Part shown: positions 1 to 64,000 of the stretch, one piece after another
Layout of the letters: every line of letters begins with the position of its first letter
How positions within the stretch are numbered: the stretch's first letter is position 1
Assembly: GCA_017612805.1 (NCBI GenBank)
Contig: JAGAFD010000007.1
Location: 1 to 64,000 of the forward strand
Direction of reading: 5' to 3'
Source: Bacilli bacterium
GTDB lineage: Bacteria > Bacillota_I > Bacilli_A > RF39 > UBA660
Length of the DNA: 64,000 nucleotides
Translations under genes and position numbers: made by a program
The notes under the pieces: model-generated
What the model was told of the DNA's origin: nothing
Databases searched by the model: none
What the model saw: the letters and a program-made list of their open reading frames with translations, nothing else

Positions 1-57
1 ACGTGGACAAAATGTGGACAAATGGCAATTTTCGGTCAATTTTCACGTGGACAAAAT
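1..57. repeat. Short direct repeats at the left edge, possibly a mobile-element end
   Basis: The 13-mer ACGTGGACAAAAT occurs exactly at 1-13 and 45-57. A related GTGGACAAAT lies at 14-23, and CAATTTT is repeated at 27-32/38-43. Clustered short repeats of this sort are known at the ends of IS21-family elements, but no transposase is visible and the block is cut by the window edge. The identity is a guess; only the repeats are seen. Confidence 0.35.
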
Positions 58-81
58 CCTCGCAAACCCTTATATTTCCTA

Positions 82-2577
82 CTACTTACCACAACATTGT
101 TTGTATTTTTTCCCTGAGCCACATGGACATGGATCATTTCTTCCAATCTTTTTAACTCTTTTTGGAGCAGATTTTACTTTTTCTTTTCCATCATTAGCTT
201 CACCTTTGATAGTTTGTTCTCTTTCAACATTTAAAGTGATAGTTGTACGCATTAAGCTTACGGCGATTTTTTCATCAATATCATCTAATAATTGTTCAAA
301 TAGTTCATAACCTTCCATTGTATAAGCTTGTAATGGATTAGTTTGTCCATAACCACGAAGTCCAATACCTTCTCTTAGGTGTTCCATCGTACTAATATGG
401 TCTACCCAACAAGTATCGATTACTCTTAAAGCAACAGCTTTTTCAAATTCATCTTTAACTTCTTGTGGAATATCTTTTAATTTGTTATCGTAATCATTTA
501 CAACAATATCATAAACATAATCAGCAACTTGATCGTCTTTCATATCTTTAATCATATTATAATCAGCACGATTATCTCTAACTAAGTTAGTATTTAAATA
601 CTCAATGATTTCTTGGCGATCATTTTCTGTTAAATAACCTTCTGGTGCAATATGGTTTTCACAAATAATTTCAGCCATATTTCTGAAAGTATTTAATACT
701 GTTTCATGAATTGAATCTTGATCTAAAATATCATTTCTTCTCGCGTAAATTAATTCTCTTTGTTGGTTAACAACATTATCATAATCTAGTAAGTTTTTAC
801 GAGAATCGAAGTTATTACCTTCAACTTTCTTTTGAGCTGTTTCTACACTTCTTGTAAATGTTTTAGAACGAATTGATTGATCTTCTTTAATACCAGCATA
901 TTCAAGCATACCTTTAATTTTATCAGTACCAAACTTACGCATTAAATCATCTTCAAATGATACGAAGAATTGAGACATACCTGGATCACCTTGACGACCA
1001 GAACGTCCACGTAATTGGTTATCAATACGACGTGATTCATGTCTTTCAGTACCTAATACTACTAAACCACCTAGTTCTTTAACACCTTCACCTAATTTAA
1101 TGTCGGTACCACGACCAGCCATGTTAGTAGCAATTGTAATAGCATTCTTTTCACCAGCATGAGCAATAATTTCAGCTTCACGTTCATGGTTCTTCGCATT
1201 TAATACTTCATGTTTTAAATGCTCTTTAGTAAGTAAGCTACTTAAATATTCATTGGCTTCTACCGAAATAGTACCAACTAAAATTGGTCTTCCAGTAGCA
1301 TGAATTTCTTTAATACATTTAATAATAGCTTGATATTTACCTTTAAGATTTGAATATAATAAATCTGGTAAATCTTCACGAATAACTGGTTTATTGGTAG
1401 GAATTTGAATTACATACATATTATAAATATTTCTGAATTCTTCTTCTTCAGTTTTAGCAGTACCAGTCATACCAGATAACTTTTTATACATACGGAATAA
1501 ATTTTGGAAGGTAATTGTTGCTAAAGTTTTAGTTTCTTCATTAATTGGAACGCCTTCTTTAGCTTCAATTGCTTGATGTAGTCCATCACTATATTGTCTT
1601 CCTTGCATTAAACGACCAGTAAATGGATCAACAATAATAATTTCTTGATTTTCATTAATTACATAATCAATATCTTTTTTAAATCCATAGTTAGCTTTTA
1701 ATGCTTGATTAATATGATGAACTAATACGGAATTGTTCATATCATATAGATTATCTAAATGGAAGATTGATTCTATTTTCTTACTTCCCTCTTCAGTTAA
1801 TGAAACACCTTTAACTTTTTCATCAACAGTATAGTCTTCAGTTTCTTTTAGTCTTTTTACAGCACGATCAGCATCAATATATAGATTAGCTGAATTCATT
1901 TTGCCACCACTAATAATTAATGGAGTTCTTGCTTCATCAATTAAAATTGAGTCTACTTCATCGACAATACAGAAATTTAATGGACGTTGACAACGATCTT
2001 CTTTTCTTACTACCATATTATCTCTTAAGTAATCGAAACCTACTTCATTGTTTGTTGAATATAATACATCACAATCATAAGCAGCTTTCTTTTCTTGTGG
2101 AGATAAATCTCTTAAGTTTAAACCAACCGTTAAACCTAAGAAACGGTAAATATTACCCATCCATTCTGAGTCACGTTTTGCTAAGAATTCATTAACAGTA
2201 ATAATATGTACTCCTTCACCAGTTAAAGCATTTAAGTAAGTAGGCATTGTTTCAGTTAATGTTTTACCTTCACCAGTTTTCATTTCAGCAATGTTACCAT
2301 AATGAATTGCTAAACCACCTAAAATTTGTACATAATATGGTTTTTCACCAATAACACGTGATGCAGCTTCTCTAACAGTAGCAAAAGCATCAACAACGAT
2401 ATCTTCAATATTACCGCCTTCACTTAAATATTTTTTAAATTCTTCGGTTTTATTTTTTAATTCATCGTCACTTAATGCTTGATATTCTTCATCTTTTGCA
2501 ACAATCTTATCAGCTATCTTTTCAAATCTTTTTAATTCTTTATATTCAGAGTCTAATAGTTTTCTAAAAAATCCCAT
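82..2577 (-). CDS. secA: Preprotein translocase ATPase SecA
   Basis: SecA is the motor ATPase that pushes unfolded preproteins through SecYEG at the membrane. The protein has the expected length of about 831 residues. It shows the Walker A segment MKTGEGKT, the DEVDSILIDEARTPL helicase region, the GRGTDIKLG and QLRGRSGRQGDPG helicase motifs, and a C-terminal SEC-C zinc motif (CPCGSGKKYKQCCG) that normally binds zinc and SecB or ribosomes. The ATG at 2577 is chosen over an upstream ATG because GGAGG lies 9 nt before it. It is downstream of hpf in the same direction, as in many Firmicutes, but the hpf terminator separates the two. Confidence 0.97.
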   Translation of the reverse strand: MGFFRKLLDSEYKELKRFEKIADKIVAKDEEYQALSDDELKNKTEEFKKYLSEGGNIEDIVVDAFATVREAASRVIGEKPYYVQILGGLAIHYGNIAEMKTGEGKTLTETMPTYLNALTGEGVHIITVNEFLAKRDSEWMGNIYRFLGLTVGLNLRDLSPQEKKAAYDCDVLYSTNNEVGFDYLRDNMVVRKEDRCQRPLNFCIVDEVDSILIDEARTPLIISGGKMNSANLYIDADRAVKRLKETEDYTVDEKVKGVSLTEEGSKKIESIFHLDNLYDMNNSVLVHHINQALKANYGFKKDIDYVINENQEIIIVDPFTGRLMQGRQYSDGLHQAIEAKEGVPINEETKTLATITFQNLFRMYKKLSGMTGTAKTEEEEFRNIYNMYVIQIPTNKPVIREDLPDLLYSNLKGKYQAIIKCIKEIHATGRPILVGTISVEANEYLSSLLTKEHLKHEVLNAKNHEREAEIIAHAGEKNAITIATNMAGRGTDIKLGEGVKELGGLVVLGTERHESRRIDNQLRGRSGRQGDPGMSQFFVSFEDDLMRKFGTDKIKGMLEYAGIKEDQSIRSKTFTRSVETAQKKVEGNNFDSRKNLLDYDNVVNQQRELIYARRNDILDQDSIHETVLNTFRNMAEIICENHIAPEGYLTENDRQEIIEYLNTNLVRDNRADYNMIKDMKDDQVADYVYDIVVNDYDNKLKDIPQEVKDEFEKAVALRVIDTCWVDHISTMEHLREGIGLRGYGQTNPLQAYTMEGYELFEQLLDDIDEKIAVSLMRTTITLNVEREQTIKGEANDGKEKVKSAPKRVKKIGRNDPCPCGSGKKYKQCCGK

Positions 2578-2615
2578 CTTGTAATTCCTCCATAACAATA
2601 TTTATTGTATCAAAA

Positions 2616-2650
2616 AACTAAAAAAAATAGAAGTAAAACTTCTATTTAAC
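2616..2650 (-). terminator. Intrinsic terminator of hpf
   Basis: Arms AAATAGAAGT (2625-2634) and ACTTCTATTT (2638-2647) form a 10-bp stem with a 3-nt loop. On the minus strand it is followed by a T-rich run. The hpf stop codon lies inside the stem. Confidence 0.8.
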
Positions 2651-3169
2651 ATTAATAATTCCGTATCCACCATTTTTTCTTTGATATAAAACTGATACAC
2701 ATTCTTCATCAATGTTTTTAAATACAAAGAAATCATGATTTAATAATTCCATTTGAAGAATAGCTTCTTCTTCATCCATTGGTTTCATTTCAATGTTTTT
2801 TCTTTTTAAAATAGCTGCATTATTTTCTTCTTCAGGTTTTTCTTCAATTTCAAAATGAAATTCAATTAAATTATCATATTTAGTTGTTAATCTGGTTTTA
2901 TTTTTTCTGATTTGTCTTTCCAACTTATCTATTACTAAATCACAAGCTGCATATAAATCTTTATGTGATTCTTCAGCTCTTAAAGTAAAGATTTTAGTTG
3001 GAACAGTAACTTCAATTATTTGTTCATTATTTCTAACACGAATTATTACTGATGCAGTAATGTCTTCTGGATTTTCAAAATAACGATCTAATCTAGTTAA
3101 CTTTCCTTCAATATATTCTCTTATTGCTTTTGTAACCTCAATTTTGTCGCCACGAATATTGCTTTTCAA
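2642..3169 (-). CDS. hpf: Long-form ribosome hibernation promoting factor
   Basis: Long HPF binds 30S subunits in slow growth and dimerises 70S ribosomes into inactive 100S particles. The N-terminal half (about residues 1-100) is the HPF/RaiA domain starting LKSNIRGDKIEVTKAI. After an acidic linker, the C-terminal domain (about 120-175) carries the dimerisation segment, including KPMDEEEAILQMELLNHDFF and a final GGYGIINVK. The start is read as TTG at 3169: GGAGG stands 9 nt upstream and the protein then begins exactly where family members do. An ATG 42 nt upstream would add an unlikely extension that contains the ribosome binding site. A promoter precedes it and a terminator overlaps its stop. 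Confidence 0.94.
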   Translation of the reverse strand: MKSNIRGDKIEVTKAIREYIEGKLTRLDRYFENPEDITASVIIRVRNNEQIIEVTVPTKIFTLRAEESHKDLYAACDLVIDKLERQIRKNKTRLTTKYDNLIEFHFEIEEKPEEENNAAILKRKNIEMKPMDEEEAILQMELLNHDFFVFKNIDEECVSVLYQRKNGGYGIINVK

Positions 3170-3200
3170 TTTAATCAACCTCCATAACATTCGTAATTTA

Positions 3201-3229
3201 ATTATACTCAAGTTTTTTTATTAATTCAA
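3201..3229 (-). promoter_or_regulatory. Sigma-A-type promoter of hpf
   Basis: On the minus strand TTGAAT (3224-3229) and TATAAT (3201-3206) are separated by 17 nt, about 35 nt upstream of the TTG start of hpf. Confidence 0.75.
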
Positions 3230-3233
3230 TAAC

Positions 3234-3258
3234 AAAAAAATAACTACTAAGCAGTAGT
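3234..3258 (-). terminator. Intrinsic terminator of the cold-shock gene
   Basis: ACTACT (3243-3248) pairs with AGTAGT (3253-3258) around a 4-nt loop, followed on the minus strand by a T run. The csp stop codon lies in the hairpin. Confidence 0.65.
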
Positions 3259-3459
3259 CATTCTGATTGACATTACATCAATCGCTTGTAAACCTTTTTG
3301 TGTTTCCACAAGTCTAAAATCAACAATGTCTCCTTCATTCAACGTCTTGTAACCTTCGCAGTTAATTGCTGAGTAATGAACAAAGATATCATCTAAGTCA
3401 CTACATTCGATGAAACCATAGCCTTTAGAATTGTTAAACCACTTCACTTTTCCTCGCAA
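3247..3459 (-). CDS. Cold-shock-domain RNA chaperone (CspA/CspB family)
   Basis: This is a single cold-shock domain of 70 residues, the normal size. It shows both nucleic-acid-binding motifs, KGYGFI (RNP1) and IFVHYS (RNP2). Such proteins melt RNA secondary structure at low temperature and in stationary phase. I read the start as TTG at 3459, which gives the canonical beginning (M)[14 protein letters not shown] lies about 4-6 nt upstream, and the ATG at 3471 sits inside that ribosome binding site. A hairpin-containing leader lies upstream and the neighbouring gene, agrB, is divergent. Confidence 0.93.
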
Positions 3460-3484
3460 GGGACACCTCATTTCTAATTCTTAA

Positions 3485-3532
3485 ATTGTATTGGACAAGA
3501 TGTGCGCATTTTTTTGCCCGCAACAATACAAT
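3485..3532 (-). promoter_or_regulatory. Structured 5' leader of the cold-shock gene
   Basis: Arms ATTGTATTG (3485-3493) and CAATACAAT (3524-3532) form a perfect 9-bp stem. An inner TGCG/CGCA pairing (3503-3506 with 3519-3522) stacks above an asymmetric bulge. It lies about 25 nt upstream of the csp start on the transcribed minus strand. Cold-shock genes are often controlled through temperature-sensitive leader structures; that role is inferred here. Confidence 0.5.
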
Positions 3533-3562
3533 AATATCAAAAAAATATTTTTTAGCGATTTT

Positions 3563-3646
3563 TGATGTCTAAAATATCACTTTTAATGTCTAAAAATATT
3601 ATTCAGAAAAGATTAGAATATTTTTCGACTTTTTTAGACATTAAAA
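3563..3646 (+). promoter_or_regulatory. Putative AgrA/LytTR binding repeats upstream of agrB
   Basis: Nine-base repeats TGATGTCTA (3563-3571) and TAATGTCTA (3584-3592) are spaced exactly 21 bp apart, about two helical turns. That matches the imperfect 9-bp repeats with 12-13 bp spacer bound by LytTR-domain regulators such as AgrA. A third, inverted copy follows: 3631-3646 is the exact reverse complement of 3581-3596 (TTTTAATGTCTAAAAA). A TAGAAT at 3614-3619 is a possible -10, which would place the second box over the -35 position. The locus encodes a LytTR regulator, which supports this reading. Confidence 0.6.
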
Positions 3647-3715
3647 ATCCCCTTTCATTGCCCTAATAATCACAAAAAGCTTTTTAAAAATAAGATGTTA
3701 CCAAGAGGTAGCAAA

Positions 3716-4306
3716 ATGGTTTATAAAGCGTATATTAATTTAGTAATGAAGGTTGTGGATAAACTAGATTTTATACACAACAAGAAAAAAGTCAAAAAGT
3801 TTTTTATGTATTTTTATTATACCGTTACTAAGTTGATAGTTGTTTTAATAGTTAATTACTTAATTAAAACCTTTAAAGAAGCATTAATCCTCGCAATAAC
3901 ATTTATGTTATTAAGACAATTTGCAACAGGAATCCATTGCAACAAAAATTATCAATGTTGGATTTTAACTCTTACGGTATTTATTTTATTACCGATATTA
4001 ATTAAACATTTTGATTTAAATAACTTACTATATTTAATAAGCTATCCAATATTTATTATTAATTATTTATTATTTGCGCCTAACGATACTTATAAACATC
4101 CTTTTACCAATAAAGTTAAAAGAGTTATTTATAAAGTTGTAGGCGTAATAATAGTTACTATTTTTTATGCATATTCAATTAATAATATAAACTATGTAAC
4201 AGAAGCAATGTTTTATAGCAGCTTAGTTACATTAATATCATTTCATCCAATAACATACATTGTTTTTAAACAAAGCTATTATAATTATCACTTGATAAAA
4301 AAATAA
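3716..4306 (+). CDS. agrB: AgrB-type membrane peptidase, processes the autoinducer peptide
   Basis: AgrB is a membrane cysteine endopeptidase that cuts the C-terminal tail from AgrD and closes the (thio)lactone ring. The 196-residue protein is hydrophobic with several membrane segments. It has the catalytic pair in the motif GIHCNKNYQCW: His74 and Cys81, 7 residues apart as in Staphylococcus aureus AgrB (His77, Cys84). It also has the family signature APNDTYKHP. The ATG at 3716 is preferred because AGAGGT stands about 6 nt upstream. The gene is followed 18 nt later by the tiny agrD and both end at a shared terminator. agrC and agrA lie convergently downstream. Confidence 0.9.
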   Translation: MVYKAYINLVMKVVDKLDFIHNKKKVKKFFMYFYYTVTKLIVVLIVNYLIKTFKEALILAITFMLLRQFATGIHCNKNYQCWILTLTVFILLPILIKHFDLNNLLYLISYPIFIINYLLFAPNDTYKHPFTNKVKRVIYKVVGVIIVTIFYAYSINNINYVTEAMFYSSLVTLISFHPITYIVFKQSYYNYHLIKK

Positions 4307-4324
4307 AAAGAAAGGAGATTTGCC

Positions 4325-4375
4325 ATGAGATCTAACATTATTTCATTCTGGTGGTTTGATCCAGAAGAAGAATAA
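4325..4375 (+). CDS. agrD: Minimal AgrD-like autoinducing peptide precursor, 16 residues
   Basis: A strong AAAGGAG sits 7 nt before an ATG that opens a 16-codon frame, MRSNIISFWWFDPEEE. It follows agrB directly and ends just before a terminator. The layout mirrors AgrD: a short exocyclic tail (NII), a five-residue SFWWF matching the Ser/Cys-x-x-x-hydrophobic lactone rings of known peptides, then an acidic Pro-containing tail (DPEEE) like the conserved DEPEVPEE recognition tail. The N-terminal amphipathic leader of about 20 residues found in usual AgrDs is absent. It cannot be added, because the in-frame codons back to the agrB stop at 4304-4306 contain no start. The lactone would be Ser-based. 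Function is inferred from context and motif. Confidence 0.75.
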   Translation: MRSNIISFWWFDPEEE

Positions 4376-4404
4376 AAAAGTAAGCTTAATGCTTACTTTT
4401 TTTC
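4374..4404. terminator. Bidirectional terminator between agrBD and agrC
   Basis: GTAAGC (4380-4385) pairs with GCTTAC (4391-4396) around TTAAT, flanked by an A run on the left and a T run on the right. It can terminate both converging transcripts. The agrC stop codon lies in the loop. Confidence 0.85.
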
Positions 4405-5651
4405 TTAGGTATATATATAGTTACTTTAAATAAATCATTTATAATAGATGCTTTGATTTTTAAAACCGCATTACTAAAAATTGAGTACAACCCATAACCA
4501 CTATCACGATTTTTTGTAGAATAGTTTTGAACACCTAGTTTCTCCATATCAATATCATTTCTAAAATTATTTACCACATCGATATATTGACTATGTTCAT
4601 CTTCATAAAAATTTATTAAAACAATACCATCATCTTTCGGAACTGCTTCAACAGCATTAGTTAAGACGTTACCAAGTATTTTATATAAATAAAGATAATC
4701 TCCTTGATTAATATTCAGTTCTTTTTTTGATAATTTATTATTGATAATTACATTGTATTTCCGATCATTTGTAAGTGTTAAAACATTGCTAAATAAATGT
4801 ACTAGTGAAGATGGTAATTCTTCAAAATAATCAATATAGTACATATCTTTATTATAGTTATCCAATAACTTATTAATTATTTGATCAGTCTTTTTATTAC
4901 CAACTTCTTTTATTAATAAAAGATCATATTTCAAATTATGATTATATCTTTTGAAATCATGTAAATATCGCATTACTTCATCATTCTTAATTTTTAAATT
5001 ATTAATTTCTAGTTTTTCTTTGTTACTCATTCTAAGTTGCCTTATATATACATATAATCCAAAAAAGATAAATAATAAAAGAATTACAAATAAAAAGTAA
5101 ACATTATAATAACGATTGTATGTTGCAATAAAGTTTAAACTACCTACCGCAATAAATAACAAAATGATTGATATTAAAAAGATGATTGAAAAATTAGTGT
5201 TTAAATCTTTTTTAACAATCTTTCTAATTATATAAACAATATTATTCATGATTATTAAAATAAAAGTTGAAGTTAATTTTAAAACTAAGTATTCAAAATC
5301 GTTTAAATCTCCCACTTTTAATAATAATCCAAAAATAATACCTAAAAAGATTTCAGTTATTATTACTATTATGAATTCTTTAAAATATGCTAAAATTGAT
5401 TCCTTTAATTTTAAACTTGATGTTATATAAATAAGGGTAATAGATGAAGTTATCACGATAAAGTTTTTAACTAATAACATATTTAAATAATCAGCAAAGG
5501 ATATACCAATTATAAACAAAATAAAGATAACTATATTTCTTTTATTATTTATAAAACGGTAATTAGAAAGCCGCTGTAACGCAGATATAATGCATTCATA
5601 GGTAAATAACATAATACCAAAATGAAGAATATGATATAACACACTATTCAT
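4386..5651 (-). CDS. agrC: AgrC-type membrane sensor histidine kinase
   Basis: This is the sensor for the agr peptide. The first 205 residues or so form several membrane segments. Next come a coiled linker and a histidine phosphoacceptor region with HDFKRYNHNL (His about 231). The C-terminal GHKL ATPase domain shows the N box NVLTNAVEAV and the G box GYGLYS, ending in a basic KKKSKH. This is the layout of AgrC/HPK10 kinases. Its start overlaps the 3' end of the upstream regulator gene, so the two are co-transcribed and probably translationally coupled. The ATG at 5651 is likely; an upstream ATG (5660) and a TTG (5657) also lie close to GAGG, so the start is uncertain by up to 3 codons. Confidence 0.9.
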   Translation of the reverse strand: MNSVLYHILHFGIMLFTYECIISALQRLSNYRFINNKRNIVIFILFIIGISFADYLNMLLVKNFIVITSSITLIYITSSLKLKESILAYFKEFIIVIITEIFLGIIFGLLLKVGDLNDFEYLVLKLTSTFILIIMNNIVYIIRKIVKKDLNTNFSIIFLISIILLFIAVGSLNFIATYNRYYNVYFLFVILLLFIFFGLYVYIRQLRMSNKEKLEINNLKIKNDEVMRYLHDFKRYNHNLKYDLLLIKEVGNKKTDQIINKLLDNYNKDMYYIDYFEELPSSLVHLFSNVLTLTNDRKYNVIINNKLSKKELNINQGDYLYLYKILGNVLTNAVEAVPKDDGIVLINFYEDEHSQYIDVVNNFRNDIDMEKLGVQNYSTKNRDSGYGLYSIFSNAVLKIKASIINDLFKVTIYIPKKKSKH

Positions 5652-6354
5652 AATCAACATTGCCTCGATATTTCTTTGATAATAAGTCTACTTTTATACC
5701 ATTATCTAACAAGAAATAATTTTTTGACCAATAATAGTTATTAACTCGATTCTTATTAACAATACATGCACGATGAACTTGTGCAAAGCGTTTATCAAGT
5801 AATTTAGATGCATCAGTTAAAGAAATGGGCAAAGAGAAGCGATTCGTATCAGTGACGATATATATCTTTCTTTCATTAGTATCACGATAAATATATAAAA
5901 TATTTTTATAAGAAATATGTAAATCAATATCACGATTTGAATATAAGAAGAAGCCGGTATCAAAGCCTTTATTAATAATTAATTTAATATCATTAATTAA
6001 CTTGGTTTCAAAACCTGGTATTTTATCTATAAAATCAGAAACATTAAAAATATTGCGATATACTGTTTCAAATAAACCATCATGACTAGTAATCATAATA
6101 ATATTACTATAAATATCATGTTGCCTTATTTGATAAGCAATATCTATTCCTGATTTATTTCCAGGTAGTTCAATATCTAATATATAGACTTTATTAATAG
6201 TTTGATTATTAATCAACGATAATAATTCTTCATCAAACTTAGTGAAGAAATGAAAATTTATATCATAATTATAATCTATGGTTCCGGTTAATATTGCACT
6301 TCTAATACGCTGTACTACTTCGCTATTGTCTTCAACTATAATAAAATCTAACAT
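5644..6354 (-). CDS. agrA: AgrA-type response regulator (REC-LytTR)
   Basis: This is the cytoplasmic partner of the AgrC-type kinase. Residues 1 to about 125 form a receiver domain with acidic residues VEDN near the start and the phosphoacceptor Asp60 in YILDIELPG. Residues of about 135-232 form a LytTR DNA-binding domain (FAQVHRACIVNKNRV is typical). Such regulators bind paired 9-bp repeats, and matching repeats lie upstream of agrB. AAGGAG lies 7 nt before the ATG. The order agrA-agrC on one strand and agrB-agrD on the other, converging, differs from the single agrBDCA operon of staphylococci. Confidence 0.92.
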   Translation of the reverse strand: MLDFIIVEDNSEVVQRIRSAILTGTIDYNYDINFHFFTKFDEELLSLINNQTINKVYILDIELPGNKSGIDIAYQIRQHDIYSNIIMITSHDGLFETVYRNIFNVSDFIDKIPGFETKLINDIKLIINKGFDTGFFLYSNRDIDLHISYKNILYIYRDTNERKIYIVTDTNRFSLPISLTDASKLLDKRFAQVHRACIVNKNRVNNYYWSKNYFLLDNGIKVDLLSKKYRGNVDYE

Positions 6355-6412
6355 TGGACTCTCCTTAATATTTGTTTGCTATTTGCAATTTTATCATAAT
6401 CAAGTTATTTAT

Positions 6413-6441
6413 ACAATAAAAAAACTATATAAAAATATAGT
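6413..6441 (-). terminator. Intrinsic terminator of spoIIQ
   Basis: ACTATAT (6424-6430) pairs with ATATAGT (6435-6441) around a 4-nt loop, followed on the minus strand by a T run. It overlaps the last base of the spoIIQ stop codon. Confidence 0.75.
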
Positions 6442-7052
6442 TAATTATTTAAATCTAATGTATAAAAATTATTTGGATCAACTAAGTTACCATTAATTGA
6501 TACTTCATATATCAAACTATAGTTATTAGAATCAATTTTATTAATTGCACTATCACCTAAGATATCACCGGTATTAACATTATCTCCAATACTATAAACA
6601 ATGTTATCAACGGAATAATAAATACTTAAAATATTGTTACCATGATCGATAGTTATTACATTACCTAATAATTCATCACTTTCAATACTTTTAACGGATC
6701 CATCTAAAGTAATATAGATTTTAAATGATTCGTTACTTTGATAAGTATATCCTTTTGAAGGCATATAAGTGTTATCATAAATAATTAGTGATTCTTCTTG
6801 ATCTTTAGCTTCACTATCTTTACTATAAAACTTATTTACTAGTGATATATTATCATCAACCGGTTTTCTAATCCACTTATTTTCTTCAAATACTGGTAAA
6901 ACTTCTTCTTTAATAATGTTGGTATCTTGATATTCCAATTTTACATCACCAGATACATTTTTAGAAATAATCCCACAGCAAACTACGATAATTGCTAATA
7001 CAAAGGTGTATAAAGATGGTAACACATATTTTTTTAATTTTCTTTTTCTCAT
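6441..7052 (-). CDS. spoIIQ: SpoIIQ-like forespore protein with degenerate LytM/M23 domain
   Basis: SpoIIQ sits in the forespore membrane and docks with SpoIIIAH across the engulfing septum. The 203-residue protein has a basic N-terminus, one membrane segment (about 10-28), a linker, and a LytM-like fold recognisable from ITIDHGNNILSIYY, SIGDNVNTGDILG and the final NGNLVDPNNFY. The metal-binding HxH of active M23 peptidases is replaced (SLIYEV), so it should be non-catalytic, as SpoIIQ is thought to be. GGAGATGAATT precedes the ATG. It lies next to spoIID, the B. subtilis arrangement, which is the main support for the name. Confidence 0.8.
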   Translation of the reverse strand: MRKRKLKKYVLPSLYTFVLAIIVVCCGIISKNVSGDVKLEYQDTNIIKEEVLPVFEENKWIRKPVDDNISLVNKFYSKDSEAKDQEESLIIYDNTYMPSKGYTYQSNESFKIYITLDGSVKSIESDELLGNVITIDHGNNILSIYYSVDNIVYSIGDNVNTGDILGDSAINKIDSNNYSLIYEVSINGNLVDPNNFYTLDLNN

Positions 7053-7093
7053 AATTCATCTCCCTATTAGGAGTGTGGATTATTTTTATTATT

Positions 7094-7966
7094 TTATACA
7101 TTATAATCTTTCAAAGTAATATTTTGATAAAAGTATTTAATAATATCTTGGTATGAATAACCTTGGTTTGCTAAATAGTTAGCTCCATTTTGACTTAAAC
7201 CTACGCCATGACCATAACCATAAGTTGTTATTAATATTTCATTATTATTTTTACTGATATCAAAAGAAGCACTTTTTAAATTTAAAATTTTTCGAATATT
7301 AATGCCACTAAATTCATGATCATCAATAATCACTTTTGATACATAGTTTTGTTCATCTTTAACAATCTTAATATTATTAATAGAATTAATATTTAATAAT
7401 GATTTAAAATCACTCTCATTAAAATTATAATTGTGGATAAAGTTTTTATTATCCACATCAAAAGATGTATCAACTGGTTTAATATAATCATAAGATTCAT
7501 TAAATACGGAAATAGCGTCTTCCGTAGAACCATTTGATAAAGAAAAGTAATATGCTTTTATTAAGTTATTTTGATAATAGATACATATGTTACCAGTAGC
7601 ATTAACAGCATCTTTTATTTTTTGATAGTAAATATCATATTTATCTTGCCACTTCTTATGCATATCTTCTTCCGTAATATAAGCTTGATCACCAAGCGTT
7701 ACATACCCTTTATGTTCCATTTGATATAGCGCAAATGTTCTTGCAACAACGCTTTGGGCTTTTAAAGCTTCTTCATGAAAAAGTGCTGGCATTTCAGCTG
7801 CCACTACGCCAATTACATAATCATTTAATGGCATCTTTTTTTCATAATCTTTTAAATATATTTCTTTTTCAACCAAATAAAAATTAGTTTCTTTAGATTT
7901 AAAAAAACTAATTACTGCAAACGGACTTAAAACTACAACTACTAATAAAAGTAATTTGTTTCTCAT
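7094..7966 (-). CDS. spoIID: Stage II sporulation protein D, lytic transglycosylase
   Basis: SpoIID cleaves peptidoglycan glycan strands during engulfment. A signal anchor (about 3-22) is followed by the SpoIID/LytB domain. VVAAEMPALFHEEALKAQS carries the catalytic glutamate (Glu58), and the conserved C-terminal GYGHGVGLSQNGAN motif is present near residues 250-263. Its start overlaps the stop of the upstream DUF1146 gene (ATGA), so the pair is translationally coupled. Together with spoIIQ just downstream it forms an engulfment module. Confidence 0.93.
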   Translation of the reverse strand: MRNKLLLLVVVVLSPFAVISFFKSKETNFYLVEKEIYLKDYEKKMPLNDYVIGVVAAEMPALFHEEALKAQSVVARTFALYQMEHKGYVTLGDQAYITEEDMHKKWQDKYDIYYQKIKDAVNATGNICIYYQNNLIKAYYFSLSNGSTEDAISVFNESYDYIKPVDTSFDVDNKNFIHNYNFNESDFKSLLNINSINNIKIVKDEQNYVSKVIIDDHEFSGINIRKILNLKSASFDISKNNNEILITTYGYGHGVGLSQNGANYLANQGYSYQDIIKYFYQNITLKDYNV

Positions 7967-8160
7967 ATAACTCCTATAATATCAATGATATCAAAAATTA
8001 AATTACTTAATAAATAACTCATTATTAATATCAGAGAAATAATAAATAATTTAGATTCAATATGATGATTCTTTTTAAAGATATTATTTATATTTAAACC
8101 TGATACAACAAATGTTGATACAAGAATTGTGATTGCATAAACAATAATCTTATAATTCAT
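7963..8160 (-). CDS. Small membrane protein, DUF1146/YwzB-like
   Basis: This is a 65-residue protein with two membrane segments, about residues 3-22 and 38-58. Size, topology and position beside spoIID and murA fit the DUF1146 (YwzB) family, which has no known biochemical role. The ATG at 8160 overlaps the stop of rpiB and its 3' end overlaps the start of spoIID, so it is embedded in a tightly coupled operon. The assignment rests on context plus weak similarity. Confidence 0.65.
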   Translation of the reverse strand: MNYKIIVYAITILVSTFVVSGLNINNIFKKNHHIESKLFIISLILIMSYLLSNLIFDIIDIIGVI

Positions 8161-8602
8161 TATATTCACCATTTTCATAATCTATGATTTGTTTAATACG
8201 ACGAATATGTCTTTCTTCATTTAAGCATTCTGTTTCAATAAATTTTTTTACAATATTTAATGCTTCGTTTTTAGTATAGTTGCTACCTAGAGCAATAACA
8301 TTACAATTATTATGTAAGCGAGACATTTCAGCGTCATTTAAGTTAGAAACTCTAGCACAACGAATTCCTTTAACTTTATTACAAGCAATCGAAACGCCAA
8401 TACCAGTTCCACATAGAATTATTCCCATACTACCAGGATTTTCATTAATTAATTTACCTAATTTAAATGAAAAAACCGGATAATCATCTAATGGATCATT
8501 TGGTAAATCAACTTTTTCAATATCATAAGTATTTTTTAATTCATTATAAATATGATTAACTAATAAAACCCCATTATGATCACTAGTTATAAATAGTTTC
8601 AT
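8150..8602 (-). CDS. rpiB: Ribose-5-phosphate isomerase B
   Basis: It interconverts ribose-5-phosphate and ribulose-5-phosphate in the pentose phosphate pathway. The 150-residue protein starts MKLFITSDHNG (usually SDHAG) and contains the active-site loop LCGTGIGVSIACNKVKGIRCA with its catalytic Cys, plus NVIALGSNYT. Size is normal. It overlaps the upstream ATP-grasp gene by 4 nt and the downstream DUF1146 gene by 11 nt. In B. subtilis the homologue (ywlF) also lies in the spoIIR-prfA neighbourhood. Confidence 0.92.
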   Translation of the reverse strand: MKLFITSDHNGVLLVNHIYNELKNTYDIEKVDLPNDPLDDYPVFSFKLGKLINENPGSMGIILCGTGIGVSIACNKVKGIRCARVSNLNDAEMSRLHNNCNVIALGSNYTKNEALNIVKKFIETECLNEERHIRRIKQIIDYENGEYNEL

Positions 8603-9591
8603 TTTTTTATTCCTTTCATAGCTTTTTCAAATACTGGAAGTAATCCAATACCATCTTTACGATGTGGAGGAAGTTGATAAATATCATGTCCTGGGAATTC
8701 ATTTCCTTCAATTAAATATAACTTATCTTTTCCTACACATACATCCCAACCAACATAATTAACTTCAGGGATTACATATGTTGCTTCTTCACATAATTTA
8801 ACAATTTCTTTCCAATGTGGAATAATTAAACCAACAATAGCTTCATTAGTTAGAGGATGGCGCTCATATAAATGGTCAAATTTATCAATAGCAGGATAAA
8901 TAATTTTTCCACTATCTATTTCAATAGGTGCAGCCATGCCTTCATTATTAAAATTATCCACTATGTTGTTATTATTACCAATTCTTAAATAAGCTGTTAC
9001 AACTTTATGATTTATTGTTACTACTCTTAAAGTATTAATTGATGTGGGATGTAATTTTGATAATGTATCACATTGCGTTAATATTTCTTCTACTAATAAT
9101 TGACCATTCTTTTCAATTTGATTATAAGTATTTAAATTATCACCATCACTAACAATTTCAATACCTTTACCACATTGTAAATTAATAGGTTTAACAATTA
9201 GTTTTTTATGTTTTTTCAATAATTTATCAAATTCTTCAAAATTATTATCAATTAATAACCAATCTCTACCAATATATTTGTTAAATTTTTTAATAAACAA
9301 TACTTTATTATTAAAATATTTAGTAAATTTTGGATCATTGTATTTTTTTACAAATTCATTATTAATACCACGCGTAATAATGGTTTTTCTTTGTTCTTTA
9401 TTTAAATCATACATTTCAAATAAATTGTAATCTAAATAACCAGCTTGATATTTAAAACCACAAGCAATAATATCAAAGAATAAATAGATACGAGATTTTT
9501 TGGTTTTCTTATGAATTTTATTGATTGTTTGAAAAAATCTTTTATAATCCATTTTGGAAACTCTTGTTAATAAATATTTAATTTTTCTCAT
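8599..9591 (-). CDS. Sugar-transfer-associated ATP-grasp protein
   Basis: This is a 330-residue protein of the ATP-grasp fold. Its motifs match the sugar-transfer-associated group (ATPgrasp_ST): KKLIVKPINLQCGKGIEIV for the ATP-binding lysine and glycine loop, LLVEEIL, SINTLRVVTI, and VNYVGWDVCV followed by LIEGNEFPGHD. The group is usually found near capsule or teichoic acid genes and its substrate is unknown. Here it stands alone upstream of rpiB with a 4-nt overlap. The start may be ATG 9591 or a GTG at 9600; neither has a strong ribosome binding site. Confidence 0.8.
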   Translation of the reverse strand: MRKIKYLLTRVSKMDYKRFFQTINKIHKKTKKSRIYLFFDIIACGFKYQAGYLDYNLFEMYDLNKEQRKTIITRGINNEFVKKYNDPKFTKYFNNKVLFIKKFNKYIGRDWLLIDNNFEEFDKLLKKHKKLIVKPINLQCGKGIEIVSDGDNLNTYNQIEKNGQLLVEEILTQCDTLSKLHPTSINTLRVVTINHKVVTAYLRIGNNNNIVDNFNNEGMAAPIEIDSGKIIYPAIDKFDHLYERHPLTNEAIVGLIIPHWKEIVKLCEEATYVIPEVNYVGWDVCVGKDKLYLIEGNEFPGHDIYQLPPHRKDGIGLLPVFEKAMKGIKK

Positions 9592-9627
9592 ATAAATCAC
9601 TAATAGAATTATAACAAATAATTAATT

Positions 9628-9655
9628 AAAAAAAAACTGCAATTATGCAGTTTTA
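9628..9655 (-). terminator. Intrinsic terminator of rpmE
   Basis: ACTGCA (9636-9641) pairs with TGCAGT (9646-9651) around a 4-nt loop, followed on the minus strand by an 8-base T run. The rpmE stop lies in the hairpin. Confidence 0.85.
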
Positions 9656-9864
9656 TTTGTATCTTGATTAAATCCATACTTTTTATTAAACTTTTCAACA
9701 GATCCGGTTTTTTTAGCCTTACCTTGTGTTCCAGTATAGAAAGAATGACATTCGCTACAAACTTCTAGATGAATATTTTCAGTGTTTGATTTAGTTTTAA
9801 ATGTTGCACCACATGCACATTTTACTGTAGCTTCTTTTGCTTCAGGATGTAAACCTGCTTTCAT
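9643..9864 (-). CDS. rpmE: 50S ribosomal protein L31, zinc-binding type
   Basis: This is a 73-residue L31 of the zinc-carrying (C+) type. The metal ligands are seen in KCACGATF and [13 protein letters not shown]. It begins [16 protein letters not shown], close to the family start MKxxIHPxY. AAAGGAG lies 7 nt upstream. It has its own promoter, a short hairpin leader and a terminator, so it is a single-gene unit. Zinc-type L31 is commonly exchanged for a zinc-free paralogue in zinc limitation; no paralogue is in this window. Confidence 0.95.
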
Positions 9865-9882
9865 GATATCGCTCCTTTCGCC

Positions 9883-9901
9883 ATGTTTAATTCTTAAACA
9901 T
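9883..9901 (-). promoter_or_regulatory. Hairpin in the rpmE leader
   Basis: ATGTTTAA (9883-9890) pairs perfectly with TTAAACAT (9894-9901) around a 3-nt loop, a few bases before the ribosome binding site of rpmE. L31 genes of Firmicutes often carry autoregulatory leaders; whether this is one is inferred. Confidence 0.45.
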
Positions 9902-9922
9902 AGTTTTTCTTCCGTCTTATGT

Positions 9923-9950
9923 ATTATAACATAAGTTTATAAATTAGCAA
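9923..9950 (-). promoter_or_regulatory. Promoter of rpmE
   Basis: On the minus strand TTGCTA (9945-9950) and TATAAT (9923-9928) are separated by 16 nt, about 60 nt upstream of the rpmE start. Confidence 0.7.
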
Positions 9951-9961
9951 TAATATTTTAT

Positions 9962-10474
9962 TTAAAAATGAAATATTGTCAATATTTTACTAACTATATC
10001 AATAATTATGTCACATTTTTTAACAGCAACGGTTTTTAATACAGCTTTTAAACCTACGGTTAATGAAGATACTAATGCTGTAATAATAATGGTTACTAAA
10101 CTAATATTATCAATGTGTTTAGCAATATATATCGCTAAAATAGCTACTAGGGAACCACTAACGATTCCACAAATATCGCCAACAATATCACAACAAATAG
10201 TTGCCATTTTATTAGAATTCTTAATTATTTTAACGGCTGTTTTAGCTCCCTTTATTTTACGGGTAGCTTTAGCATGGAATGTTGCTTCATTACTTGTAAG
10301 TGATGCAACCCCTATCATATCAAATATAATACCAGTAAATATTACTAATAATAGAATTGCTAATAAAAAATAAACATTTAAGTTATTAGCTATTACATTA
10401 GAAACAGTACTGAAAATTACAGATAATAAGAATGTTAAAATAAAAATAATTATTATCCATGTGTGTTTTTTCAT
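9962..10474 (-). CDS. oapA: OapA-like small membrane protein, likely OLE RNA partner
   Basis: This is a 170-residue protein with four predicted membrane segments (about 5-28, 36-56, 104-118, 125-146) and a basic cytoplasmic stretch (KATRKIKGAKTAVKIIKNSNK). It contains CCDIVGDICG, placing Asp96 and Asp100 four residues apart. This resembles OapA, the membrane protein that binds OLE RNA in Bacillus halodurans and resembles CorB-like magnesium transporters; from memory, a conserved Asp pair there (D104/D108) is functionally important. It lies directly downstream of a roughly 470-nt structured RNA on the same strand, which is where oapA normally sits. GAGGTGAAAT precedes its ATG. If not OapA, it is an uncharacterised membrane protein. 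Confidence 0.7.
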   Translation of the reverse strand: MKKHTWIIIIFILTFLLSVIFSTVSNVIANNLNVYFLLAILLLVIFTGIIFDMIGVASLTSNEATFHAKATRKIKGAKTAVKIIKNSNKMATICCDIVGDICGIVSGSLVAILAIYIAKHIDNISLVTIIITALVSSLTVGLKAVLKTVAVKKCDIIIDIVSKILTIFHF

Positions 10475-10484
10475 ATTTCACCTC

Positions 10485-10958
10485 AAAAAAAAAGGATTGG
10501 TATGGATGTATATCAAATTAATTTTACGGCTTTGGTCGAGTTGAATTTCTCTACTTTCCACCATTGGTTACCCGCCGGCCATTTCTATTTAAGGATCGTA
10601 ACTAGGCGTTACCGCGCTAATTACTCGATTACCACTTAGTCCGCACTTCAATCTCTGAAATACATTCACTCTAGAGGTTTTCCCAAGCACAAAAGGTTTA
10701 TTTTTATTCGCTTTTGCAATTATAATTTCATAACTTTCGTTAATTCCATATAATCACTCACGACATGCGCGTTAAGTACCAGTAAGCGTAACAAAAGGAA
10801 TTAAGTTATATGCCATTATAACGTTCCTTTTATTTAAAATCATATATTCACCCCAACCTGGGCTGAAGAAGCAAATATACAAAGTGCAATAGCGCAATTA
10901 ATGGATTTTTAGCCCCATCTTCGAATAATTTTTGTGACTAGAATAATGCTCCATACGC
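10485..10958 (-). ncRNA. ole: Large structured non-coding RNA, probably a short OLE RNA
   Basis: This is a 500-bp gene-free stretch with higher GC than its surroundings, a strong minus-strand promoter at one end and nine A (T on the minus strand) at 10485-10493. The ends can pair: minus-strand GTATGGA (10950-10956) with TCCATAC (10500-10506). Perfect internal helices include AAAAGGAA/TTCCTTTT (10793-10800/10824-10831) closed further by GTTATA/TATAAC, GTAAC/GTTAC (10598-10602/10608-10612), and CCCA/TGGG (10852-10862). It lacks hallmarks of RNase P RNA, tmRNA, 6S and known riboswitches. Position upstream of an OapA-like gene makes OLE RNA the best guess, although usual OLE is nearer 600 nt. Confidence 0.65.
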
Positions 10959-10964
10959 ATTATA

Positions 10965-10993
10965 AATATATCATATTTACACTAATTTGTCAA
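10965..10993 (-). promoter_or_regulatory. Near-consensus promoter of the large structured RNA
   Basis: On the minus strand a perfect TTGACA (10988-10993) and TATATT (10965-10970) are separated by 17 nt. A start near 10958 would place the 5' end exactly at the closing helix of the RNA. The -35 box lies inside the last codons of the upstream SGNH-like gene. Confidence 0.85.
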
Positions 10994-11566
10994 GTTGGCA
11001 GTAAAAAGTTGTTGATATATTTCCTGATTTATGCTTTCTATTTTATTATTCGAAATATCAATTAAAGCTAAATGATATTTTTCACTTAACCCCTTTAAAT
11101 AAGTGTTAGTAATTACTATATACTTCTTATCTATATTGATATTAGATGGTAAATTTATAAGATAAAGATGTTTATTTAGATTAGTTATTTCTTTAATAAT
11201 TATCTCATAGTTATCTAAATATTCACTTATATAATTGGAATTTATGTATTCTTGGTTAACCAGTTGTTCAATTCCAATATTTAAAAAAATCACATTTGCT
11301 TCTTTAATTAGTTTTTTAATATCTGAATCATGGTTATTTAATTCATTGATTAATTCCGATGTATGATGAAATATTTTAATATCGTATTGATCATATTTTA
11401 AATCACTCATTAAATAATCATTATAAGATGGATAATAACCGTTATTAAAACCATTACTATAAATATCACCAATACTTAAAATATTAATTCTTTCTTGTTT
11501 ATTATTGGTATATATTAAATAAGTTAATCCGGATGCAATTAATATAACAATCAGCAGCTTTTTCAT
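10982..11566 (-). CDS. SGNH/GDSL-like secreted or membrane-anchored protein, active site degenerate
   Basis: This is a 194-residue protein with an N-terminal signal anchor (about 3-20). The first strand-loop, INILSIGDIYSNGFNNGYYPSYNDYL, resembles block I of SGNH hydrolases, whose GDS motif carries the nucleophilic serine; here it reads GDI. The middle NVIFLNIGIEQL resembles block III. The catalytic serine is thus missing or displaced, and no DxxH motif is clear at the C-terminus. It may be a non-enzymatic or divergent relative. It lies downstream of murA on the same strand, and its 3' end holds the promoter of the structured RNA. Confidence 0.45.
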   Translation of the reverse strand: MKKLLIVILIASGLTYLIYTNNKQERINILSIGDIYSNGFNNGYYPSYNDYLMSDLKYDQYDIKIFHHTSELINELNNHDSDIKKLIKEANVIFLNIGIEQLVNQEYINSNYISEYLDNYEIIIKEITNLNKHLYLINLPSNINIDKKYIVITNTYLKGLSEKYHLALIDISNNKIESINQEIYQQLFTANLTN

Positions 11567-11577
11567 TTTATCACCAT

Positions 11578-11604
11578 AAAAAAAATAGAGTTTATACTCT
11601 ATTA
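11578..11604 (-). terminator. Intrinsic terminator of murA
   Basis: AATAGAGT (11584-11591) pairs with ACTCTATT (11596-11603) around TTAT, followed on the minus strand by T bases. It overlaps the stop codon. Confidence 0.8.
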
Positions 11605-12855
11605 TATTTCAATGATTTCAATATTAGCACCAACGGCTTGTAATTTTTCAATAATACCACTATATCCTCTTAAGATATGGTTTATTTCTTCAATATAGGT
11701 ATCACCATCGGCAATTAAACCTGCAATAACCATTGTTGCTCCCGCTCTTAAGTCAGTGGCAGTTACATAAGCTCCTTTTAATGGAGTTGGTCCAATAATT
11801 GATAATTTTTGGCCAGTAACATTCATATTAGCACCCATTTGATTTAAATACTTAGTATATTGCATACGATTTTCATAAATGGTTTCTTCATAAGTGGAAA
11901 AACCATTTAATTGAGTCATATATAAACCCATTGGTTGTCCAATATCCGTTGGAAATCCTGGGAACACTTGACTCTTAATATTAATTGCATTTTTTACTTT
12001 ATTTTGCGATACAATAATTTTATTTTCATATATTTCTAATTCGGCGCCACTTTCTAAAAGCTTAGAAGTAAGTGATTCAATATGTTCAGGAATTATATTA
12101 TTAATAGTTATCTTTTTACCAATTAATGCTCCCATAATTAAATAAGTACCAGCTTCAATACGATCAGGTATAACTTCCGTATAACCACTTTTAAGCTCTT
12201 TTACACCAATAATTTTAATACGTGAGGTACCAGCACCATAAATTTTAGCTCCCATGGAAGTTAAGAAACTAGCAACATTAACGATTTCTGGCTCACACGC
12301 AGCATTGTTAATAATAGTTTGACCTTCAGCTAAAACTGCCGCAAGTAAAATATTAATAGTAGCTCCCACTGAGGCAAAGTCTAAATTTATAAAATTACCT
12401 TTTAGGCTATCCGCTTTTATAATATATTTATTTCCTTGATTAATAACTTTAGCACCCAATTTTTTAAAACCTTCTAAATGAAGATTAATAGGTCTTAAAC
12501 CGATGTTGCATCCACCAGGAAAATACATTTCTACATAATGGAATTTACCTAATAATGCCCCCATAAAATAGTAAGATGCTCTTAGTTTAGAACTATATTC
12601 TTCTTTTATAGCGGTATTTTTAATATTATTACAATCGATTTCAAAATGATCATTATCTTTGGTAATCTTTCCGCCTAATTGTTCAATTATCTTTTCTAAA
12701 TAATATACATCAGATATATCCGGAACATTATCAATAATTGCTTTATTACTACATAAAATAGCCGCAGGAAGTAACGCTACACAACTGTTTTTAGCCCCAC
12801 TTATATTAATTGTTCCTTCTAATAATTTACCACCTTGAATATGGATTTGTTGCAT
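11602..12855 (-). CDS. murA: UDP-N-acetylglucosamine 1-carboxyvinyltransferase
   Basis: MurA transfers enolpyruvate from PEP to UDP-GlcNAc, the first committed step of peptidoglycan synthesis. The 417-residue protein has the normal length. It shows Lys22 in ISGAKNS, the catalytic Cys116 in FPGGCNIGLRP (the residue attacked by fosfomycin in the family), and the C-terminal TDLRAGATMVIAGL segment. It carries its own terminator. A second murA may exist elsewhere, as Firmicutes commonly carry two; this one's placement near sporulation genes and rpmE does not decide which. Confidence 0.96.
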   Translation of the reverse strand: MQQIHIQGGKLLEGTINISGAKNSCVALLPAAILCSNKAIIDNVPDISDVYYLEKIIEQLGGKITKDNDHFEIDCNNIKNTAIKEEYSSKLRASYYFMGALLGKFHYVEMYFPGGCNIGLRPINLHLEGFKKLGAKVINQGNKYIIKADSLKGNFINLDFASVGATINILLAAVLAEGQTIINNAACEPEIVNVASFLTSMGAKIYGAGTSRIKIIGVKELKSGYTEVIPDRIEAGTYLIMGALIGKKITINNIIPEHIESLTSKLLESGAELEIYENKIIVSQNKVKNAINIKSQVFPGFPTDIGQPMGLYMTQLNGFSTYEETIYENRMQYTKYLNQMGANMNVTGQKLSIIGPTPLKGAYVTATDLRAGATMVIAGLIADGDTYIEEINHILRGYSGIIEKLQAVGANIEIIEI

Positions 12856-12909
12856 TTAATCACATCTTTCATAATTTAATGATAATATAATTTATTTATT
12901 CTTGTCAAA

Positions 12910-13428
12910 TTATTTAATTAAGTTATAGACACCCATTATAATAAGAATTATTATTCCAATTTTTTTAGGGTCTTTAACATATTTATTTTTAAATAAATCA
13001 CCAAATTTTAAACCCGTATAAGTAAATATATAACTAATAATGCCAAAGATTAATAAGGATATAAAAGATAGTTTATTTAAGCCAATACCGACGGAAAAAG
13101 CATCAATGCTTACGGTTAATGAAAACAATAACATACTAAGTAATTGATCTTTAATTAAAATATTTTTATTTTCTTTTTCAATTATTAAAGAGAAGCCTAT
13201 TATTAATAAAATGAGACCTAATAATAAATTATAATTAATATTTATGTATTGGTAAATTATCATACTTAAGGTGTGTCCTAGTACTGGCATAATAATATGA
13301 AAGATAGCTACAATTGATGATAATAAAATATTTCTTTTGAACATGTTAGTTAAAGAAATAGCGATTGATAAAGAAAAAGTATCCATACTTAATCCAATTG
13401 CTATAAATAAGATTTCTATTATATTCAT
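12910..13428 (-). CDS. mntP: Manganese efflux pump MntP
   Basis: This is a 172-residue membrane protein with six predicted segments built as two repeats. Each begins with a D-containing helix: IGLSMDTFSLSIAISLT and LTVSIDAFSVGIGLNK. These paired Asp-bearing motifs define MntP (DUF204), which exports Mn2+. In B. subtilis mntP (ywlD) also lies near rpiB and spoIIR, so the neighbourhood agrees. No strong ribosome binding site is seen before the ATG. Confidence 0.9.
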   Translation of the reverse strand: MNIIEILFIAIGLSMDTFSLSIAISLTNMFKRNILLSSIVAIFHIIMPVLGHTLSMIIYQYININYNLLLGLILLIIGFSLIIEKENKNILIKDQLLSMLLFSLTVSIDAFSVGIGLNKLSFISLLIFGIISYIFTYTGLKFGDLFKNKYVKDPKKIGIIILIIMGVYNLIK

Positions 13429-13448
13429 AATTAAACTTATGAATTATT

Positions 13449-13940
13449 TTATAATTTATTAATCATTTCTTTTACAATCGATTTATATTCATTATTATCT
13501 TCATCAATAAAACATAAAGGAGGATATAAAACACACCACCAATTATCGCCTTTAGCAGTTCCTAGTTTTATTAATAAAGATTCATAATTACCACTTTTAT
13601 AGATTATTCCATTATATTTTTTATCTGGAAAGAAATTAAAGCCATAATTAATTTCATAATCATCAGTATATTTTTTAATAATACTTTCTATATCTAAATT
13701 ATTCTTTAAACGTTTAATTAAACTAGCACGATCAAGACGGTCATATTGTTCTTGTTTCATATAGTTTATAATATCCGTTTTAATAATGGTTTTTAATTCT
13801 TGATCTTTAATATCATTAGAATTAGCAATGATTCGAAAACGAATTGCATTATCACCAATAATAATATCTTCGTCACCTTTATGATATAAATATAAGAATA
13901 ATAACATAAACACAAATAAAAAAAAGATAAGTTTTTTCAT
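13449..13940 (-). CDS. spoIIR: Stage II sporulation protein R
   Basis: SpoIIR is made in the forespore under sigma F and signals across the septum to activate SpoIIGA, which processes pro-sigma E. The 163-residue protein has a signal anchor (about 3-19) and two family signatures: AIRFRIIANSNDIKDQELK, and GDNWWCVLYPPLCFID near the C-terminus. GGTGATAAA precedes the ATG. It lies downstream of prfA-prmC as in B. subtilis. Its presence implies a working sigma F to sigma E relay and is one of the better single markers of sporulation. Confidence 0.94.
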   Translation of the reverse strand: MKKLIFFLFVFMLLFLYLYHKGDEDIIIGDNAIRFRIIANSNDIKDQELKTIIKTDIINYMKQEQYDRLDRASLIKRLKNNLDIESIIKKYTDDYEINYGFNFFPDKKYNGIIYKSGNYESLLIKLGTAKGDNWWCVLYPPLCFIDEDNNEYKSIVKEMINKL

Positions 13941-13985
13941 TTTATCACCACTTATCTTATGTATTTATTTTATTTTTTTTATGCA

Positions 13986-14696
13986 CTATTTTAAAATAAA
14001 GATGAATCGATCTTTATCGTTATAGTCTTTTTTAACCGAAATATTATTGATATTTTTTGATTTAGCATAAAAAATTATATCATCAGCTTCTTCTTCACCT
14101 ATTTCAAATGCAACTAGCTTGTAATTATTTAATAATGCTACTTGATCAATAATATATTTATAATACTTAATAGGATCTTCATCAGAATAAAGGGCCATAT
14201 CCGGTTCAAAACGTGTATTAGGAGAAACTTTATCTTGATGGGTTAAATACGGAGGATTACTAATAATTAAATCATAGCAATCCTCTATTTGATATTTGAA
14301 TAAATCTTGTTCGATCAAATTTATTTTATTTTCTAAATGATGGAGCTTTATATTTCTTTTACATACTTCATTAGCTTCATGAGATACTTCAACCATATCA
14401 ACATAAGCATTCGTTAAATTAGCTAGAGTTAAACCAATTACTCCCGAACCAGAACATAAATCTAATACTTTATTAATTTTAAAATTTTTATTTAATACTT
14501 GTTCAATTAATTGTTCCGTTTCAAATCTTGGAATTAATACATTTTCATTAACAAAATATTTATAACCATAAAAGATGGCATCCCCTACAACGTATTGTAA
14601 TGGATAACCATCGTTTAATTTAGTTAATAATTCATTAGTAATTAAAATATTATGTTCTTTTAAAGTATTAATATCTAAATCACTTAAATTATTCAT
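13986..14696 (-). CDS. prmC: Release factor glutamine methyltransferase, short N-terminus
   Basis: PrmC methylates the glutamine of the GGQ motif of release factors. The SAM-binding domain shows [16 protein letters not shown] and the catalytic [11 protein letters not shown]. At 236 residues it is about 40-50 shorter than usual, because the N-terminal helical domain that docks the release factor is reduced to about 35 residues before [13 protein letters not shown]. Its start overlaps the end of prfA, its substrate's gene, by 8 nt, indicating coupling. Confidence 0.93.
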
Positions 14697-15750
14697 TATT
14701 ACCTTCTAATTTCATTTTTAAATCTTCAGTTATTAAAGCATTAATAATTGGATCTAAATCACCATCCATTACACGATCTAAGTTCATTACGGAAAAACCA
14801 ATACGATGATCAGTTACCCTATTTTGTGGATAATTATATGTTCTAATTTTTTCAGAACGATCACCAGTACCAATCTTACTACGACGAAGATCGGTTTCTT
14901 CAGCTTGCTTTTCTCTTAATTTTAAATCGTATAAACGGGTTTTCATGATGGCAATGGCTTTTTCTTTATTCTTAATTTGACTTCTTTCGGTTTGACTATA
15001 AACGATAATTCCAGTTGGAATATGTGTTAAACGAACAGCTGAGTCAGTAGTATTAACTCCTTGTCCACCACATCCGCTTGATCTTGTTACGTCAACTCGT
15101 ATTTCATTCATGTCTAATTCAAAATCAATATCTTCAGCTTCTGGCATAACCGCAACAGTGGCAGTAGATGTTTGAATTCTTCCTTGTGATTCCGTTACTG
15201 GAACTCTTTGCACACGGTGTGAACCAGATTCATATTTTAATTTAGAATAAACATTTTCACCTTTAACCATGTATTCAATTTGTGAATAACCACCAGATGT
15301 ACCAGGTACTTCATTGGTAACTTCAATCTTCCAACCATTCTTTTCAGCATAGTGAGAATACATTCTAAATAAATCACCAGCAAAGATATTAGCTTCATCA
15401 CCACCAGCCGCACCACGGATTTCCATAATAATATCTTTTCCATCATTTTCATCTTTAGGAATAAGTAAGATTTTTAATTCTTCTTCAATATTATTTTTAG
15501 CTTCCATATTAGTATCTAATTCTACTTGGGCTACTTCTGCTAATTCAGAATCATGTAATAATTCTTTAGCTTCTTCAATATTTTTTAATACTTTTTTGTA
15601 TTCATCATATTTTTTAACAATTTCTTCTAAATCACGTTGTTCTTTAGATAACTTTTTAACCATATTATAATCATTCATTACTTCTGGTTTTAAAAGTTCA
15701 TTACTTACTTCTTCATATCTTTTTAAGATAGTTTCTAAACGTTCAATCAT
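14689..15750 (-). CDS. prfA: Peptide chain release factor 1
   Basis: RF1 reads UAA and UAG. The 353-residue protein shows the anticodon-like tripeptide PVT (184-186, in [11 protein letters not shown]) and the peptidyl-hydrolysis motif GGQ (228-230, in [12 protein letters not shown]). AGGAAGG precedes the ATG at a rather long spacing. It heads the prfA-prmC-spoIIR group. Confidence 0.97.
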
Positions 15751-15800
15751 TTTTTAACATTCCTTCCTATTTTTTCAATAATTATATAAATAGGTGGGCG

Positions 15801-16250
15801 CTATAAATTGTCAGTTTCTTCCTCATTTTCATCGATAATTACTAAATCTTTTAAATCATCTTCAGCTTCGTCATCAGTTTCATCATGTTCATAGAAGATA
15901 TCTTCCTCTTCTTCTTCCATTTCAACTTCTTCTTCATCTTCTAGTAATTCATCGTCTTCTTCATCTTCTTCTAATTCAGAAGTATTAATTTTAATTTTAT
16001 TAGTATGTCTTTCTTTTAAATCCCAAAGACCATTATCTAACATATAGAATCTTTGATCAGTAGTTAATACTTCAAAGAAATCAGCAATCTTATTTTCAAA
16101 TACAGCATCACTTAATCCTTTTAAGTCACATACCTTTTTAAATAAATCATTTATTTTTAATTTCTTCTTTGATTCAACTAATATCATATAAGCTAAATCA
16201 TCAAATGAAATCATTTCTAAATCTTCTTTTGACATTTCTTTAATTTTCAT
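15801..16250 (-). CDS. rpoE: RNA polymerase delta subunit
   Basis: Delta is a Gram-positive RNA polymerase accessory subunit that raises recycling and promoter selectivity. Residues of about 5-85 form the folded HARE-HTH domain (SFDDLAYMILVESKKKLKINDLF, LDNGLWDLKERH). The remaining tail of about 65 residues is almost all Glu and Asp, as the disordered tail of delta should be. GGAGGAAAACAT precedes the ATG. It sits after argS, the B. subtilis order. Confidence 0.95.
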   Translation of the reverse strand: MKIKEMSKEDLEMISFDDLAYMILVESKKKLKINDLFKKVCDLKGLSDAVFENKIADFFEVLTTDQRFYMLDNGLWDLKERHTNKIKINTSELEEDEEDDELLEDEEEVEMEEEEEDIFYEHDETDDEAEDDLKDLVIIDENEEETDNL

Positions 16251-16265
16251 ATGTTTTCCTCCTAA

Positions 16266-17939
16266 TTACATTTGATTAATTGTTTCAATGTTTAATAAAC
16301 TTAAACTTTCCTTTAATACTATAGCAGTTATATTACAAATTTCCAACTTAAATTGACTATAATTTTCATTTTCGTCAACGATTTTTTCAAATGCATATAA
16401 TTTATTAAATAAATTAGCTAAATCTAACGCATATTTAGCAATAATTGATGGATCGTTATTATTTTTAGCATTAATAATATTTTCCTCAAATTTATATAGT
16501 TGCCATACAATATTCCAAATATTATCATTAATATTTAATAATTCATAATCATCAATATTAAATGGTGCTTCATTTTTATTTTTTAATAAACTTTGAATTC
16601 TTGCATAAGTATATTGGATATATGGACCAGTGTTACCTTCATATTTTAAGATATCATTTAAATTAAATTCAATATCATTAGTACGATAGTTCTTTAAATC
16701 ATTGAAGATTACTGCTCCAACCCCAATAATTCTTGATACTTCATTTGCATCAATTTCTAAGTTTTCTTTATTCGTAATATGTTCTTTTACTTTATCAATC
16801 GCTTCATTTAAAACATCTTGTAAAATTACACTTTTACCAGCTCTTGTAGACATTTTCTTACCGTCTTGTAAAACCATACCGAAATTAATATGTTTAACAT
16901 CATCAGCAAAGTCATAACCCATTAAACTAACAATTTTTTTCATTTGTTCAAAATGAAGAGCTTGTTCATTTCCAACAACATATAGTATTTCATCAAAGTT
17001 ATATCTGTTTTTACGATCTAATAGTGCTGCAATGTCACGGGTAATATATAGAGATGCTCCATCACTTCTCTTAATTAAAGCTGGTTTATCATCACCAAAG
17101 TCAACAATTGTTGCTCCATCGGAGATGGTTAATAATCCTTTTTGTTCTAGTTCATCAATGACAGGTTGCATTTTATCTTTATAATAAGCTTCACCTTCAT
17201 ATGAATCAAATTTATTTATTTTTAATAAATTGTATGTTTTTTCAAATTCTTTAATTGATTCAGCTCTAAACCATTCAAAATATTTTAAGGCTTCAGGATC
17301 ATTATCTTCTAGTTTTTTAAACCATTTTCTACCTTCATCATCTAAACTTGGATCAAGTTCAGCTTCTTCATGGAATTTAACATATACTCGTTTAAGCTCA
17401 TTAACAACGGAAGTATTCATATTTTCTTCAATACCCCAGCGTTTATAAGCATAAATTAATTTACCAAATTGCGTTCCATAATCACCTAAATAATTAATAG
17501 TAGTAACATCATAACCACATTTAATTGCTAAATGTTTTAAGGCTTCACCAATAACAGTACTTCTTAAATGGCCTACCCCAAATGGTTTAGCAATATTTGG
17601 TGATGAATATTCAATAACAATTTTTTTATTTGCACCAAGATTATTATTACCATAATTATTTCTTTTATTATTAATTTCTTTAATAAGATCTTTTGTATAT
17701 TCTAAACGATTAAGTTCAATATTAAGATAACCATTTAAAACAGTACCTTTGATATCAGTATTTTCTAGTAATTCATTGGCAATATCATTAGGACTTTTCT
17801 TTAATACTTTTGCAAATTGAAAACAAGGAATAGCATAATCTCCTAAAGTTTTGTCTTTAGGATATTCAATTTTAATTAAATCTTTATCTACTAGTCCATT
17901 AAAGTAATTATAAATTGTTTCTTTTAATTTTTCTTTCAT
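16266..17939 (-). CDS. argS: Arginyl-tRNA synthetase
   Basis: This class I synthetase charges tRNA-Arg. The 557-residue protein has the HIGH-type motif in NIAKPFGVGHLRSTVIG, the KMSKS-type loop as KKMSTRAGKSV, and a C-terminal DALR anticodon-binding domain ending YEKLY-like LFNKLYAFEKI. GAGGAAAAATA precedes the ATG, which abuts the ywiB-like gene. No T-box is visible upstream. Confidence 0.97.
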   Translation of the reverse strand: MKEKLKETIYNYFNGLVDKDLIKIEYPKDKTLGDYAIPCFQFAKVLKKSPNDIANELLENTDIKGTVLNGYLNIELNRLEYTKDLIKEINNKRNNYGNNNLGANKKIVIEYSSPNIAKPFGVGHLRSTVIGEALKHLAIKCGYDVTTINYLGDYGTQFGKLIYAYKRWGIEENMNTSVVNELKRVYVKFHEEAELDPSLDDEGRKWFKKLEDNDPEALKYFEWFRAESIKEFEKTYNLLKINKFDSYEGEAYYKDKMQPVIDELEQKGLLTISDGATIVDFGDDKPALIKRSDGASLYITRDIAALLDRKNRYNFDEILYVVGNEQALHFEQMKKIVSLMGYDFADDVKHINFGMVLQDGKKMSTRAGKSVILQDVLNEAIDKVKEHITNKENLEIDANEVSRIIGVGAVIFNDLKNYRTNDIEFNLNDILKYEGNTGPYIQYTYARIQSLLKNKNEAPFNIDDYELLNINDNIWNIVWQLYKFEENIINAKNNNDPSIIAKYALDLANLFNKLYAFEKIVDENENYSQFKLEICNITAIVLKESLSLLNIETINQM

Positions 17940-18274
17940 TATTTTTCCTCTTTTTCAATAATTATTTTATTTAAAACATCTTGGGTATTTAACTTATATT
18001 CAATAATTATTTTATCTTCATTATTAATGATATTTTTCATTAATAATTCAATATCATAACTAACATTATATTCTAATAATTGATATATGCAAGTATTATT
18101 TGTTAAATTTAATTCAAAATGTGCTTCTTTATTATCACGAGTAATAATTATTGCTGGTTTTAAAGCAATTTTCATTTTAGTATCATCATCAATTATTTCA
18201 TAAGTATTATCAATATATGAAGATACTTTTAATTCTTTAATTAAATTATCATCTTGATATAAATATAATTTCAT
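17939..18274 (-). CDS. YwiB-like beta-barrel protein (DUF1934), tentative
   Basis: This 111-residue protein alternates hydrophobic strands with charged turns and has no membrane segment. It stands immediately upstream of argS and rpoE, the position of ywiB (DUF1934) in B. subtilis, and its size and all-beta character fit. Direct motif support is weak. The ATG at 18274 has GAGGAG 4 nt upstream and is preferred over an ATG 18 nt further up. Confidence 0.5.
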   Translation of the reverse strand: MKLYLYQDDNLIKELKVSSYIDNTYEIIDDDTKMKIALKPAIIITRDNKEAHFELNLTNNTCIYQLLEYNVSYDIELLMKNIINNEDKIIIEYKLNTQDVLNKIIIEKEEK

Positions 18275-18370
18275 AATACTCCTCTTTTTCAAGAAACATT
18301 ATAACATTTATTTTAAAAAAATCTACTTATATTTACTATTTTTTTTAACATAATAAAAAAAGGTGGATTT

Positions 18371-20263
18371 ATGAAAATTATAAAACTTTTAATAAAAATA
18401 ATTTTTTCAATATCTTTTATCGCATTTAGCATGTTGATAACTTTATATTTGTGCACTAAATTTAGTCGACCTATCAGTATTGCTAATAAATATAGTTATG
18501 TGTATTTAGATAATAACAATGATATTATCAATGAAAATGTTGATTCAATAAATCTCGGTGATATATCCCCTTATTTAATTAACGCCATTATTAGTGTTGA
18601 AGATAAAAATTTTTATAAACATCATGGTTTCGATTATTTAAGAATAATTAAAACTTTATATAAGAATACCATTAGTAAAAAAATTACAGGTGGTGCATCA
18701 ACAATTAGTCAGCAATTAGTTAAAAATAAATACTTAGATTTTGAAAAAACTTATAAAAGAAAGATTAAAGAAGCACTACTTACCATTAATATTGAAACTC
18801 ATTACAGTAAAGATGAAATATTAACAAGTTATTTAAATACCGTTAATTTTGGTAGTGGAAATTATGGTATTAAAAATGCTGCATTATATTATTTTAATAA
18901 AAATGCTAGCGATTTAACTTTAGAAGAAAGCATTATTATTGCTGGTATCCCGAAAAATCCTACTAACTATAACCCGCTATATAATATGGATAATGCTAAA
19001 AAAAGAGCTAATTTAATTGCCCAATTAATGTATAAAAATAACTATATTTCTAAAAGTGAATTAGATAATCTTGATTTTGATGGAGTGATTTTTAGTGATA
19101 ATGTTGAAAATGAAGCTAACACTACTCTTCCTTATTTTATTGATGCAGTTAATAATGAATTAAAAAATATTAATATTTTCCCTAATTCTATCTTAGAAAG
19201 TGAATTAAGAATCTATACTACTTTAGATAGTGATAGTGAAAAAAACTTAGAAAAAACCATTAAAAAAAATTTAATTGATTCAAAAATGGAAGTAGCTAGT
19301 ATCTTAGTAGATCCTAATAATGGTGAAGTTCTAGCCCTTGCTGGGGGAAAAGATTATAATTATTCACAATATAATCGCGTTTTAAGCGCTAAAAGACAAG
19401 TCGGTAGTACGATTAAACCGCTCCTTTATTATTGTGCCTTAAATAATGGTATGGTTAGTTCATCTACGTTCTTATCCGAATATACTAATTTTACTTTTGC
19501 AAATAATAAAACTTATTCACCAAAGAATTTTAATGATAAATATGCTAATAAAGAAATTACTATGGCCGCAGCCTTATCTTATAGTGATAATATTTATGCT
19601 GTTAAAACCCATTTATTTTTAGGGGAAGAAACATTAGTTAATTATGCTAAAAAAATAGGAATTAAATCAAACCTTGAACCAAACCCTTCACTAGCTTTAG
19701 GTACTAATGAAATAAATATGTATGAATATGCCAATGCTTATCTAACCCTTGCTAGTGGTGGTTTTAAAAATAAACTACATTTTATAAAAAAAATTGAAGA
19801 TAAAGATGGTAATTTATTATATGAATATAAAGATTATCAAGAATTAATTAATAATCCAAATATCGTATATATTTTAAATGAATTACTGACTTCCACTTAT
19901 AATATTAATTTTAAAGATTATAATAATCCTACGGTTTTGGGAATGGCTTCAAAATTAAAAAATAAATATGCAATTAAAACAGGAACCACTGATACTGATT
20001 TTTGGTTAGTTGGTTATAATAAAAATGCTTTAATGATGGTATGGAATGGTTATGATAATAATAAATATATTGATGTTGGTGATTATCAGATATCAAGAAA
20101 TATATGGTTAGATACTATTGAATCTTATGAAGAAAAAACGACCGATAATTGGTATTCTAAACCCGATAATGTAGTGGCAGTACCCAAAAATGCTATTACT
20201 GGCAGTGATGAATTTAATAAAGATAATTATTATAACTTTTATTATGTGAATGGAACCCAATAA
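18371..20263 (+). CDS. Class A penicillin-binding protein (transglycosylase-transpeptidase)
   Basis: This bifunctional cell-wall synthase has 630 residues: a cytoplasmic stub, a signal anchor (about 8-28), a GT51 domain and a transpeptidase domain. The GT51 motifs are SVEDKNFYKHHGFD with catalytic Glu77 and GGASTISQQLVKN. The transpeptidase shows SxxK as GSTIKP (Ser346, Lys349), SxN as SDN near 409, and KTGT near 537. It is on the plus strand among minus-strand genes, so it is transcribed against the replication fork. GGTGGA precedes the ATG. It ends at a bidirectional terminator shared with noc. Confidence 0.95.
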   Translation: MKIIKLLIKIIFSISFIAFSMLITLYLCTKFSRPISIANKYSYVYLDNNNDIINENVDSINLGDISPYLINAIISVEDKNFYKHHGFDYLRIIKTLYKNTISKKITGGASTISQQLVKNKYLDFEKTYKRKIKEALLTINIETHYSKDEILTSYLNTVNFGSGNYGIKNAALYYFNKNASDLTLEESIIIAGIPKNPTNYNPLYNMDNAKKRANLIAQLMYKNNYISKSELDNLDFDGVIFSDNVENEANTTLPYFIDAVNNELKNINIFPNSILESELRIYTTLDSDSEKNLEKTIKKNLIDSKMEVASILVDPNNGEVLALAGGKDYNYSQYNRVLSAKRQVGSTIKPLLYYCALNNGMVSSSTFLSEYTNFTFANNKTYSPKNFNDKYANKEITMAAALSYSDNIYAVKTHLFLGEETLVNYAKKIGIKSNLEPNPSLALGTNEINMYEYANAYLTLASGGFKNKLHFIKKIEDKDGNLLYEYKDYQELINNPNIVYILNELLTSTYNINFKDYNNPTVLGMASKLKNKYAIKTGTTDTDFWLVGYNKNALMMVWNGYDNNKYIDVGDYQISRNIWLDTIESYEEKTTDNWYSKPDNVVAVPKNAITGSDEFNKDNYYNFYYVNGTQ

Positions 20264-20296
20264 AAAAATGTATCTTTCGATACATTAATTTTGAAT
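20258..20296. terminator. Bidirectional terminator between the PBP gene and noc
   Basis: AATGTATC (20267-20274) pairs with GATACATT (20279-20286) around TTTC, with an A run on the left and a T-rich stretch on the right. Confidence 0.75.
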
Positions 20297-21946
20297 TGTA
20301 ATATTTAATTTATAACCATCAGGTAATGCTAATTCTTCTAAGAATACAACAAATCCTTGTTGTTCTAATTGTGATACTAAATTTCTAACTTGATTAATCG
20401 CATTAATTGAATTATCAACTTTTTGCGCTTCTGCTGGTTGTGGATTTAAATTATTTACACTATCCATTGGGTTAACAATACCAGGTGTTGAAGCAATCTC
20501 ATTAGCAGTTGGTAAATTTTGAGGTACTGGTTGAACTGATGGTGCAGCCTCAGCAACTGGAGCTGATCGCTCTGGCACTACCATATTTTGTGCAGCAGGT
20601 TGTTCAATAAATGGATTTATTTCTGGTTGTGGTGCTGGTTCTGTAAATGGATTAATACTTGGTGCAGGTGCAGGTTCTACAACTGGTGCAGGAGCTGGCG
20701 CAGGCGTATTATCTAAGAATGGATTTATTTCCACAGCAGGACTTTCACTTACAACATTATTTTCCATTGTTGGAGCAACAAATGGATTTATCTCTGGAGC
20801 TGGTGCTGGTTCAATAAATGGGTTAGCACTTGATGCAGGTGTTGGCTCAGCAACAGGCGCTGGCGCTGGTGCTGCAACTTCATTATTTATAAATGGCATT
20901 ACAAATTCATTTGATTGTTCAGCAACTGGTGTAGGAGCAGGTTCTGCTACTGTTTCACTAACTGGAGTATTAAAGAACATATTAGTTTGTGGTTCAGCCA
21001 CTTGATTTAAATTTGGATTTGCAGGTCCTTGTTCAAAACTACTATTAACTTGACCATTAAAGGCATTTCCAATTGGTTCTCCCATATTCATATTTGGTCC
21101 CTCATCTTCTAAGAAATTAAAGAAACGATTAGTGTTTAGTGGTTCTTCTTTAACTTCTGGTTCTTCTGTTTTTATTTCTTCTACTGGTTTTTCTTCTTTC
21201 ATCTTTTCATCTATTGTTAGAATATTACCTAGATCTTTTACTACTTTTGGAGCAATAATATCGGTTGCATTATTTTTAATATCTTCTAAGTTTGGATTGA
21301 TATTAACTAATGGAACTTCTCTACCGCCTTCCGTTTCATCTTCTTTAGTTAATTTTTTTAACTCTAAATCTAGTTGTCTAACGGTAAGCCTTTCTTTAAT
21401 TATTCTATTTAACCATTTTCTTTGTTCATCAAAATCATAAATACTTAATAAAGCTCTAGCATGACGTTCAGAAATTTTCTGAGTCATTAAAGCTTCTTGT
21501 ACTTCTTCACATAAGTTTAATAACCTTAATTTGTTAGCAATTTGTGATTGAGATACACCCATCTTTTGGGCTAATTCTTCTTGAGTTAAATAACCTTTAT
21601 CTAAAATTGCTTTATATGATCTTGCTTCTTCAATAGAAGTTAGATTTCTTCTTTGAATATTTTCAACTAGTGCTACTTCAGCACTTTTGTTATCATCAAT
21701 ATCGGATATAATTGCAGGAACTGTTGTTAATCCTGCTAATGTTGCAGCTTTATATCTACGTTCACCAGCAACAATTTCATATTTGTCGCCAAGTTTTCTT
21801 AGTACTAGAGGTTGAATAATACCATGCTCTTTGATTGATTGTGCTAGTTCTTCGATGCCATCATCAGCAAAATGTTCTCTGGGTTGAAAACGGTTTGGTA
21901 CTATGTCCTCGATTTTAATATCTAAAACCGCGTTGCTAATATTCAT
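20285..21946 (-). CDS. noc: Noc-type ParB-family CTPase with long Pro/Ala-rich linker
   Basis: Noc binds specific palindromes and keeps division off the nucleoid. The ParB/Noc core occupies residues 1 to about 200: IVPNRFQPR, the CTP-binding GERRYKA (61-67), ENIQRRNL, and the HTH GVSQSQIANKLRLL. The KISERHARALL stretch and the C-terminal dimer domain (INAINQVRNLVSQLEQQGF, to 553) match B. subtilis Noc better than Spo0J, and so does its place beside rsmG. Between them lie about 300 residues rich in Pro, Ala and Glu with five NPF motifs; usual Noc is about 280 residues in total. The N-terminal amphipathic membrane helix of Noc is missing. No parA is adjacent. Confidence 0.85.
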   Translation of the reverse strand: MNISNAVLDIKIEDIVPNRFQPREHFADDGIEELAQSIKEHGIIQPLVLRKLGDKYEIVAGERRYKAATLAGLTTVPAIISDIDDNKSAEVALVENIQRRNLTSIEEARSYKAILDKGYLTQEELAQKMGVSQSQIANKLRLLNLCEEVQEALMTQKISERHARALLSIYDFDEQRKWLNRIIKERLTVRQLDLELKKLTKEDETEGGREVPLVNINPNLEDIKNNATDIIAPKVVKDLGNILTIDEKMKEEKPVEEIKTEEPEVKEEPLNTNRFFNFLEDEGPNMNMGEPIGNAFNGQVNSSFEQGPANPNLNQVAEPQTNMFFNTPVSETVAEPAPTPVAEQSNEFVMPFINNEVAAPAPAPVAEPTPASSANPFIEPAPAPEINPFVAPTMENNVVSESPAVEINPFLDNTPAPAPAPVVEPAPAPSINPFTEPAPQPEINPFIEQPAAQNMVVPERSAPVAEAAPSVQPVPQNLPTANEIASTPGIVNPMDSVNNLNPQPAEAQKVDNSINAINQVRNLVSQLEQQGFVVFLEELALPDGYKLNITIQN

Positions 21947-21981
21947 ACTAACAGCCCCTTTATGCTATTATCATTTTAATA

Positions 21982-22012
21982 TAAAAAAACCATTTTTACA
22001 ATGGTTTTTTAA
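21982..22012 (-). terminator. Intrinsic terminator of rsmG
   Basis: AAAAAACCATT (21984-21994) pairs with AATGGTTTTTT (22000-22010). The rsmG stop is in the loop. On the minus strand it precedes noc, so noc may have its own promoter. Confidence 0.7.
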
Positions 22013-22697
22013 TAATTTTATCATAATTACGTGGATAGATTGAATCACTAGATTTAATCTTTTTAATAACTACAATTGAACGTTTAGATTCCTCAATTGG
22101 CAACTTATAATCGATAACTTTTTCAATATTTCCACCAAGAACTTTAATGGCATTAGTACTTTTACTTAGTTCTTCTTCGACATCACCTTTCATTGGTAAG
22201 AAGTACCCATTTATTTTTACAAACGGAATTGATAATTCCGATAAAGTATTTAAATTACTAACTGCTCTTGACGTTACAATATCAAAATATTCACGTTTAT
22301 TAATAATATAGTTTTCAGCACGATCATTAATTATTTCTACATCAATATTTAATTTATTAGTTAATTCTTTAATAAAAGTAGTTTTTTTATTATTTGAATC
22401 AAGTACCGTTAAATTAATTGATGGTTTAAATATTTTTAAAATAATACCTGGAAAACCAGCACCTGTTCCAATATCTAAGATATTTTGATTATCTTTAATA
22501 TCAATATATTTAATAAATAATATTGAATCAATAAAATGCTTTAAGTATATATCTTCTTTGGTTTTTAAAGCCGTTAAATTAGTATGAGTATTATATTCCA
22601 TTAAGAAGTTTAGATAAATGTCTAATTTATTTATAATATCTTCATTGTAATTAATATTATTATCATTTAAATAATTAATAAAGGTTTCTTTATTCAT
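21996..22697 (-). CDS. rsmG: 16S rRNA (guanine527-N7)-methyltransferase
   Basis: This 233-residue SAM-dependent methyltransferase acts on 16S rRNA G527. The SAM-binding loop is ILDIGTGAGFPGIILKI, and FDIVTSRAVSNLNTL is the family motif for the active site. Its start overlaps the last codons of mnmG (ATG 22697, with GGTAAAG upstream). The order mnmG-rsmG-noc is the conserved origin-side order. Confidence 0.95.
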   Translation of the reverse strand: MNKETFINYLNDNNINYNEDIINKLDIYLNFLMEYNTHTNLTALKTKEDIYLKHFIDSILFIKYIDIKDNQNILDIGTGAGFPGIILKIFKPSINLTVLDSNNKKTTFIKELTNKLNIDVEIINDRAENYIINKREYFDIVTSRAVSNLNTLSELSIPFVKINGYFLPMKGDVEEELSKSTNAIKVLGGNIEKVIDYKLPIEESKRSIVVIKKIKSSDSIYPRNYDKIIKKPL

Positions 22698-24561
22698 CTT
22701 TACCATATTCTTTCTTTAAATAAACTGATAATATTGAAATATCTGATGGATTAACCCCACTAATACGTATTGCTTGAGCAATAGTTGCTGGTCTAACCTC
22801 GTTTAATTTTTGTCTTGCTTCACTAGCTATATTTTTAATTTTATTATAATCAATATCGTTTGGAATTTGTTTTTTTTCTAATTTAATTAATTTTTCAGCT
22901 TCTTTGTAAGCTTTTTTAATATAACCTTCATATTTCAAATTAATATATACTTGTTCTAAAATAGTTTCATCATATGGAATATCCGCTAGTTTAGAAATAA
23001 TTTCCATAGTAATTTCTGGTCTTTTTAATAAGTTTTCTAAAGTCATAGTTGTATTACTTATTTCAATATTATATTCTTTTAAAATATTTTGTTTTTCTAA
23101 ATCAATTTTTATTTTAGTATTTTTTAAGTATTCCATACATTCATTAATTAATGACATTTTTTGATCAAGTCGATTTTTTTGATTTTCATCAATCATTCCT
23201 ACTTCGTAACCAATATTACGAAGACGAAGATCAGCATTATCACTTCGTAAAATTAATCTAAATTCAGCACGGGATGTAAGTAATCGATATGGATCTCTAA
23301 TTCCTTTGGTAATTAAATCATCAATTAATACCCCAATATAAGCTTCATTTCTTTTTAATACTAAAGGTTCTTTACCTTCCAATTTTAAAGATGCATTAAT
23401 ACCAGCTATTAAACCTTGACATGCTGCTTCTTCATAACCAGATGTACCATTAATTTGACCTGCAGTAAATAAGTTCTCTAATATTTTAGTTTCTAGTGAT
23501 GCTTTTAATTGTGTTGGATAAATAGCATCATATTCGATTGCATACCCATATTTTAAGATTTTAGCGTTTTCAAATCCCGGTAAACTATGAACCATTTCTT
23601 CTTGAACTTCTGGTGGCATTGATGTTGAAAAACCTTGTAAATACATATCATCATAGTATCTACTTTCAGGTTCAATAAATAATTGATGTCTTTCTTTATC
23701 CGAGAATCTAACTACCTTATCTTCAATTGATGGACAATATCTAGGTCCAATACCTTCGATATCATCTAATGCTCCATACATTGAAGATTTATTTAAGTTG
23801 GCACGGATTATTTCATGAGTTTTTGGAGTAGTATAAGTTAAATAACAAGGCATTTGTTCTTCAATTTTATAACAAGGTTCTAAATCAAAACTAAAAGTTA
23901 AGTATTTATTATCACCAGGTTCTAATTTTGTTTTAGAAAAATCAATAGAATCTCTTGCGATACGTTGAGGAGTTCCGGTTTTTAATCTTTTTATAGTAAA
24001 TCCATATTCTTTTAATTTATCACTTAAGAAATTAGATGGTCTTTCACCATGTGGACCTTTTCTAGTTCGAGTATTACCTACCAAAATATCGGCTTTTAAA
24101 TAAGTTCCAGTCGTTAAAATTACTTCTTTAGCATTAATTTTAGTACCATCTTCTAAAATAATACCTAATACTTTACCTTCATTAACAATTAAATCTTCAA
24201 CCATTCCTTCTTTAATTTCAAGATTTTCTAAAGAAGTTAAAGTTTTAATCATTTCCTTTGGATATGCTATCTTATCACCTTGAGCTCGAAGGGATTGTAC
24301 TGCTGGACCTTTTGCACTATTTAACATTTTAATTTGTAAATGGGTTTTATCAGCAACTTTACCCATGATACCCCCTAAAGCATCTATTTCACGAACAACA
24401 ATACCTTTGGCAGAACCACCAATATGGGGATTACATGGCATATCAGCAATATTTTTTAAATTACTGGTGATTAATAATGTTTTATGACCTTTTCTGGCGC
24501 ATGCAAAAGCTGCTTCACAACCTGCGTGACCAGCACCAACTACGATAATTTCATAATTCAT
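22690..24561 (-). CDS. mnmG: tRNA uridine 5-carboxymethylaminomethyl modification enzyme, FAD subunit
   Basis: MnmG works with MnmE to modify the wobble U34 of several tRNAs. The FAD-binding GAGHAGCEAAFACARKG is at the N-terminus; HIGGSAKGIVVREIDALGG and the ATIAQAIRISGVNPSDIS C-terminal domain are present. At about 623 residues it is full length. The ATG at 24561 has AGGTGA 5 nt upstream. It follows mnmE by 17 nt in the same operon. Confidence 0.97.
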   Translation of the reverse strand: MNYEIIVVGAGHAGCEAAFACARKGHKTLLITSNLKNIADMPCNPHIGGSAKGIVVREIDALGGIMGKVADKTHLQIKMLNSAKGPAVQSLRAQGDKIAYPKEMIKTLTSLENLEIKEGMVEDLIVNEGKVLGIILEDGTKINAKEVILTTGTYLKADILVGNTRTRKGPHGERPSNFLSDKLKEYGFTIKRLKTGTPQRIARDSIDFSKTKLEPGDNKYLTFSFDLEPCYKIEEQMPCYLTYTTPKTHEIIRANLNKSSMYGALDDIEGIGPRYCPSIEDKVVRFSDKERHQLFIEPESRYYDDMYLQGFSTSMPPEVQEEMVHSLPGFENAKILKYGYAIEYDAIYPTQLKASLETKILENLFTAGQINGTSGYEEAACQGLIAGINASLKLEGKEPLVLKRNEAYIGVLIDDLITKGIRDPYRLLTSRAEFRLILRSDNADLRLRNIGYEVGMIDENQKNRLDQKMSLINECMEYLKNTKIKIDLEKQNILKEYNIEISNTTMTLENLLKRPEITMEIISKLADIPYDETILEQVYINLKYEGYIKKAYKEAEKLIKLEKKQIPNDIDYNKIKNIASEARQKLNEVRPATIAQAIRISGVNPSDISILSVYLKKEYGKDE

Positions 24562-24578
24562 ATTACTCACCTACTTTA

Positions 24579-25934
24579 CTATTTACCTAAGCAGAAGCGC
24601 TTAAACATTTCATCTAATAATTCTTCTTCGTATGTTGATCCATTTATTTTACCTAATTCTTCCCAAATTGATTTAATATCCATTTCTAACATATCAATTG
24701 GTAAATTATCCTTAACTGATTGTTCAATATCAGCTACTCTTTTTAAACAATTTTTTAATATAGTTATACTTTTAGTGTTATTTAAATATGTTGGATCTTT
24801 CATATTTATATCTTCTATATTAAATAATTCAATAATTTTATTTTTTAAATCATCAATACCAATGTTTTCTTTAACACTTATTTCAACGATATTTTCTTGT
24901 TTTAAATAATCAATATCTAATTTACGATCTAAATCAATTTTATTTATAATAATAAGATATTTTTTATCTTTAACTTTAGTTAATAGTTCTTTAATATCAT
25001 CAGTTAATGTTTCATTATTATTTAACATAAATAATACTAAATCAGATTCATCCATTAATTTTAAACTTTTTTCAACACCGATTGCTTCAATTTTATTATC
25101 AGTAGCTCTAATACCGGCCGTATCAATGATATTAAGTAAAATACCATTTAAAACGATATTTCCTTCAACAATATCACGCGTCGTTCCGGCAATATCGGTA
25201 ACAATTGCTTTGTCTTCTTCTAACAATGCATTTAAAAGAGATGATTTACCTACATTTGGTCTACCAATAATGGATGTTTTAATACCATCTTTAATTAATT
25301 TTCCATTTTCACTTTCTTTTAAAATTTCTTCAATACGATTCTTTAAATTAGTTATTTTTGGTAATAATATTTCATTAGTTATAATATCAACATCATCATA
25401 TTCAGGATAATCAATATTAACATTAATATTTGAAATAATTTCAACCATGTCACTTCTTAAATCATTAATTAAGTTTGATGTTTTACCACTAATTTGATTT
25501 AAAGCCATTTTTCTTTGAATATCGGTTTTAGAATCAATAATATTCATAACTGCTTCAGCTTCTAGTAAGTCAATACGACCATTTAAGAAAGCACGTTTAG
25601 TAAATTCACCTGGTTCTGCTAATCGACAACCATTTAATAAAAGTGTCTCTAATACTTTATTTGTAGCAGCATATCCTCCATGAGTATTGATTTCTACAAC
25701 GTCTTCTCTAGTAAATGTTTTAGGAGCTTTCATTACTGATACTAAAACTTCATCAATAATTTCATCTTTATCCACAATAAAACCATAGTTAATTGTATGA
25801 GAAGCTACTTTTGTTAAATCTTTACCTTTAAAAATACTGTTAACAATACTAATAGCATCATTACCACTAACTTTAATTATAGATACAGCTCCTACTCCAC
25901 CACCGGTAGCTATCGCGCAAATTGTATCTTCCAT
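24579..25934 (-). CDS. mnmE: tRNA modification GTPase MnmE
   Basis: This GTPase partners MnmG. The N-terminal formyl-THF-binding domain is followed by a G domain with GRPNVGKSSLLNALL (G1), DIAGTTRD (G2), DTAGIR (G3) and NKIDL (G4). The C-terminal helical domain ends in the catalytic CLGK. The 451 residues are normal. The ATG at 25934 is preferred over one 9 nt upstream because AAGGGG lies at a usable distance only from the former. Confidence 0.97.
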   Translation of the reverse strand: MEDTICAIATGGGVGAVSIIKVSGNDAISIVNSIFKGKDLTKVASHTINYGFIVDKDEIIDEVLVSVMKAPKTFTREDVVEINTHGGYAATNKVLETLLLNGCRLAEPGEFTKRAFLNGRIDLLEAEAVMNIIDSKTDIQRKMALNQISGKTSNLINDLRSDMVEIISNINVNIDYPEYDDVDIITNEILLPKITNLKNRIEEILKESENGKLIKDGIKTSIIGRPNVGKSSLLNALLEEDKAIVTDIAGTTRDIVEGNIVLNGILLNIIDTAGIRATDNKIEAIGVEKSLKLMDESDLVLFMLNNNETLTDDIKELLTKVKDKKYLIIINKIDLDRKLDIDYLKQENIVEISVKENIGIDDLKNKIIELFNIEDINMKDPTYLNNTKSITILKNCLKRVADIEQSVKDNLPIDMLEMDIKSIWEELGKINGSTYEEELLDEMFKRFCLGK

Positions 25935-25949
25935 TAAACTCATCCCCTT

Positions 25950-25977
25950 AGAAAAAAAAGAAGAATTACTCTTCTAC
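25950..25977 (-). terminator. Weak terminator after khpB
   Basis: AGAAGA (25959-25964) pairs with TCTTCT (25970-25975), followed on the minus strand by an eight-base T run. It contains the khpB stop codon. Confidence 0.55.
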
Positions 25978-26577
25978 ATATTTAATAATGATATGACGAT
26001 GTGGTTCTTCGCCTTCACTTTCAGTTTTAATATTTTTGAAGTTAGTTAACACATCGTGAATAATTTTTCTTTCATATGAATTCATGTCATCTAAAATTGC
26101 ATCTTGTTTAGTTCTTTGAACTTCTTTAGCAATCTTTTTAGCATGATATTCTAAATTATTTTGTTTTTTATCTTTATAATTTTCAACATCTAATAATATA
26201 TAAGGATAAACATTGATCTTAGCATAAACCATTTGTTTAACAATATTTTGTAATGCAATTAATGTTTGGCCATTTTTACCAATAAGAATTGGATTATTGT
26301 TTGAAAACATTTTAATATTGATTTGATTATCACGAATATTACTTTCCATTTGAACATCAAGTCCCATATTAGTAACTAAATCTTTTAAATAATCAACAAT
26401 AGCATCTTTAACATCAGTCAACTTTATACCTTTAATAATATATGATTCTGATTTAAATAAACCACCTTTTTTAGTCTCATAACTAAATAATACTTCATTT
26501 TCTGAAACATTTAATTCTTCAATTAATTTTTGTTTTAATTCGTCTTTATTTTTTCCTTCAAATATTGTTAAATTCAT
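25966..26577 (-). CDS. khpB: RNA-binding protein KhpB (Jag/EloR)
   Basis: KhpB is an RNA-binding protein tied to cell elongation and often encoded next to yidC. Three parts are visible: the Jag-N domain with KKGGLFKSESYIIKG, a KH domain with PILIGKNGQTLIALQNIV, and an R3H domain ending SEGEEPHRHIIIKYVE. At 203 residues it is compact because the linker after Jag-N is short. ATG 26577 is chosen, as AGGTAA stands 6-8 nt upstream. Confidence 0.94.
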   Translation of the reverse strand: MNLTIFEGKNKDELKQKLIEELNVSENEVLFSYETKKGGLFKSESYIIKGIKLTDVKDAIVDYLKDLVTNMGLDVQMESNIRDNQINIKMFSNNNPILIGKNGQTLIALQNIVKQMVYAKINVYPYILLDVENYKDKKQNNLEYHAKKIAKEVQRTKQDAILDDMNSYERKIIHDVLTNFKNIKTESEGEEPHRHIIIKYVEE

Positions 26578-26586
26578 TTTCATTAC

Positions 26587-27549
26587 CTACTTTACTATCT
26601 TTTTTAAAATTAAATTTTGGAAGATTGCAAACGTATTTGTTACAATCCAATATAATAAAATTGCTGTTGATAAGTTAATTGATGCAACACCAATCATTAC
26701 TATCATCATATATGTCATCATCTTTGTTTGTTGTTGTGGATTAGGCATACCCTCTTGTGCTGGCATTTGCGTACTAGTTTCTTTCATCGCATTTCTAAAT
26801 GAGAAGAATGTTGAAACTAAAACCAATACAAAGATAACGATATAGAAATAATTATGAGCAGCTGTAACACCTTTTAATGGTGTCATTCCTAAATTTAATC
26901 CTAATATTGAATCTTCAAACACAACTGGAATACGATATATTGCTTCTAAGAATGCCAAGAAGATTGGTAATTGGATAAATGCTACTAAACAACTAGCCAT
27001 TGGATTAATTTTTAGTTCCTTATAAACGGCCATAGTTTCTTGAGATTTCATCATCATACTTTCTTGATCAGTCTTATTAGCATATTTAGCTTCAATTTTC
27101 TTTAATTTAGGTTGAGCTAATTTCATATTTTTTTGTTGTTTGGCAGTACTAATACTAAATGGGAACAATAATAATCTGATTACTAAACCAAGTAACATAA
27201 TTGAAATACCAAAACTACCTTTAAAGTTTAATAAGTATCCAATTTTTAAAATTATGAATGCCAATGGTTTAATAAATATAGATTCCCAAATACCAGTATA
27301 ACCTTTACTATTAGCTTTAAATTTATTACAATCTGGTAATTCATTCATTTTAAAACTTAATTTTTTCGAATATTTATCATATAACTCTAATGTATCTTTA
27401 TCTTCTGGCTTACATAAAATGTTATCAGTTAAATTTTGACCAGTCTTTTTAATTGTAATTGTTTTTTTATCAACTTTAACATATCTAGTACAACCAGTTA
27501 ACATTATTGTTAATAATAAAATAGCAATAATCTTATAGGTCTTTTTCAT
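26587..27549 (-). CDS. yidC: Membrane protein insertase YidC/SpoIIIJ
   Basis: YidC inserts and folds membrane proteins. A lipoprotein signal ends in LTGC near residue 20, as in Gram-positive YidC1/SpoIIIJ. Five membrane segments follow, including GSFGISIMLLGLVIRLLLFP with the conserved hydrophilic-groove Arg, and TAILLYWIVTNTFAIFQN at the end. Its start overlaps the rnpA stop by one base. In spore formers the SpoIIIJ paralogue is needed for SpoIIIAE function; whether this copy has that role is not decided by sequence. Confidence 0.95.
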   Translation of the reverse strand: MKKTYKIIAILLLTIMLTGCTRYVKVDKKTITIKKTGQNLTDNILCKPEDKDTLELYDKYSKKLSFKMNELPDCNKFKANSKGYTGIWESIFIKPLAFIILKIGYLLNFKGSFGISIMLLGLVIRLLLFPFSISTAKQQKNMKLAQPKLKKIEAKYANKTDQESMMMKSQETMAVYKELKINPMASCLVAFIQLPIFLAFLEAIYRIPVVFEDSILGLNLGMTPLKGVTAAHNYFYIVIFVLVLVSTFFSFRNAMKETSTQMPAQEGMPNPQQQTKMMTYMMIVMIGVASINLSTAILLYWIVTNTFAIFQNLILKKIVK

Positions 27550-27878
27550 TATTTATCCTCCATTAATTCAACTAAATAATTATGCATTTCTTCATAATTA
27601 ATTGAATTAACATCTTTCCTTAACATTATAATATAAAAATAATCTTTATTAAATAAATTTTTATTATGATCAATAATATTTTTAGTTTGTCGTTTTAATT
27701 TATTTCTAACTACAGCATTACCTAATTTTTTAGTAATAGCAATTCCAAATAAAGGAATTGAAGAATTATTAGGGTTATCCTTATAATATATAACAAAATA
27801 TTTATTACGTTTAAATTTACCAGTGTGGATAACATCAGTAAATATCTCTTTGTCTTTAATTATTTCATATTTTTTCAT
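27549..27878 (-). CDS. rnpA: Ribonuclease P protein component
   Basis: This basic 109-residue protein subunit of RNase P supports tRNA 5' maturation. The RNR signature is seen as KLGNAVVRNKLKRQTKNII, and the N-terminus KYEIIKDKEIFTDVIHTGKFKRN fits. TAGGAG lies 7 nt before the ATG. It follows rpmH, as in nearly all bacteria, though a hairpin between them may attenuate transcription. Confidence 0.95.
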   Translation of the reverse strand: MKKYEIIKDKEIFTDVIHTGKFKRNKYFVIYYKDNPNNSSIPLFGIAITKKLGNAVVRNKLKRQTKNIIDHNKNLFNKDYFYIIMLRKDVNSINYEEMHNYLVELMEDK

Positions 27879-27893
27879 AATAATTCTCCTATA

Positions 27894-27921
27894 GAAAAAT
27901 AACCACTAAATACTAGTGGTT
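27894..27921 (-). terminator. Terminator or attenuator between rpmH and rnpA
   Basis: AACCACTA (27901-27908) pairs with TAGTGGTT (27914-27921) around five bases, followed on the minus strand by ATTTTT. Partial termination would give more L34 than RnpA. Confidence 0.75.
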
Positions 27922-28046
27922 TATTTATTAATTAAATTCTTACGACCTTTACTTCTTCTACTGTTTAAAATATTTGATTCTTTTCTAGCAAAAAATCCAT
28001 GTTTTTTAGCTTTTTTACGATTATTAGGTTGATAAGTTCTTTTCAC
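27921..28046 (-). CDS. rpmH: 50S ribosomal protein L34
   Basis: A 41-residue, very basic protein starting [19 protein letters not shown] and ending [12 protein letters not shown], the L34 pattern. The start is GTG at 28046 with GAGGTGG upstream. It is three residues shorter than the usual 44. It marks the left border of oriC. Confidence 0.95.
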
Positions 28047-28082
28047 ATTTGCCACCTCACATTCAAAATCGTATTTATTATA

Positions 28083-28270
28083 TTATCAACAATGCTGATA
28101 TGTCAAGAAAAAAAGGGTAATTTATACTTATTCACCATAAATTGTTGATAAGTGGATAACTTTATTAACATGTTAACAAATTATTTTTGAAAAATTGTTG
28201 ATAACTCCATTTTTTTACGATATTATAACTATTAAATTGTTGATAAGTATGTTGATTACTATGTTGATAA
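28083..28270. other. oriC: oriC, upstream DnaA-box cluster
   Basis: The gene-free 312 bp between rpmH and dnaA hold a DnaA-box array. TTATCAACA lies at 28083-28091 on the plus strand. Its complement lies at 28143-28151, 28196-28204, 28238-28246 and 28262-28270. Variants are at 28151-28159 (TTATCCACT) and 28250-28258. Most boxes use TTATCAACA rather than the consensus TTATCCACA. The array also overlaps the probable dnaA promoter region, so DnaA autoregulation is likely. Confidence 0.9.
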
Positions 28271-28358
28271 AAAATAATACTTTTTTTTGAAAAAAGAATG
28301 TATTAAAATGAATTTAGTTAAAGATATTAACAATGTTTTTAGATAGCGGGGTGATATT

Positions 28359-29711
28359 TTGGATGATGAAAAATTATGGAATCAATTTAATGCAGCTATT
28401 ATTGATGAAGTAAGTCCTATTACTTATAATAGTTGGATTAAAAATTTAAAGTTAATATCTAGAGATGATAATAAACTTTATATTGAGATTCCAATGGAAA
28501 TATATGCAACAACTTTAAAGCCAAATATATCAACCTTTGAAAAAATTTTTTATAACTTAACTGGTATTAATTATGAAATAATATTTAAATTAAGTTCAAA
28601 ATTAAAAGAAGAAAAAACAAAGGATGTTGTGGATAACAATCAAGTTGTCATCAATACTTTAGAACATTGGCAAACAAATCTTAATCCAAATTTAAATTTT
28701 GATAATTTTATAGTAGGGGAATCAAATAATTTTGCAAAGACTGCAGCAATGCACGTTGCTAAGAACCCTGGTACTATATATAATCCATTATTCTTATATG
28801 GAAGAAGTGGAATAGGTAAAACCCATTTAATGCATGCAATTGGTAATTATATAGTAAGTACTACTAATTTAAAAGTACTTTATACAACTAGTGAAGAATT
28901 TATGAATGATTTCACTGGTATATCATTTACCAATAATGATGATAAATTTGATTATGTAAATAATTTTAAAAATAAATATCGAAATATTGATGTGTTGATT
29001 ATTGATGATATTCAATATTTAGTTGGAGCTGAAAAAACTCAACAAGAGTTCTTTAATACATTTAATACATTACATCAAGCTAATAAACAAATAATTATTA
29101 GTTCTGATAGATCTCCAGAAGATTTTAAAAAATTAGAAGATCGTTTAAAATCAAGATTTTCTTGGGGATTACCTGTTGATATTTATCCACCAGATTTTGA
29201 TTTAAGATGTCGAATTATTAAAAGTAAAATCGACAAGTATAATATTCCTATCAACATTGATAATGACGTAATTGAATATATTGCTAATATTAGTCAAACT
29301 GATGTAAGAAGTTTGGAAGGAGCAATTAATCGTTTATTTGCTTATACCACGATGACATTAGCTAAAGAGATTAATTTAGAAATTGCCAAAGAAGCATTAG
29401 GAGATTATTCAAGTAAAGATATATATAATGTTACCGATATCAATCATATTCAAAAAGTTGTGGCTGAATATTATGGTATAACAGTAGAAATGTTAAAAGG
29501 TAAAAAAAGAACTGCAAACATTGCCTTTCCAAGACAAGTTGCTATGTATTTATGTCGAATGTTAACAGAAGAATCATTTATTAAAATAGGTTTAGAGTTC
29601 GGAGCAAGAGATCATTCAACAGTAATGCATAATTTTGAAAAAATCCAAGATGATTTAAAAACTGATGAAAAGTTAAATGAAGATATTAAAAATATCAAAG
29701 CTAAAATGTAA
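28359..29711 (+). CDS. dnaA: Chromosomal replication initiator DnaA
   Basis: DnaA binds the origin boxes, oligomerises and melts oriC. The 450-residue protein has the N-terminal DnaB-interaction domain, the AAA+ domain with Walker A GRSGIGKTH and Walker B VLIIDDIQ, and the C-terminal box-binding domain with ARDHSTVMHNFEK. The start is TTG at 28359, preceded by GGGGTGAT; no in-frame ATG exists nearby. The initiation segment is the same 14 bases as that of comK. Confidence 0.98.
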   Translation: MDDEKLWNQFNAAIIDEVSPITYNSWIKNLKLISRDDNKLYIEIPMEIYATTLKPNISTFEKIFYNLTGINYEIIFKLSSKLKEEKTKDVVDNNQVVINTLEHWQTNLNPNLNFDNFIVGESNNFAKTAAMHVAKNPGTIYNPLFLYGRSGIGKTHLMHAIGNYIVSTTNLKVLYTTSEEFMNDFTGISFTNNDDKFDYVNNFKNKYRNIDVLIIDDIQYLVGAEKTQQEFFNTFNTLHQANKQIIISSDRSPEDFKKLEDRLKSRFSWGLPVDIYPPDFDLRCRIIKSKIDKYNIPINIDNDVIEYIANISQTDVRSLEGAINRLFAYTTMTLAKEINLEIAKEALGDYSSKDIYNVTDINHIQKVVAEYYGITVEMLKGKKRTANIAFPRQVAMYLCRMLTEESFIKIGLEFGARDHSTVMHNFEKIQDDLKTDEKLNEDIKNIKAKM

Positions 29712-29712
29712 T

Positions 29713-29815
29713 TGTTGATAACTATAAAGTTGTTAACAATAAAAATAAGTAAAAATTTGTTGAAAAATAAAGAAAATTATAAGTTATCCACTTATCAACA
29801 TTACTATTATTATTA
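29713..29815 (+). other. oriC: oriC, downstream part with DnaA boxes and DnaA-trio-like element
   Basis: Between dnaA and dnaN: a DnaA box complement at 29713-29721, TTATCCACT at 29784-29792 and TTATCAACA at 29792-29800. Directly after the last box, 29801-29815 read on the complementary strand 3' to 5' as AAT-GAT-AAT-AAT-AAT. This is the DnaA-trio pattern that loads DnaA on single strands in B. subtilis. An AT-only stretch follows, suited to unwinding. Confidence 0.8.
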
Positions 29816-29842
29816 ATATTAAAAAAAGAAAGAAGTGAAAAT

Positions 29843-30964
29843 ATGAAATTTACAATTAATAAAAACGAATTATTAAAAAGTTTAAATATAGTTACTAAAG
29901 CTATATCAAGTAAAAATGTAATTCCAATATTAAATGGTATTATGTTTAATTTAAAAAATAATGGACTAGAATTAACTGCATCAGATTCTGAATTAACTAT
30001 TAAAACATTTATTGATAAAGATAATATTGTTAACATTGAAAAGACAGGTAGTGTTATTGTTCCTAGTAAATACATTTTAGATATTATTCGAAAAATGCCT
30101 AGTGATGAAATTAATTTTGAATTATTTGAAGGATATAAACTAAAAATTTATACTGATATGAATAATTACAATTTAAATTGTTTTGATGCTAATGAATTTC
30201 CAGCAATTAAAATAGAAGAAAGTAAAACTCCTTTAAATTTTTTAATTAAAGATTTTAAGAAGATTGTTGAACAAACTGTGTTTGCTATTTCTAATCAAGA
30301 ATTAAGACCTTTATTAACTGGTGTTAACTTTCATATTATTAACAATATAATGGAAGTTGTTGCGACTGATTCTTATCGTTTAGCTAAAAAAACAGTGAAA
30401 TTAGAAAAAAAAGTAAATGATGAAATAAATATTATAGTCCCTGGTAAAAATTTAATTGAATTAATTAAAACATTTGATAATTTAGAAAATAATATTGAAA
30501 TTCATATTTTTAATAATAAAATTATTTTTAAATTTGATAATGTACTATTCCAAAGTAATTTATTAAATGGAACATATCCAAATACAGCTAATTTAATACC
30601 AAATGAATTTGAAATTACTACTAATGTAGATGTAAGTAATTTTAATGCTTCAATTGATCGTGCTAGTTTATTAACTCAAGGTAAAGATAAAAATGTAGTT
30701 ATTATGAATATTAAAAATAATAATATGTTAATAACTTCATATGCGTCTGAATTAGGTAAAGTTGAAGAAAAATTAGTTGTTGAAGCTAGTGATAAAGCTG
30801 ATATATCTATTTCATTTAGTGCTAAATATATGATGGATGCATTAAAAACATTTGATGATGAAAAAATCTTAATTTTATTAAATAGTGATGTTAAACCAAT
30901 TGTGTTGAAAAGTGTTGAAAATGATGATTTAATTCAATTAATTTTACCTATAAAAACATATTAA
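29843..30964 (+). CDS. dnaN: DNA polymerase III sliding clamp
   Basis: The beta clamp tethers polymerase to DNA. The 373 residues cover the three clamp domains, beginning MKFTINKNELLKSLNIVTKAI and ending in VLKSVENDDLIQLILPIKTY, matching the conserved C-terminal (L/M)P(V/I)R-type end. GAAGTGAA precedes the ATG. A terminator follows, so recF is not in the same transcript. Confidence 0.97.
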   Translation: MKFTINKNELLKSLNIVTKAISSKNVIPILNGIMFNLKNNGLELTASDSELTIKTFIDKDNIVNIEKTGSVIVPSKYILDIIRKMPSDEINFELFEGYKLKIYTDMNNYNLNCFDANEFPAIKIEESKTPLNFLIKDFKKIVEQTVFAISNQELRPLLTGVNFHIINNIMEVVATDSYRLAKKTVKLEKKVNDEINIIVPGKNLIELIKTFDNLENNIEIHIFNNKIIFKFDNVLFQSNLLNGTYPNTANLIPNEFEITTNVDVSNFNASIDRASLLTQGKDKNVVIMNIKNNNMLITSYASELGKVEEKLVVEASDKADISISFSAKYMMDALKTFDDEKILILLNSDVKPIVLKSVENDDLIQLILPIKTY

Positions 30965-30971
30965 TTATATA

Positions 30972-30999
30972 CAAAAACCAATTATTTGGTTTTTTTTTG
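30972..30999 (+). terminator. Intrinsic terminator of dnaN
   Basis: AAAACCAA pairs with TTTGGTTTT (about 30974-30992) around a small loop, followed by a T run. Confidence 0.8.
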
Positions 31000-31087
31000 T
31001 GGATAAATATATAGTTATCGACAAATTTCGACATTTTTTGACAAAATTTATTGTTATAAGAGATTCTTAAGAAGTGGGGGTGATATT

Positions 31088-31543
31088 TTGAATAATTATG
31101 AAATTAATAAAAATACTATTGCATTATTAGAAGCAGGAGAAAGAACACAGGTTATTGAAGAAGATAATATTTTTTATGTGAATAATACACCTAATAAAAT
31201 AATGGAAAATAGTTGTGAATATTTTGGTAGTTCGTTATCCGGTCGACAAAAAGGAACCATTAGTTTAACAGGTATATCACATAAATCGCCAATTATTGTT
31301 GAAGAAGAATCATTAATGATCTTTTTTCCAACAACTTCTCCTAGATTAAAAAATTGTAGTTGGATATCTACTAAAAAGATTAAAAGATACTATAAAAATA
31401 ATGATTCAGTAGTAATTGAATATAATAATGGTCAAAAGATTTCACTTAATATTTCATATGGTATTATTGATAATCAAATTTTAAGGTCAGCATTATTAGA
31501 AAAAAATATGATTAGTCGCAAAAATGAACAAAAAAAGGTTTAA
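31088..31543 (+). CDS. comK: ComK-like competence transcription factor, C-terminally short
   Basis: ComK is the master activator of natural competence in Bacillus. The 151-residue protein matches it through YEINKNTIALLEAGE, the family core SCEYFGSSLSGRQKGT, LTGISHKSPIIV, and FFPTTSPRLKNCSWIS. B. subtilis ComK has 192 residues; the shortfall is at the C-terminus, the part that there binds MecA for proteolysis. The start is TTG at 31088 with GGGGGTGAT upstream. It sits alone between dnaN and recF, where B. subtilis has the S4-domain gene yaaA. Confidence 0.85.
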   Translation: MNNYEINKNTIALLEAGERTQVIEEDNIFYVNNTPNKIMENSCEYFGSSLSGRQKGTISLTGISHKSPIIVEEESLMIFFPTTSPRLKNCSWISTKKIKRYYKNNDSVVIEYNNGQKISLNISYGIIDNQILRSALLEKNMISRKNEQKKV

Positions 31544-31635
31544 ATATAGCCTTTTTTTTGATATAATTGTTTATAGGTATAGGTATATTACTTAATCCTA
31601 AAAATTTATTATTTGATAAAAAAAGGGGGTTTAAA

Positions 31636-32724
31636 ATGAAATTCAAAAATTTAGAACTTTTAAATTTTAGAAATTATGATAATTTAAAATTAAATTTTGA
31701 TGATCATTTAAATCTTATTTATGGTAATAATGGAGAAGGTAAGACAAATATTGTTGAAGCTTTATTTTTACTTGCTTATACTAAGTCTTTTAGAACAAAT
31801 AATGATAAGAATTTAATTATGTTTGATCAAGATAATTTAAGAGTAAAAGCTAGTGTATTAAATGATAAATTTTTAAATAATTATATGATTACCATTAATA
31901 AAGAAGAAAAAAAAGTATTTATTAATGAAACTAATTATAAAAGATTAAGTGATTATATATCGAAAATTAATATTGTTTTATTTAATAGAAATGATTTAAA
32001 TTTAATTAAAGAAAGTCCTAATATTAGAAGAAAAAATATTAATATTGATATTTCAGGTTTTAATAATACTTATTTAAAACAAATTACTATTTATAATAAG
32101 ATTATTAAACAACGAAATAGTTATTTAAAATTATTATATTTAAATGGTAATATGTCAAAAGATTACTTAGACATATTAACAAATAAATTAATTGATACCG
32201 GAATTAATATTTATAATATAAGAAAAGATTATATTAATAAAATTAATGAAAGTATTAATAAATATTATAATTTGATAACTAATGATGAAAGTTCTTTAAC
32301 AATTAAATATACTTCAGAATTTAGTGAATCTAAAACAAAATTAATGACAAAAATTAAACAAAGTTTAAGTAAAGAATTAATTTTAAATAAAACTTTATAT
32401 GGAATTCACCATGATGATTTTGTATTTTATTTAAATGGAAAAAATATTAAAGAATTTGGTAGTGAAGGACAACAAAAAAATGCAATTATTTCTTATAAAT
32501 TAGCAATTATTAATTATTTAAAAAATATGAATATTAATCCAATATTTATATTAGATGATATGTTTAGTGAATTAGATAATGAAAAAATAAATAATATTTT
32601 AAAATTAATTGATAATGATTTACAAATATTTATTACTACAACAGAGATTGATAATATAAATAATAATATTAAAGATAATGCTAAAAAAATTAGAATTCAT
32701 AATGGAACAGTAGAGGTGGACTAA
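31636..32724 (+). CDS. recF: DNA replication and repair protein RecF
   Basis: RecF is an SMC-like ATPase that loads RecA at gaps. Walker A is YGNNGEGKTNIVEAL, the ABC signature region is EFGSEGQQKNAIISYKLA, and Walker B is FILDDMFSELD. The 362 residues are normal. The ATG at 31636 follows AGGGGG at a good distance; an open frame 69 nt upstream is ignored. The stop abuts the gyrB ATG. Confidence 0.95.
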   Translation: MKFKNLELLNFRNYDNLKLNFDDHLNLIYGNNGEGKTNIVEALFLLAYTKSFRTNNDKNLIMFDQDNLRVKASVLNDKFLNNYMITINKEEKKVFINETNYKRLSDYISKINIVLFNRNDLNLIKESPNIRRKNINIDISGFNNTYLKQITIYNKIIKQRNSYLKLLYLNGNMSKDYLDILTNKLIDTGINIYNIRKDYINKINESINKYYNLITNDESSLTIKYTSEFSESKTKLMTKIKQSLSKELILNKTLYGIHHDDFVFYLNGKNIKEFGSEGQQKNAIISYKLAIINYLKNMNINPIFILDDMFSELDNEKINNILKLIDNDLQIFITTTEIDNINNNIKDNAKKIRIHNGTVEVD

Positions 32725-34650
32725 ATGGAAAATAATAATGAACATTATAATGCTAGTGATATTCAAGTCTTAGAAGGATTAGAAGCCGTAAGAAAAAGAC
32801 CTGGTATGTATATAGGTACTACCGATTTAAAAGGTTTACATCATTTAGTATGGGAAATTGTTGATAATGCAATTGATGAAGCTTTAGCTGGTTATTGTCA
32901 TAATATTGATGTAATTATTAATAAAGATAATTCAATTACCGTAAAAGATGATGGTCGTGGTATTCCAGTTGATATTCATCCAAAAACTAAGATATCAACC
33001 GTTGAAACTGTTTATACTGTGTTACATGCTGGTGGTAAATTTGGTGGCGGTGGCTACAAAGTATCAGGTGGTCTACATGGTGTAGGTGCATCAGTTGTTA
33101 ATGCTTTATCAAAATGGGTTGAAGTAAAAGTTTATAAAGAAGGTAAAATTTATGCAATTCGTTTTGAGAATGGTGGCCATACAGTTGAACCGTTACATGA
33201 AATTGGTACATATGATGATAATCGTAGTGGTACTCATGTAACTTTTAAACCAGATCCTGAAATTTTTGATTCAGAGATTTATGATTATGATACATTAAAA
33301 ACAAGAATTCGTGAATTAGCATTCTTAAATAAAGGTTTAGCTATTAATTTACGTGATGACCGTGATGAAGAAGATACTACTGGTGATCATTTCTTATATG
33401 AAGGTGGTATTTCTGAATACGTTAAATTTATAAATCAAGGTAAAACACCAATTCATGATAATATTATTCATTTTGAAGGCGAAGAAGATAATGTAATGTT
33501 TGAAGTAGCAATGCAATATAATACTTCTTATAATGACAACATTTATTCATTCGTTAATAATATTAATACTCATGACGGTGGTACTCATGAAGAAGGCGTT
33601 AGAAGGGCACTTACTTCTTGTATTAATAGTTATGCTAAAAAAACAGGAATGTTAAAAGAAAAAGATGATAATTTAACTGGTGATGATGTTAAGGAAGGTT
33701 TAACAATGATTATTTCTTGTAAGCATCCTAATCCTCAATTTGAAGGACAAACCAAGGGACGCTTAGGAAATTCAGAAGTAAGAAAACTAGCATCAGATGT
33801 ATTTAGTCAAGGTTTTGAACGTTTCTTAATGGAAAATCCAGAAGAAGCAAAAGCAATTGTTAGTAAAGCAATGCTTGCATGTCGTGCTAGAAATGCTGCT
33901 AAAAAAGCTCGTGAAATTACTAGAAAAAGTGAAATAGGTCAAACATCATTCTTTGGTAAGTTAGCTGATTGTAAAAGTAAAGATCCTTCAATATCTGAAA
34001 TCTTTATTGTCGAGGGAGATTCAGCAGGTGGTTCTGCTAAAAAGGGTAGAGATTCAATGACTCAAGCTATTCTTCCTTTAAGAGGTAAAATTTTAAATGT
34101 TGAAAAAGCAAGACTTGATAAAGCATTATCAAATGAAGAAATTAGGACAATTATTACGGCATTTGGTACTGGTATTGGTGATGAATTTGATTTATCTAAA
34201 TTAAGATATGACAAAATAATTATTATGACCGATGCCGATGTCGATGGTTCACATATTCGAGTATTATTATTAACTTTATTCTATCGTTTCTTTAGGCCAA
34301 TTGTTGAAGCAGGTCATGTGTATGCTGCTCAACCACCTTTATATCGTATTTCTCATGGTAAAACTCGTAAGTATGTTTTAAATGAAGCTGAACGTGATCA
34401 ATATATTGGCAACTTAGATCCTAAGATTAAATATGAAGTTGCTCGTATGAAAGGTCTTGGTGAAATGGATGATGATGAATTATATGAAACAACAATGGAT
34501 ATTAATCAACGTGTTTTAAGAAAAATCACTGTTAATGATTGTGTTGCTGCTGATGCAATATTTGAAAAACTAATGGGTGATGAAGTTGAACCTAGACGTG
34601 ATTTTATAGTTGAAAATGCTGGTTATGGCAATATCAACTTAGATATTTAA
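32725..34650 (+). CDS. gyrB: DNA gyrase subunit B
   Basis: The ATPase subunit of gyrase, 641 residues. It shows the GHKL nucleotide site ([36 protein letters not shown]) and the TOPRIM metal site ([32 protein letters not shown]). The start codon follows the recF stop directly. Confidence 0.98.
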
Positions 34651-34664
34651 GGGAGGTTTTATTC

Positions 34665-37199
34665 ATGGAAGAAGAAAAAAATACTAATCCTATTTCAGAA
34701 AATGAAGAAATTGTTAATGAAGTATTAGAAGATGAAAATCAATTTAGTGGTGAATTTCATGAACGTGATTCTTTACAAGAAAATAATATTGTTGATGAAG
34801 TAAAAACCTCATTTTTAGATTATTCAATGTCGGTAATTACTGCTCGTGCACTTCCTGATTTAAGAGATGGTTTAAAGCCAGTTAATCGTCGTATTTTATG
34901 GGCAATGAATGAATCTGGCTTATATCCAGATAAACCTCATCGTAAATCAGCTACAACAGTTGGTTACGTTATGGGTAATTACCATCCACACGGTGATTCA
35001 TCTATTTATGAAGCAATGGTTCGTATGGCTCAAGACTTTAACCAACGTTATTTAATGGTTGATGGACATGGAAATTTTGGTAACATCGAAGGTGACGGTG
35101 CCGCAGCAATGCGTTATACTGAATCACGATTATCTAAGTTATCTTTAGAAATGTTACGTGATATTGATAAAGATACCGTTAATATGGAAGATAATTTTGA
35201 TTTCACAAGAAAAGAACCAACAGTTTTACCATCAAGATTTCCAAATATTTTAGTAAATGGTACGATGGGTATTGCCGTTGGTATGGCAACAAATATTCCA
35301 CCACATAACTTAGGTGAAGTTGTAGATGGTTGTGTTGCATATATTGATAATCCAGATATTGAAACTCGTGAATTAATGCAATATATTAAAGGTCCAGATT
35401 TTCCAACCGGTGGTATTATTTTAGGTAATAAAGGTATAGTTGATGCTTATGAAACTGGTCGTGGATCAATAACTATTCGTTCTAAAGCAGAAATTGTTGA
35501 AGAAAATAATAAACAATATATTGTTATTAGTGAAGTTCCTTATGGAACAAATACTTATGAACTTAAAAATAAAGTAGCAGAATTAGTTCATTCTAAAGTA
35601 CTTGATGGTATTTCTGATTACCATACGGATTTAAAAAATGGAGTTAAGATTACCATTACTTTAAAAAGAGATGCTAATGCTCAAGTTATTTTAAATAATT
35701 TATATAAACATACTGATTTCCAAAAGTCATATGGAATTATCTTATTAATGTTAGACAATGGTGTTCCTCGTACTTTAGGTCTAAAATCAATAATTACTAA
35801 ATATATTGATTATCAAAAAGAAGTAATTGTTCGTCGTACTAAATTTATTTTAGGAAAAGCGCAAGATCGTGTTCATATTTTAGAGGGTCGTAAAATTGCT
35901 TTAGATAATATTGATGAAGTAGTTAAAATTATTAAAAATAGTAAAACTGAAGAAATTGCTAAAAATGAATTAATGTCTAAGTTCAAGTTAACTGATATTC
36001 AAGCAACCGATATCTTAAATATGAGATTAGGTAAGTTAACTGGTCTAGAACGTGAAGCAATTGAAAATGAATTAAAAGAATTAGCAGAAAAAATTAAAGA
36101 TTATTTAGATATTTTAGCTAATGAATCACGTGTATTAGGTATTATCAAAGAAGAAATGCTTGAAATTAAGCGTAAATATGGTGATGAACGTCGTACAACT
36201 ATTGATATGACTGCGATTGATTATATTGAAGATGAATCATTAATTCCTAATGAAAACGTTGTTATAGCATTAACTAATAATGGTTATATTAAACGTACAA
36301 CCCTAGATACCTTCCGAACACAAAATCGTGGTGGTGTTGGAGTTAAGGGAATGTCGACGAATGAAGAAGATTACGTTAAGTACTTATTAAATATAAATAC
36401 TCATGATTACGTATTATTCTTCTCAAATAAAGGTAAAGTATATCGCATTAAGGGATATGAAATTCCTGAATATTCTAGACAATCTAAAGGATTACCAATT
36501 ATTAATTTATTACCTATTGAAAAAGAAGAATTTATTAATTCAGTTATTTCAATTAATACTGAAGAAGAGTTAGAAAACTTATTATTTGCTACTAGAACTG
36601 GTTTAATTAAGAAAACAATGATTTCAGAATTTGATAATATCAGAAACGGTGGTAAAAAGGCAATTACTTTAAAAGATAATGATGAATTAATTGGTGTTGT
36701 TAAAGTTAAAGCTAATGATATGGTATTAATTGGTGCTTCAAATGGTCGTATGGTAAGATTCAACGAATCTGAAATTAGATGTATGGGACGTACTGCTTCT
36801 GGTGTTCGAGGTATTAACTTAAGTGATGGATACTGTATTGGTGTAACGGTTGCTACTGAAGATGATAAAGTATTAATTGTAACCGAAAAGGGTTATGGTA
36901 AACAAACACTTGTTCGTGATTATCGTCAAACAAAACGTGGTAGTAAAGGTGTTAAAGCATTAAATATTACTGATAAAAATGGTGAGATGGTAGCATTTAC
37001 GATCGTTGAAGATAACAAAGATGTCATTTTAATTACTGATTCTGGAATGTTAATTAGAATGCCACTTGAACAAATTTCTACATTAGGTCGTGTTACACAA
37101 GGTGTAAGACTTATTAACATAAAAGAAAATCAAAAGTTATCAACAATCAGTATTGTAGAAAAAAATGATGATTCATTTGTCGAAGAATCTGAAGAATAA
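34665..37199 (+). CDS. gyrA: DNA gyrase subunit A
   Basis: The DNA-cleaving subunit, 844 residues. The catalytic tyrosine lies in [11 protein letters not shown] and the quinolone-pocket region is [20 protein letters not shown]. The GyrA box is probably [10 protein letters not shown], at the start of the C-terminal beta-pinwheel. A non-conserved acidic N-terminal extension of about 45 residues precedes the core. GGGAGG lies before the ATG. The first parS palindrome downstream, with its T run, probably terminates it. Confidence 0.98.
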
Positions 37200-37205
37200 T
37201 AATTA

Positions 37206-37236
37206 AACAATGTTCCACGTGGAACATTGTTTTTTC
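37206..37236 (+). terminator. parS palindrome that can act as the gyrA terminator
   Basis: The first parS copy (37211-37226) is extended to a perfect 26-bp palindrome (37206-37231) and followed at once by a T run. As RNA it would form a long hairpin plus U tract just after the gyrA stop. Confidence 0.6.
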
Positions 37237-37810
37237 TTCAAAAATTATTTCCCGGGAAATAATTTGTATCAAAATGTGAATTTTTGTCACTAAAATTTCT
37301 ATTTTAGTTATATATTAAATATAAATATAATGTTCCACGTGGAACATTATATTATTTTGTTATATTTTTTTAACAATGTTCCACGTGGAACATTGTTAAT
37401 AAGTAAATTACTTTTGTAATTTATTAAGCTTAAAAAATAATATTGTTTAAATATTTTAAATACAATTAAAACTTTTTTATTATTTGTGGCTTAAATATAC
37501 ATACATTTTTTATTATTAATGAATGTTCCACGTGGAACATTCATTAAATATATTTAATTTGATTATTGATCCAATGTTCCACGTGGAACATTGGAATACT
37601 ATTATTTATATTGCTTTAATATGTATTTTATTACTTATTTTACTTATTTATCTTTAATACAAATTATTTCCCGGGAAATAATTTGTGCTATTATTGATTT
37701 AAAATTTTTTGATGTTCCACGTGGAACATTGATAATTTTTTAGCAAAATATAGATTATTGTACTCAAAAATCACATTTTTAGATAAAATTATTTCCCGGG
37801 AAATAATTTT
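37206..37810. promoter_or_regulatory. Interleaved parS and Noc-binding-site array
   Basis: This 660-bp gene-free region holds six copies of the perfect palindrome TGTTCCACGTGGAACA: 37211-37226, 37331-37346, 37377-37392, 37524-37539, 37575-37590 and 37713-37728. This is one step from the B. subtilis parS consensus TGTTNCACGTGAAACA. It also holds three copies of ATTTCCCGGGAAAT, the B. subtilis Noc site, at 37247-37260, 37666-37679 and 37791-37804. Order: P-N-P-P-P-P-N-P-N. Most copies carry extra palindromic flanks that differ between copies, up to 32 bp in total. The rest is AT-rich spacer. No ORF is seen. It should serve as centromere and Noc loading zone about 8 kb from oriC. Confidence 0.92.
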
Positions 37811-37865
37811 GATAATATTTTACTGAAAAAACCTTGTTATTTATCCACAATCATAATATAATTTA

Positions 37866-37943
37866 AAAGTGCAACGGAAATAGTGTAACCTGGTCAGAGT
37901 AGGAATACAGCAGCCATATCATTTCCTTTCCGTGTGCACTTTT
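37866..37943 (+). ncRNA. ffs: Signal recognition particle RNA, small bacterial type
   Basis: The ends pair (AAAAGTGCA 37865-37873 with TGCACTTTT 37935-37943; ACGGAAA with TTTCCGT). The conserved Ffh-binding helix 8 elements are present: CCTGGTCAGAG, GGAA tetraloop and CAGCAGCC. At about 78 nt it is the short, Alu-less form. The T run after it is the terminator. Position before tadA-dnaX matches scr in B. subtilis. Confidence 0.92.
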
Positions 37944-37961
37944 TTTATTGGAGTTTGTATT

Positions 37962-38363
37962 ATGAATATTGAAAAAGAATTATATAAATTATCTTTAAAA
38001 GCTTTTAATGAAGATGAAATACCAGTTGCTTGTATAATTATTAAGGATAATAAGATTATAAGTAAAGCTTATAATAAAAAAAATAAATCTAACAGTGTGA
38101 TTGATCATGCTGAAATTTTAGCAATCAAGAAAGCTGCAAAAAAACTTAATACCTGGAATCTATCTGATTGTACGCTTTATTGTACTTTAAAACCATGCAA
38201 AATGTGTGAGGAAATTATTAAACAATCTTATATAAAAGAAGTGCTATATATTCTTGAAAATGATAAAGTAATAAACTATAAATATATTAGCAAACAAGTG
38301 TACGCATATAATCGTGAAGATTTTTCTAAATTATTGAAAGATTTCTTTGTAAATAAGCGATAA
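37962..38363 (+). CDS. tadA: tRNA-specific adenosine deaminase
   Basis: TadA converts A34 to inosine in tRNA-Arg(ACG). The 133-residue protein has the zinc and proton-shuttle motif DHAEILAI and the PCKMCEEII zinc ligands of the cytidine deaminase fold. The N-terminus is slightly short. ATG 37962 is chosen, with TTGGAG upstream; the longer open frame overlaps the SRP RNA. Confidence 0.9.
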   Translation: MNIEKELYKLSLKAFNEDEIPVACIIIKDNKIISKAYNKKNKSNSVIDHAEILAIKKAAKKLNTWNLSDCTLYCTLKPCKMCEEIIKQSYIKEVLYILENDKVINYKYISKQVYAYNREDFSKLLKDFFVNKR

Positions 38364-38393
38364 AATTGGTATAATTTAAGTACAGGTGATGTT

Positions 38394-39950
38394 ATGGACT
38401 ACAAAGTATTATATCGAAAATATCGACCAACATGTTTTGATGAAATTATTGGTCAAAATTATACGATTCAAATGTTAAAAAATGCATTTTTAAACAATAA
38501 ATTATCACATGCCTTTATTTTTACTGGACCTCGTGGAACCGGAAAAACTAGTACTGCTAAATTACTGGCAAAACTGGTTAATTGTGAGAATCCGGTCGAT
38601 GGTAAACCTTGTAATAAATGTAATAGTTGTTTAAATATTAACGATAATCCAGACGTTATTGAAATTGACGCTGCTTCTAATACTGGAGTTGATAATATCC
38701 GTGAAATTATCAACAATTGTAAAATTGCACCATCTTTTTCAAAATATAAAGTATATATTATTGATGAAGTTCATATGTTATCAACAAGTGCTTTTAATGC
38801 TTTGCTATTAACATTAGAAGAACCACCTAAAAATATTATTTTTATTCTAGCTACAACGGAAATTCAAAATGTACCAATAACAATTTTAAGTAGATGTCAA
38901 AGATTTGATTTTTCAAAAATATCTACAGATACGATATATGAACAACTAAAAAAAGTGGTTAAGTTAGAAAAAATCAAAATTGATGATGATGCCATTAAAG
39001 AAATTGCATCAATTGCTGATGGTGGCATGCGAGATGCTTATAGCATTTTAGATCAAATATCAAAGAATGATACAAAGATTACTATTGATGATATAAATAA
39101 ATCTTTTGGCATTATATCTAATAATCAAATTGCTGAATTAATTAATAACGTCGAGAATAGTGATATTGATAAAATTATTACTAAAATTAATGAATTTAGC
39201 GATTCTAGTACAAATTATATGGTAATCGTAAACAAAATTATCGCTTTCTTAAATGAAAAAATTAAAAATTATAAATTAGGTAATGAAAACGGTAATTATA
39301 ATTTATATAAAAAATTAATATTTGATTTGTTAACACTTTATAACATTAAAAGTGTTGACAACCCTTATTCTATCTTGGAAATAATCCTTTTAGATAACTG
39401 TTCAGACAACAAAAATTATTTCCCGGGAAATAATTTTCAGGAATTGCAAACAGTAAAACCTGTTGAAAAAGAAGAAAAAATTGTTGAAAATAATAATAAT
39501 AATGAAGAAAATAAGATTGAAGATGTTATTGAAGAAGATAATAGTTTTGTAAGTATTCGAATAAATAATACCTTTGTAGAAGCAAATAAAACAATAAAAG
39601 CAGAAGTTAACAAAATGTATACGGAGTTCTTATTAAAGGTTGATAGTTATTATAAAAATATTCTTGAAGATTCAATTATTGAAGTTGCTAGTAACACCTA
39701 TGCAATTATTGTTTTTGAACATGAAGCTACAGCTAATGTAGCAAATAACAATATCAAAGATATTGAAGAACAATTTGAAAAAATAATAGGTCAAAAAATT
39801 AAATTTGTTTGTATTTCTAAAGAACATTGGAATCGTGTTGCTGAGGAATACAAAACTAATTTAAAGAAAAAAATAAAATATGAATATATTGATGAATTAA
39901 ATGACGATAATAAGAATATCTTTGATGCATCAATAGTAGAAATTGTTTAG
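38394..39950 (+). CDS. dnaX: DNA polymerase III subunits gamma/tau
   Basis: The clamp-loader ATPase. VLYRKYRPTCFDEIIGQ begins it; Walker A is GPRGTGKTSTAKLLA, the zinc module is CNKCNSC, and Walker B VYIIDEVHML is followed by the SRC sensor SRCQRFDF. Residues of about 340-380 form a low-complexity linker, and the C-terminal tau part is short. A Noc site is embedded in the linker coding region, where it encodes NYFPGNNF. Confidence 0.95.
   Translation: MDYKVLYRKYRPTCFDEIIGQNYTIQMLKNAFLNNKLSHAFIFTGPRGTGKTSTAKLLAKLVNCENPVDGKPCNKCNSCLNINDNPDVIEIDAASNTGVDNIREIINNCKIAPSFSKYKVYIIDEVHMLSTSAFNALLLTLEEPPKNIIFILATTEIQNVPITILSRCQRFDFSKISTDTIYEQLKKVVKLEKIKIDDDAIKEIASIADGGMRDAYSILDQISKNDTKITIDDINKSFGIISNNQIAELINNVENSDIDKIITKINEFSDSSTNYMVIVNKIIAFLNEKIKNYKLGNENGNYNLYKKLIFDLLTLYNIKSVDNPYSILEIILLDNCSDNKNYFPGNNFQELQTVKPVEKEEKIVENNNNNEENKIEDVIEEDNSFVSIRINNTFVEANKTIKAEVNKMYTEFLLKVDSYYKNILEDSIIEVASNTYAIIVFEHEATANVANNNIKDIEEQFEKIIGQKIKFVCISKEHWNRVAEEYKTNLKKKIKYEYIDELNDDNKNIFDASIVEIV
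39418..39431. promoter_or_regulatory. Noc-binding palindrome inside dnaX
   Basis: ATTTCCCGGGAAAT lies within a longer palindrome, AAATTATTTCCC and its complement. It is identical in core and flank to the intergenic copies and about 1.6 kb from them. Confidence 0.85.
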
Positions 39951-39961
39951 GAGGAAAAATT

Positions 39962-40255
39962 ATGAATATGCAAAGTATTATGGCTCAAGCGCAAAAAATG
40001 CAAAGAGACATCACAAATAAAAAGGAAGAAATTAATAAAATGACATTCGTAGGGGAATCTGAATTAGTAAATGTAACTATGAATGGTAAAAAAGAAGTAT
40101 TAAAAGTTGAAATCAAGGGAGAAATTGATAATTCTGATAAAGAAATGTTAGAAGATATGATTCTACTTGCTACTAATAAAGCTATTAGTTTAATTGATAA
40201 AGAAGTTGAAAAACAACTTGGCCAATATAGTTCTGCACTTAATGGTTTAATGTAA
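39962..40255 (+). CDS. ebfC: YbaB/EbfC-family nucleoid-associated protein
   Basis: This small DNA-binding protein of 97 residues starts MNMQSIMAQAQKMQRDI and shows the family's central VNVTMNGKKEVLKVEIKGE. It forms dimers that bind DNA and is nearly always encoded between dnaX and recR, as here. GGAGGAAAAATT precedes the ATG; its stop overlaps the recR start. Confidence 0.95.
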   Translation: MNMQSIMAQAQKMQRDITNKKEEINKMTFVGESELVNVTMNGKKEVLKVEIKGEIDNSDKEMLEDMILLATNKAISLIDKEVEKQLGQYSSALNGLM

Positions 40256-40854
40256 TGTATCCAAAAATATTAGAAGATACAATTAACTATTTCAAGAAGT
40301 TACCTGGTATCGGTGATAAGAGTGCGGAAAGAATGGCCTTAGCTTTATTAAATTATGATAGCCAAGAATTAGCTGATTTTGGAAATAGTGTTATAAATTT
40401 AAAAGATAGTCTTCATCCTTGCCCAACTTGCGGTTATTTAACAGATTTAGAGAATGAATGTGCTATTTGTTTAGACAAGAGTAGAGATGAAAATTTAATA
40501 TGCGTAGTAGAAGATTATAAAAGTGCATTCTTATTTGAAAAAATGGGATCATTTAAAGGAAAATACCACGTACTAAATAAATTAATTTCACCAATGAATG
40601 GTGTTAATCCTGAAGATATTAATCTTCATACTCTAATTGAAAGGGTAAAAAAATTAAATAACCCTGAAATTATTTTAGCATTGCGATCTACGGTTGAAGG
40701 AGATGCAACAACTTTATATATTAATAAAGTATTAGATAAAGAAAAAGTAACAGTTTCGCGTTTATCTTATGGTATTCCTATGGGAGCAGAAATAGATTAC
40801 TTAGATGTTATGACTCTTAATCGTGCAATTGAAGATCGAAAACAAATATCATAA
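40255..40854 (+). CDS. recR: Recombination protein RecR
   Basis: RecR works with RecF and RecO in gap repair. It shows an N-terminal HhH (LPGIGDKSAERMALALL), a zinc finger CPTCGYLTDLENECAIC, a TOPRIM segment LICVVEDYKS and a C-terminal AEIDYLDVMTLNRAIEDR. The 199 residues are normal. The start overlaps the ebfC stop. Confidence 0.96.
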   Translation: MYPKILEDTINYFKKLPGIGDKSAERMALALLNYDSQELADFGNSVINLKDSLHPCPTCGYLTDLENECAICLDKSRDENLICVVEDYKSAFLFEKMGSFKGKYHVLNKLISPMNGVNPEDINLHTLIERVKKLNNPEIILALRSTVEGDATTLYINKVLDKEKVTVSRLSYGIPMGAEIDYLDVMTLNRAIEDRKQIS

Positions 40855-40890
40855 TTATTTAATACATTCATATAATTAAATGGTGATAGA

Positions 40891-41067
40891 ATGTTAAAAA
40901 AAATACTTAAGAAGTTAATCTTTAGTATTACATCGATTTATTTTATAAATATATTTTTAAATACTATTAATATTTTTATTCCATTTAATTATATTTCTAT
41001 TGCTATTTCGTATTTTCTTGGAATTCCAGGATTAATAGCAATGATTTTAGTTTCAATTATTGTTTAA
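40891..41067 (+). CDS. bofA: BofA-like pro-sigma-K processing inhibitor, short form
   Basis: This is a 58-residue hydrophobic protein. The C-terminal half, IPFNYISIAISYFLGIPGLIAMILV, matches the BofA pattern IPxNxxTxxIxxxLGxPGxxxLxxI. BofA holds the SpoIVFB protease inactive in the outer forespore membrane until sigma K is needed. B. subtilis BofA has 87 residues, so the first membrane segment is shortened or lost. Position right after recR matches B. subtilis. GGTGAT precedes the ATG. Confidence 0.85.
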   Translation: MLKKILKKLIFSITSIYFINIFLNTINIFIPFNYISIAISYFLGIPGLIAMILVSIIV

Positions 41068-41080
41068 AGTGGTGGGTTGT

Positions 41081-41890
41081 ATGAATAACAATAAGTTACA
41101 TAATATTTATGAAAAATTTATTGAGAATAAAATGTCTCATATTTTTTTAATTGAAACAAATGACGTCTATAGAGCTTATGATGATTTAAAATATATTATT
41201 GCTAATATTATTAAAGAAAAAGATAGTTATCAAGTTAATGATATTATCAATAAAATGAATGAAGATAATTTATTAGACTTTTATCATGTAGAACCGGATA
41301 ATAATTCAATAAAAAAAGAACATATTGAGTATATTTTTAATAATTGCCGCTCAATTCCTACGTATTTATCAAATAAATATTATGTAGTTAATGAAGCTGA
41401 AAAAATTAATGTTAATTGTGAAAATAGAATTTTAAAATTTATTGAAGAACCATTAGAGGGAATCTACGGATTCTTAATTTGTCGTGATTTAAAAAAATTA
41501 TTACCGACTATTAAAAGTCGATGTCAAATAATATCTGCTTATTATGATAATGATCTTGATGATACATTTATTAATGACGAGTTATTAATAGAGTATGTTA
41601 ATAAATATGAAAATGAATTAGATATTATTCATAATACAATTTTTATTAAAAAATTAAGTGAAAGAATTGAATATATTGAATTTTTTAACAAATTATTAAA
41701 ATTATATAATTTATTACTTCATAAACAATTAGATTTAACTAACTATGACTGTTTAAAAAAATTAAATATTAAACAAATATGTGATAGAATATCATTAATT
41801 AATAATGTTATTGAAAAGTTAGGTGCTAATTGTAATATTAAGTTAACAATTAATTATTACATTTTAGAATTGGAGAATAAAAATGAATAA
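41081..41890 (+). CDS. holB: DNA polymerase III delta-prime-like subunit
   Basis: This is a clamp-loader subunit of about 269 residues. It retains the AAA+ fold pattern (HIFLIETNDVYRAYDD at the start, YYVVNEAEKINVNCENRILKFIEEP, and the sensor LLPTIKSRCQII) but lacks a Walker A lysine, as delta-prime does. The Walker B-like region is also degenerate. It precedes ricT as in B. subtilis. ATG 41081 follows GGTGGG. Confidence 0.88.
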   Translation: MNNNKLHNIYEKFIENKMSHIFLIETNDVYRAYDDLKYIIANIIKEKDSYQVNDIINKMNEDNLLDFYHVEPDNNSIKKEHIEYIFNNCRSIPTYLSNKYYVVNEAEKINVNCENRILKFIEEPLEGIYGFLICRDLKKLLPTIKSRCQIISAYYDNDLDDTFINDELLIEYVNKYENELDIIHNTIFIKKLSERIEYIEFFNKLLKLYNLLLHKQLDLTNYDCLKKLNIKQICDRISLINNVIEKLGANCNIKLTINYYILELENKNE

Positions 41891-42659
41891 TGTATGTTGT
41901 ATAGAATTTAAATCTGGTGGAAAATTATATAATTTTAATAGAAATAATCTTGATATTAAGAATAATGATTATGTTATTGTTGAAACTGAAAAAGGATTAC
42001 AATATGGTAAGTGTATTAAGATGATTGATGGTGATACTAAAGAACTTAAAAAAGTGTTACGTATTGCTACTAAAGAAGATATTAAACAATATGAAGATAA
42101 TTTACTTGATGCTAGTAAAGCATTAAAAAAATGTCGTAATATTGCTGAAGAATTAAATTTAAATATGAATATAATTGATGCATCTTATACTTTTGATAAA
42201 AAGCAATTATTATTTACTTATGTCGCCGATAATCGTGTTGATTTTAGAGAATTAGCTAAAAGATTAGCTTCAGTTTATAAAACAAGGATTGAATTACATC
42301 AAATTGGTCCAAGAGATAAGGCTAAAGAAGTAGCTGGTATTGGTATATGTGGACGTCAGTTATGTTGTGTTAAAGTGTTAGGCCATATTGATTCAGTTAG
42401 TATGAATATGGCTAAGAATCAAGGATTAGCATTAAATCCAAATAAAATTAATGGTGTTTGTGGAAGATTACTTTGTTGTTTAGCATATGAAGATGAAGTA
42501 TATACAGAATGTCAATTTGGACTACCTAGTGTTGGACAAACGGTTAAAACTGAGTTTGGTACTGGTAAAGTAGTTAGTGTTGATATTTTAAAAAGAAAAT
42601 ATAATGTTGATATAGATAATGATATTAAAACCATTGAGGTTAAAAATGCAAATAAATGA
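41883..42659 (+). CDS. ricT: RicT/YaaT, PSP1-domain protein of the Y-complex
   Basis: RicT with RicA and RicF assists RNase Y in mRNA maturation and affects sporulation and competence in B. subtilis. The 258-residue protein has the PSP1 C-terminal domain and the conserved cysteines that hold iron-sulphur clusters in the complex: GICGRQLCCVKVLG and NGVCGRLLCCLAYED. Its start overlaps holB by 8 nt and its end overlaps the next gene. Confidence 0.94.
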   Translation: MNNVCCIEFKSGGKLYNFNRNNLDIKNNDYVIVETEKGLQYGKCIKMIDGDTKELKKVLRIATKEDIKQYEDNLLDASKALKKCRNIAEELNLNMNIIDASYTFDKKQLLFTYVADNRVDFRELAKRLASVYKTRIELHQIGPRDKAKEVAGIGICGRQLCCVKVLGHIDSVSMNMAKNQGLALNPNKINGVCGRLLCCLAYEDEVYTECQFGLPSVGQTVKTEFGTGKVVSVDILKRKYNVDIDNDIKTIEVKNANK

Positions 42660-43344
42660 TTTATTTGATTATGAACCTTTAAAAATATATCAAAATGAAA
42701 AGTATTTTAAGTTTTCACTAGATTCAATATTACTTGCTGAATATGTTGATAAAAAATTAAGTAATAAAAAAGTACTAGATTTATGTTGTGGTAACGGGGC
42801 TATTCTAATGATTCTTGCTTATTATGGATTTACTGATTTAACGGGTATTGAATTGCAAAAAGAAATATATGATTTAGCAAATAATAGTATTAATCACAAT
42901 GGATTTAATAATATAAATTTAATAAATGATGATATTAATAATATTAGTAATACTTTAAAAAGTGAAGCTTTTGATGTTGTTACTATTAATCCACCATATT
43001 TTAAAGTAAATGATGAATCAATTATTAATGATAATAGTATTAAGGCGATAGCAAGACATGAAATTAGGTTAGATCTAGATGGAATATTTAAAAACGCATC
43101 ATATGTACTTGTTAATAATGGTATAATGTATATGGTTCATCGCACTAATCGTTTATTTGAAATAGCTAATATTGCTAAACAATATCGTTTAACAATTAAA
43201 GAAGTAGTTTTATTATCACCAAAAGAAGATCAATATGAAATGTGTTTAATTAAGTTTGTAAAAAATGGTAATGATGGAACTAAAGTAAAAGCAATTAATA
43301 ATTTAAATAATTATAAATCATATAAAAATATGTTTGAGAGATGA
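42646..43344 (+). CDS. trmN6: tRNA1(Val) (adenine37-N6)-methyltransferase-like protein
   Basis: This 232-residue SAM methyltransferase has motif I VLDLCCGNGAILMIL and the N6-adenine catalytic motif TINPPYFK. It begins NDLFDYEPLKIYQNEKYFKFSLDSILLAEYV, which is typical of the YabB/TrmN6 group. The ATG at 42646 has GAGGTT upstream and overlaps ricT by 14 nt. Substrate assignment follows the family. Confidence 0.9.
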   Translation: MQINDLFDYEPLKIYQNEKYFKFSLDSILLAEYVDKKLSNKKVLDLCCGNGAILMILAYYGFTDLTGIELQKEIYDLANNSINHNGFNNINLINDDINNISNTLKSEAFDVVTINPPYFKVNDESIINDNSIKAIARHEIRLDLDGIFKNASYVLVNNGIMYMVHRTNRLFEIANIAKQYRLTIKEVVLLSPKEDQYEMCLIKFVKNGNDGTKVKAINNLNNYKSYKNMFER

Positions 43345-43348
43345 TGTT

Positions 43349-43894
43349 ATGAAATTAATAGTAGGTCTTGGTAATCCAGGTAAGGAATATGAAAGTACGC
43401 GTCATAATATTGGTTTTATGGTTCTTGATAATTACTTAGGTAATGTTAAGTGGTCAAATAAGTTTAATGGACTTTATTATGAAACTAATATTAATGGTGA
43501 AAAATATATTTTCTTAAAACCCCTTTCATATATGAACCTATCTGGTGGTGTAGTAAGACAATATAAAGATTATTTTGATATTGATGTAGAAGATATCTTA
43601 GTAATTCAAGATGACCTAGATTTACCAGTAGGTAAAATTAGATTAAAAGTTAATTCTACGGCCGGGGGTCATAATGGTATTAAAGATATTATTGCTAATT
43701 TAGGCACTGATAGTTTTGCTCGTATCAAAGTTGGGGTTTCTCAAGACCGTGATATTGATACAAGAGATTATGTATTAGGTAAATTTAGTAAAGAAGATTT
43801 AAAAATAATTGTTGATAAGTTTGATGATATCAACAATTTAATTGAAGAATTCGATTATAATAATATTAATGAATTAATGAGTAAATATAATTAG
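43349..43894 (+). CDS. pth: Peptidyl-tRNA hydrolase
   Basis: Pth frees tRNA from abortive peptidyl-tRNA. The start MKLIVGLGNPGKEYESTRHNIGF contains the catalytic His, and DDLDLPVGKIRLK and GGHNGIKDII follow. The 181 residues are normal. The ATG at 43349 lies just after the stop of the methyltransferase gene. It is followed directly by mfd; the anti-sigma gene fin, found between them in B. subtilis, is absent. Confidence 0.96.
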   Translation: MKLIVGLGNPGKEYESTRHNIGFMVLDNYLGNVKWSNKFNGLYYETNINGEKYIFLKPLSYMNLSGGVVRQYKDYFDIDVEDILVIQDDLDLPVGKIRLKVNSTAGGHNGIKDIIANLGTDSFARIKVGVSQDRDIDTRDYVLGKFSKEDLKIIVDKFDDINNLIEEFDYNNINELMSKYN

Positions 43895-43902
43895 AGGTGT
43901 TT

Positions 43903-46900
43903 ATGGATTTTCTTCATTCTTTATTTAAATATGATAATAATATTGTAATTAATGGTTTAACTAAGGAGTTAAACGTTTTTTACGTTCTTGAATTATTAAA
44001 AGAGAGTGATGATAATATCTTAATTGTTACTTCTACGTTATATGAAGCTAATAACTTATTTAATCGTTTTAAAACTTATACCAATGATGTTTATTTATTT
44101 CCGATGGATGACTTTATTACAAGTGTTGCTATTGCTATATCACCAGAATTAAAATTAAATCGTTTGGAAACATTGGAAAATATTAATGGTAAGAAAAAGA
44201 TAGTTATTACTAACCTTATGGGTTTATTGAGATTTTTACCAGATAAAACTAATTATCAAAAATTATTATTAGATTTAAAATGTGGAATTTCTATTAATCG
44301 TGATAATTTAGTTAGTATTTTAGATAAATATGGTTATAACAAAACTTCTTTGGTAACACAAACTGGTGAATATGCAGTTCGTGGTTTTATTATTGATATC
44401 TTTATAATTGATACTGATCATCCAATCAGAATTGAATTCTTTGATAATGAAATTGAATCAATAAGATATTTTGATGAAGAATCACAATTATCTAAAGATG
44501 AAGTTTCAAAGATTACCTTAAAACCAATTAATGAAGTTGAAACGACTCATACTAGTTCAATATTTGATTATTTAGATAATCCCAAAGTTGTTTATATTAA
44601 TAAAGATCAAATTGATGCTTCATATCATAATTTACTAAATGAGATTACAGAATATAATGAAGAAAAAAATATTAAGACAAAGCACATGTATGAGTTAAGT
44701 AATCTTAATATTAAGAATTGGGTTTGTTTAAACTCATTTAATAATACTTTGGATGATAACTTTAATAATATTAAAGAAATGGATAATTTTAATTCCAATT
44801 TTGATGTTTTAAAAAATTATGTTAATAAATGTATTGATAATAAAAAAACAGTTATATTCTGCTTGAAAAATAAAAACCAAGAAAAGATTATTGCTGAATT
44901 ATTTAATAATAATGTGAATAAATCTAAAGTAATCAACAACGAGATTAATATTTTAATAAAAGAGATTAATCAAGGTTTTGTATATAATGATTACGTGGTC
45001 ATTTCTGATAATGACATTGAAAAAAAAGCTAGTGAGCCAATTAAATATAAGAATACTTTAAAAATTGGTAAAAAAATAAAAGGTTTTGATGGATTACAAG
45101 TTGGTGACTATGTAGTTCATTTAACTCATGGTATTGGTATTTATCGTGGGGTTATTACTTTAAGTAAAAATGGTTTAAAGAAAGATTATATTCAAATTGA
45201 TTATTTAGGAAATGATAAAGTTTATATTCCAGTTGAAAAAATAAATACGATATATAAATATTCTGGTAATGATGGAGTAGTTCCAAGAATTAATAAATTG
45301 AATTCTACTAGTTGGGCTAAAACTAAAATTAGTGTTCGAAATAAAATTAAAGATATTTCAAAAGAACTAATTAATTTATATGCAGCTCGTAAGCAAATTA
45401 AAGGTAAGCCATATGAAACATTTGATATGGAAGCAAATTTTGCGAGTGAGTTTATGTATGATGAAACTAAAGATCAAGCTCAAGCAATCATTGATATTGA
45501 TAAAGATTTACAAAAAGAAAATCCAATGGATCGTTTATTATGTGGTGATGTTGGTTATGGTAAGACAGAAGTTGCTTTTAGAGCGATGTTTAAAACAGTT
45601 TGTAATAATAGTCAAGTAATGTATTTATGTCCAACGACAATTTTGTCTAATCAACAATATAAAAGTGCAATCGAGCGTTTTAAAGATTTTCCAATTAATA
45701 TTGCATTATTAAATCGTTTTACGACTAAAAAAGAACAAACTAGAATTATTGATGGTTTAGCTAAAGGTAGTATTGATATTGTTATTGGTACGCATCGCTT
45801 GCTTAGTGATGATATTAAATTAAAAGATTTAGGTTTATTAATTATTGATGAAGAACAACGTTTTGGAGTTACCCATAAAGAAAAAATCAAACAATTAAAA
45901 AATGATATTAATGTTTTAACTTTATCGGCAACACCAATTCCAAGAACTTTAAAGATGGCGATGTCTGGTTTAAGAGATCTATCAATAATTGATACACCAC
46001 CAGTAAATAGATATCCTATTCAAACCTATGTTATCGCTCAAAGTGACTTATTAATTAAAGATGCTATTTATAAAGAGATGGCACGTAAAGGTCAAGTATT
46101 TGTTTTATATAATAATATTGAAAAATTAGATAAAATTAAACAAGAATTACATAACCTTGTTCCGGAAGCTCGTATTTGTGTAGCTCATGGAGCATTAAAG
46201 AAAGACGAAATTGAAGAAATCATGCAAGATTTCATTGATTATAAATATGATATTTTGTTATGTACAACAATAATTGAAACTGGTATCGACATTCCAAATG
46301 TTAACTCGCTAATTATTTATAATGCGGATTGCTTTGGATTAAGTCAGTTATACCAAATAAGGGGACGTGTTGGCAGATCAAATAAAATTGCCTACGCTTA
46401 TTTGATGTATGATAAGAATAAAGAATTAAATGATATTGCAGTTAAAAGATTACAAGCAATAAAAGAATTTACGGAATTAGGTAGTGGTTACCGTATTGCA
46501 TTGAGAGATTTATCAATTCGTGGTGCGGGTAATATTTTAGGTGGCGAACAAGCTGGTTATGTAGATTCAGTAGGTATGGAATTATACATGAAGTTAATTG
46601 ATGAGGAAATGTTAAGATTAAAAGGTGTTGAAGTAAAAGAAGAAGAAACGAGAGAACCTTTAATTAATGTTGAAACTCATATTAACGATAGTTATGTATC
46701 TGATGAAGAAATTAAAATTGAAATTCATCAAATTATTAATACGATTGATTCATTACAATCATTACTTGATGTTAAAGCTGAATTAGAAGACCGTTTTGGT
46801 AAAATATCTAATGAACTTGAAGTTTATATGTATGAAGAATGGTTTGAAAAGATTGCTGAAAAATTAGGTATTACCAGAGTTAATCAAACTGATCGTTTCT

Positions 46901-47103
46901 TAGAAATAGAATTACCAGAGAATATATCTAATCATATTAAAGGTGATAAACTAATGTTAAAGTGTTTTCAAATTAATGAAAAGATTAATCTAAAATACTT
47001 TAATAAACGAATTAAAATAATATTACCTATTAATAATTTAGAAAAACATTTCATTTATTATGCAGTAGATATTTTAAATATTGTATTACAAGATATTAAT
47101 TAA
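43903..47103 (+). CDS. mfd: Transcription-repair coupling factor Mfd
   Basis: Mfd removes RNA polymerase stalled at lesions and recruits UvrA. At 1066 residues it has all expected parts: the UvrB-like N-terminal region, the RNA polymerase-interacting domain (VGDYVVHLTHGIGIYRGV), the helicase motifs GDVGYGKTEVAFRA, IIDEEQRFGV and LSATPIPRTL, QIRGRVGRS, and the C-terminal TRCF domain. GAGGTG precedes the ATG at 43903. Confidence 0.97.
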   Translation: MDFLHSLFKYDNNIVINGLTKELNVFYVLELLKESDDNILIVTSTLYEANNLFNRFKTYTNDVYLFPMDDFITSVAIAISPELKLNRLETLENINGKKKIVITNLMGLLRFLPDKTNYQKLLLDLKCGISINRDNLVSILDKYGYNKTSLVTQTGEYAVRGFIIDIFIIDTDHPIRIEFFDNEIESIRYFDEESQLSKDEVSKITLKPINEVETTHTSSIFDYLDNPKVVYINKDQIDASYHNLLNEITEYNEEKNIKTKHMYELSNLNIKNWVCLNSFNNTLDDNFNNIKEMDNFNSNFDVLKNYVNKCIDNKKTVIFCLKNKNQEKIIAELFNNNVNKSKVINNEINILIKEINQGFVYNDYVVISDNDIEKKASEPIKYKNTLKIGKKIKGFDGLQVGDYVVHLTHGIGIYRGVITLSKNGLKKDYIQIDYLGNDKVYIPVEKINTIYKYSGNDGVVPRINKLNSTSWAKTKISVRNKIKDISKELINLYAARKQIKGKPYETFDMEANFASEFMYDETKDQAQAIIDIDKDLQKENPMDRLLCGDVGYGKTEVAFRAMFKTVCNNSQVMYLCPTTILSNQQYKSAIERFKDFPINIALLNRFTTKKEQTRIIDGLAKGSIDIVIGTHRLLSDDIKLKDLGLLIIDEEQRFGVTHKEKIKQLKNDINVLTLSATPIPRTLKMAMSGLRDLSIIDTPPVNRYPIQTYVIAQSDLLIKDAIYKEMARKGQVFVLYNNIEKLDKIKQELHNLVPEARICVAHGALKKDEIEEIMQDFIDYKYDILLCTTIIETGIDIPNVNSLIIYNADCFGLSQLYQIRGRVGRSNKIAYAYLMYDKNKELNDIAVKRLQAIKEFTELGSGYRIALRDLSIRGAGNILGGEQAGYVDSVGMELYMKLIDEEMLRLKGVEVKEEETREPLINVETHINDSYVSDEEIKIEIHQIINTIDSLQSLLDVKAELEDRFGKISNELEVYMYEEWFEKIAEKLGITRVNQTDRFLEIELPENISNHIKGDKLMLKCFQINEKINLKYFNKRIKIILPINNLEKHFIYYAVDILNIVLQDIN

Positions 47104-47136
47104 AAAAGAGTGCTATTAATTAGCACTCTTATATTT
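47102..47136. terminator. Bidirectional terminator between mfd and ppa
   Basis: AAGAGTGCTA (47106-47115) pairs with TAGCACTCTT (47121-47130) around TTAAT, flanked by A and T runs. The ppa stop lies in the loop. Confidence 0.85.
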
Positions 47137-47598
47137 TTCTTGGCATTCTTCAATTAATTTAATGGTATCCTCTAAGCCATGGAAATCTTTAATATCAACC
47201 TCTATACCTTGTAAATGTTTATAAGTCCTAAAGAATTCTCTTATTTCATTTAATGTTGGTTCAGGAATATCTTCAAATTTTTGAAAATGATCATATCTTG
47301 GATCTTTATCAGTTACCGCAATAACTTTTTGATCTCCAAAACCATTATCATCAATATCTAAATAACCTAAAACTCTGGCTTCAACAATACATCCTGGGAA
47401 TGTTTGATCACTAGCTAATACTAAAATATCTAAAGCATCACCATCATCAGCTAAAGTATCTTCAATATAACCATATTCAGCTGGATAAGAAACACTTGAA
47501 TATAAAACACGGTCTAGCTTAATGCGCCCCGTAACTTTATCAATCTCATATTTATTTTTTGTACCCATTGGGATTTCTATTAATGCATTTACTACCAT
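47116..47598 (-). CDS. ppa: Inorganic pyrophosphatase, family I
   Basis: It hydrolyses pyrophosphate to phosphate, pulling biosynthetic reactions forward. The 160-residue protein shows IEIPMGTKNKYE, YPAEYGYIEDTLADDGDALDILVL with the Asp cluster that binds Mg2+, and KDPRYDHF. ATG 47598 is preferred: an AGGATGG stands 8 nt upstream, and the 25 preceding codons of open frame are not conserved. It is one of two minus-strand genes in the right arm. Confidence 0.95.
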   Translation of the reverse strand: MVVNALIEIPMGTKNKYEIDKVTGRIKLDRVLYSSVSYPAEYGYIEDTLADDGDALDILVLASDQTFPGCIVEARVLGYLDIDDNGFGDQKVIAVTDKDPRYDHFQKFEDIPEPTLNEIREFFRTYKHLQGIEVDIKDFHGLEDTIKLIEECQEKYKSAN

Positions 47599-47706
47599 AG
47601 TATCTACCATCCTTACATTTTTAGTATAACCATTTATTAAAAGCGAGTCAAAATAATTTGCATAATTTAACATTTTAATGACAACAATATTAATGAGGTT
47701 GATTTA

Positions 47707-48207
47707 ATGAAATCGGGAATGCTAAGAAAAATAGATGAATTAGGAAGAATTGTTATACCGAAGGAGATTAGAAAAAATATAAATATTCATGATGGTGAAG
47801 AGTTAGAAATATTAGTTGAAAATAATAGTATTCTTTTAAAGAAATCAAATAATATATTAAATAATAAATCTTTATTAAAAAAATTATTGCTATTGTTTAG
47901 TGATTATTTAAAAGTAGGTTTAATGATTAGTGATAATGAAAAAATTATTGTTAGTACGGAAGATTGTTATATTGATATGGTTATTAATGATGAGTTAAGA
48001 TTATTGTTGAATAATCGTGAATCAAAAAAAGGAATTGGTAATATATTTAATTTGAGTAATATTTATTATATTGTTAATCCTATCATTATTGATGGTTCTT
48101 GTAATAGTTTATTAATTCTATTATGTGATCATGAATTGAATGATGATATTATAAATTCCTTTAATTTACTACTAAATCTTATAATTGCAATATATGATAT
48201 TACTTGA
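47707..48207 (+). CDS. spoVT: SpoVT-like AbrB-family regulator
   Basis: The N-terminal AbrB swapped-hairpin domain reads MLRKIDELGRIVIPKEIRKN and is followed by a domain of about 110 residues, probably the GAF-like fold of SpoVT. At 166 residues it is near the usual 178, which separates it from the smaller AbrB and Abh. SpoVT modulates sigma G-dependent genes in the forespore. Location directly after mfd is as in B. subtilis. GAGGTTG precedes the ATG. Confidence 0.85.
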   Translation: MKSGMLRKIDELGRIVIPKEIRKNINIHDGEELEILVENNSILLKKSNNILNNKSLLKKLLLLFSDYLKVGLMISDNEKIIVSTEDCYIDMVINDELRLLLNNRESKKGIGNIFNLSNIYYIVNPIIIDGSCNSLLILLCDHELNDDIINSFNLLLNLIIAIYDIT

Positions 48208-48232
48208 TAATATCATTTTTTTGTGTTAATAT
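48204..48232 (+). promoter_or_regulatory. Promoter of the metG T-box transcript
   Basis: TTGATA (48204-48209) and TAATAT (48227-48232) are separated by 17 nt. The -35 box overlaps the stop codon of spoVT. Confidence 0.7.
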
Positions 48233-48238
48233 CATGGT

Positions 48239-48438
48239 AATCAGCGAAGAAATGGATGAGTAATTATTAAAATTACATAGAGAGCTTACGGTTGGTGGAA
48301 GTAAGTTAAGGATAATAACGAACATGGTCCATGGAGTTGAATCGTAGTTATTCGCGTTAAGAAAAAAAGAGCATGTTATCATGAATAAAGGTGGTACCGC
48401 GGAATATTTTTCGTCCTTTACTTCATGATTTTTTTATT
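48239..48438 (+). promoter_or_regulatory. T-box riboswitch controlling metG
   Basis: The leader has the AGAGAG bulge motif (48279-48284) and the distal-loop GGTTGGTGGAAG. A specifier region is GAACATGGTCC, in which ATG (48324-48326) would read tRNA-Met. The T-box GGTGGTACCGCG (48390-48401) is invariant. A terminator follows: ATCATGAA and TAAAGG upstream pair with CCTTTA and TTCATGAT, then T bases. Uncharged tRNA-Met would stabilise the antiterminator and switch on metG. Confidence 0.93.
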
Positions 48439-48459
48439 TTTTAGAAAAGAGTGATTAGA

Positions 48460-50007
48460 ATGGAAAAATATTACATTTCAACTGCAATTGCTTATACTTC
48501 AGGTAAACCACATATTGGTAATACTTATGAAATTGTTTTAGCTGATGCAATTGCCCGTTACAAAAGACAAAAAGGTTTTGACGTTTATTTTCAAACAGGT
48601 ACTGATGAACATGGTGAAAAAATTCAACAAAAAGCAATTAATGCTGGAAAGACACCAAAAGCATTTGTTGATGAAGTATCTAGTGAAGTAAAAAGAATTT
48701 GGGATAAGATGAATACGTCTTACGATAAATTTGTAAGAACAACTGATGAAATTCATGAACGAGAAGTTCAAAAGATTTTCCAAAAAATGTATGATAAAGG
48801 TGATATTTATAAGGGCGAATATAAAGGTTTATATTGTACTCCTTGTGAATCTTTTTGGACTGAATCACAATTAGTAGATGGTAAATGTCCTGATTGTGGT
48901 AGAGATGTTGAAGAAAAAAGTGAAGAATGTTATTTCTTCAAATTATCTAAATATCAAGATCGATTAGTTGAATATATTGAATCCCATCCAGATTTTATTA
49001 AACCAGATTCTCGTAAGAATGAAATGTTAAATAATTTTATTAAACCAGGTTTACAAGATTTATGTGTATCTAGATCTACATTTGATTGGGGTATCGAAGT
49101 TCCTTTTGATCCAAAACATGTTGTATATGTATGGTTAGATGCTTTAACTAACTATATTACTAATTTAGGTTTTGATGTTGATGGATCAAGTGATGAGTTT
49201 AATAAGTATTGGCCAGCTGACTTACATTTAATTGGTAAAGATATAGTTAGATTCCATTCCATTTATTGGCCTTGTTTCTTGTGGAGTCTAGATTTAGAAT
49301 TGCCACATCAAATTTTTGGTCATCCTTGGTTATTAACTAATAATGATAAGATTGGTAAGAGTAAAGGTAATGCTATCTATGCTGATGATTTAGTAGATTT
49401 ATTTGGTGTTGATGCTGTTCGTTATTATGTTTTACATGAAATCCCTTATGCTAATGATGGTAACTTAACTTATGATTTATTAATTGAAAGATATAATAGT
49501 GATTTAGCAAATATTTTAGGTAACTTAGTTAATAGAACTATTTCAATGGTTAATAAATATTTTGAAGGAGAAGTAAAAGCTCCTAATGAATATAATGAAC
49601 TTGATAATGAATTGATTACATATGTTAATAGTGCATCTAAATTAGTAGATGAAAAGATGGATGAATTAAAAGTAGCTGATGCTATTGATGCTATTTTTGA
49701 AATCTTTAAAAGATGTAATAAATATATTGATGATACAACTCCATGGACTTTAGCTAAAGAAGAAAACAATGATAGACTAGCTACAGTTTTATATGTTTTA
49801 CTTGATAGTATTCGTGTTGGAGCAGTATTATTATCATCATTCTTACCTGATACAGCAGAGAATATATTAAATCAAATAAAATCAAATGATCAAGAATTAG
49901 TATTTGGTAAATTAAATGCTGGTATTAAATTAGATCAACCAACACCAATCTTTGCTCGTATTGATAAAGAAGCAAAATTAAAAGAAATAGAAGAAGCTAA
50001 TAAATAA
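48460..50007 (+). CDS. metG: Methionyl-tRNA synthetase, without C-terminal tRNA-binding domain
   Basis: It charges tRNA-Met. The HIGH motif is KPHIGNTYE, the KMSKS loop is GKSKGNAI, and the zinc knuckle is YCTPCESF with CPDCGR. At about 515 residues it ends after the anticodon-binding domain (TPWTLAKEE); the Trbp111-like C-terminal domain found in the 664-residue B. subtilis enzyme is missing. ATG 48460 follows AGAGTGA. A T-box leader controls it. Confidence 0.96.
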   Translation: MEKYYISTAIAYTSGKPHIGNTYEIVLADAIARYKRQKGFDVYFQTGTDEHGEKIQQKAINAGKTPKAFVDEVSSEVKRIWDKMNTSYDKFVRTTDEIHEREVQKIFQKMYDKGDIYKGEYKGLYCTPCESFWTESQLVDGKCPDCGRDVEEKSEECYFFKLSKYQDRLVEYIESHPDFIKPDSRKNEMLNNFIKPGLQDLCVSRSTFDWGIEVPFDPKHVVYVWLDALTNYITNLGFDVDGSSDEFNKYWPADLHLIGKDIVRFHSIYWPCFLWSLDLELPHQIFGHPWLLTNNDKIGKSKGNAIYADDLVDLFGVDAVRYYVLHEIPYANDGNLTYDLLIERYNSDLANILGNLVNRTISMVNKYFEGEVKAPNEYNELDNELITYVNSASKLVDEKMDELKVADAIDAIFEIFKRCNKYIDDTTPWTLAKEENNDRLATVLYVLLDSIRVGAVLLSSFLPDTAENILNQIKSNDQELVFGKLNAGIKLDQPTPIFARIDKEAKLKEIEEANK

Positions 50008-50073
50008 TTAGCTTTTTTTATTGCATTTTGATTTCATTATGTTATAATAAATCCCAATTTGGGAGAAATGTAT

Positions 50074-50790
50074 ATGAGTAAAAAAAATACAATTAAAAAA
50101 TATTGTAATTATTATATTTGGGCTAGTTCTTTATGCCCTTGGGGAACTAATAGTGATGTAATTATTGATGGTGAGGTTGGGGTTACAACTTTAAAATATA
50201 ATGAATTAGGAGTTAATACTAAAAAAGAATTATATGATTCATGTGACTCAGAAGATATGCTTATCGAAGTAAGATATTTAGGTCACGGTGAATTCCGTGA
50301 AGTATTAACTAATGAAAGTATTCTAGCAATTAATGATAACGGTAATAATTTTGAAGATAAAAATTATTTTAATGAAAATAATGAAAAGTTTATTAGATCT
50401 ACACTATACGATTTAGATGAATATATCAAATTTAATGATCTTGCTTTCGGTAAATATGTAGATGTTCATTCATTTGGAAAAAGTATTAGTGATTTTATGC
50501 TTACGGCTCATCGTACAGCTTTAGTTATTAATCCAGATTTTAATGTTATTCATATTAAAAAAGAATCTAAACAAGCTTATGAAGAAAAGTCAGATGATGA
50601 AAGAATTGAATTAATTAAGAAGATGCTTAAAAAAGCCGAAAAAGAAAGAGCTAAAGTATACGCAAAATTAATGTATGCTTATGGAATGTCTTTTGAACCA
50701 TCTAAGGAATTTATTGATGCAGCTTATCGAGAAAATGAAAAACGTTCTTTAGCATTAAAGCCAAAGCAAACTAAAAAAGATAGTAAATAA
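50074..50790 (+). CDS. Uncharacterised protein, paralogue 1 of a tandem pair
   Basis: I do not recognise this 238-residue protein. It has no membrane segment or signal. The N-terminus contains YYIWASSLCPWG; the same LCPW lies in the next gene. The middle shows a conserved stretch (RYLGHGEFREVLTNESIL) and the C-terminus ends in a basic tail, KKDSK. It has its own ribosome binding site (GGGAGA) and its own terminator, in which the stop codon is embedded. The gene is a divergent tandem duplicate of the one downstream. Function unknown. Confidence 0.8.
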   Translation: MSKKNTIKKYCNYYIWASSLCPWGTNSDVIIDGEVGVTTLKYNELGVNTKKELYDSCDSEDMLIEVRYLGHGEFREVLTNESILAINDNGNNFEDKNYFNENNEKFIRSTLYDLDEYIKFNDLAFGKYVDVHSFGKSISDFMLTAHRTALVINPDFNVIHIKKESKQAYEEKSDDERIELIKKMLKKAEKERAKVYAKLMYAYGMSFEPSKEFIDAAYRENEKRSLALKPKQTKKDSK

Positions 50791-50802
50791 ACTATCTTTT
50801 TT
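50769..50802 (+). terminator. Terminator of paralogue 1
   Basis: AAAGATAGT pairs with ACTATCTTT around AAATAA, followed by T bases. The stop codon TAA is in the loop. The same element recurs after the second paralogue. Confidence 0.8.
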
Positions 50803-50857
50803 ATTGTTATTTAATAAATATTTTATTATAATAACTAATTGATTGGAGAATTTATTT

Positions 50858-51538
50858 ATGAACAAAATCGAAGTAGGAAAAAAATATTATATGAATTTAT
50901 ATGGATTATGTCCTTGGGAGATTATGACTGAAACGGAAACTATGCATTATGATCCTGAAGTATATGAATCTAAAGTAGTTAGAGTTAATACTACTAATAA
51001 TTTATACAATAAAAAATTTAACTTTATTGAAGTAACTTATAGAGGAAACGGAGTATTTTATGAATCGCTAACTAAAACTAAAATATTAGTTACTGAAGCT
51101 CCATATGATTGTGAGTTAGAAGATTTTAATGATAGTATGGTAACTAAAGCTTATTTAGATTTAGATGATTATATTACTATTTCTAAACAAATTCATAATA
51201 AAGATGTTGATATTAATATGTTTTTTGAAGCCAATAAAAAGATTCGTGAAACCATTGCTCGTGCTTCATTAGTTTATGATACTAATGGTTATAAGATATA
51301 TTCAAAAAATGATGAAAACGGAAAAATTTATAAAACTTTACCAAATAATGAAAGAACTAATATTATGATTGATTTATGTAATGAAGCAGAAATTAGTAAA
51401 TATCGTACCATTCTAGAACTTAATAATGCCTATAATAATTTTATTAAACCTAGTGATGAATTAATTAAACAAGCTTATAAAGAAAATGAAGCATATAACT
51501 TAACACTAAAGAGTAAAGCAAAGAAAGATAGTAAATAG
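50858..51538 (+). CDS. Uncharacterised protein, paralogue 2 of a tandem pair
   Basis: A 226-residue soluble protein clearly related to its upstream neighbour. Shared features are YYMNLYGLCPW at the N-terminus, VTYRGNGVFYESLTKTKIL aligned with the equivalent stretch of paralogue 1, AYLDLDDYITI, the KPSDELIKQAYKENEAYNLTLK C-terminus, and the KKDSK end. Overall identity looks low, so the duplication is old. TTGGAG precedes the ATG. A hairpin containing the stop codon terminates it. Function unknown. Confidence 0.8.
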   Translation: MNKIEVGKKYYMNLYGLCPWEIMTETETMHYDPEVYESKVVRVNTTNNLYNKKFNFIEVTYRGNGVFYESLTKTKILVTEAPYDCELEDFNDSMVTKAYLDLDDYITISKQIHNKDVDINMFFEANKKIRETIARASLVYDTNGYKIYSKNDENGKIYKTLPNNERTNIMIDLCNEAEISKYRTILELNNAYNNFIKPSDELIKQAYKENEAYNLTLKSKAKKDSK

Positions 51539-51552
51539 ACTATCTTTTTTAC
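51524..51552 (+). terminator. Terminator of paralogue 2
   Basis: AAAGATAGT pairs with ACTATCTTT around AAATAG, followed by T bases; the TAG stop is in the loop. Confidence 0.8.
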
Positions 51553-51582
51553 ATGCTATAATAAATTTAGAGGTGAATTATT

Positions 51583-52278
51583 ATGGAATATGTATATCAT
51601 GGTAGTAAAACTTCAAATTTAAAAGAATTAACTCCTCATGAATCAACCCATGGTAATTATGTATATGCTACTAAAAGAAAAGAAATCGCAATTATTATGA
51701 GCAGATGTTGTGGTGGAGATTCCATATATTCTTTATATATTAATAATAACGATGGTTCAATTGATTTAATTGAAAGGGTACCACTTGCTTTTGATAAGAT
51801 GTTTGCGAATAGTTTTTCATTATATACTTTGGATGCTACCAATTTTAAGGATATCAATACTGGATTTGATGAGGTTGTTTCAGATAATGTTGAGCGAGTT
51901 TTAAAAGAAGAGCAATATCCACTATTAAGGGATGTAATTAATGAATTAGCTGAACAAGGTTTGATTAACTTATATTTTTATCCTGAACGTCCTCAATATA
52001 TTCCTAATGATGATCATGATTTAATTGATCAATTGCATAAGTATGCTAATCAACTTAACCATCAATTTACTCATGAAGAATTATATAAATGGATTTTTTT
52101 GCATCCTAATTTAGAGGAAGATATTAGACTTATTGCTAAAGAACAAGGAATTGATTTATCAATGGATTATGATGAAATTAAATATAAGTTTATTGAATTA
52201 CAAAATGAAAATCCAAACCATCAATTTTATATTGATAATGGTCTAGCAATAAATGAATATTTTAATAATAAATTGTAG
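51583..52278 (+). CDS. Uncharacterised protein with ADP-ribosyltransferase-like N-terminus
   Basis: The 231-residue protein begins EYVYHGSKTSNLKELTPHES and has NYVYATKRKEIAIIM. The order YHGS, then VYAT about 20 residues later, is reminiscent of folds related to ADP-ribosyltransferases and KptA, where His and Tyr contact NAD. No third catalytic residue can be assigned, so the link is only suggestive. The second half is acidic and unrecognised. GAGGTG precedes the ATG; tatD follows after 8 nt and may be co-transcribed. Confidence 0.55.
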   Translation: MEYVYHGSKTSNLKELTPHESTHGNYVYATKRKEIAIIMSRCCGGDSIYSLYINNNDGSIDLIERVPLAFDKMFANSFSLYTLDATNFKDINTGFDEVVSDNVERVLKEEQYPLLRDVINELAEQGLINLYFYPERPQYIPNDDHDLIDQLHKYANQLNHQFTHEELYKWIFLHPNLEEDIRLIAKEQGIDLSMDYDEIKYKFIELQNENPNHQFYIDNGLAINEYFNNKL

Positions 52279-52286
52279 GTGGTTTT

Positions 52287-53024
52287 ATGTTTACAGATAC
52301 ACATTGTCATTTATTTAAAGAATATTATGACGATATTAATATGATTGTTAATAATGCAGTTAACAATAATGTTAATCGATTGATTGTAAGCGGTTGTTCC
52401 CATAGTGAAAATATAGAAGTATTGGAATTAAAATATCCTAATGTCTATAAAGTTATTGGGTTACATCCGGATCAAGCTTCAGTTTATGAAGATAGTCAAA
52501 TAGATTTTATTAAAGAAAATATTGATAAAATTATTGGAATTGGTGAGATTGGGCTAGATTACTATTATGGTAAGGAAGATATTGATAAACAAAAAGAATT
52601 GTTTAGAAAGCAATTAAAGTTAGCACAAGATTTAGGGCTACCAGTAGTAATTCATTCGAGAGAAGCAACCCTTGATACAATAAATATATTAAAAGAATAT
52701 AATGTTAATGGGGTAATTCATTCTTTTTCTGGTAGTAAAGAAACGGCTTTAGAATATATTAAGATGGGATTTATCTTAGGAATAAATGGTGTTGTTACTT
52801 TTAAAAATTGTAATTTAATTGAAGTGTTAAAAGAAATTGGCGTAGATAAGATTGTTTTAGAAACTGATTCCCCTTATTTAACACCGGTACCTTATCGTGG
52901 TGAAGTTAATGAACCAAAACATATTATTGATATTGCAAATTTCATTTGTGAAAACGTTAATATTTCACTAAATGATTTGGCAGAAATTACTAATAAAAAT
53001 ATTAAATCGCTTTTTGACATTTAA
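52287..53024 (+). CDS. tatD: TatD-family metal-dependent DNase
   Basis: A 245-residue TIM-barrel hydrolase with 3'-5' exonuclease activity in characterised members. Metal ligands are in FTDTHCHLF, GEIGLDYYYGK, VIHSREA, VIHSFSG and LETDSPYLTPVPYRG. In B. subtilis tatD (yabD) also follows metS before the rsmA cluster. AGGTGG precedes the ATG. Confidence 0.95.
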   Translation: MFTDTHCHLFKEYYDDINMIVNNAVNNNVNRLIVSGCSHSENIEVLELKYPNVYKVIGLHPDQASVYEDSQIDFIKENIDKIIGIGEIGLDYYYGKEDIDKQKELFRKQLKLAQDLGLPVVIHSREATLDTINILKEYNVNGVIHSFSGSKETALEYIKMGFILGINGVVTFKNCNLIEVLKEIGVDKIVLETDSPYLTPVPYRGEVNEPKHIIDIANFICENVNISLNDLAEITNKNIKSLFDI

Positions 53025-53067
53025 GCCTTATTAAGGTATAATATTTATTGATTTGAGGTGATATAAA

Positions 53068-53616
53068 ATGCCAAAATCAATGAAAAAAGTTTATCAAATT
53101 AGTTTAATTGTAATTGCAATAGTTATAGTTTTAGTTGTAAGTAGTTCTTCTAAGAAAACTTATATTGAAGCTAAGAATGAAACAGTAACAAATAAAGTTG
53201 ATTTGAATATGATGGCTTTAAGAGTTGAAGAAGAAATTAAAAATGATATATATAGTGCTAAAGATACTTACGTTGGTCATTTAACTGGTTATACTGCTAG
53301 ATGTCCACTATGTACTGGTCATTTAGCTTGTAAAAGTTCTTATGATGTTTTAAATGGACAAGAATATTATAATGATCCAACGTATGGTAATGTAAGAATT
53401 GTGGCATCATCAAGAAATTTACCTTGTGGTACCATTGTTAGATTTAATCAACCAAGAATATCTAGTGAACCAATTATTGCAATTGTTCTAGACCGTGGGG
53501 TTTTAGGAACAGCATTAGATTTACTTACTAATAGTGAAGAATATGCAGTTACAACAATTGGAAGATCTACCGTAAGTTATGATGTATTAAGAGAAAGTTG
53601 GGGTAATAAAGAATAG
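53068..53616 (+). CDS. Membrane-anchored 3D-domain protein (YabE-related position)
   Basis: A signal anchor (about 7-25) precedes a 3D (DPBB-fold) domain: GYTARCPLCTGHLACKS, VRIVASSRNLPCGTIVRF, and IVLDRGVLGTALDLL. Two of the three eponymous aspartates are visible; the first position reads ASS. The family contains cell-wall lytic transglycosylases related to resuscitation factors. The extra Cys residues (CPLC, C, C) are common in gut Firmicute members and may form disulfides. It lies between tatD and rsmA, the position of yabE. GAGGTGAT precedes the ATG. Confidence 0.8.
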   Translation: MPKSMKKVYQISLIVIAIVIVLVVSSSSKKTYIEAKNETVTNKVDLNMMALRVEEEIKNDIYSAKDTYVGHLTGYTARCPLCTGHLACKSSYDVLNGQEYYNDPTYGNVRIVASSRNLPCGTIVRFNQPRISSEPIIAIVLDRGVLGTALDLLTNSEEYAVTTIGRSTVSYDVLRESWGNKE

Positions 53617-53631
53617 GAAACTATTCTTTTA
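53606..53631 (+). terminator. Hairpin after the 3D-domain gene
   Basis: AAAGAATAG (53608-53616) pairs with CTATTCTTT (53621-53629) around a GAAA tetraloop. It contains the upstream stop codon and ends only a few bases before rsmA; the T run is short. Confidence 0.5.
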
Positions 53632-53637
53632 ATGTTT

Positions 53638-54414
53638 ATGGAAAAATTTATTGTTAAGAAAAAATTTGGTCAAAACTTTTTAAAGAATGATTTAATTATT
53701 GAAAAAATAGTTAATAGTATTGAAGTTAATCACGACGATTTAATAATTGAAGTTGGTCCCGGAAAAGGAGCTTTAACGAAAAAGTTAGTTAAAAAAGGCT
53801 GTAAGGTTATAGCTTTTGAAATTGATAAAGATACTTATCCTTATTTAAAAGATTTGGAAAATGATAACTTTAGTTTAATATATGATGACTTTCTCAATAT
53901 CGATGTAAATAGTTACTTAAGTGACTATCAATATCATGATTTATATATTGTTGCTAATCTTCCTTATTATATAACCACACCAATTATTACTAAAATAATT
54001 GATGATAAATTATGTCCAAAAGCAATGATTTTAATGGTTCAAAAAGAAGTAGCGGATCGTTTTAGTGCTAAACCAGGTTCTAAGGATTATGGATATTTCA
54101 CGGTTAAGTTAAATTATTATTTCGCAGTAGAAAAATTATTTAATGTTAAGAAAACTGAATTTAATCCAGTGCCAAAGGTAGATAGTGCTGTAGTTAGTTT
54201 TAAAATAAAAGACTATGATAAAAATCTTGCTAAAAAGTTTGATAACTTTATTAAAGATGCGTTTAAGATGAAAAGAAAAACCTTAAAAAATAATTTAGGT
54301 AGTGATTTATTTAATAAGGTGTTACCAATCCTAATGGAAGCGGGATTTGGTAGTGATGTTCGAGCTGAACAAATTGATTTAGAAACATTTATTAAAATGG
54401 TTAAAGAAACATAA
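53638..54414 (+). CDS. rsmA: 16S rRNA dimethyladenosine transferase
   Basis: RsmA (KsgA) dimethylates A1518 and A1519 of 16S rRNA. The protein shows KKKFGQNFLKND, the SAM loop IEVGPGKGALTKKL, the catalytic NLPYYITTP and the C-terminal FKMKRKTLKNNL. The length of about 258 residues is normal. The start could be ATG 53632 or 53638; neither has a clear ribosome binding site, since the preceding bases form a hairpin. A terminator overlaps its stop. Confidence 0.95.
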   Translation: MEKFIVKKKFGQNFLKNDLIIEKIVNSIEVNHDDLIIEVGPGKGALTKKLVKKGCKVIAFEIDKDTYPYLKDLENDNFSLIYDDFLNIDVNSYLSDYQYHDLYIVANLPYYITTPIITKIIDDKLCPKAMILMVQKEVADRFSAKPGSKDYGYFTVKLNYYFAVEKLFNVKKTEFNPVPKVDSAVVSFKIKDYDKNLAKKFDNFIKDAFKMKRKTLKNNLGSDLFNKVLPILMEAGFGSDVRAEQIDLETFIKMVKET

Positions 54415-54430
54415 GATGTTTCTTTTTTTC
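54403..54430 (+). terminator. Intrinsic terminator of rsmA
   Basis: AAAGAAACAT (54403-54412) pairs with ATGTTTCTTT (54416-54425) around three bases, followed by T bases; the TAA stop is at the loop. Confidence 0.85.
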
Positions 54431-54452
54431 ATATAATAAATTGGTGGATATA

Positions 54453-55202
54453 ATGAAATTTAAAAAAGGTGATTATGTTACAAGAAAGAAATATCATCAT
54501 GATTTAATTTTTAAAGTAATTAATATTATTGATGATAAGTATATCTTAAAAGGGGTTGAGGTTAGGTTGTATGCGGATAGTTTAGAAGATGATTTAACTT
54601 TATATGAAGATAAAGTTAGATATGATGATATTCCTAATATAAATGAAGAACGTTCTAGTTATGATTATTTTTATATGCCACCTAAAATATTACAAATTGA
54701 TGGAGATTCGGAATTTTTAAAAAGATGTTTGAAATATTATGAATCAAATAATGTATATGCTGTTGGTAAAAAAATCAGTGAGGATAATATGTCTTTACAC
54801 GTAATTAATCTACTTAAAAAATATGAACCTAATATTTTAGTAATTTCGGGACATGATTCTTATAATAAAGAGCATAATAGTTATAAGAATAGTAATAATT
54901 TTATTAATACGGTTAAAAAAGCGAGAAGTTATGAAAAAGATCATAGTAAGTTAATAATTATAGCTGGTGCTTGTCAAAGTAACTATGAAGAGTTAATTAA
55001 AGTTGGTGCTGATTTTGCATCTAGTCCGAAGCGTATTAATATTCATGCTCTTGATCCAGCAATTATTGCTAGTTCTATAGCTTTAACCAAACGAAGTGAA
55101 ATTGTTGATTTAATAAAGTTACTTAATAAAACAAAGTATGGACCAGATGGTATTGGGGGAATAGAATGTAATGGATTAATGTATGTTGGTTATCCTAGAT
55201 AG
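54453..55202 (+). CDS. yabG: Sporulation-specific protease YabG
   Basis: YabG is a cysteine-type protease that trims spore coat proteins late in sporulation. The 249-residue protein shows a KxGDYVTRKKYHHD beginning, ILQIDGDSEFLKRCL, LVISGHDSYNK with the conserved His, and IIAGACQSNYEELIKVGADFASSP with the conserved Cys. Order rsmA-yabG-veg is as in B. subtilis. GGTGG precedes the ATG at 54453. Confidence 0.95.
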   Translation: MKFKKGDYVTRKKYHHDLIFKVINIIDDKYILKGVEVRLYADSLEDDLTLYEDKVRYDDIPNINEERSSYDYFYMPPKILQIDGDSEFLKRCLKYYESNNVYAVGKKISEDNMSLHVINLLKKYEPNILVISGHDSYNKEHNSYKNSNNFINTVKKARSYEKDHSKLIIIAGACQSNYEELIKVGADFASSPKRINIHALDPAIIASSIALTKRSEIVDLIKLLNKTKYGPDGIGGIECNGLMYVGYPR

Positions 55203-55209
55203 GAGAAAT

Positions 55210-55425
55210 ATGAATCTTGATATTATTAAGAATGATATTAAAAATCATTTAAATAATGAAGTATTAATCTATGTTAATGCTTTACGTAATAAATCTTATA
55301 GTTTTAAGGGGAAAATATCAAAAATATACCCAAATATTTTTATTGTAAGTAGTAGTGATTTTGAAAAAACGATATCTTATTCTGATATTGCATCAGAAGA
55401 TGTAAAAATCACATATTTATCGTAA
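55210..55425 (+). CDS. veg: Veg protein
   Basis: Veg is a small conserved Firmicute protein with roles reported in biofilm formation. The 71 residues show YSFKGKISKIYPNIFIVSS and ISYSDIASEDVKITYL, matching the Veg pattern GxLxxxYPxxFxV and SYxDxLTxxVxL. TAGGAG precedes the ATG, just after the yabG stop. Confidence 0.85.
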   Translation: MNLDIIKNDIKNHLNNEVLIYVNALRNKSYSFKGKISKIYPNIFIVSSSDFEKTISYSDIASEDVKITYLS

Positions 55426-55502
55426 TTACGATTTTTATTGCATAAAAACGAAAAAAATATTAAAATTAAATTAAGTTAGTAAACTTTAGAAGGAGAGAGT
55501 AT

Positions 55503-55781
55503 ATGCAAATAACATCTGTTAGCGTACGTAAAGTTGAAAAAGAAGGATCTCGTATGAAAGGAAAAGCATCTGTAGTTATTGATGACTCATTTGCCGTTCA
55601 TGACATTCGAATCATAGAAGGAGATAATGGCTTATTTATAGCTATGCCTAGTAGAAAAACAGCAACAGGTTTATATAGAGATATTGCTCATCCAATTAAC
55701 CCTGATGTTCGTAAACTATTCCAAGATGCTATTATTGAAGAATACAATAATACTGAACTAGTAACTGATGATGCTGAATAA
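55503..55781 (+). CDS. spoVG: Septation and stage V sporulation protein SpoVG
   Basis: SpoVG is a site-specific nucleic-acid-binding protein affecting septation and gene expression. The 92-residue protein starts MQITSVSVRKVEKEGSRMKG and carries FAVHDIRIIEGDNGLFIAMPS and DIAHPINPDVRKLFQDAI, nearly invariant in the family. AAGGAGAGAG precedes the ATG. Its terminator follows (about 55783-55806). Confidence 0.97.
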   Translation: MQITSVSVRKVEKEGSRMKGKASVVIDDSFAVHDIRIIEGDNGLFIAMPSRKTATGLYRDIAHPINPDVRKLFQDAIIEEYNNTELVTDDAE

Positions 55782-55808
55782 GATGTAATAAAATACATCT
55801 TTTTTTCA
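55781..55808 (+). terminator. Intrinsic terminator of spoVG
   Basis: AAGATGTA pairs with TACATCTTT around about 6 bases, followed by a T run. Confidence 0.7.
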
Positions 55809-55830
55809 TATTATTTTTTAGGAGGATAAT

Positions 55831-56106
55831 ATGGAAAATAGTTTAGTAGGATCACACGAGATAAAAATTAATGATCGTAAAAGTATTAGTTTAAGTGGAA
55901 TTAAAAAAATTGTTAGTTTTAATTTAGAAGAATTTATTATGGAAAGTAATCTAGGTGTTTTGGAACTTAAAGGACATGATTTAGAATTAATTAAATTAGA
56001 TACTAACCTAGGTAATGTAGCAATAAAAGGTACAATTAATAATTTAAATTATTTAAATAAAGATAAGGTTAGAGAAGAATCCATCTTTGCTAAATTATTT
56101 AAATGA
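55831..56106 (+). CDS. yabP: Sporulation protein YabP
   Basis: YabP is a small protein of the YabP/YqfC family expressed in the mother cell and needed for normal spore formation. The 91 residues show the family's HEIKINDRKSISLSGIKKIVSFN and a C-terminal part with LIKLDTNLGNVAIKG. GGAGGATAAT precedes the ATG. Its stop overlaps the yabQ start (ATGA). Confidence 0.92.
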   Translation: MENSLVGSHEIKINDRKSISLSGIKKIVSFNLEEFIMESNLGVLELKGHDLELIKLDTNLGNVAIKGTINNLNYLNKDKVREESIFAKLFK

Positions 56107-56420
56107 ATATAATTATTCAAATTAAATGTATTATCTTTGCTACTTGTTTTGGCATTTTACTTAATATGATTAAGAATATTTTTTTCAAATCAAATAAGAT
56201 ATATATGATAATTATTAATATTATCTTAATTATTCTATTAAGTGGGTTATATAACTATATTTTGTATTTAATATGTTTTAATGTTTATTCAACTTATATT
56301 ATATTGATTACATTAATTAGTTTTATTTTATCGAATAAATTGTCAAATAGATTATTAAATTATGTCAAAAAAGGTCTTAGACATTGTAAATCCCTAATTA
56401 AAATGGTATATTTTAAGTAA
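56103..56420 (+). CDS. yabQ: Sporulation membrane protein YabQ
   Basis: YabQ is an integral membrane protein made in the mother cell and needed for the spore cortex. The 105-residue protein has three predicted membrane segments (about 5-25, 33-52, 55-78). Its pairing and 4-nt overlap with yabP and its position before divIC decide the identity, as the sequence itself is poorly conserved. It is shorter than the B. subtilis protein. Confidence 0.82.
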   Translation: MNIIIQIKCIIFATCFGILLNMIKNIFFKSNKIYMIIINIILIILLSGLYNYILYLICFNVYSTYIILITLISFILSNKLSNRLLNYVKKGLRHCKSLIKMVYFK

Positions 56421-56435
56421 TAATAGGTGGTTTAT

Positions 56436-56729
56436 ATGAAAAAAATAGGAAAGAAAGCAAAGCGACGTTTGGTAACAGTTACTTTTTTGATATTGCTAGC
56501 TAGTGGTGTTTTGGTCTTTATGATATTTAAAGATTGGAAACAAATAATTTCTAATCGTTCCAAAGCAAAACAACTAGATACTGAATACCAAGAATTGTTA
56601 AGAGAAGAAGAAAAATTAAATTCGGAAGTTAACAAGTTATCTGATCCTGATTATGTAGCACGTTATGCCAGAGAAAAGTTTTTATATTCACTACCTGATG
56701 AAATAATAATTCGAAAGTCAGAAAATTAA
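56436..56729 (+). CDS. divIC: Septum formation initiator DivIC (FtsB-like)
   Basis: A bitopic division protein of the FtsL-DivIB-DivIC complex. Its 97 residues hold a basic N-terminus, one membrane segment (about 12-31), a coiled coil (QLDTEYQELLREEEKLNSEVNKL) and the conserved LSDPDYVARYAREKFLYS. AGGTGG precedes the ATG at 56436. The order yabP-yabQ-divIC matches B. subtilis. It ends in a terminator. Confidence 0.93.
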   Translation: MKKIGKKAKRRLVTVTFLILLASGVLVFMIFKDWKQIISNRSKAKQLDTEYQELLREEEKLNSEVNKLSDPDYVARYAREKFLYSLPDEIIIRKSEN

Positions 56730-56752
56730 ACATTTTTGTTTAATTTTTTTTA
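56722..56752 (+). terminator. Intrinsic terminator of divIC
   Basis: AAATTAAACA (56723-56732) pairs with TGTTTAATTT (56737-56746) around TTTT, followed by T bases; it contains the stop codon. Confidence 0.8.
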
Positions 56753-56788
56753 ATATATGTTTATAATAGTACTAATTTGGTGATGGAA

Positions 56789-57295
56789 ATGGATTATAAT
56801 ATAAACTTTAAATTCGATTCTAATGTATTAATTATTGGTAATGCGATGAGTGGCAAAACAACTTTTGGTAAGCATTTAGCTAAAACATTAGATGGCGCTT
56901 CTTTTGTTGAAAATATTAATACGGATAATTATTATGAATATATTTTAGGCAACTTAACCGGCAAATATGTAATTATTGATGATATGTTTACGCATTTAAC
57001 GGTGGAACAACGTAATATCGTTTTGGACATTGCTTCTAAAAAGGATATTAAAATAATTAATATATCTACCGATAGTAAAGATTTATTATTATTTCCATAT
57101 ATCATTGTTATTAATGAATATAATGTTTTAATGGAAGGTTTAAAAGAAAATGTTTTAAATGAAGATCGTATTTTAAGTCATTTAGGTATTGAATTACCTT
57201 TTGTTTATCAATTAAGTCGTGAACTAAAAGATTATAATTGTATTGATAAAGCATGTTTTAGTAATAAGGAGCTAGTAGATTTATTATGGAAGTAA
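56789..57295 (+). CDS. Eroded EcfA1-like P-loop ATPase, ABC signature region missing
   Basis: A 168-residue protein with an intact Walker A (VLIIGNAMSGKTTFGK) and a Walker B-like YVIIDDMFTHLT, where ABC ATPases have LLDE. After it come ISTDSKDLLLFPYIIVINEYNVLMEG and GIELPFVYQLSRELKDY, which closely follow the C-terminal layout of the ECF transporter ATPase EcfA1. The 100 or so residues between Walker A and Walker B that hold the Q loop, helical domain and LSGG signature are almost absent. It stands where ecfA1 stands in Firmicutes, upstream of truA-rplM-rpsI. It may still bind nucleotide but cannot be a normal ABC ATPase. Its role is unknown. Confidence 0.6.
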   Translation: MDYNINFKFDSNVLIIGNAMSGKTTFGKHLAKTLDGASFVENINTDNYYEYILGNLTGKYVIIDDMFTHLTVEQRNIVLDIASKKDIKIINISTDSKDLLLFPYIIVINEYNVLMEGLKENVLNEDRILSHLGIELPFVYQLSRELKDYNCIDKACFSNKELVDLLWK

Positions 57296-57861
57296 TTATT
57301 AATGATAATAAGTTTGAATTAGAAGATTCAAATATATATGGGTTAATTATGGAAGATAAACTCACTGGTAATGATCATACCTTAATTAATGCTTCATATT
57401 ATGATGATGTTTCTTTATCTGGTGATGATGAACTAAAACTAGCTAGTTTAATAGGGGTAGTTGACGGGAATAGTTTTACTAATAATAAAAGAAAATTATT
57501 AGTTAAAATATTATGTAAGAAATATGATTACATTATTTTAGAAAATTTTTTTACTAATTTTACTTATATTGATAGTAATGCATTTATTAAGTTATTTAGA
57601 AATATTACTAAGAAATATCATAAAGTAATTATTATTAAAGAAAAAAACATGGACTTTTTATTAAATAATTGTGATTATTTATTAAATTATCATAATCAAA
57701 GTCTGGTATCTAAAAGTGATTATTATTTAATGGATTATTTAAATTTTGATAAACCATCTATTTATGAATTTACGAATTTGATAATCGATAAAAATATTAA
57801 AATTAAATATTATGCTAATCGCTTAGATTTATTAAAATCTTTATATAGGTTGGTGATGTAA
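57286..57861 (+). CDS. Degenerate EcfA2-like pseudo-ATPase
   Basis: This 191-residue protein keeps the outline of an ABC ATPase but not its active site. The early NIYGLIMEDKLTGNDHT sits where Walker A should be, yet lacks GKS/T. NNKRKLLVKILCKKYDYIILENFF aligns with the signature-helix-Walker B stretch, with the LSGG sequence lost and DE changed to EN. VIIIKEKNMDFLLNNCDYLLNY aligns with the switch region (VTHDM...ADR). It overlaps the preceding gene by 10 nt and truA by one base, at the place of ecfA2. No ecfT follows. It should be catalytically dead. Confidence 0.55.
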   Translation: MEVIINDNKFELEDSNIYGLIMEDKLTGNDHTLINASYYDDVSLSGDDELKLASLIGVVDGNSFTNNKRKLLVKILCKKYDYIILENFFTNFTYIDSNAFIKLFRNITKKYHKVIIIKEKNMDFLLNNCDYLLNYHNQSLVSKSDYYLMDYLNFDKPSIYEFTNLIIDKNIKIKYYANRLDLLKSLYRLVM

Positions 57862-58580
57862 TGAACTATTTAATTAGAATGCAATATGATGGTTCTAAGT
57901 TTAATGGCTTTCAAAGATTAAAAGATCGCAATACGGTTCAGGAAACTATTGAAAATGCTTTAACAATTATTGATAAAGATAAAGTAATTATTAAGGGTGC
58001 TGGTAGAACTGATAAGGGAGTGCATGCACTAGATCAATGTGCAACATTTAAGATGAATCATGATATTCCAGAAACAAGATTAAAAAACGCTATTAATAGT
58101 ATTGTTAAACCATATATTTATATAAAAGAAGTTAAAAAGGTTGATGCCGATTTTCATGCAAGATTTAGTGTTAAAGAAAAAACTTATGTTTATAAGATAT
58201 ATCGTGGTGTTTTTGATCCCTTCTTAAGCGATTATTGCTTATTTAGAGATAATTTAGATGTTGAAAAAATGAAAAAAGCATCCAAGATATTTATTGGAGA
58301 ACATTATTTTACTAATTTTGTAAGCGGTTTTAGAAAAAATTACGCATCCACCATTTACAGCATTGATTTTAAAGAAGAAAAAGATTTTATTTATATTACT
58401 TTTACAGGGATTAGTTTCTATCAATATATGGTAAGGAATTTAGTTGGTGCGATGATCGCTTATAGTGACGGTAAAACTACGCTTGAAGAGATTAAATACT
58501 TACTAGAATGCAAGGAAAAGAAGCAAATTTTACCAACAAGTAGTCCAAAAGGACTTTATTTGACAAAAATTACTTATTAA
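57861..58580 (+). CDS. truA: tRNA pseudouridine(38-40) synthase TruA
   Basis: TruA modifies U38-40 in the anticodon arm. The catalytic Asp is in GAGRTDKGVHALDQ; the start YLIRMQYDGSKFNGFQ and the RNLVGAMIAYSDGK segment are typical. The 239 residues are normal. It overlaps the previous gene by one base. Confidence 0.96.
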   Translation: MNYLIRMQYDGSKFNGFQRLKDRNTVQETIENALTIIDKDKVIIKGAGRTDKGVHALDQCATFKMNHDIPETRLKNAINSIVKPYIYIKEVKKVDADFHARFSVKEKTYVYKIYRGVFDPFLSDYCLFRDNLDVEKMKKASKIFIGEHYFTNFVSGFRKNYASTIYSIDFKEEKDFIYITFTGISFYQYMVRNLVGAMIAYSDGKTTLEEIKYLLECKEKKQILPTSSPKGLYLTKITY

Positions 58581-58593
58581 TCGAATATTTTGT

Positions 58594-58621
58594 TTGACTT
58601 ATTAGATATTTTTGCTATAAT
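58594..58621 (+). promoter_or_regulatory. Promoter of rplM-rpsI
   Basis: TTGACT (58594-58599) and a perfect TATAAT (58616-58621) are separated by 16 nt. Transcription would begin near 58628, at the start of the leader. Confidence 0.8.
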
Positions 58622-58627
58622 CTAAAT

Positions 58628-58704
58628 TGGTACATTTTATTGGTTGTTTTACTAATAACCCTGGGAAAGTTAGAAAGCAAAACAGCGATGAAAGGAAAAA
58701 AATT
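58628..58704 (+). promoter_or_regulatory. Probable L13 leader
   Basis: This is a 77-nt leader with a hairpin built on GGTTGTT and AATAACC (about 58641-58660), then a purine-rich single-stranded stretch up to the ribosome binding site AAAGGA. Firmicute rplM-rpsI operons carry an autoregulatory L13 leader of this size; identity is inferred from position and size. Confidence 0.55.
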
Positions 58705-59136
58705 ATGAATACTTATATGGAAAATAAGAATACTGTAAAGCATGAATGGTATATTATTGATGCTGAAGGTAAAAACTTAGGTCGTGTTGCAACTAAAGCT
58801 GCTACATTATTAAGAGGAAAACATAAACCTACATTTACTCCACATATGGATTGTGGTGACTATGTTATCATTATTAATGCTGGTAAAGTTAATTTAACTG
58901 GTAATAAATTAAATGATAAGATGTATTATAATCATTCTGGATATCCAGGAGGATTAAGAGAACGTAATGCTAAATTAATGTTAGAAAAATATCCTGAAGA
59001 AATGGTTGAAAGAGCTGTTAAAGGTATGTTACCTAAAGGAAGATTAGGAAGAGAGTTATATACTAAATTATATGTATATGCTGGTGCTGAATATGATCAA
59101 GTAGCTCAAAAACCAATTGCTATGGATATTGATTAG
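58705..59136 (+). CDS. rplM: 50S ribosomal protein L13
   Basis: L13 is an early-binding large-subunit protein. The 143 residues show [41 protein letters not shown] and [20 protein letters not shown]. The ATG at 58705 follows AAAGGA; an open frame reaching back to 58627 would run through the leader and is not used. Confidence 0.97.
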
Positions 59137-59146
59137 GAGGGTATAT

Positions 59147-59566
59147 ATGAGTAAGAATCAAGTATGGACTGCAACAGGTCGTAGAAAACGTTCTAGTGCA
59201 CAAGTTAGATTAACTAGTGGTACTGGTAAAATTACTGTTAATGGTGTTGATGTTAATGAATATATGCCATACCAAACTTTAGTTATGGATTTAAAACAAC
59301 CTTTAGTTGTTACTGGTAACGAAACTAAATTTGACGTTGAAGTAACTGTTAAAGGTGGTGGATTCTCTGGTCAAACAGGAGCTATCCGTTTAGGTATTGC
59401 TCGTGCATTAATGTTATTTGATGCAGATGCTGATCAAGGTAGAGACGATGCTTATCGTAAAGTATTAAAAGTTAATGGTTTCATTACACGTGATTCTCGT
59501 AAGAAAGAACGTAAGAAACCAGGTCTTAAAAAAGCACGTCGTGCTCCACAATTCTCAAAGAGATAG
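59147..59566 (+). CDS. rpsI: 30S ribosomal protein S9
   Basis: S9 contacts P-site tRNA with its C-terminal tail. The protein has [15 protein letters not shown] at the start, [19 protein letters not shown] in the middle and the terminal [17 protein letters not shown]. 139 residues. GGAGGG precedes the ATG at 59147, 10 nt after the rplM stop. Confidence 0.97.
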
Positions 59567-59577
59567 TATTATGTTTA

Positions 59578-59608
59578 TTAAAAGTCTGTTTTTACAGACT
59601 TTTTTTAT
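59578..59608 (+). terminator. Intrinsic terminator of rplM-rpsI
   Basis: AAAGTCTGT (59581-59589) pairs with ACAGACTTT (59594-59602) around TTTT, followed by T bases. Confidence 0.9.
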
Positions 59609-59661
59609 TGTAAAATTGTATTTTTTGATATAAAATAGTTAAGCGTTTGGAGGTTTTTTAT

Positions 59662-60360
59662 ATGTTTAAACCAGCAAGATTATTAAGAATACAAAAAAAC
59701 CGAATGGTTCAATTATTTGCTAATGTTTTAAATATTAAATATCATAAATATTATTTACCAGCTATTGATGTAGTTGGAAGTGAAGCTTATGAAATTACCG
59801 ATAACATGATTTTCTTTCGTCCATTCAATGATGGTAAAAGAAATGAAGTGCGTTCTTTTTATAAGGGTGGTAAGTTCATAATTAATAATGAAAGTTCATT
59901 TAGTCAAATTAGTAATTTGGATGATATTATTCTTGAAATGGTTAGATTATATAATAAGGCTTTAGATCGTAATATTGTATTAAATCCTTATTATTTTATG
60001 TTAGAATTAACTGATAATATTGATGAAAACTATCAAGGTAAAGCAAAATTGGTTATTACTGAATTAGCAATTTGTAATCAAAATATTCCAAGTAGAGATG
60101 TCGATAGAATGAAAAAACATTATGTTAATAAATTTTTAGATTTATTTATTGGATGGAACTTTGGCCTTTCTATTAATCGCAATGAAGAGTTAAGAAAAGC
60201 ATTGGAAGAATTAAATGATCGCGTAATTGATATGGGAATAAGAGAATGGGCTGGTACGATGGAATCGGTTAAATGTGATGAAAATGATAGTGTTATAAGT
60301 TACCAATTACCAGCAGCTAAAGAAGAAGAAGGTTATTATCCTTTAAAACTAGAAATATAA
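59662..60360 (+). CDS. Uncharacterised conserved soluble protein
   Basis: I do not recognise this 232-residue protein. It has a basic N-terminus (FKPARLLRIQKNRMVQLFAN), no signal or membrane segment, and a C-terminal region with KKHYVNKFLDLFIGWNFGLSINRNEELRKALEELNDRVID that looks helical. GGAGG lies 8 nt before the ATG at 59662, so it should be well translated. It forms a single-gene unit between two strong terminators. Confidence 0.8.
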   Translation: MFKPARLLRIQKNRMVQLFANVLNIKYHKYYLPAIDVVGSEAYEITDNMIFFRPFNDGKRNEVRSFYKGGKFIINNESSFSQISNLDDIILEMVRLYNKALDRNIVLNPYYFMLELTDNIDENYQGKAKLVITELAICNQNIPSRDVDRMKKHYVNKFLDLFIGWNFGLSINRNEELRKALEELNDRVIDMGIREWAGTMESVKCDENDSVISYQLPAAKEEEGYYPLKLEI

Positions 60361-60367
60361 CATGTTA

Positions 60368-60412
60368 ACTGTGCGTCTAAAATAGTTATCAAATATTTTA
60401 GATGCTTTTTTT
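60368..60412 (+). terminator. Intrinsic terminator of the uncharacterised gene
   Basis: GCGTCTAAAATA pairs with TATTTTAGATGC (about 60373-60405, one G-U pair) followed by seven T. Confidence 0.88.
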
Positions 60413-60437
60413 ATGATATAATTTAATTGGTGATTAT

Positions 60438-61490
60438 ATGTTGTATTTAAAGCCAGTTAATTACGAAGATATTGATGAAGAATATCGTGCAATATCATTA
60501 ATGCCAGCGGATGAAAATGGTTTTCAAAATGATTATTATGGTGTTTCAAAAGAAGAGTTTAAGAATGTGGTAATTCCTACATTGTTGAATAATTCAAAAG
60601 GAATTAATCTTCCAGAAGGGTATGTTCCATGTACATTTTTCTTTTTATGGGATGATGACCGAATAGTTGGTTTGTTTAAAATAAGACATTATTTAAATGA
60701 GAGTTTAAGAAATGGCGCTGGCCATATTGGAGCGGGTATTCTTAGTGATAGTCGCGGACAGGGATATGGCGTTGAAGGTTTAAGGCTGGCAATTGAAAAA
60801 TGCCTTGAAATTATGCCGGAAGATGAAGTATATTTATCAGTTCATAAAACAAATATTCCTTCAATAAAAATGCAATTAGCTAATCATGCTTATCTAGTAC
60901 GTGAAAAAGAAGAACAATTTTTATTTAGAGTTAATCCTAAAATTAAAGATATAACTTTTAGTTTAATCGATTTAGAAAGAAATGATTGGAAAAAAAATGT
61001 TGATAAAGATGTAATAATTGATGATATTTCAACTAATGATTTTGAAGGTAAGATTGCTTTACTTAATATTAAGGAAGTTAAAGCCCCTTTATGTATCGAT
61101 TCACCAAACGGAACGGTAAAGATTGTGGATAAAGGTTATAAACATTTAATGATTGCACCCCAAAATCAAAATTGGTGGCTAACGGCTGTGTTTGATGAAA
61201 ATGATAATTTAATTGAAAGTTATTTTAATATTACCAAAGTAAATTGCTTTGATGCTAAAACCCCTTATTTTATTGATATGAAATTAAATGTTTGTATTCC
61301 AGCAAATGGAAAACCAACCATTATGGATGATTCAAAACTAAAAGAAGTATATGATAAAAGCATGATTACTAAAGATGATTATGAAAATGCTTATTTAACG
61401 GCAAATAAACTGGTTAATTTTATTAATAGTAATCATGAACAATATGATAGTTTTATTTATGAACAATATAATAAATTAAAATCGGTTTAA
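60438..61490 (+). CDS. Fusion of GNAT acetyltransferase and DUF402 domain
   Basis: 350 residues in two parts. Residues 1 to about 165 form a GNAT domain with the acetyl-CoA loop as SDSRGQGYGVEGLRLAIEKC and HKTNIPSIKMQLANHAY. Residues of about 175-345 match DUF402 (FomD/NtdP-like): HLMIAPQNQNWWLTAVFDENDNLIESYFN, TPYFIDMKLNVCIPANGKPTIMDDSKLKE and a C-terminal helix. DUF402 proteins include nucleoside di- and triphosphate phosphatases. The substrate of either half is unknown. TTGGTGAT precedes the ATG. Confidence 0.8.
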   Translation: MLYLKPVNYEDIDEEYRAISLMPADENGFQNDYYGVSKEEFKNVVIPTLLNNSKGINLPEGYVPCTFFFLWDDDRIVGLFKIRHYLNESLRNGAGHIGAGILSDSRGQGYGVEGLRLAIEKCLEIMPEDEVYLSVHKTNIPSIKMQLANHAYLVREKEEQFLFRVNPKIKDITFSLIDLERNDWKKNVDKDVIIDDISTNDFEGKIALLNIKEVKAPLCIDSPNGTVKIVDKGYKHLMIAPQNQNWWLTAVFDENDNLIESYFNITKVNCFDAKTPYFIDMKLNVCIPANGKPTIMDDSKLKEVYDKSMITKDDYENAYLTANKLVNFINSNHEQYDSFIYEQYNKLKSV

Positions 61491-61543
61491 AAAAATAAAA
61501 CAATATCTATGTGATATAATAAAGGTGTTAGAGGGTGAATGTG

Positions 61544-62047
61544 TTGGAGAAAATTATAATTAATACAGATAATTTAAATGATAGTGAAATTGATAAATAT
61601 AATAATAAAGTACGTGCTATTTTGATTAAAGATAATAAATTATTAATTTCACGCTATGCCGGTATTACTTTATTACCCGGTGGTAAAGTTGATAAAGATG
61701 AATCTTTAGATGAAGCAATAACACGTGAATTAAAAGAGGAAACGGGAATTATTTATAATGAAAATGAATTAGAAAAATATTTAGAAGTTAAATATTATCA
61801 AAAAGAGTATCCAACTCGCACTAACGGAACTATCAATCGTTTACTTACAACAACTTATTATATTGGTAAATACAAAGGAACTAATTTAGATAATGCTAAT
61901 CGTACTTTATCCGAACTATTAAATGGATTTAGTTTAGAATTAGTTGATATTGATAAGTTACCGGAATTGATGGATGAAAAATCAGATAATCCTCGAAAAA
62001 CATTCTTTGATACTGAATTAAACGCAGTGGTAAAGACCTTGAAATAG
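61544..62047 (+). CDS. Nudix hydrolase
   Basis: A protein of about 167 residues with a perfect Nudix box GGKVDKDESLDEAITRELKEETGI (G-x5-E-x7-RELxEExGI), which binds Mg2+ and cleaves nucleoside diphosphates linked to another group. Preceding KVRAILIKDNKLLISRYAG is the usual strand. The start is uncertain: GTG at 61535 lies on the ribosome binding site AGAGGG, while GTG 61541 and TTG 61544 lie at usable spacing; TTG 61544 is chosen. Substrate not predictable. Confidence 0.88.
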   Translation: MEKIIINTDNLNDSEIDKYNNKVRAILIKDNKLLISRYAGITLLPGGKVDKDESLDEAITRELKEETGIIYNENELEKYLEVKYYQKEYPTRTNGTINRLLTTTYYIGKYKGTNLDNANRTLSELLNGFSLELVDIDKLPELMDEKSDNPRKTFFDTELNAVVKTLK

Positions 62048-62058
62048 GTCTTTTTAAT
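62031..62058 (+). terminator. Intrinsic terminator of the Nudix gene
   Basis: AAAGACC (62032-62038) pairs with GGTCTTT (62047-62053) followed by T bases; the TAG stop spans the base of the second arm. Confidence 0.75.
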
Positions 62059-62113
62059 TGCTATTTAAAATATTTTGTGTTAGTATATAAACCGATTTAA
62101 AGAAGGGGATAAC

Positions 62114-62890
62114 ATGGAAAAAGAATTACTACGTTTGATTTTTAATTATATTAATGAACATCGTGATCCAGATCTTTTATTTGCTTCAATGATTGGTAAA
62201 ATTAGATTAGCTAATAATTCATTTTTTTATAAAAATACTGCTTTTGAACAAGTAAATATGAAACAAAGTGATGAAGGTTTATTTAGTGCTTGTTATGAAG
62301 AAAGATTTGAAAGAATTTTACTTGATTTAAATGCATTAGAAAAGATTTATGAAGATATTTTATATAAAAATAGCGGTAAGTTTTTAGAATATGATTTAAT
62401 GTTTCTTCGTTATAGTACTTTTTTACAAATTATATTACATGAATGTGAACATGTAGTTCAACATGATGATAACTATATTGGTATTAATGAAGATATGATT
62501 GTTAAAGCTTGTCAAACCGGCTTGGAAGCAATGATGAATGAAGAAAATCCTGAAAACTTTAACATGTTTTTACGTGAAAACAGGTTTATTAATCCATTAG
62601 AGAGATTAGCAGAAATTAATTCATTAAAGATAACTATTAATACTTTATCTTCTACATGTTTTATGCCTGTTAATTTATTGAAATATTATCATAATGTTTA
62701 TGAAAATGTGATTAGTAACGGTTATGATTATACAAACTGTCCTACTCGATATTTTTTAGGTTTAATAAATCAAGAAGATAGCTTTAATGATCTTGATTCA
62801 ACTTTAATTGCAAATTATCCATTAAGAAAAAGATTAGAATTAGGTTTACCGGTAAGTAAGCAAGAACTATTAAGTATTAGAAATCACTAA
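62114..62890 (+). CDS. Uncharacterised protein with HExxH-type zincin motif
   Basis: A 258-residue soluble protein of no recognised family. IILHECEHVVQHDD contains HECEH, the HExxH pattern of zinc peptidases, preceded by a hydrophobic helix as usual. A downstream LERLAEINSLK offers a Glu that could be the third ligand, gluzincin style. No signal peptide, so it would act in the cytoplasm. GAAGGGGAT precedes the ATG. Activity is inferred from the motif alone. Confidence 0.65.
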   Translation: MEKELLRLIFNYINEHRDPDLLFASMIGKIRLANNSFFYKNTAFEQVNMKQSDEGLFSACYEERFERILLDLNALEKIYEDILYKNSGKFLEYDLMFLRYSTFLQIILHECEHVVQHDDNYIGINEDMIVKACQTGLEAMMNEENPENFNMFLRENRFINPLERLAEINSLKITINTLSSTCFMPVNLLKYYHNVYENVISNGYDYTNCPTRYFLGLINQEDSFNDLDSTLIANYPLRKRLELGLPVSKQELLSIRNH

Positions 62891-62944
62891 AAACTCTTTA
62901 TTTTCCAAAAATAACTATGTTATAATGGAATTGGGAGGATTTAA

Positions 62945-63493
62945 ATGAAGAAGTTATTTGTTATAGCATTAGCAGCATTAATGTTAGTACCTACGGTAGC
63001 TTTAGCTAAAAAGACTACAAAGAAAACTTCTAGTGAAGAAGTAGTTGAGTTTAAAGAAACCGCTAAAGTTTATATGTTTAGAGGTGAAGGATGCCCTCAT
63101 TGCGAAGAAGCTTTAGAATACTTTGATAGCATTAAAGATAAATATGATTTTGAATTAATTACTTATGAAGTATGGTACGACGAAGATAATAAGAAAATTT
63201 TAAATGACGTTGCTGAAGGTTTAGGAAGAGAAGTTGGTGGAGTTCCATTTATCGTAATTGGTAAAACAGCATTCTCTGGATATTCTGAATCTTATAATAA
63301 AGATATTGAAGAAGCTATTAAAACTGAAGGTGTTAATGGTAACGCTAATGAATCTGTTTCTAAATATGCTAATGGTGCTAAAGAAGACGAAAAGAAAAGT
63401 AAAAACTCTGCAATAATTATTATTTCGGTATTAGTTGTTGCTGGTGTAGTTGCTTTAATCGTTTTAGGTAGAAAAACAGCAACTGAAGAATAA
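62945..63493 (+). CDS. Exported, membrane-anchored thioredoxin-fold protein
   Basis: An N-terminal signal peptide (to about ALAKK, residue 22) is followed by a thioredoxin/glutaredoxin-like domain with CxxC as GEGCPHCEEALEYF and the cis-Pro loop VGGVPFIVIG. A linker and one C-terminal membrane segment (about 154-175) with a positive stop-transfer follow. The domain should face outwards and act on protein thiols or disulfides. The 3D-domain protein with several cysteines in this window is one conceivable substrate. GGGAGG precedes the ATG. Confidence 0.85.
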   Translation: MKKLFVIALAALMLVPTVALAKKTTKKTSSEEVVEFKETAKVYMFRGEGCPHCEEALEYFDSIKDKYDFELITYEVWYDEDNKKILNDVAEGLGREVGGVPFIVIGKTAFSGYSESYNKDIEEAIKTEGVNGNANESVSKYANGAKEDEKKSKNSAIIIISVLVVAGVVALIVLGRKTATEE

Positions 63494-63495
63494 TA

Positions 63496-63533
63496 AAAAA
63501 TAAAAACACATGATTTAATGTGTTTTTTTATGT
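63496..63533. terminator. Bidirectional terminator before the right-edge gene
   Basis: AAAAACACAT pairs with ATGTGTTTTT (about 63501-63527) around GATTTA, with A and T runs on both sides, serving two converging genes. Confidence 0.8.
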
Positions 63534-64000
63534 CTAAAATTCAAAATATTTAATAGGATTTAAAGTATTACAATCTGTTCCACGAATATAACCTTTATTA
63601 CCAATAATTTTTAGGAGCGGTTTAATACTCTTTTTATTATAGATGACATCATAACATGCATTAATAGCATTTATTCCATCAGTTAGGGCATTATTATATA
63701 AATCAATCATGGAATCAGTTTTAACAATGGTGTTGTCAGAAGGATATACCCATTTACGATGATTAACATTTAAGAAATTATAAGAAATATTATTTTTGCT
63801 ATATAAGTAATTTCTTAAAGATTTATTCTTTGGTATTGCATAATAAATACCATTTAAGATATTTGGTCTTCTAATAAGATTCATATATCTTCTAGCACAT
63901 TTATATCCATAGAATAAATAAATACCACCATTAAAGTTATACATATTTAAAAATACTTGATTAATACTAGCAATAGTTGCTTTTTTAACTTTTAAAAATG
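63534..64000 (-). CDS. Partial gene, C-terminal part of a zinc-dependent phospholipase C-like protein (tentative)
   Basis: The frame stays open beyond the right window edge: codons upstream of the apparent ATG at 63944 continue without stop to the window end. About 154 C-terminal residues are visible. Segments such as FLNVNHRKWVYPSDN and SMIDLYNNALTDGINAINACYDVI resemble the C-terminal half of Firmicute proteins annotated as zinc-dependent phospholipase C family, but the metal-binding N-terminal part is outside the window. The similarity is from memory and the name is provisional. Confidence 0.45.
   Translation of the reverse strand, partial: FLKVKKATIASINQVFLNMYNFNGGIYLFYGYKCARRYMNLIRRPNILNGIYYAIPKNKSLRNYLYSKNNISYNFLNVNHRKWVYPSDNTIVKTDSMIDLYNNALTDGINAINACYDVIYNKKSIKPLLKIIGNKGYIRGTDCNTLNPIKYFEF

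Follow-up and report, generated by a model that had tools for sequence, protein, structure and literature searches.

Two genomes of one genus carry, directly adjacent to agrB, a conserved frame of 16 or 17 codons at the position of agrD, less than half as long as is normal for this precursor. We consider it fairly probable (roughly 70%), from comparisons of sequence, that this genus has a working agr system whose AgrD has been cut down to the signal itself plus an acidic handle of five residues. AgrB, AgrC and AgrA can each be assigned to a known family, and the short AgrD lacks two defining features of AgrDs, the leader and the full tail; the product of the short frame most likely works like AgrD.

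The short agrD frame and its genomic setting

In the window, that is the whole stretch of 64,000 nucleotides that was analysed, the locus comprises:

3565-3595, + strand: twin direct repeat ATGTCTAAAA-N11-ATGTCTAAAA with a 21-bp period, present as an exact twin in the sister genome (L134:2609-2639) and probably the operator at which AgrA/LytTR controls agrB
3716-4306, + strand: agrB (PF04647), transmembrane cysteine protease/cyclase, with 195 codons and the stop region, and a second candidate ATG at 3695
4312-4317, + strand: AAGGAG, the ribosome binding site for the short frame, identical in the sister
4325-4375, + strand: leaderless agrD, MRSNIISFWWFDPEEE, with a homologous frame in the sister
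4358-4372, + strand: acidic tail DPEEE, five residues, presumably the part cut off by AgrB (EGEEE in the sister)
4374-4402, no strand: terminator-like hairpin common to the convergent agrBD and agrCA (similar hairpin 3' of the sister's frame)
4386-5660, - strand: agrC-like sensor histidine kinase with a GHKL ATPase domain (PF14501, 34.8 bits, cut-off 22)
5644-6354, - strand: agrA-like response regulator with receiver and LytTR domains (PF00072, 35.7 bits; PF04397, 43.5 bits; both above cut-off)

The short frame runs for 16 codons from an ATG at 4325 to a stop at 4373-4375, with AAGGAG seven bases upstream. The TAA of agrB (4304-4306), 18 nt away, lies in the same frame, and no ATG, GTG or TTG stands between the two. 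Frames of at least 16 codons preceded by a strong SD arose in 0.9% of dinucleotide shuffles of the window spacer and in 2.1% of those of the sister spacer. The initial annotation, whose coordinates are all right, had described this frame, with its strong ribosome site and its place between agrB and a terminator, as a leaderless agrD of which no longer in-frame version exists; these points are borne out by the sequence and recur in the sister.

The sister genome (G001; MAG contig JAEEKO010000020.1, 'Bacillales bacterium isolate Tb.RUG.195'; locus L134) is the only available one of the same genus besides the window's own, and both are draft assemblies. Its AgrB is 54% identical to that of the window and is followed, 54 nt after the agrB stop, by the frame MRDSSVFFFYWYEGEEE (17 codons, GTG start, L134:3404-3457), with synteny, ribosome site and terminator as in the window. 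Aligned without gaps from their C-termini, the two peptides reach a BLOSUM62 score of 40, which was equalled in 1 of 200,000 shuffles. The initial annotation had set conservation of the short frame against that of some other small gene near agrB: it is the short frame that the sister keeps, and no other small gene. A search 5' of agrB likewise gave no frame with a ribosome site common to both genomes. Contig scans for further sister species returned just JAEEKO01 again, and searches of the family and the class gave no other AgrB of the genus type.

A longer AgrD, made from a rare start codon, by readthrough of the agrB stop or from an unlinked gene, is a highly improbable alternative. It would draw on the fact that, in both genomes, the agrB stop lies in the reading frame used by the short agrD, but the sister has a second in-frame stop, a TAA at L134:3374-3376, which blocks a longer AgrD and rules out a readthrough fusion with AgrB, and in both genomes the ribosome site is placed at the short start. 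An upstream start is ruled out in both genomes. No family-type or orphan conventional AgrD was found elsewhere in either genome; the family AgrD profile found nothing at all in that of the window, a weak test at 16 residues.

The genus AgrB profile has a match in 235 of the 386 family genomes that were sampled, and we inspected the DNA 3' of agrB in about 190 loci, calling AgrD where the contig was long enough. Nearly all of them have one conventional AgrD, which gives about 170 distinct precursors. These measure 32-45 residues (median 39), of which the leader takes about 22 and the tail, mostly DEPxxPxSLIK-like, 10-12. One apparent outlier of 19 residues (L154) is a 40-residue AgrD whose ribosome site was overlooked by the filter. 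Because all these AgrDs are conventional and just the two genus members among the loci inspected have a short one, the leader and most of the C-terminal tail have, to judge from this distribution, been lost in this genus.

Neither frame has room for an amphipathic N-terminal leader. A charged tail of the usual length, with its conserved proline and hydrophobic residue, is also absent, DPEEE and EGEEE keeping the acidic character only. At L192 and L221 (genomes G419 and G335), AgrD has D-P-V-E-C-P in place of D-E-P, with a proline directly after the first acidic residue as in D-P-E of the window. The window peptide, padded with a partial repeat, was not matched by Pfam PF05931, a weak test at 16 residues in which a conventional family AgrD also fell below cut-off. 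No RNA feature of Rfam was matched.

The set of components of an agr circuit is complete, with a GHKL kinase and a LytTR regulator encoded on the opposite strand, convergent to agrBD, and a tandem putative operator 5' of agrB. In each of the two genus genomes, the exact ATGTCTAAAA pair is confined to the region upstream of agrB. One other exact TGTCTAA pair occurs in the window genome, inside a PFOR gene, and a wider agr regulon, sought by means of the operator, was rejected with just agrB and one match within the PFOR gene. Across the family, TGTCTAAA pairs with up to two mismatches and a period of 21 are present in 18 of 188 upstream regions, against 0-2 at periods of 19, 20, 22 and 23 and 0-1 for control motifs; loci with twin TGTCTAAA boxes 21 bp apart 5' of agrB include L050, L066, L080, L089, L152 and L188, among others. 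Since tandem sites spaced by two turns of the helix are suitable for a LytTR regulator, we read the twin boxes as an AgrA operator, which is probably family-wide. The circuit looks live because the agrB promoter keeps these boxes, and autoinduction through the putative operator looks preserved. Before agrB, the window starts with what we take to be a secA-hpf-cspA segment, the genes being named from their translations.

AgrB and the loss of a conserved N-terminal motif

Two features within AgrB were located through an alignment of 189 AgrBs:

3797-3808, + strand: residues 28-31, K-F-F-M in place of a near-invariant Y-G-L-E; identical in the sister
3914-3958, + strand: catalytic set Arg67 (3914-3916), His74 (3935-3937) and Cys81 (3956-3958)

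The window genome has one AgrB, which matches PF04647 (peptidase C75) with 83.8 bits (cut-off 23) and whose start was picked by its ribosome site and by the start of the sister gene. The catalytic residues are all present in both genus members; among the other 187 AgrBs, Arg67 is found in 185, and His74 and Cys81 in every one. By position they correspond to R70, H77 and C84 of S. aureus (PMC10196373).

The motif Y-G-L-E is taken here as an AgrB feature from its conservation in the 189-AgrB survey: in the other 187 AgrBs, Y is found in 99%, G in 95%, L in 86% and E in 84%. At this site both genus AgrBs read KFFM, which occurs in 0 of the 187 others, and the stretch is free of gaps in the alignment together with the T-x-T-K that follows it. 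This replacement in both genus AgrBs, with the catalytic residues retained, is newly found here by alignment. The initial annotation mentioned neither the shortened C-terminal tail nor the matching change in AgrB.

Because residues 23-49 form the first long helix in an AlphaFold2 model of AgrB (pLDDT 95), with a short N-terminal helix before it, the YGLE site is predicted to lie near the start of that long helix. The N-terminal segment up to the motif has a net charge of +6 in the window and +5 in the sister, against a commonest family value of +1. A search of the PDB for structural relatives of AgrB gave none that was credible and no solved AgrB-like structure.

Leader and YGLE are linked through the loss of both in one evolutionary event, which hints at a docking role for YGLE but does not establish it. 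The loss of the motif could also belong to a general drift of the divergent genus AgrBs, which have lost more conserved columns than nearly all other AgrBs of the family (13 of 32, versus 19-20 of 32 in more distant AgrBs of the class). In both, two near-invariant alanines are changed; one follows the catalytic His (A75) and the other belongs to P-A-D-T (A123). In the more distant class AgrBs, motifs of the YGFE or YGCE type persist, with LGIE in others.

The same observations may be read as decay of the agr locus in a reduced genome, with AgrD left as a truncated remnant and the function of AgrB fading as well. The genome is indeed small (1.05 Mb), leader, tail and YGLE have all gone together, and the number of lost columns points in the same direction. 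Decay is nevertheless improbable: at 54% identity, agrB is open and has all its catalytic residues in both genomes, as are kept the ribosome site, the frame and the terminator, while the operator is an exact twin amid poorly conserved spacer DNA and the similarity of the two peptides is far above that of shuffles.

Two further observations concern AgrB-like sequences. A divergent AgrB-like gene on a prophage-looking contig of genome G075 (L111:1667-2197, - strand) has no YGLE and no conventional AgrD alongside, and is preceded by a membrane ORF of 162 aa ending in NEGCTWWRSKKVIK. The AgrB profile also passes its cut-off within AgrC-sized frames of about 410-430 aa (G172:C1:8184-8534, G170:C9:7895-8209, G134:C71:2745-3062, G036:C2:67402-67719), which reflects either a common composition of membrane helices or a real link between AgrC and AgrB.

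Candidate rings and a possible leader-free mechanism

Two rings can be considered in the window peptide:

4331-4357, + strand: candidate nine-residue ring Ser3-Phe11, in the only nucleophile register common with the sister
4343-4357, + strand: five-residue ring Ser7-Phe11 of the initial annotation, possible in the window

Among the 171 distinct family AgrDs, 162 have their ring nucleophile at -6, counted back from the acidic tail (142 Cys, 13 Thr and 7 Ser, one of these last also having Cys at -7); seven have it at -7 and two at -5. The 13 AgrDs with Thr at this position, mostly after Phe or Tyr (L011, L035, L048, L078, L089, L140, L158, L172, L180, L186, L188, L207, L208), suggest threonine lactones. 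The window peptide carries its serines at -5 (Ser7) and -9 (Ser3), the sister peptide at -8 and -9; positions -7 to -5 of the latter are taken up by Val or Phe.

The five-residue Ser-lactone ring SFWWF that had been predicted is unsupported as stated, the family nucleophile being mostly at -6, and it is not conserved because the sister has no Ser, Cys or Thr at -5. A narrower version, in which the window makes the Ser7 lactone and the sister has switched to a different ring, is possible and rather doubtful. Five-residue rings and Ser lactones are known in staphylococci (PMC3673130, PMC10482373), and Ser replaces Cys in several AgrDs of the family, but family rings are mostly of six residues, a five-residue ring is impossible in the sister, and Ser7 falls opposite Phe8 of the sister in the C-terminal alignment. 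With two sequences only to go by, Ser at -9 would give a ring of the size of enterococcal GBAP, which is described as exceeding the usual AIP ring by four residues (PMC3673130).

A linear product is also conceivable, though unlikely: only the acidic tail of a leaderless AgrD would be removed, by AgrB or some other peptidase, and the aromatic N-terminal peptide would be the signal. This would agree with the strongly aromatic core and with a sister that has no nucleophile from -7 to -5, the positions at which almost every family ring begins; however, AgrB keeps its full catalytic set, Ser at -9 is present in both peptides, and the AgrB chemistry of characterised systems yields a ring (PMC10482373).

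For a working leaderless system with a cyclic product, we propose a precursor made of the signal (11-12 residues from the Met) and the five-residue acidic handle. AgrB, through Arg, His and Cys, would cut before Asp12 (Glu13 in the sister), and the new C-terminus would be joined to a Ser hydroxyl as a lactone. The aromatic core (FWWF; FFFYWY) would enter the membrane interface unaided and the EEE tail would contact basic residues of AgrB; because the core would partition by itself and the tail would dock, the amphipathic leader and the protease that later removes it may both be dispensable. The matched change in AgrB would be that of YGLE into a lysine-flanked hydrophobic stretch. Once exported, the signal would be read by AgrC, and AgrA would act on the twin boxes 5' of agrB. 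A loss of the MroQ-like CPBP protease (PF02517) gives no evidence either way, there being one gene in each genus member and at least one in all 60 genomes searched.

On the Wimley-White scale, the six residues before the tail come to -6.1 kcal/mol in the window, a value reached by 6 of 170 other cores, and to -7.1 in the sister, reached by 1 of 170, the family median being -3.5 kcal/mol. Together with the basic segment of AgrB, these energies would fit a self-partitioning core and an acidic EEE handle. A more specific lock-and-key scheme, which we hold only tentatively, is that YGLE, at the start of the first transmembrane helix, holds the leader and that both were lost together. The leader-free substrate would then be recognised through its aromatic core and EEE handle, and would yield a nine-residue, GBAP-sized lactone with no leader-removing protease.

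In favour of a working leaderless system we count the sister frame, the contrast with the conventional AgrDs of the family, KFFM, the catalytic residues, the operator, agrCA, the core energy and the charge of AgrB. Against it we count the loss of what is essential in S. aureus, the presence in two draft genomes only, Ser at -9 as the sole common ring position, and the divergence of the AgrBs. For S. aureus AgrD, essential roles are reported for the leader, the length of the tail, E34 and L41 (PMC10482373); the short AgrD retains a single known recognition feature, its first acidic residue.

Comparison with known agr systems

A review names the AgrD leader essential (PMC10482373), and a search of the open-access literature turned up no AgrD described as leaderless or very short. 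A naturally occurring pair of AgrB and AgrD in which leader and YGLE are both missing would be a minimal system for AgrB-AgrD recognition, and points to a motif for mutation. A precursor of 16 residues is easily overlooked by gene callers and profile searches, and similar signals elsewhere may therefore have been overlooked.

With staphylococcal agr, the locus has in common the order agrB then agrD, the R/H/C residues of AgrB, an acidic residue directly after the core, a GHKL kinase, a LytTR regulator and a tandem-repeat putative operator upstream. It differs in its AgrD, which has 16 residues in the window, no leader and a tail of five, whereas that of staphylococci has 40-50 residues, a leader and a tail of 14-15; in an AgrB without the conserved N-terminal motif; and in agrCA being convergent to agrBD.

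The conventional loci of the same family are closer, with the same AgrB family, the agrB-agrD order, a strong ribosome site, an aromatic core and, in part of them, the twin TGTCTAAA operator. What sets them apart is the length of their AgrD, 32-45 residues including a leader of about 22 and a tail of 10-12, together with a nucleophile placed at -6 and an AgrB that keeps YGLE.

A Ser lactone, a candidate here, is the point in common with FsrB/FsrD and GBAP of Enterococcus faecalis; according to its published description, fsrD is set apart by lying inside the fsrB sequence in another frame and by encoding a conventional propeptide. In the AIP of Staphylococcus intermedius/pseudintermedius, Ser takes the place of Cys as ring nucleophile (PMC3673130), as may be the case here, but their AgrD has a conventional leader, and the position of its five-residue ring is not conserved in the present genus.
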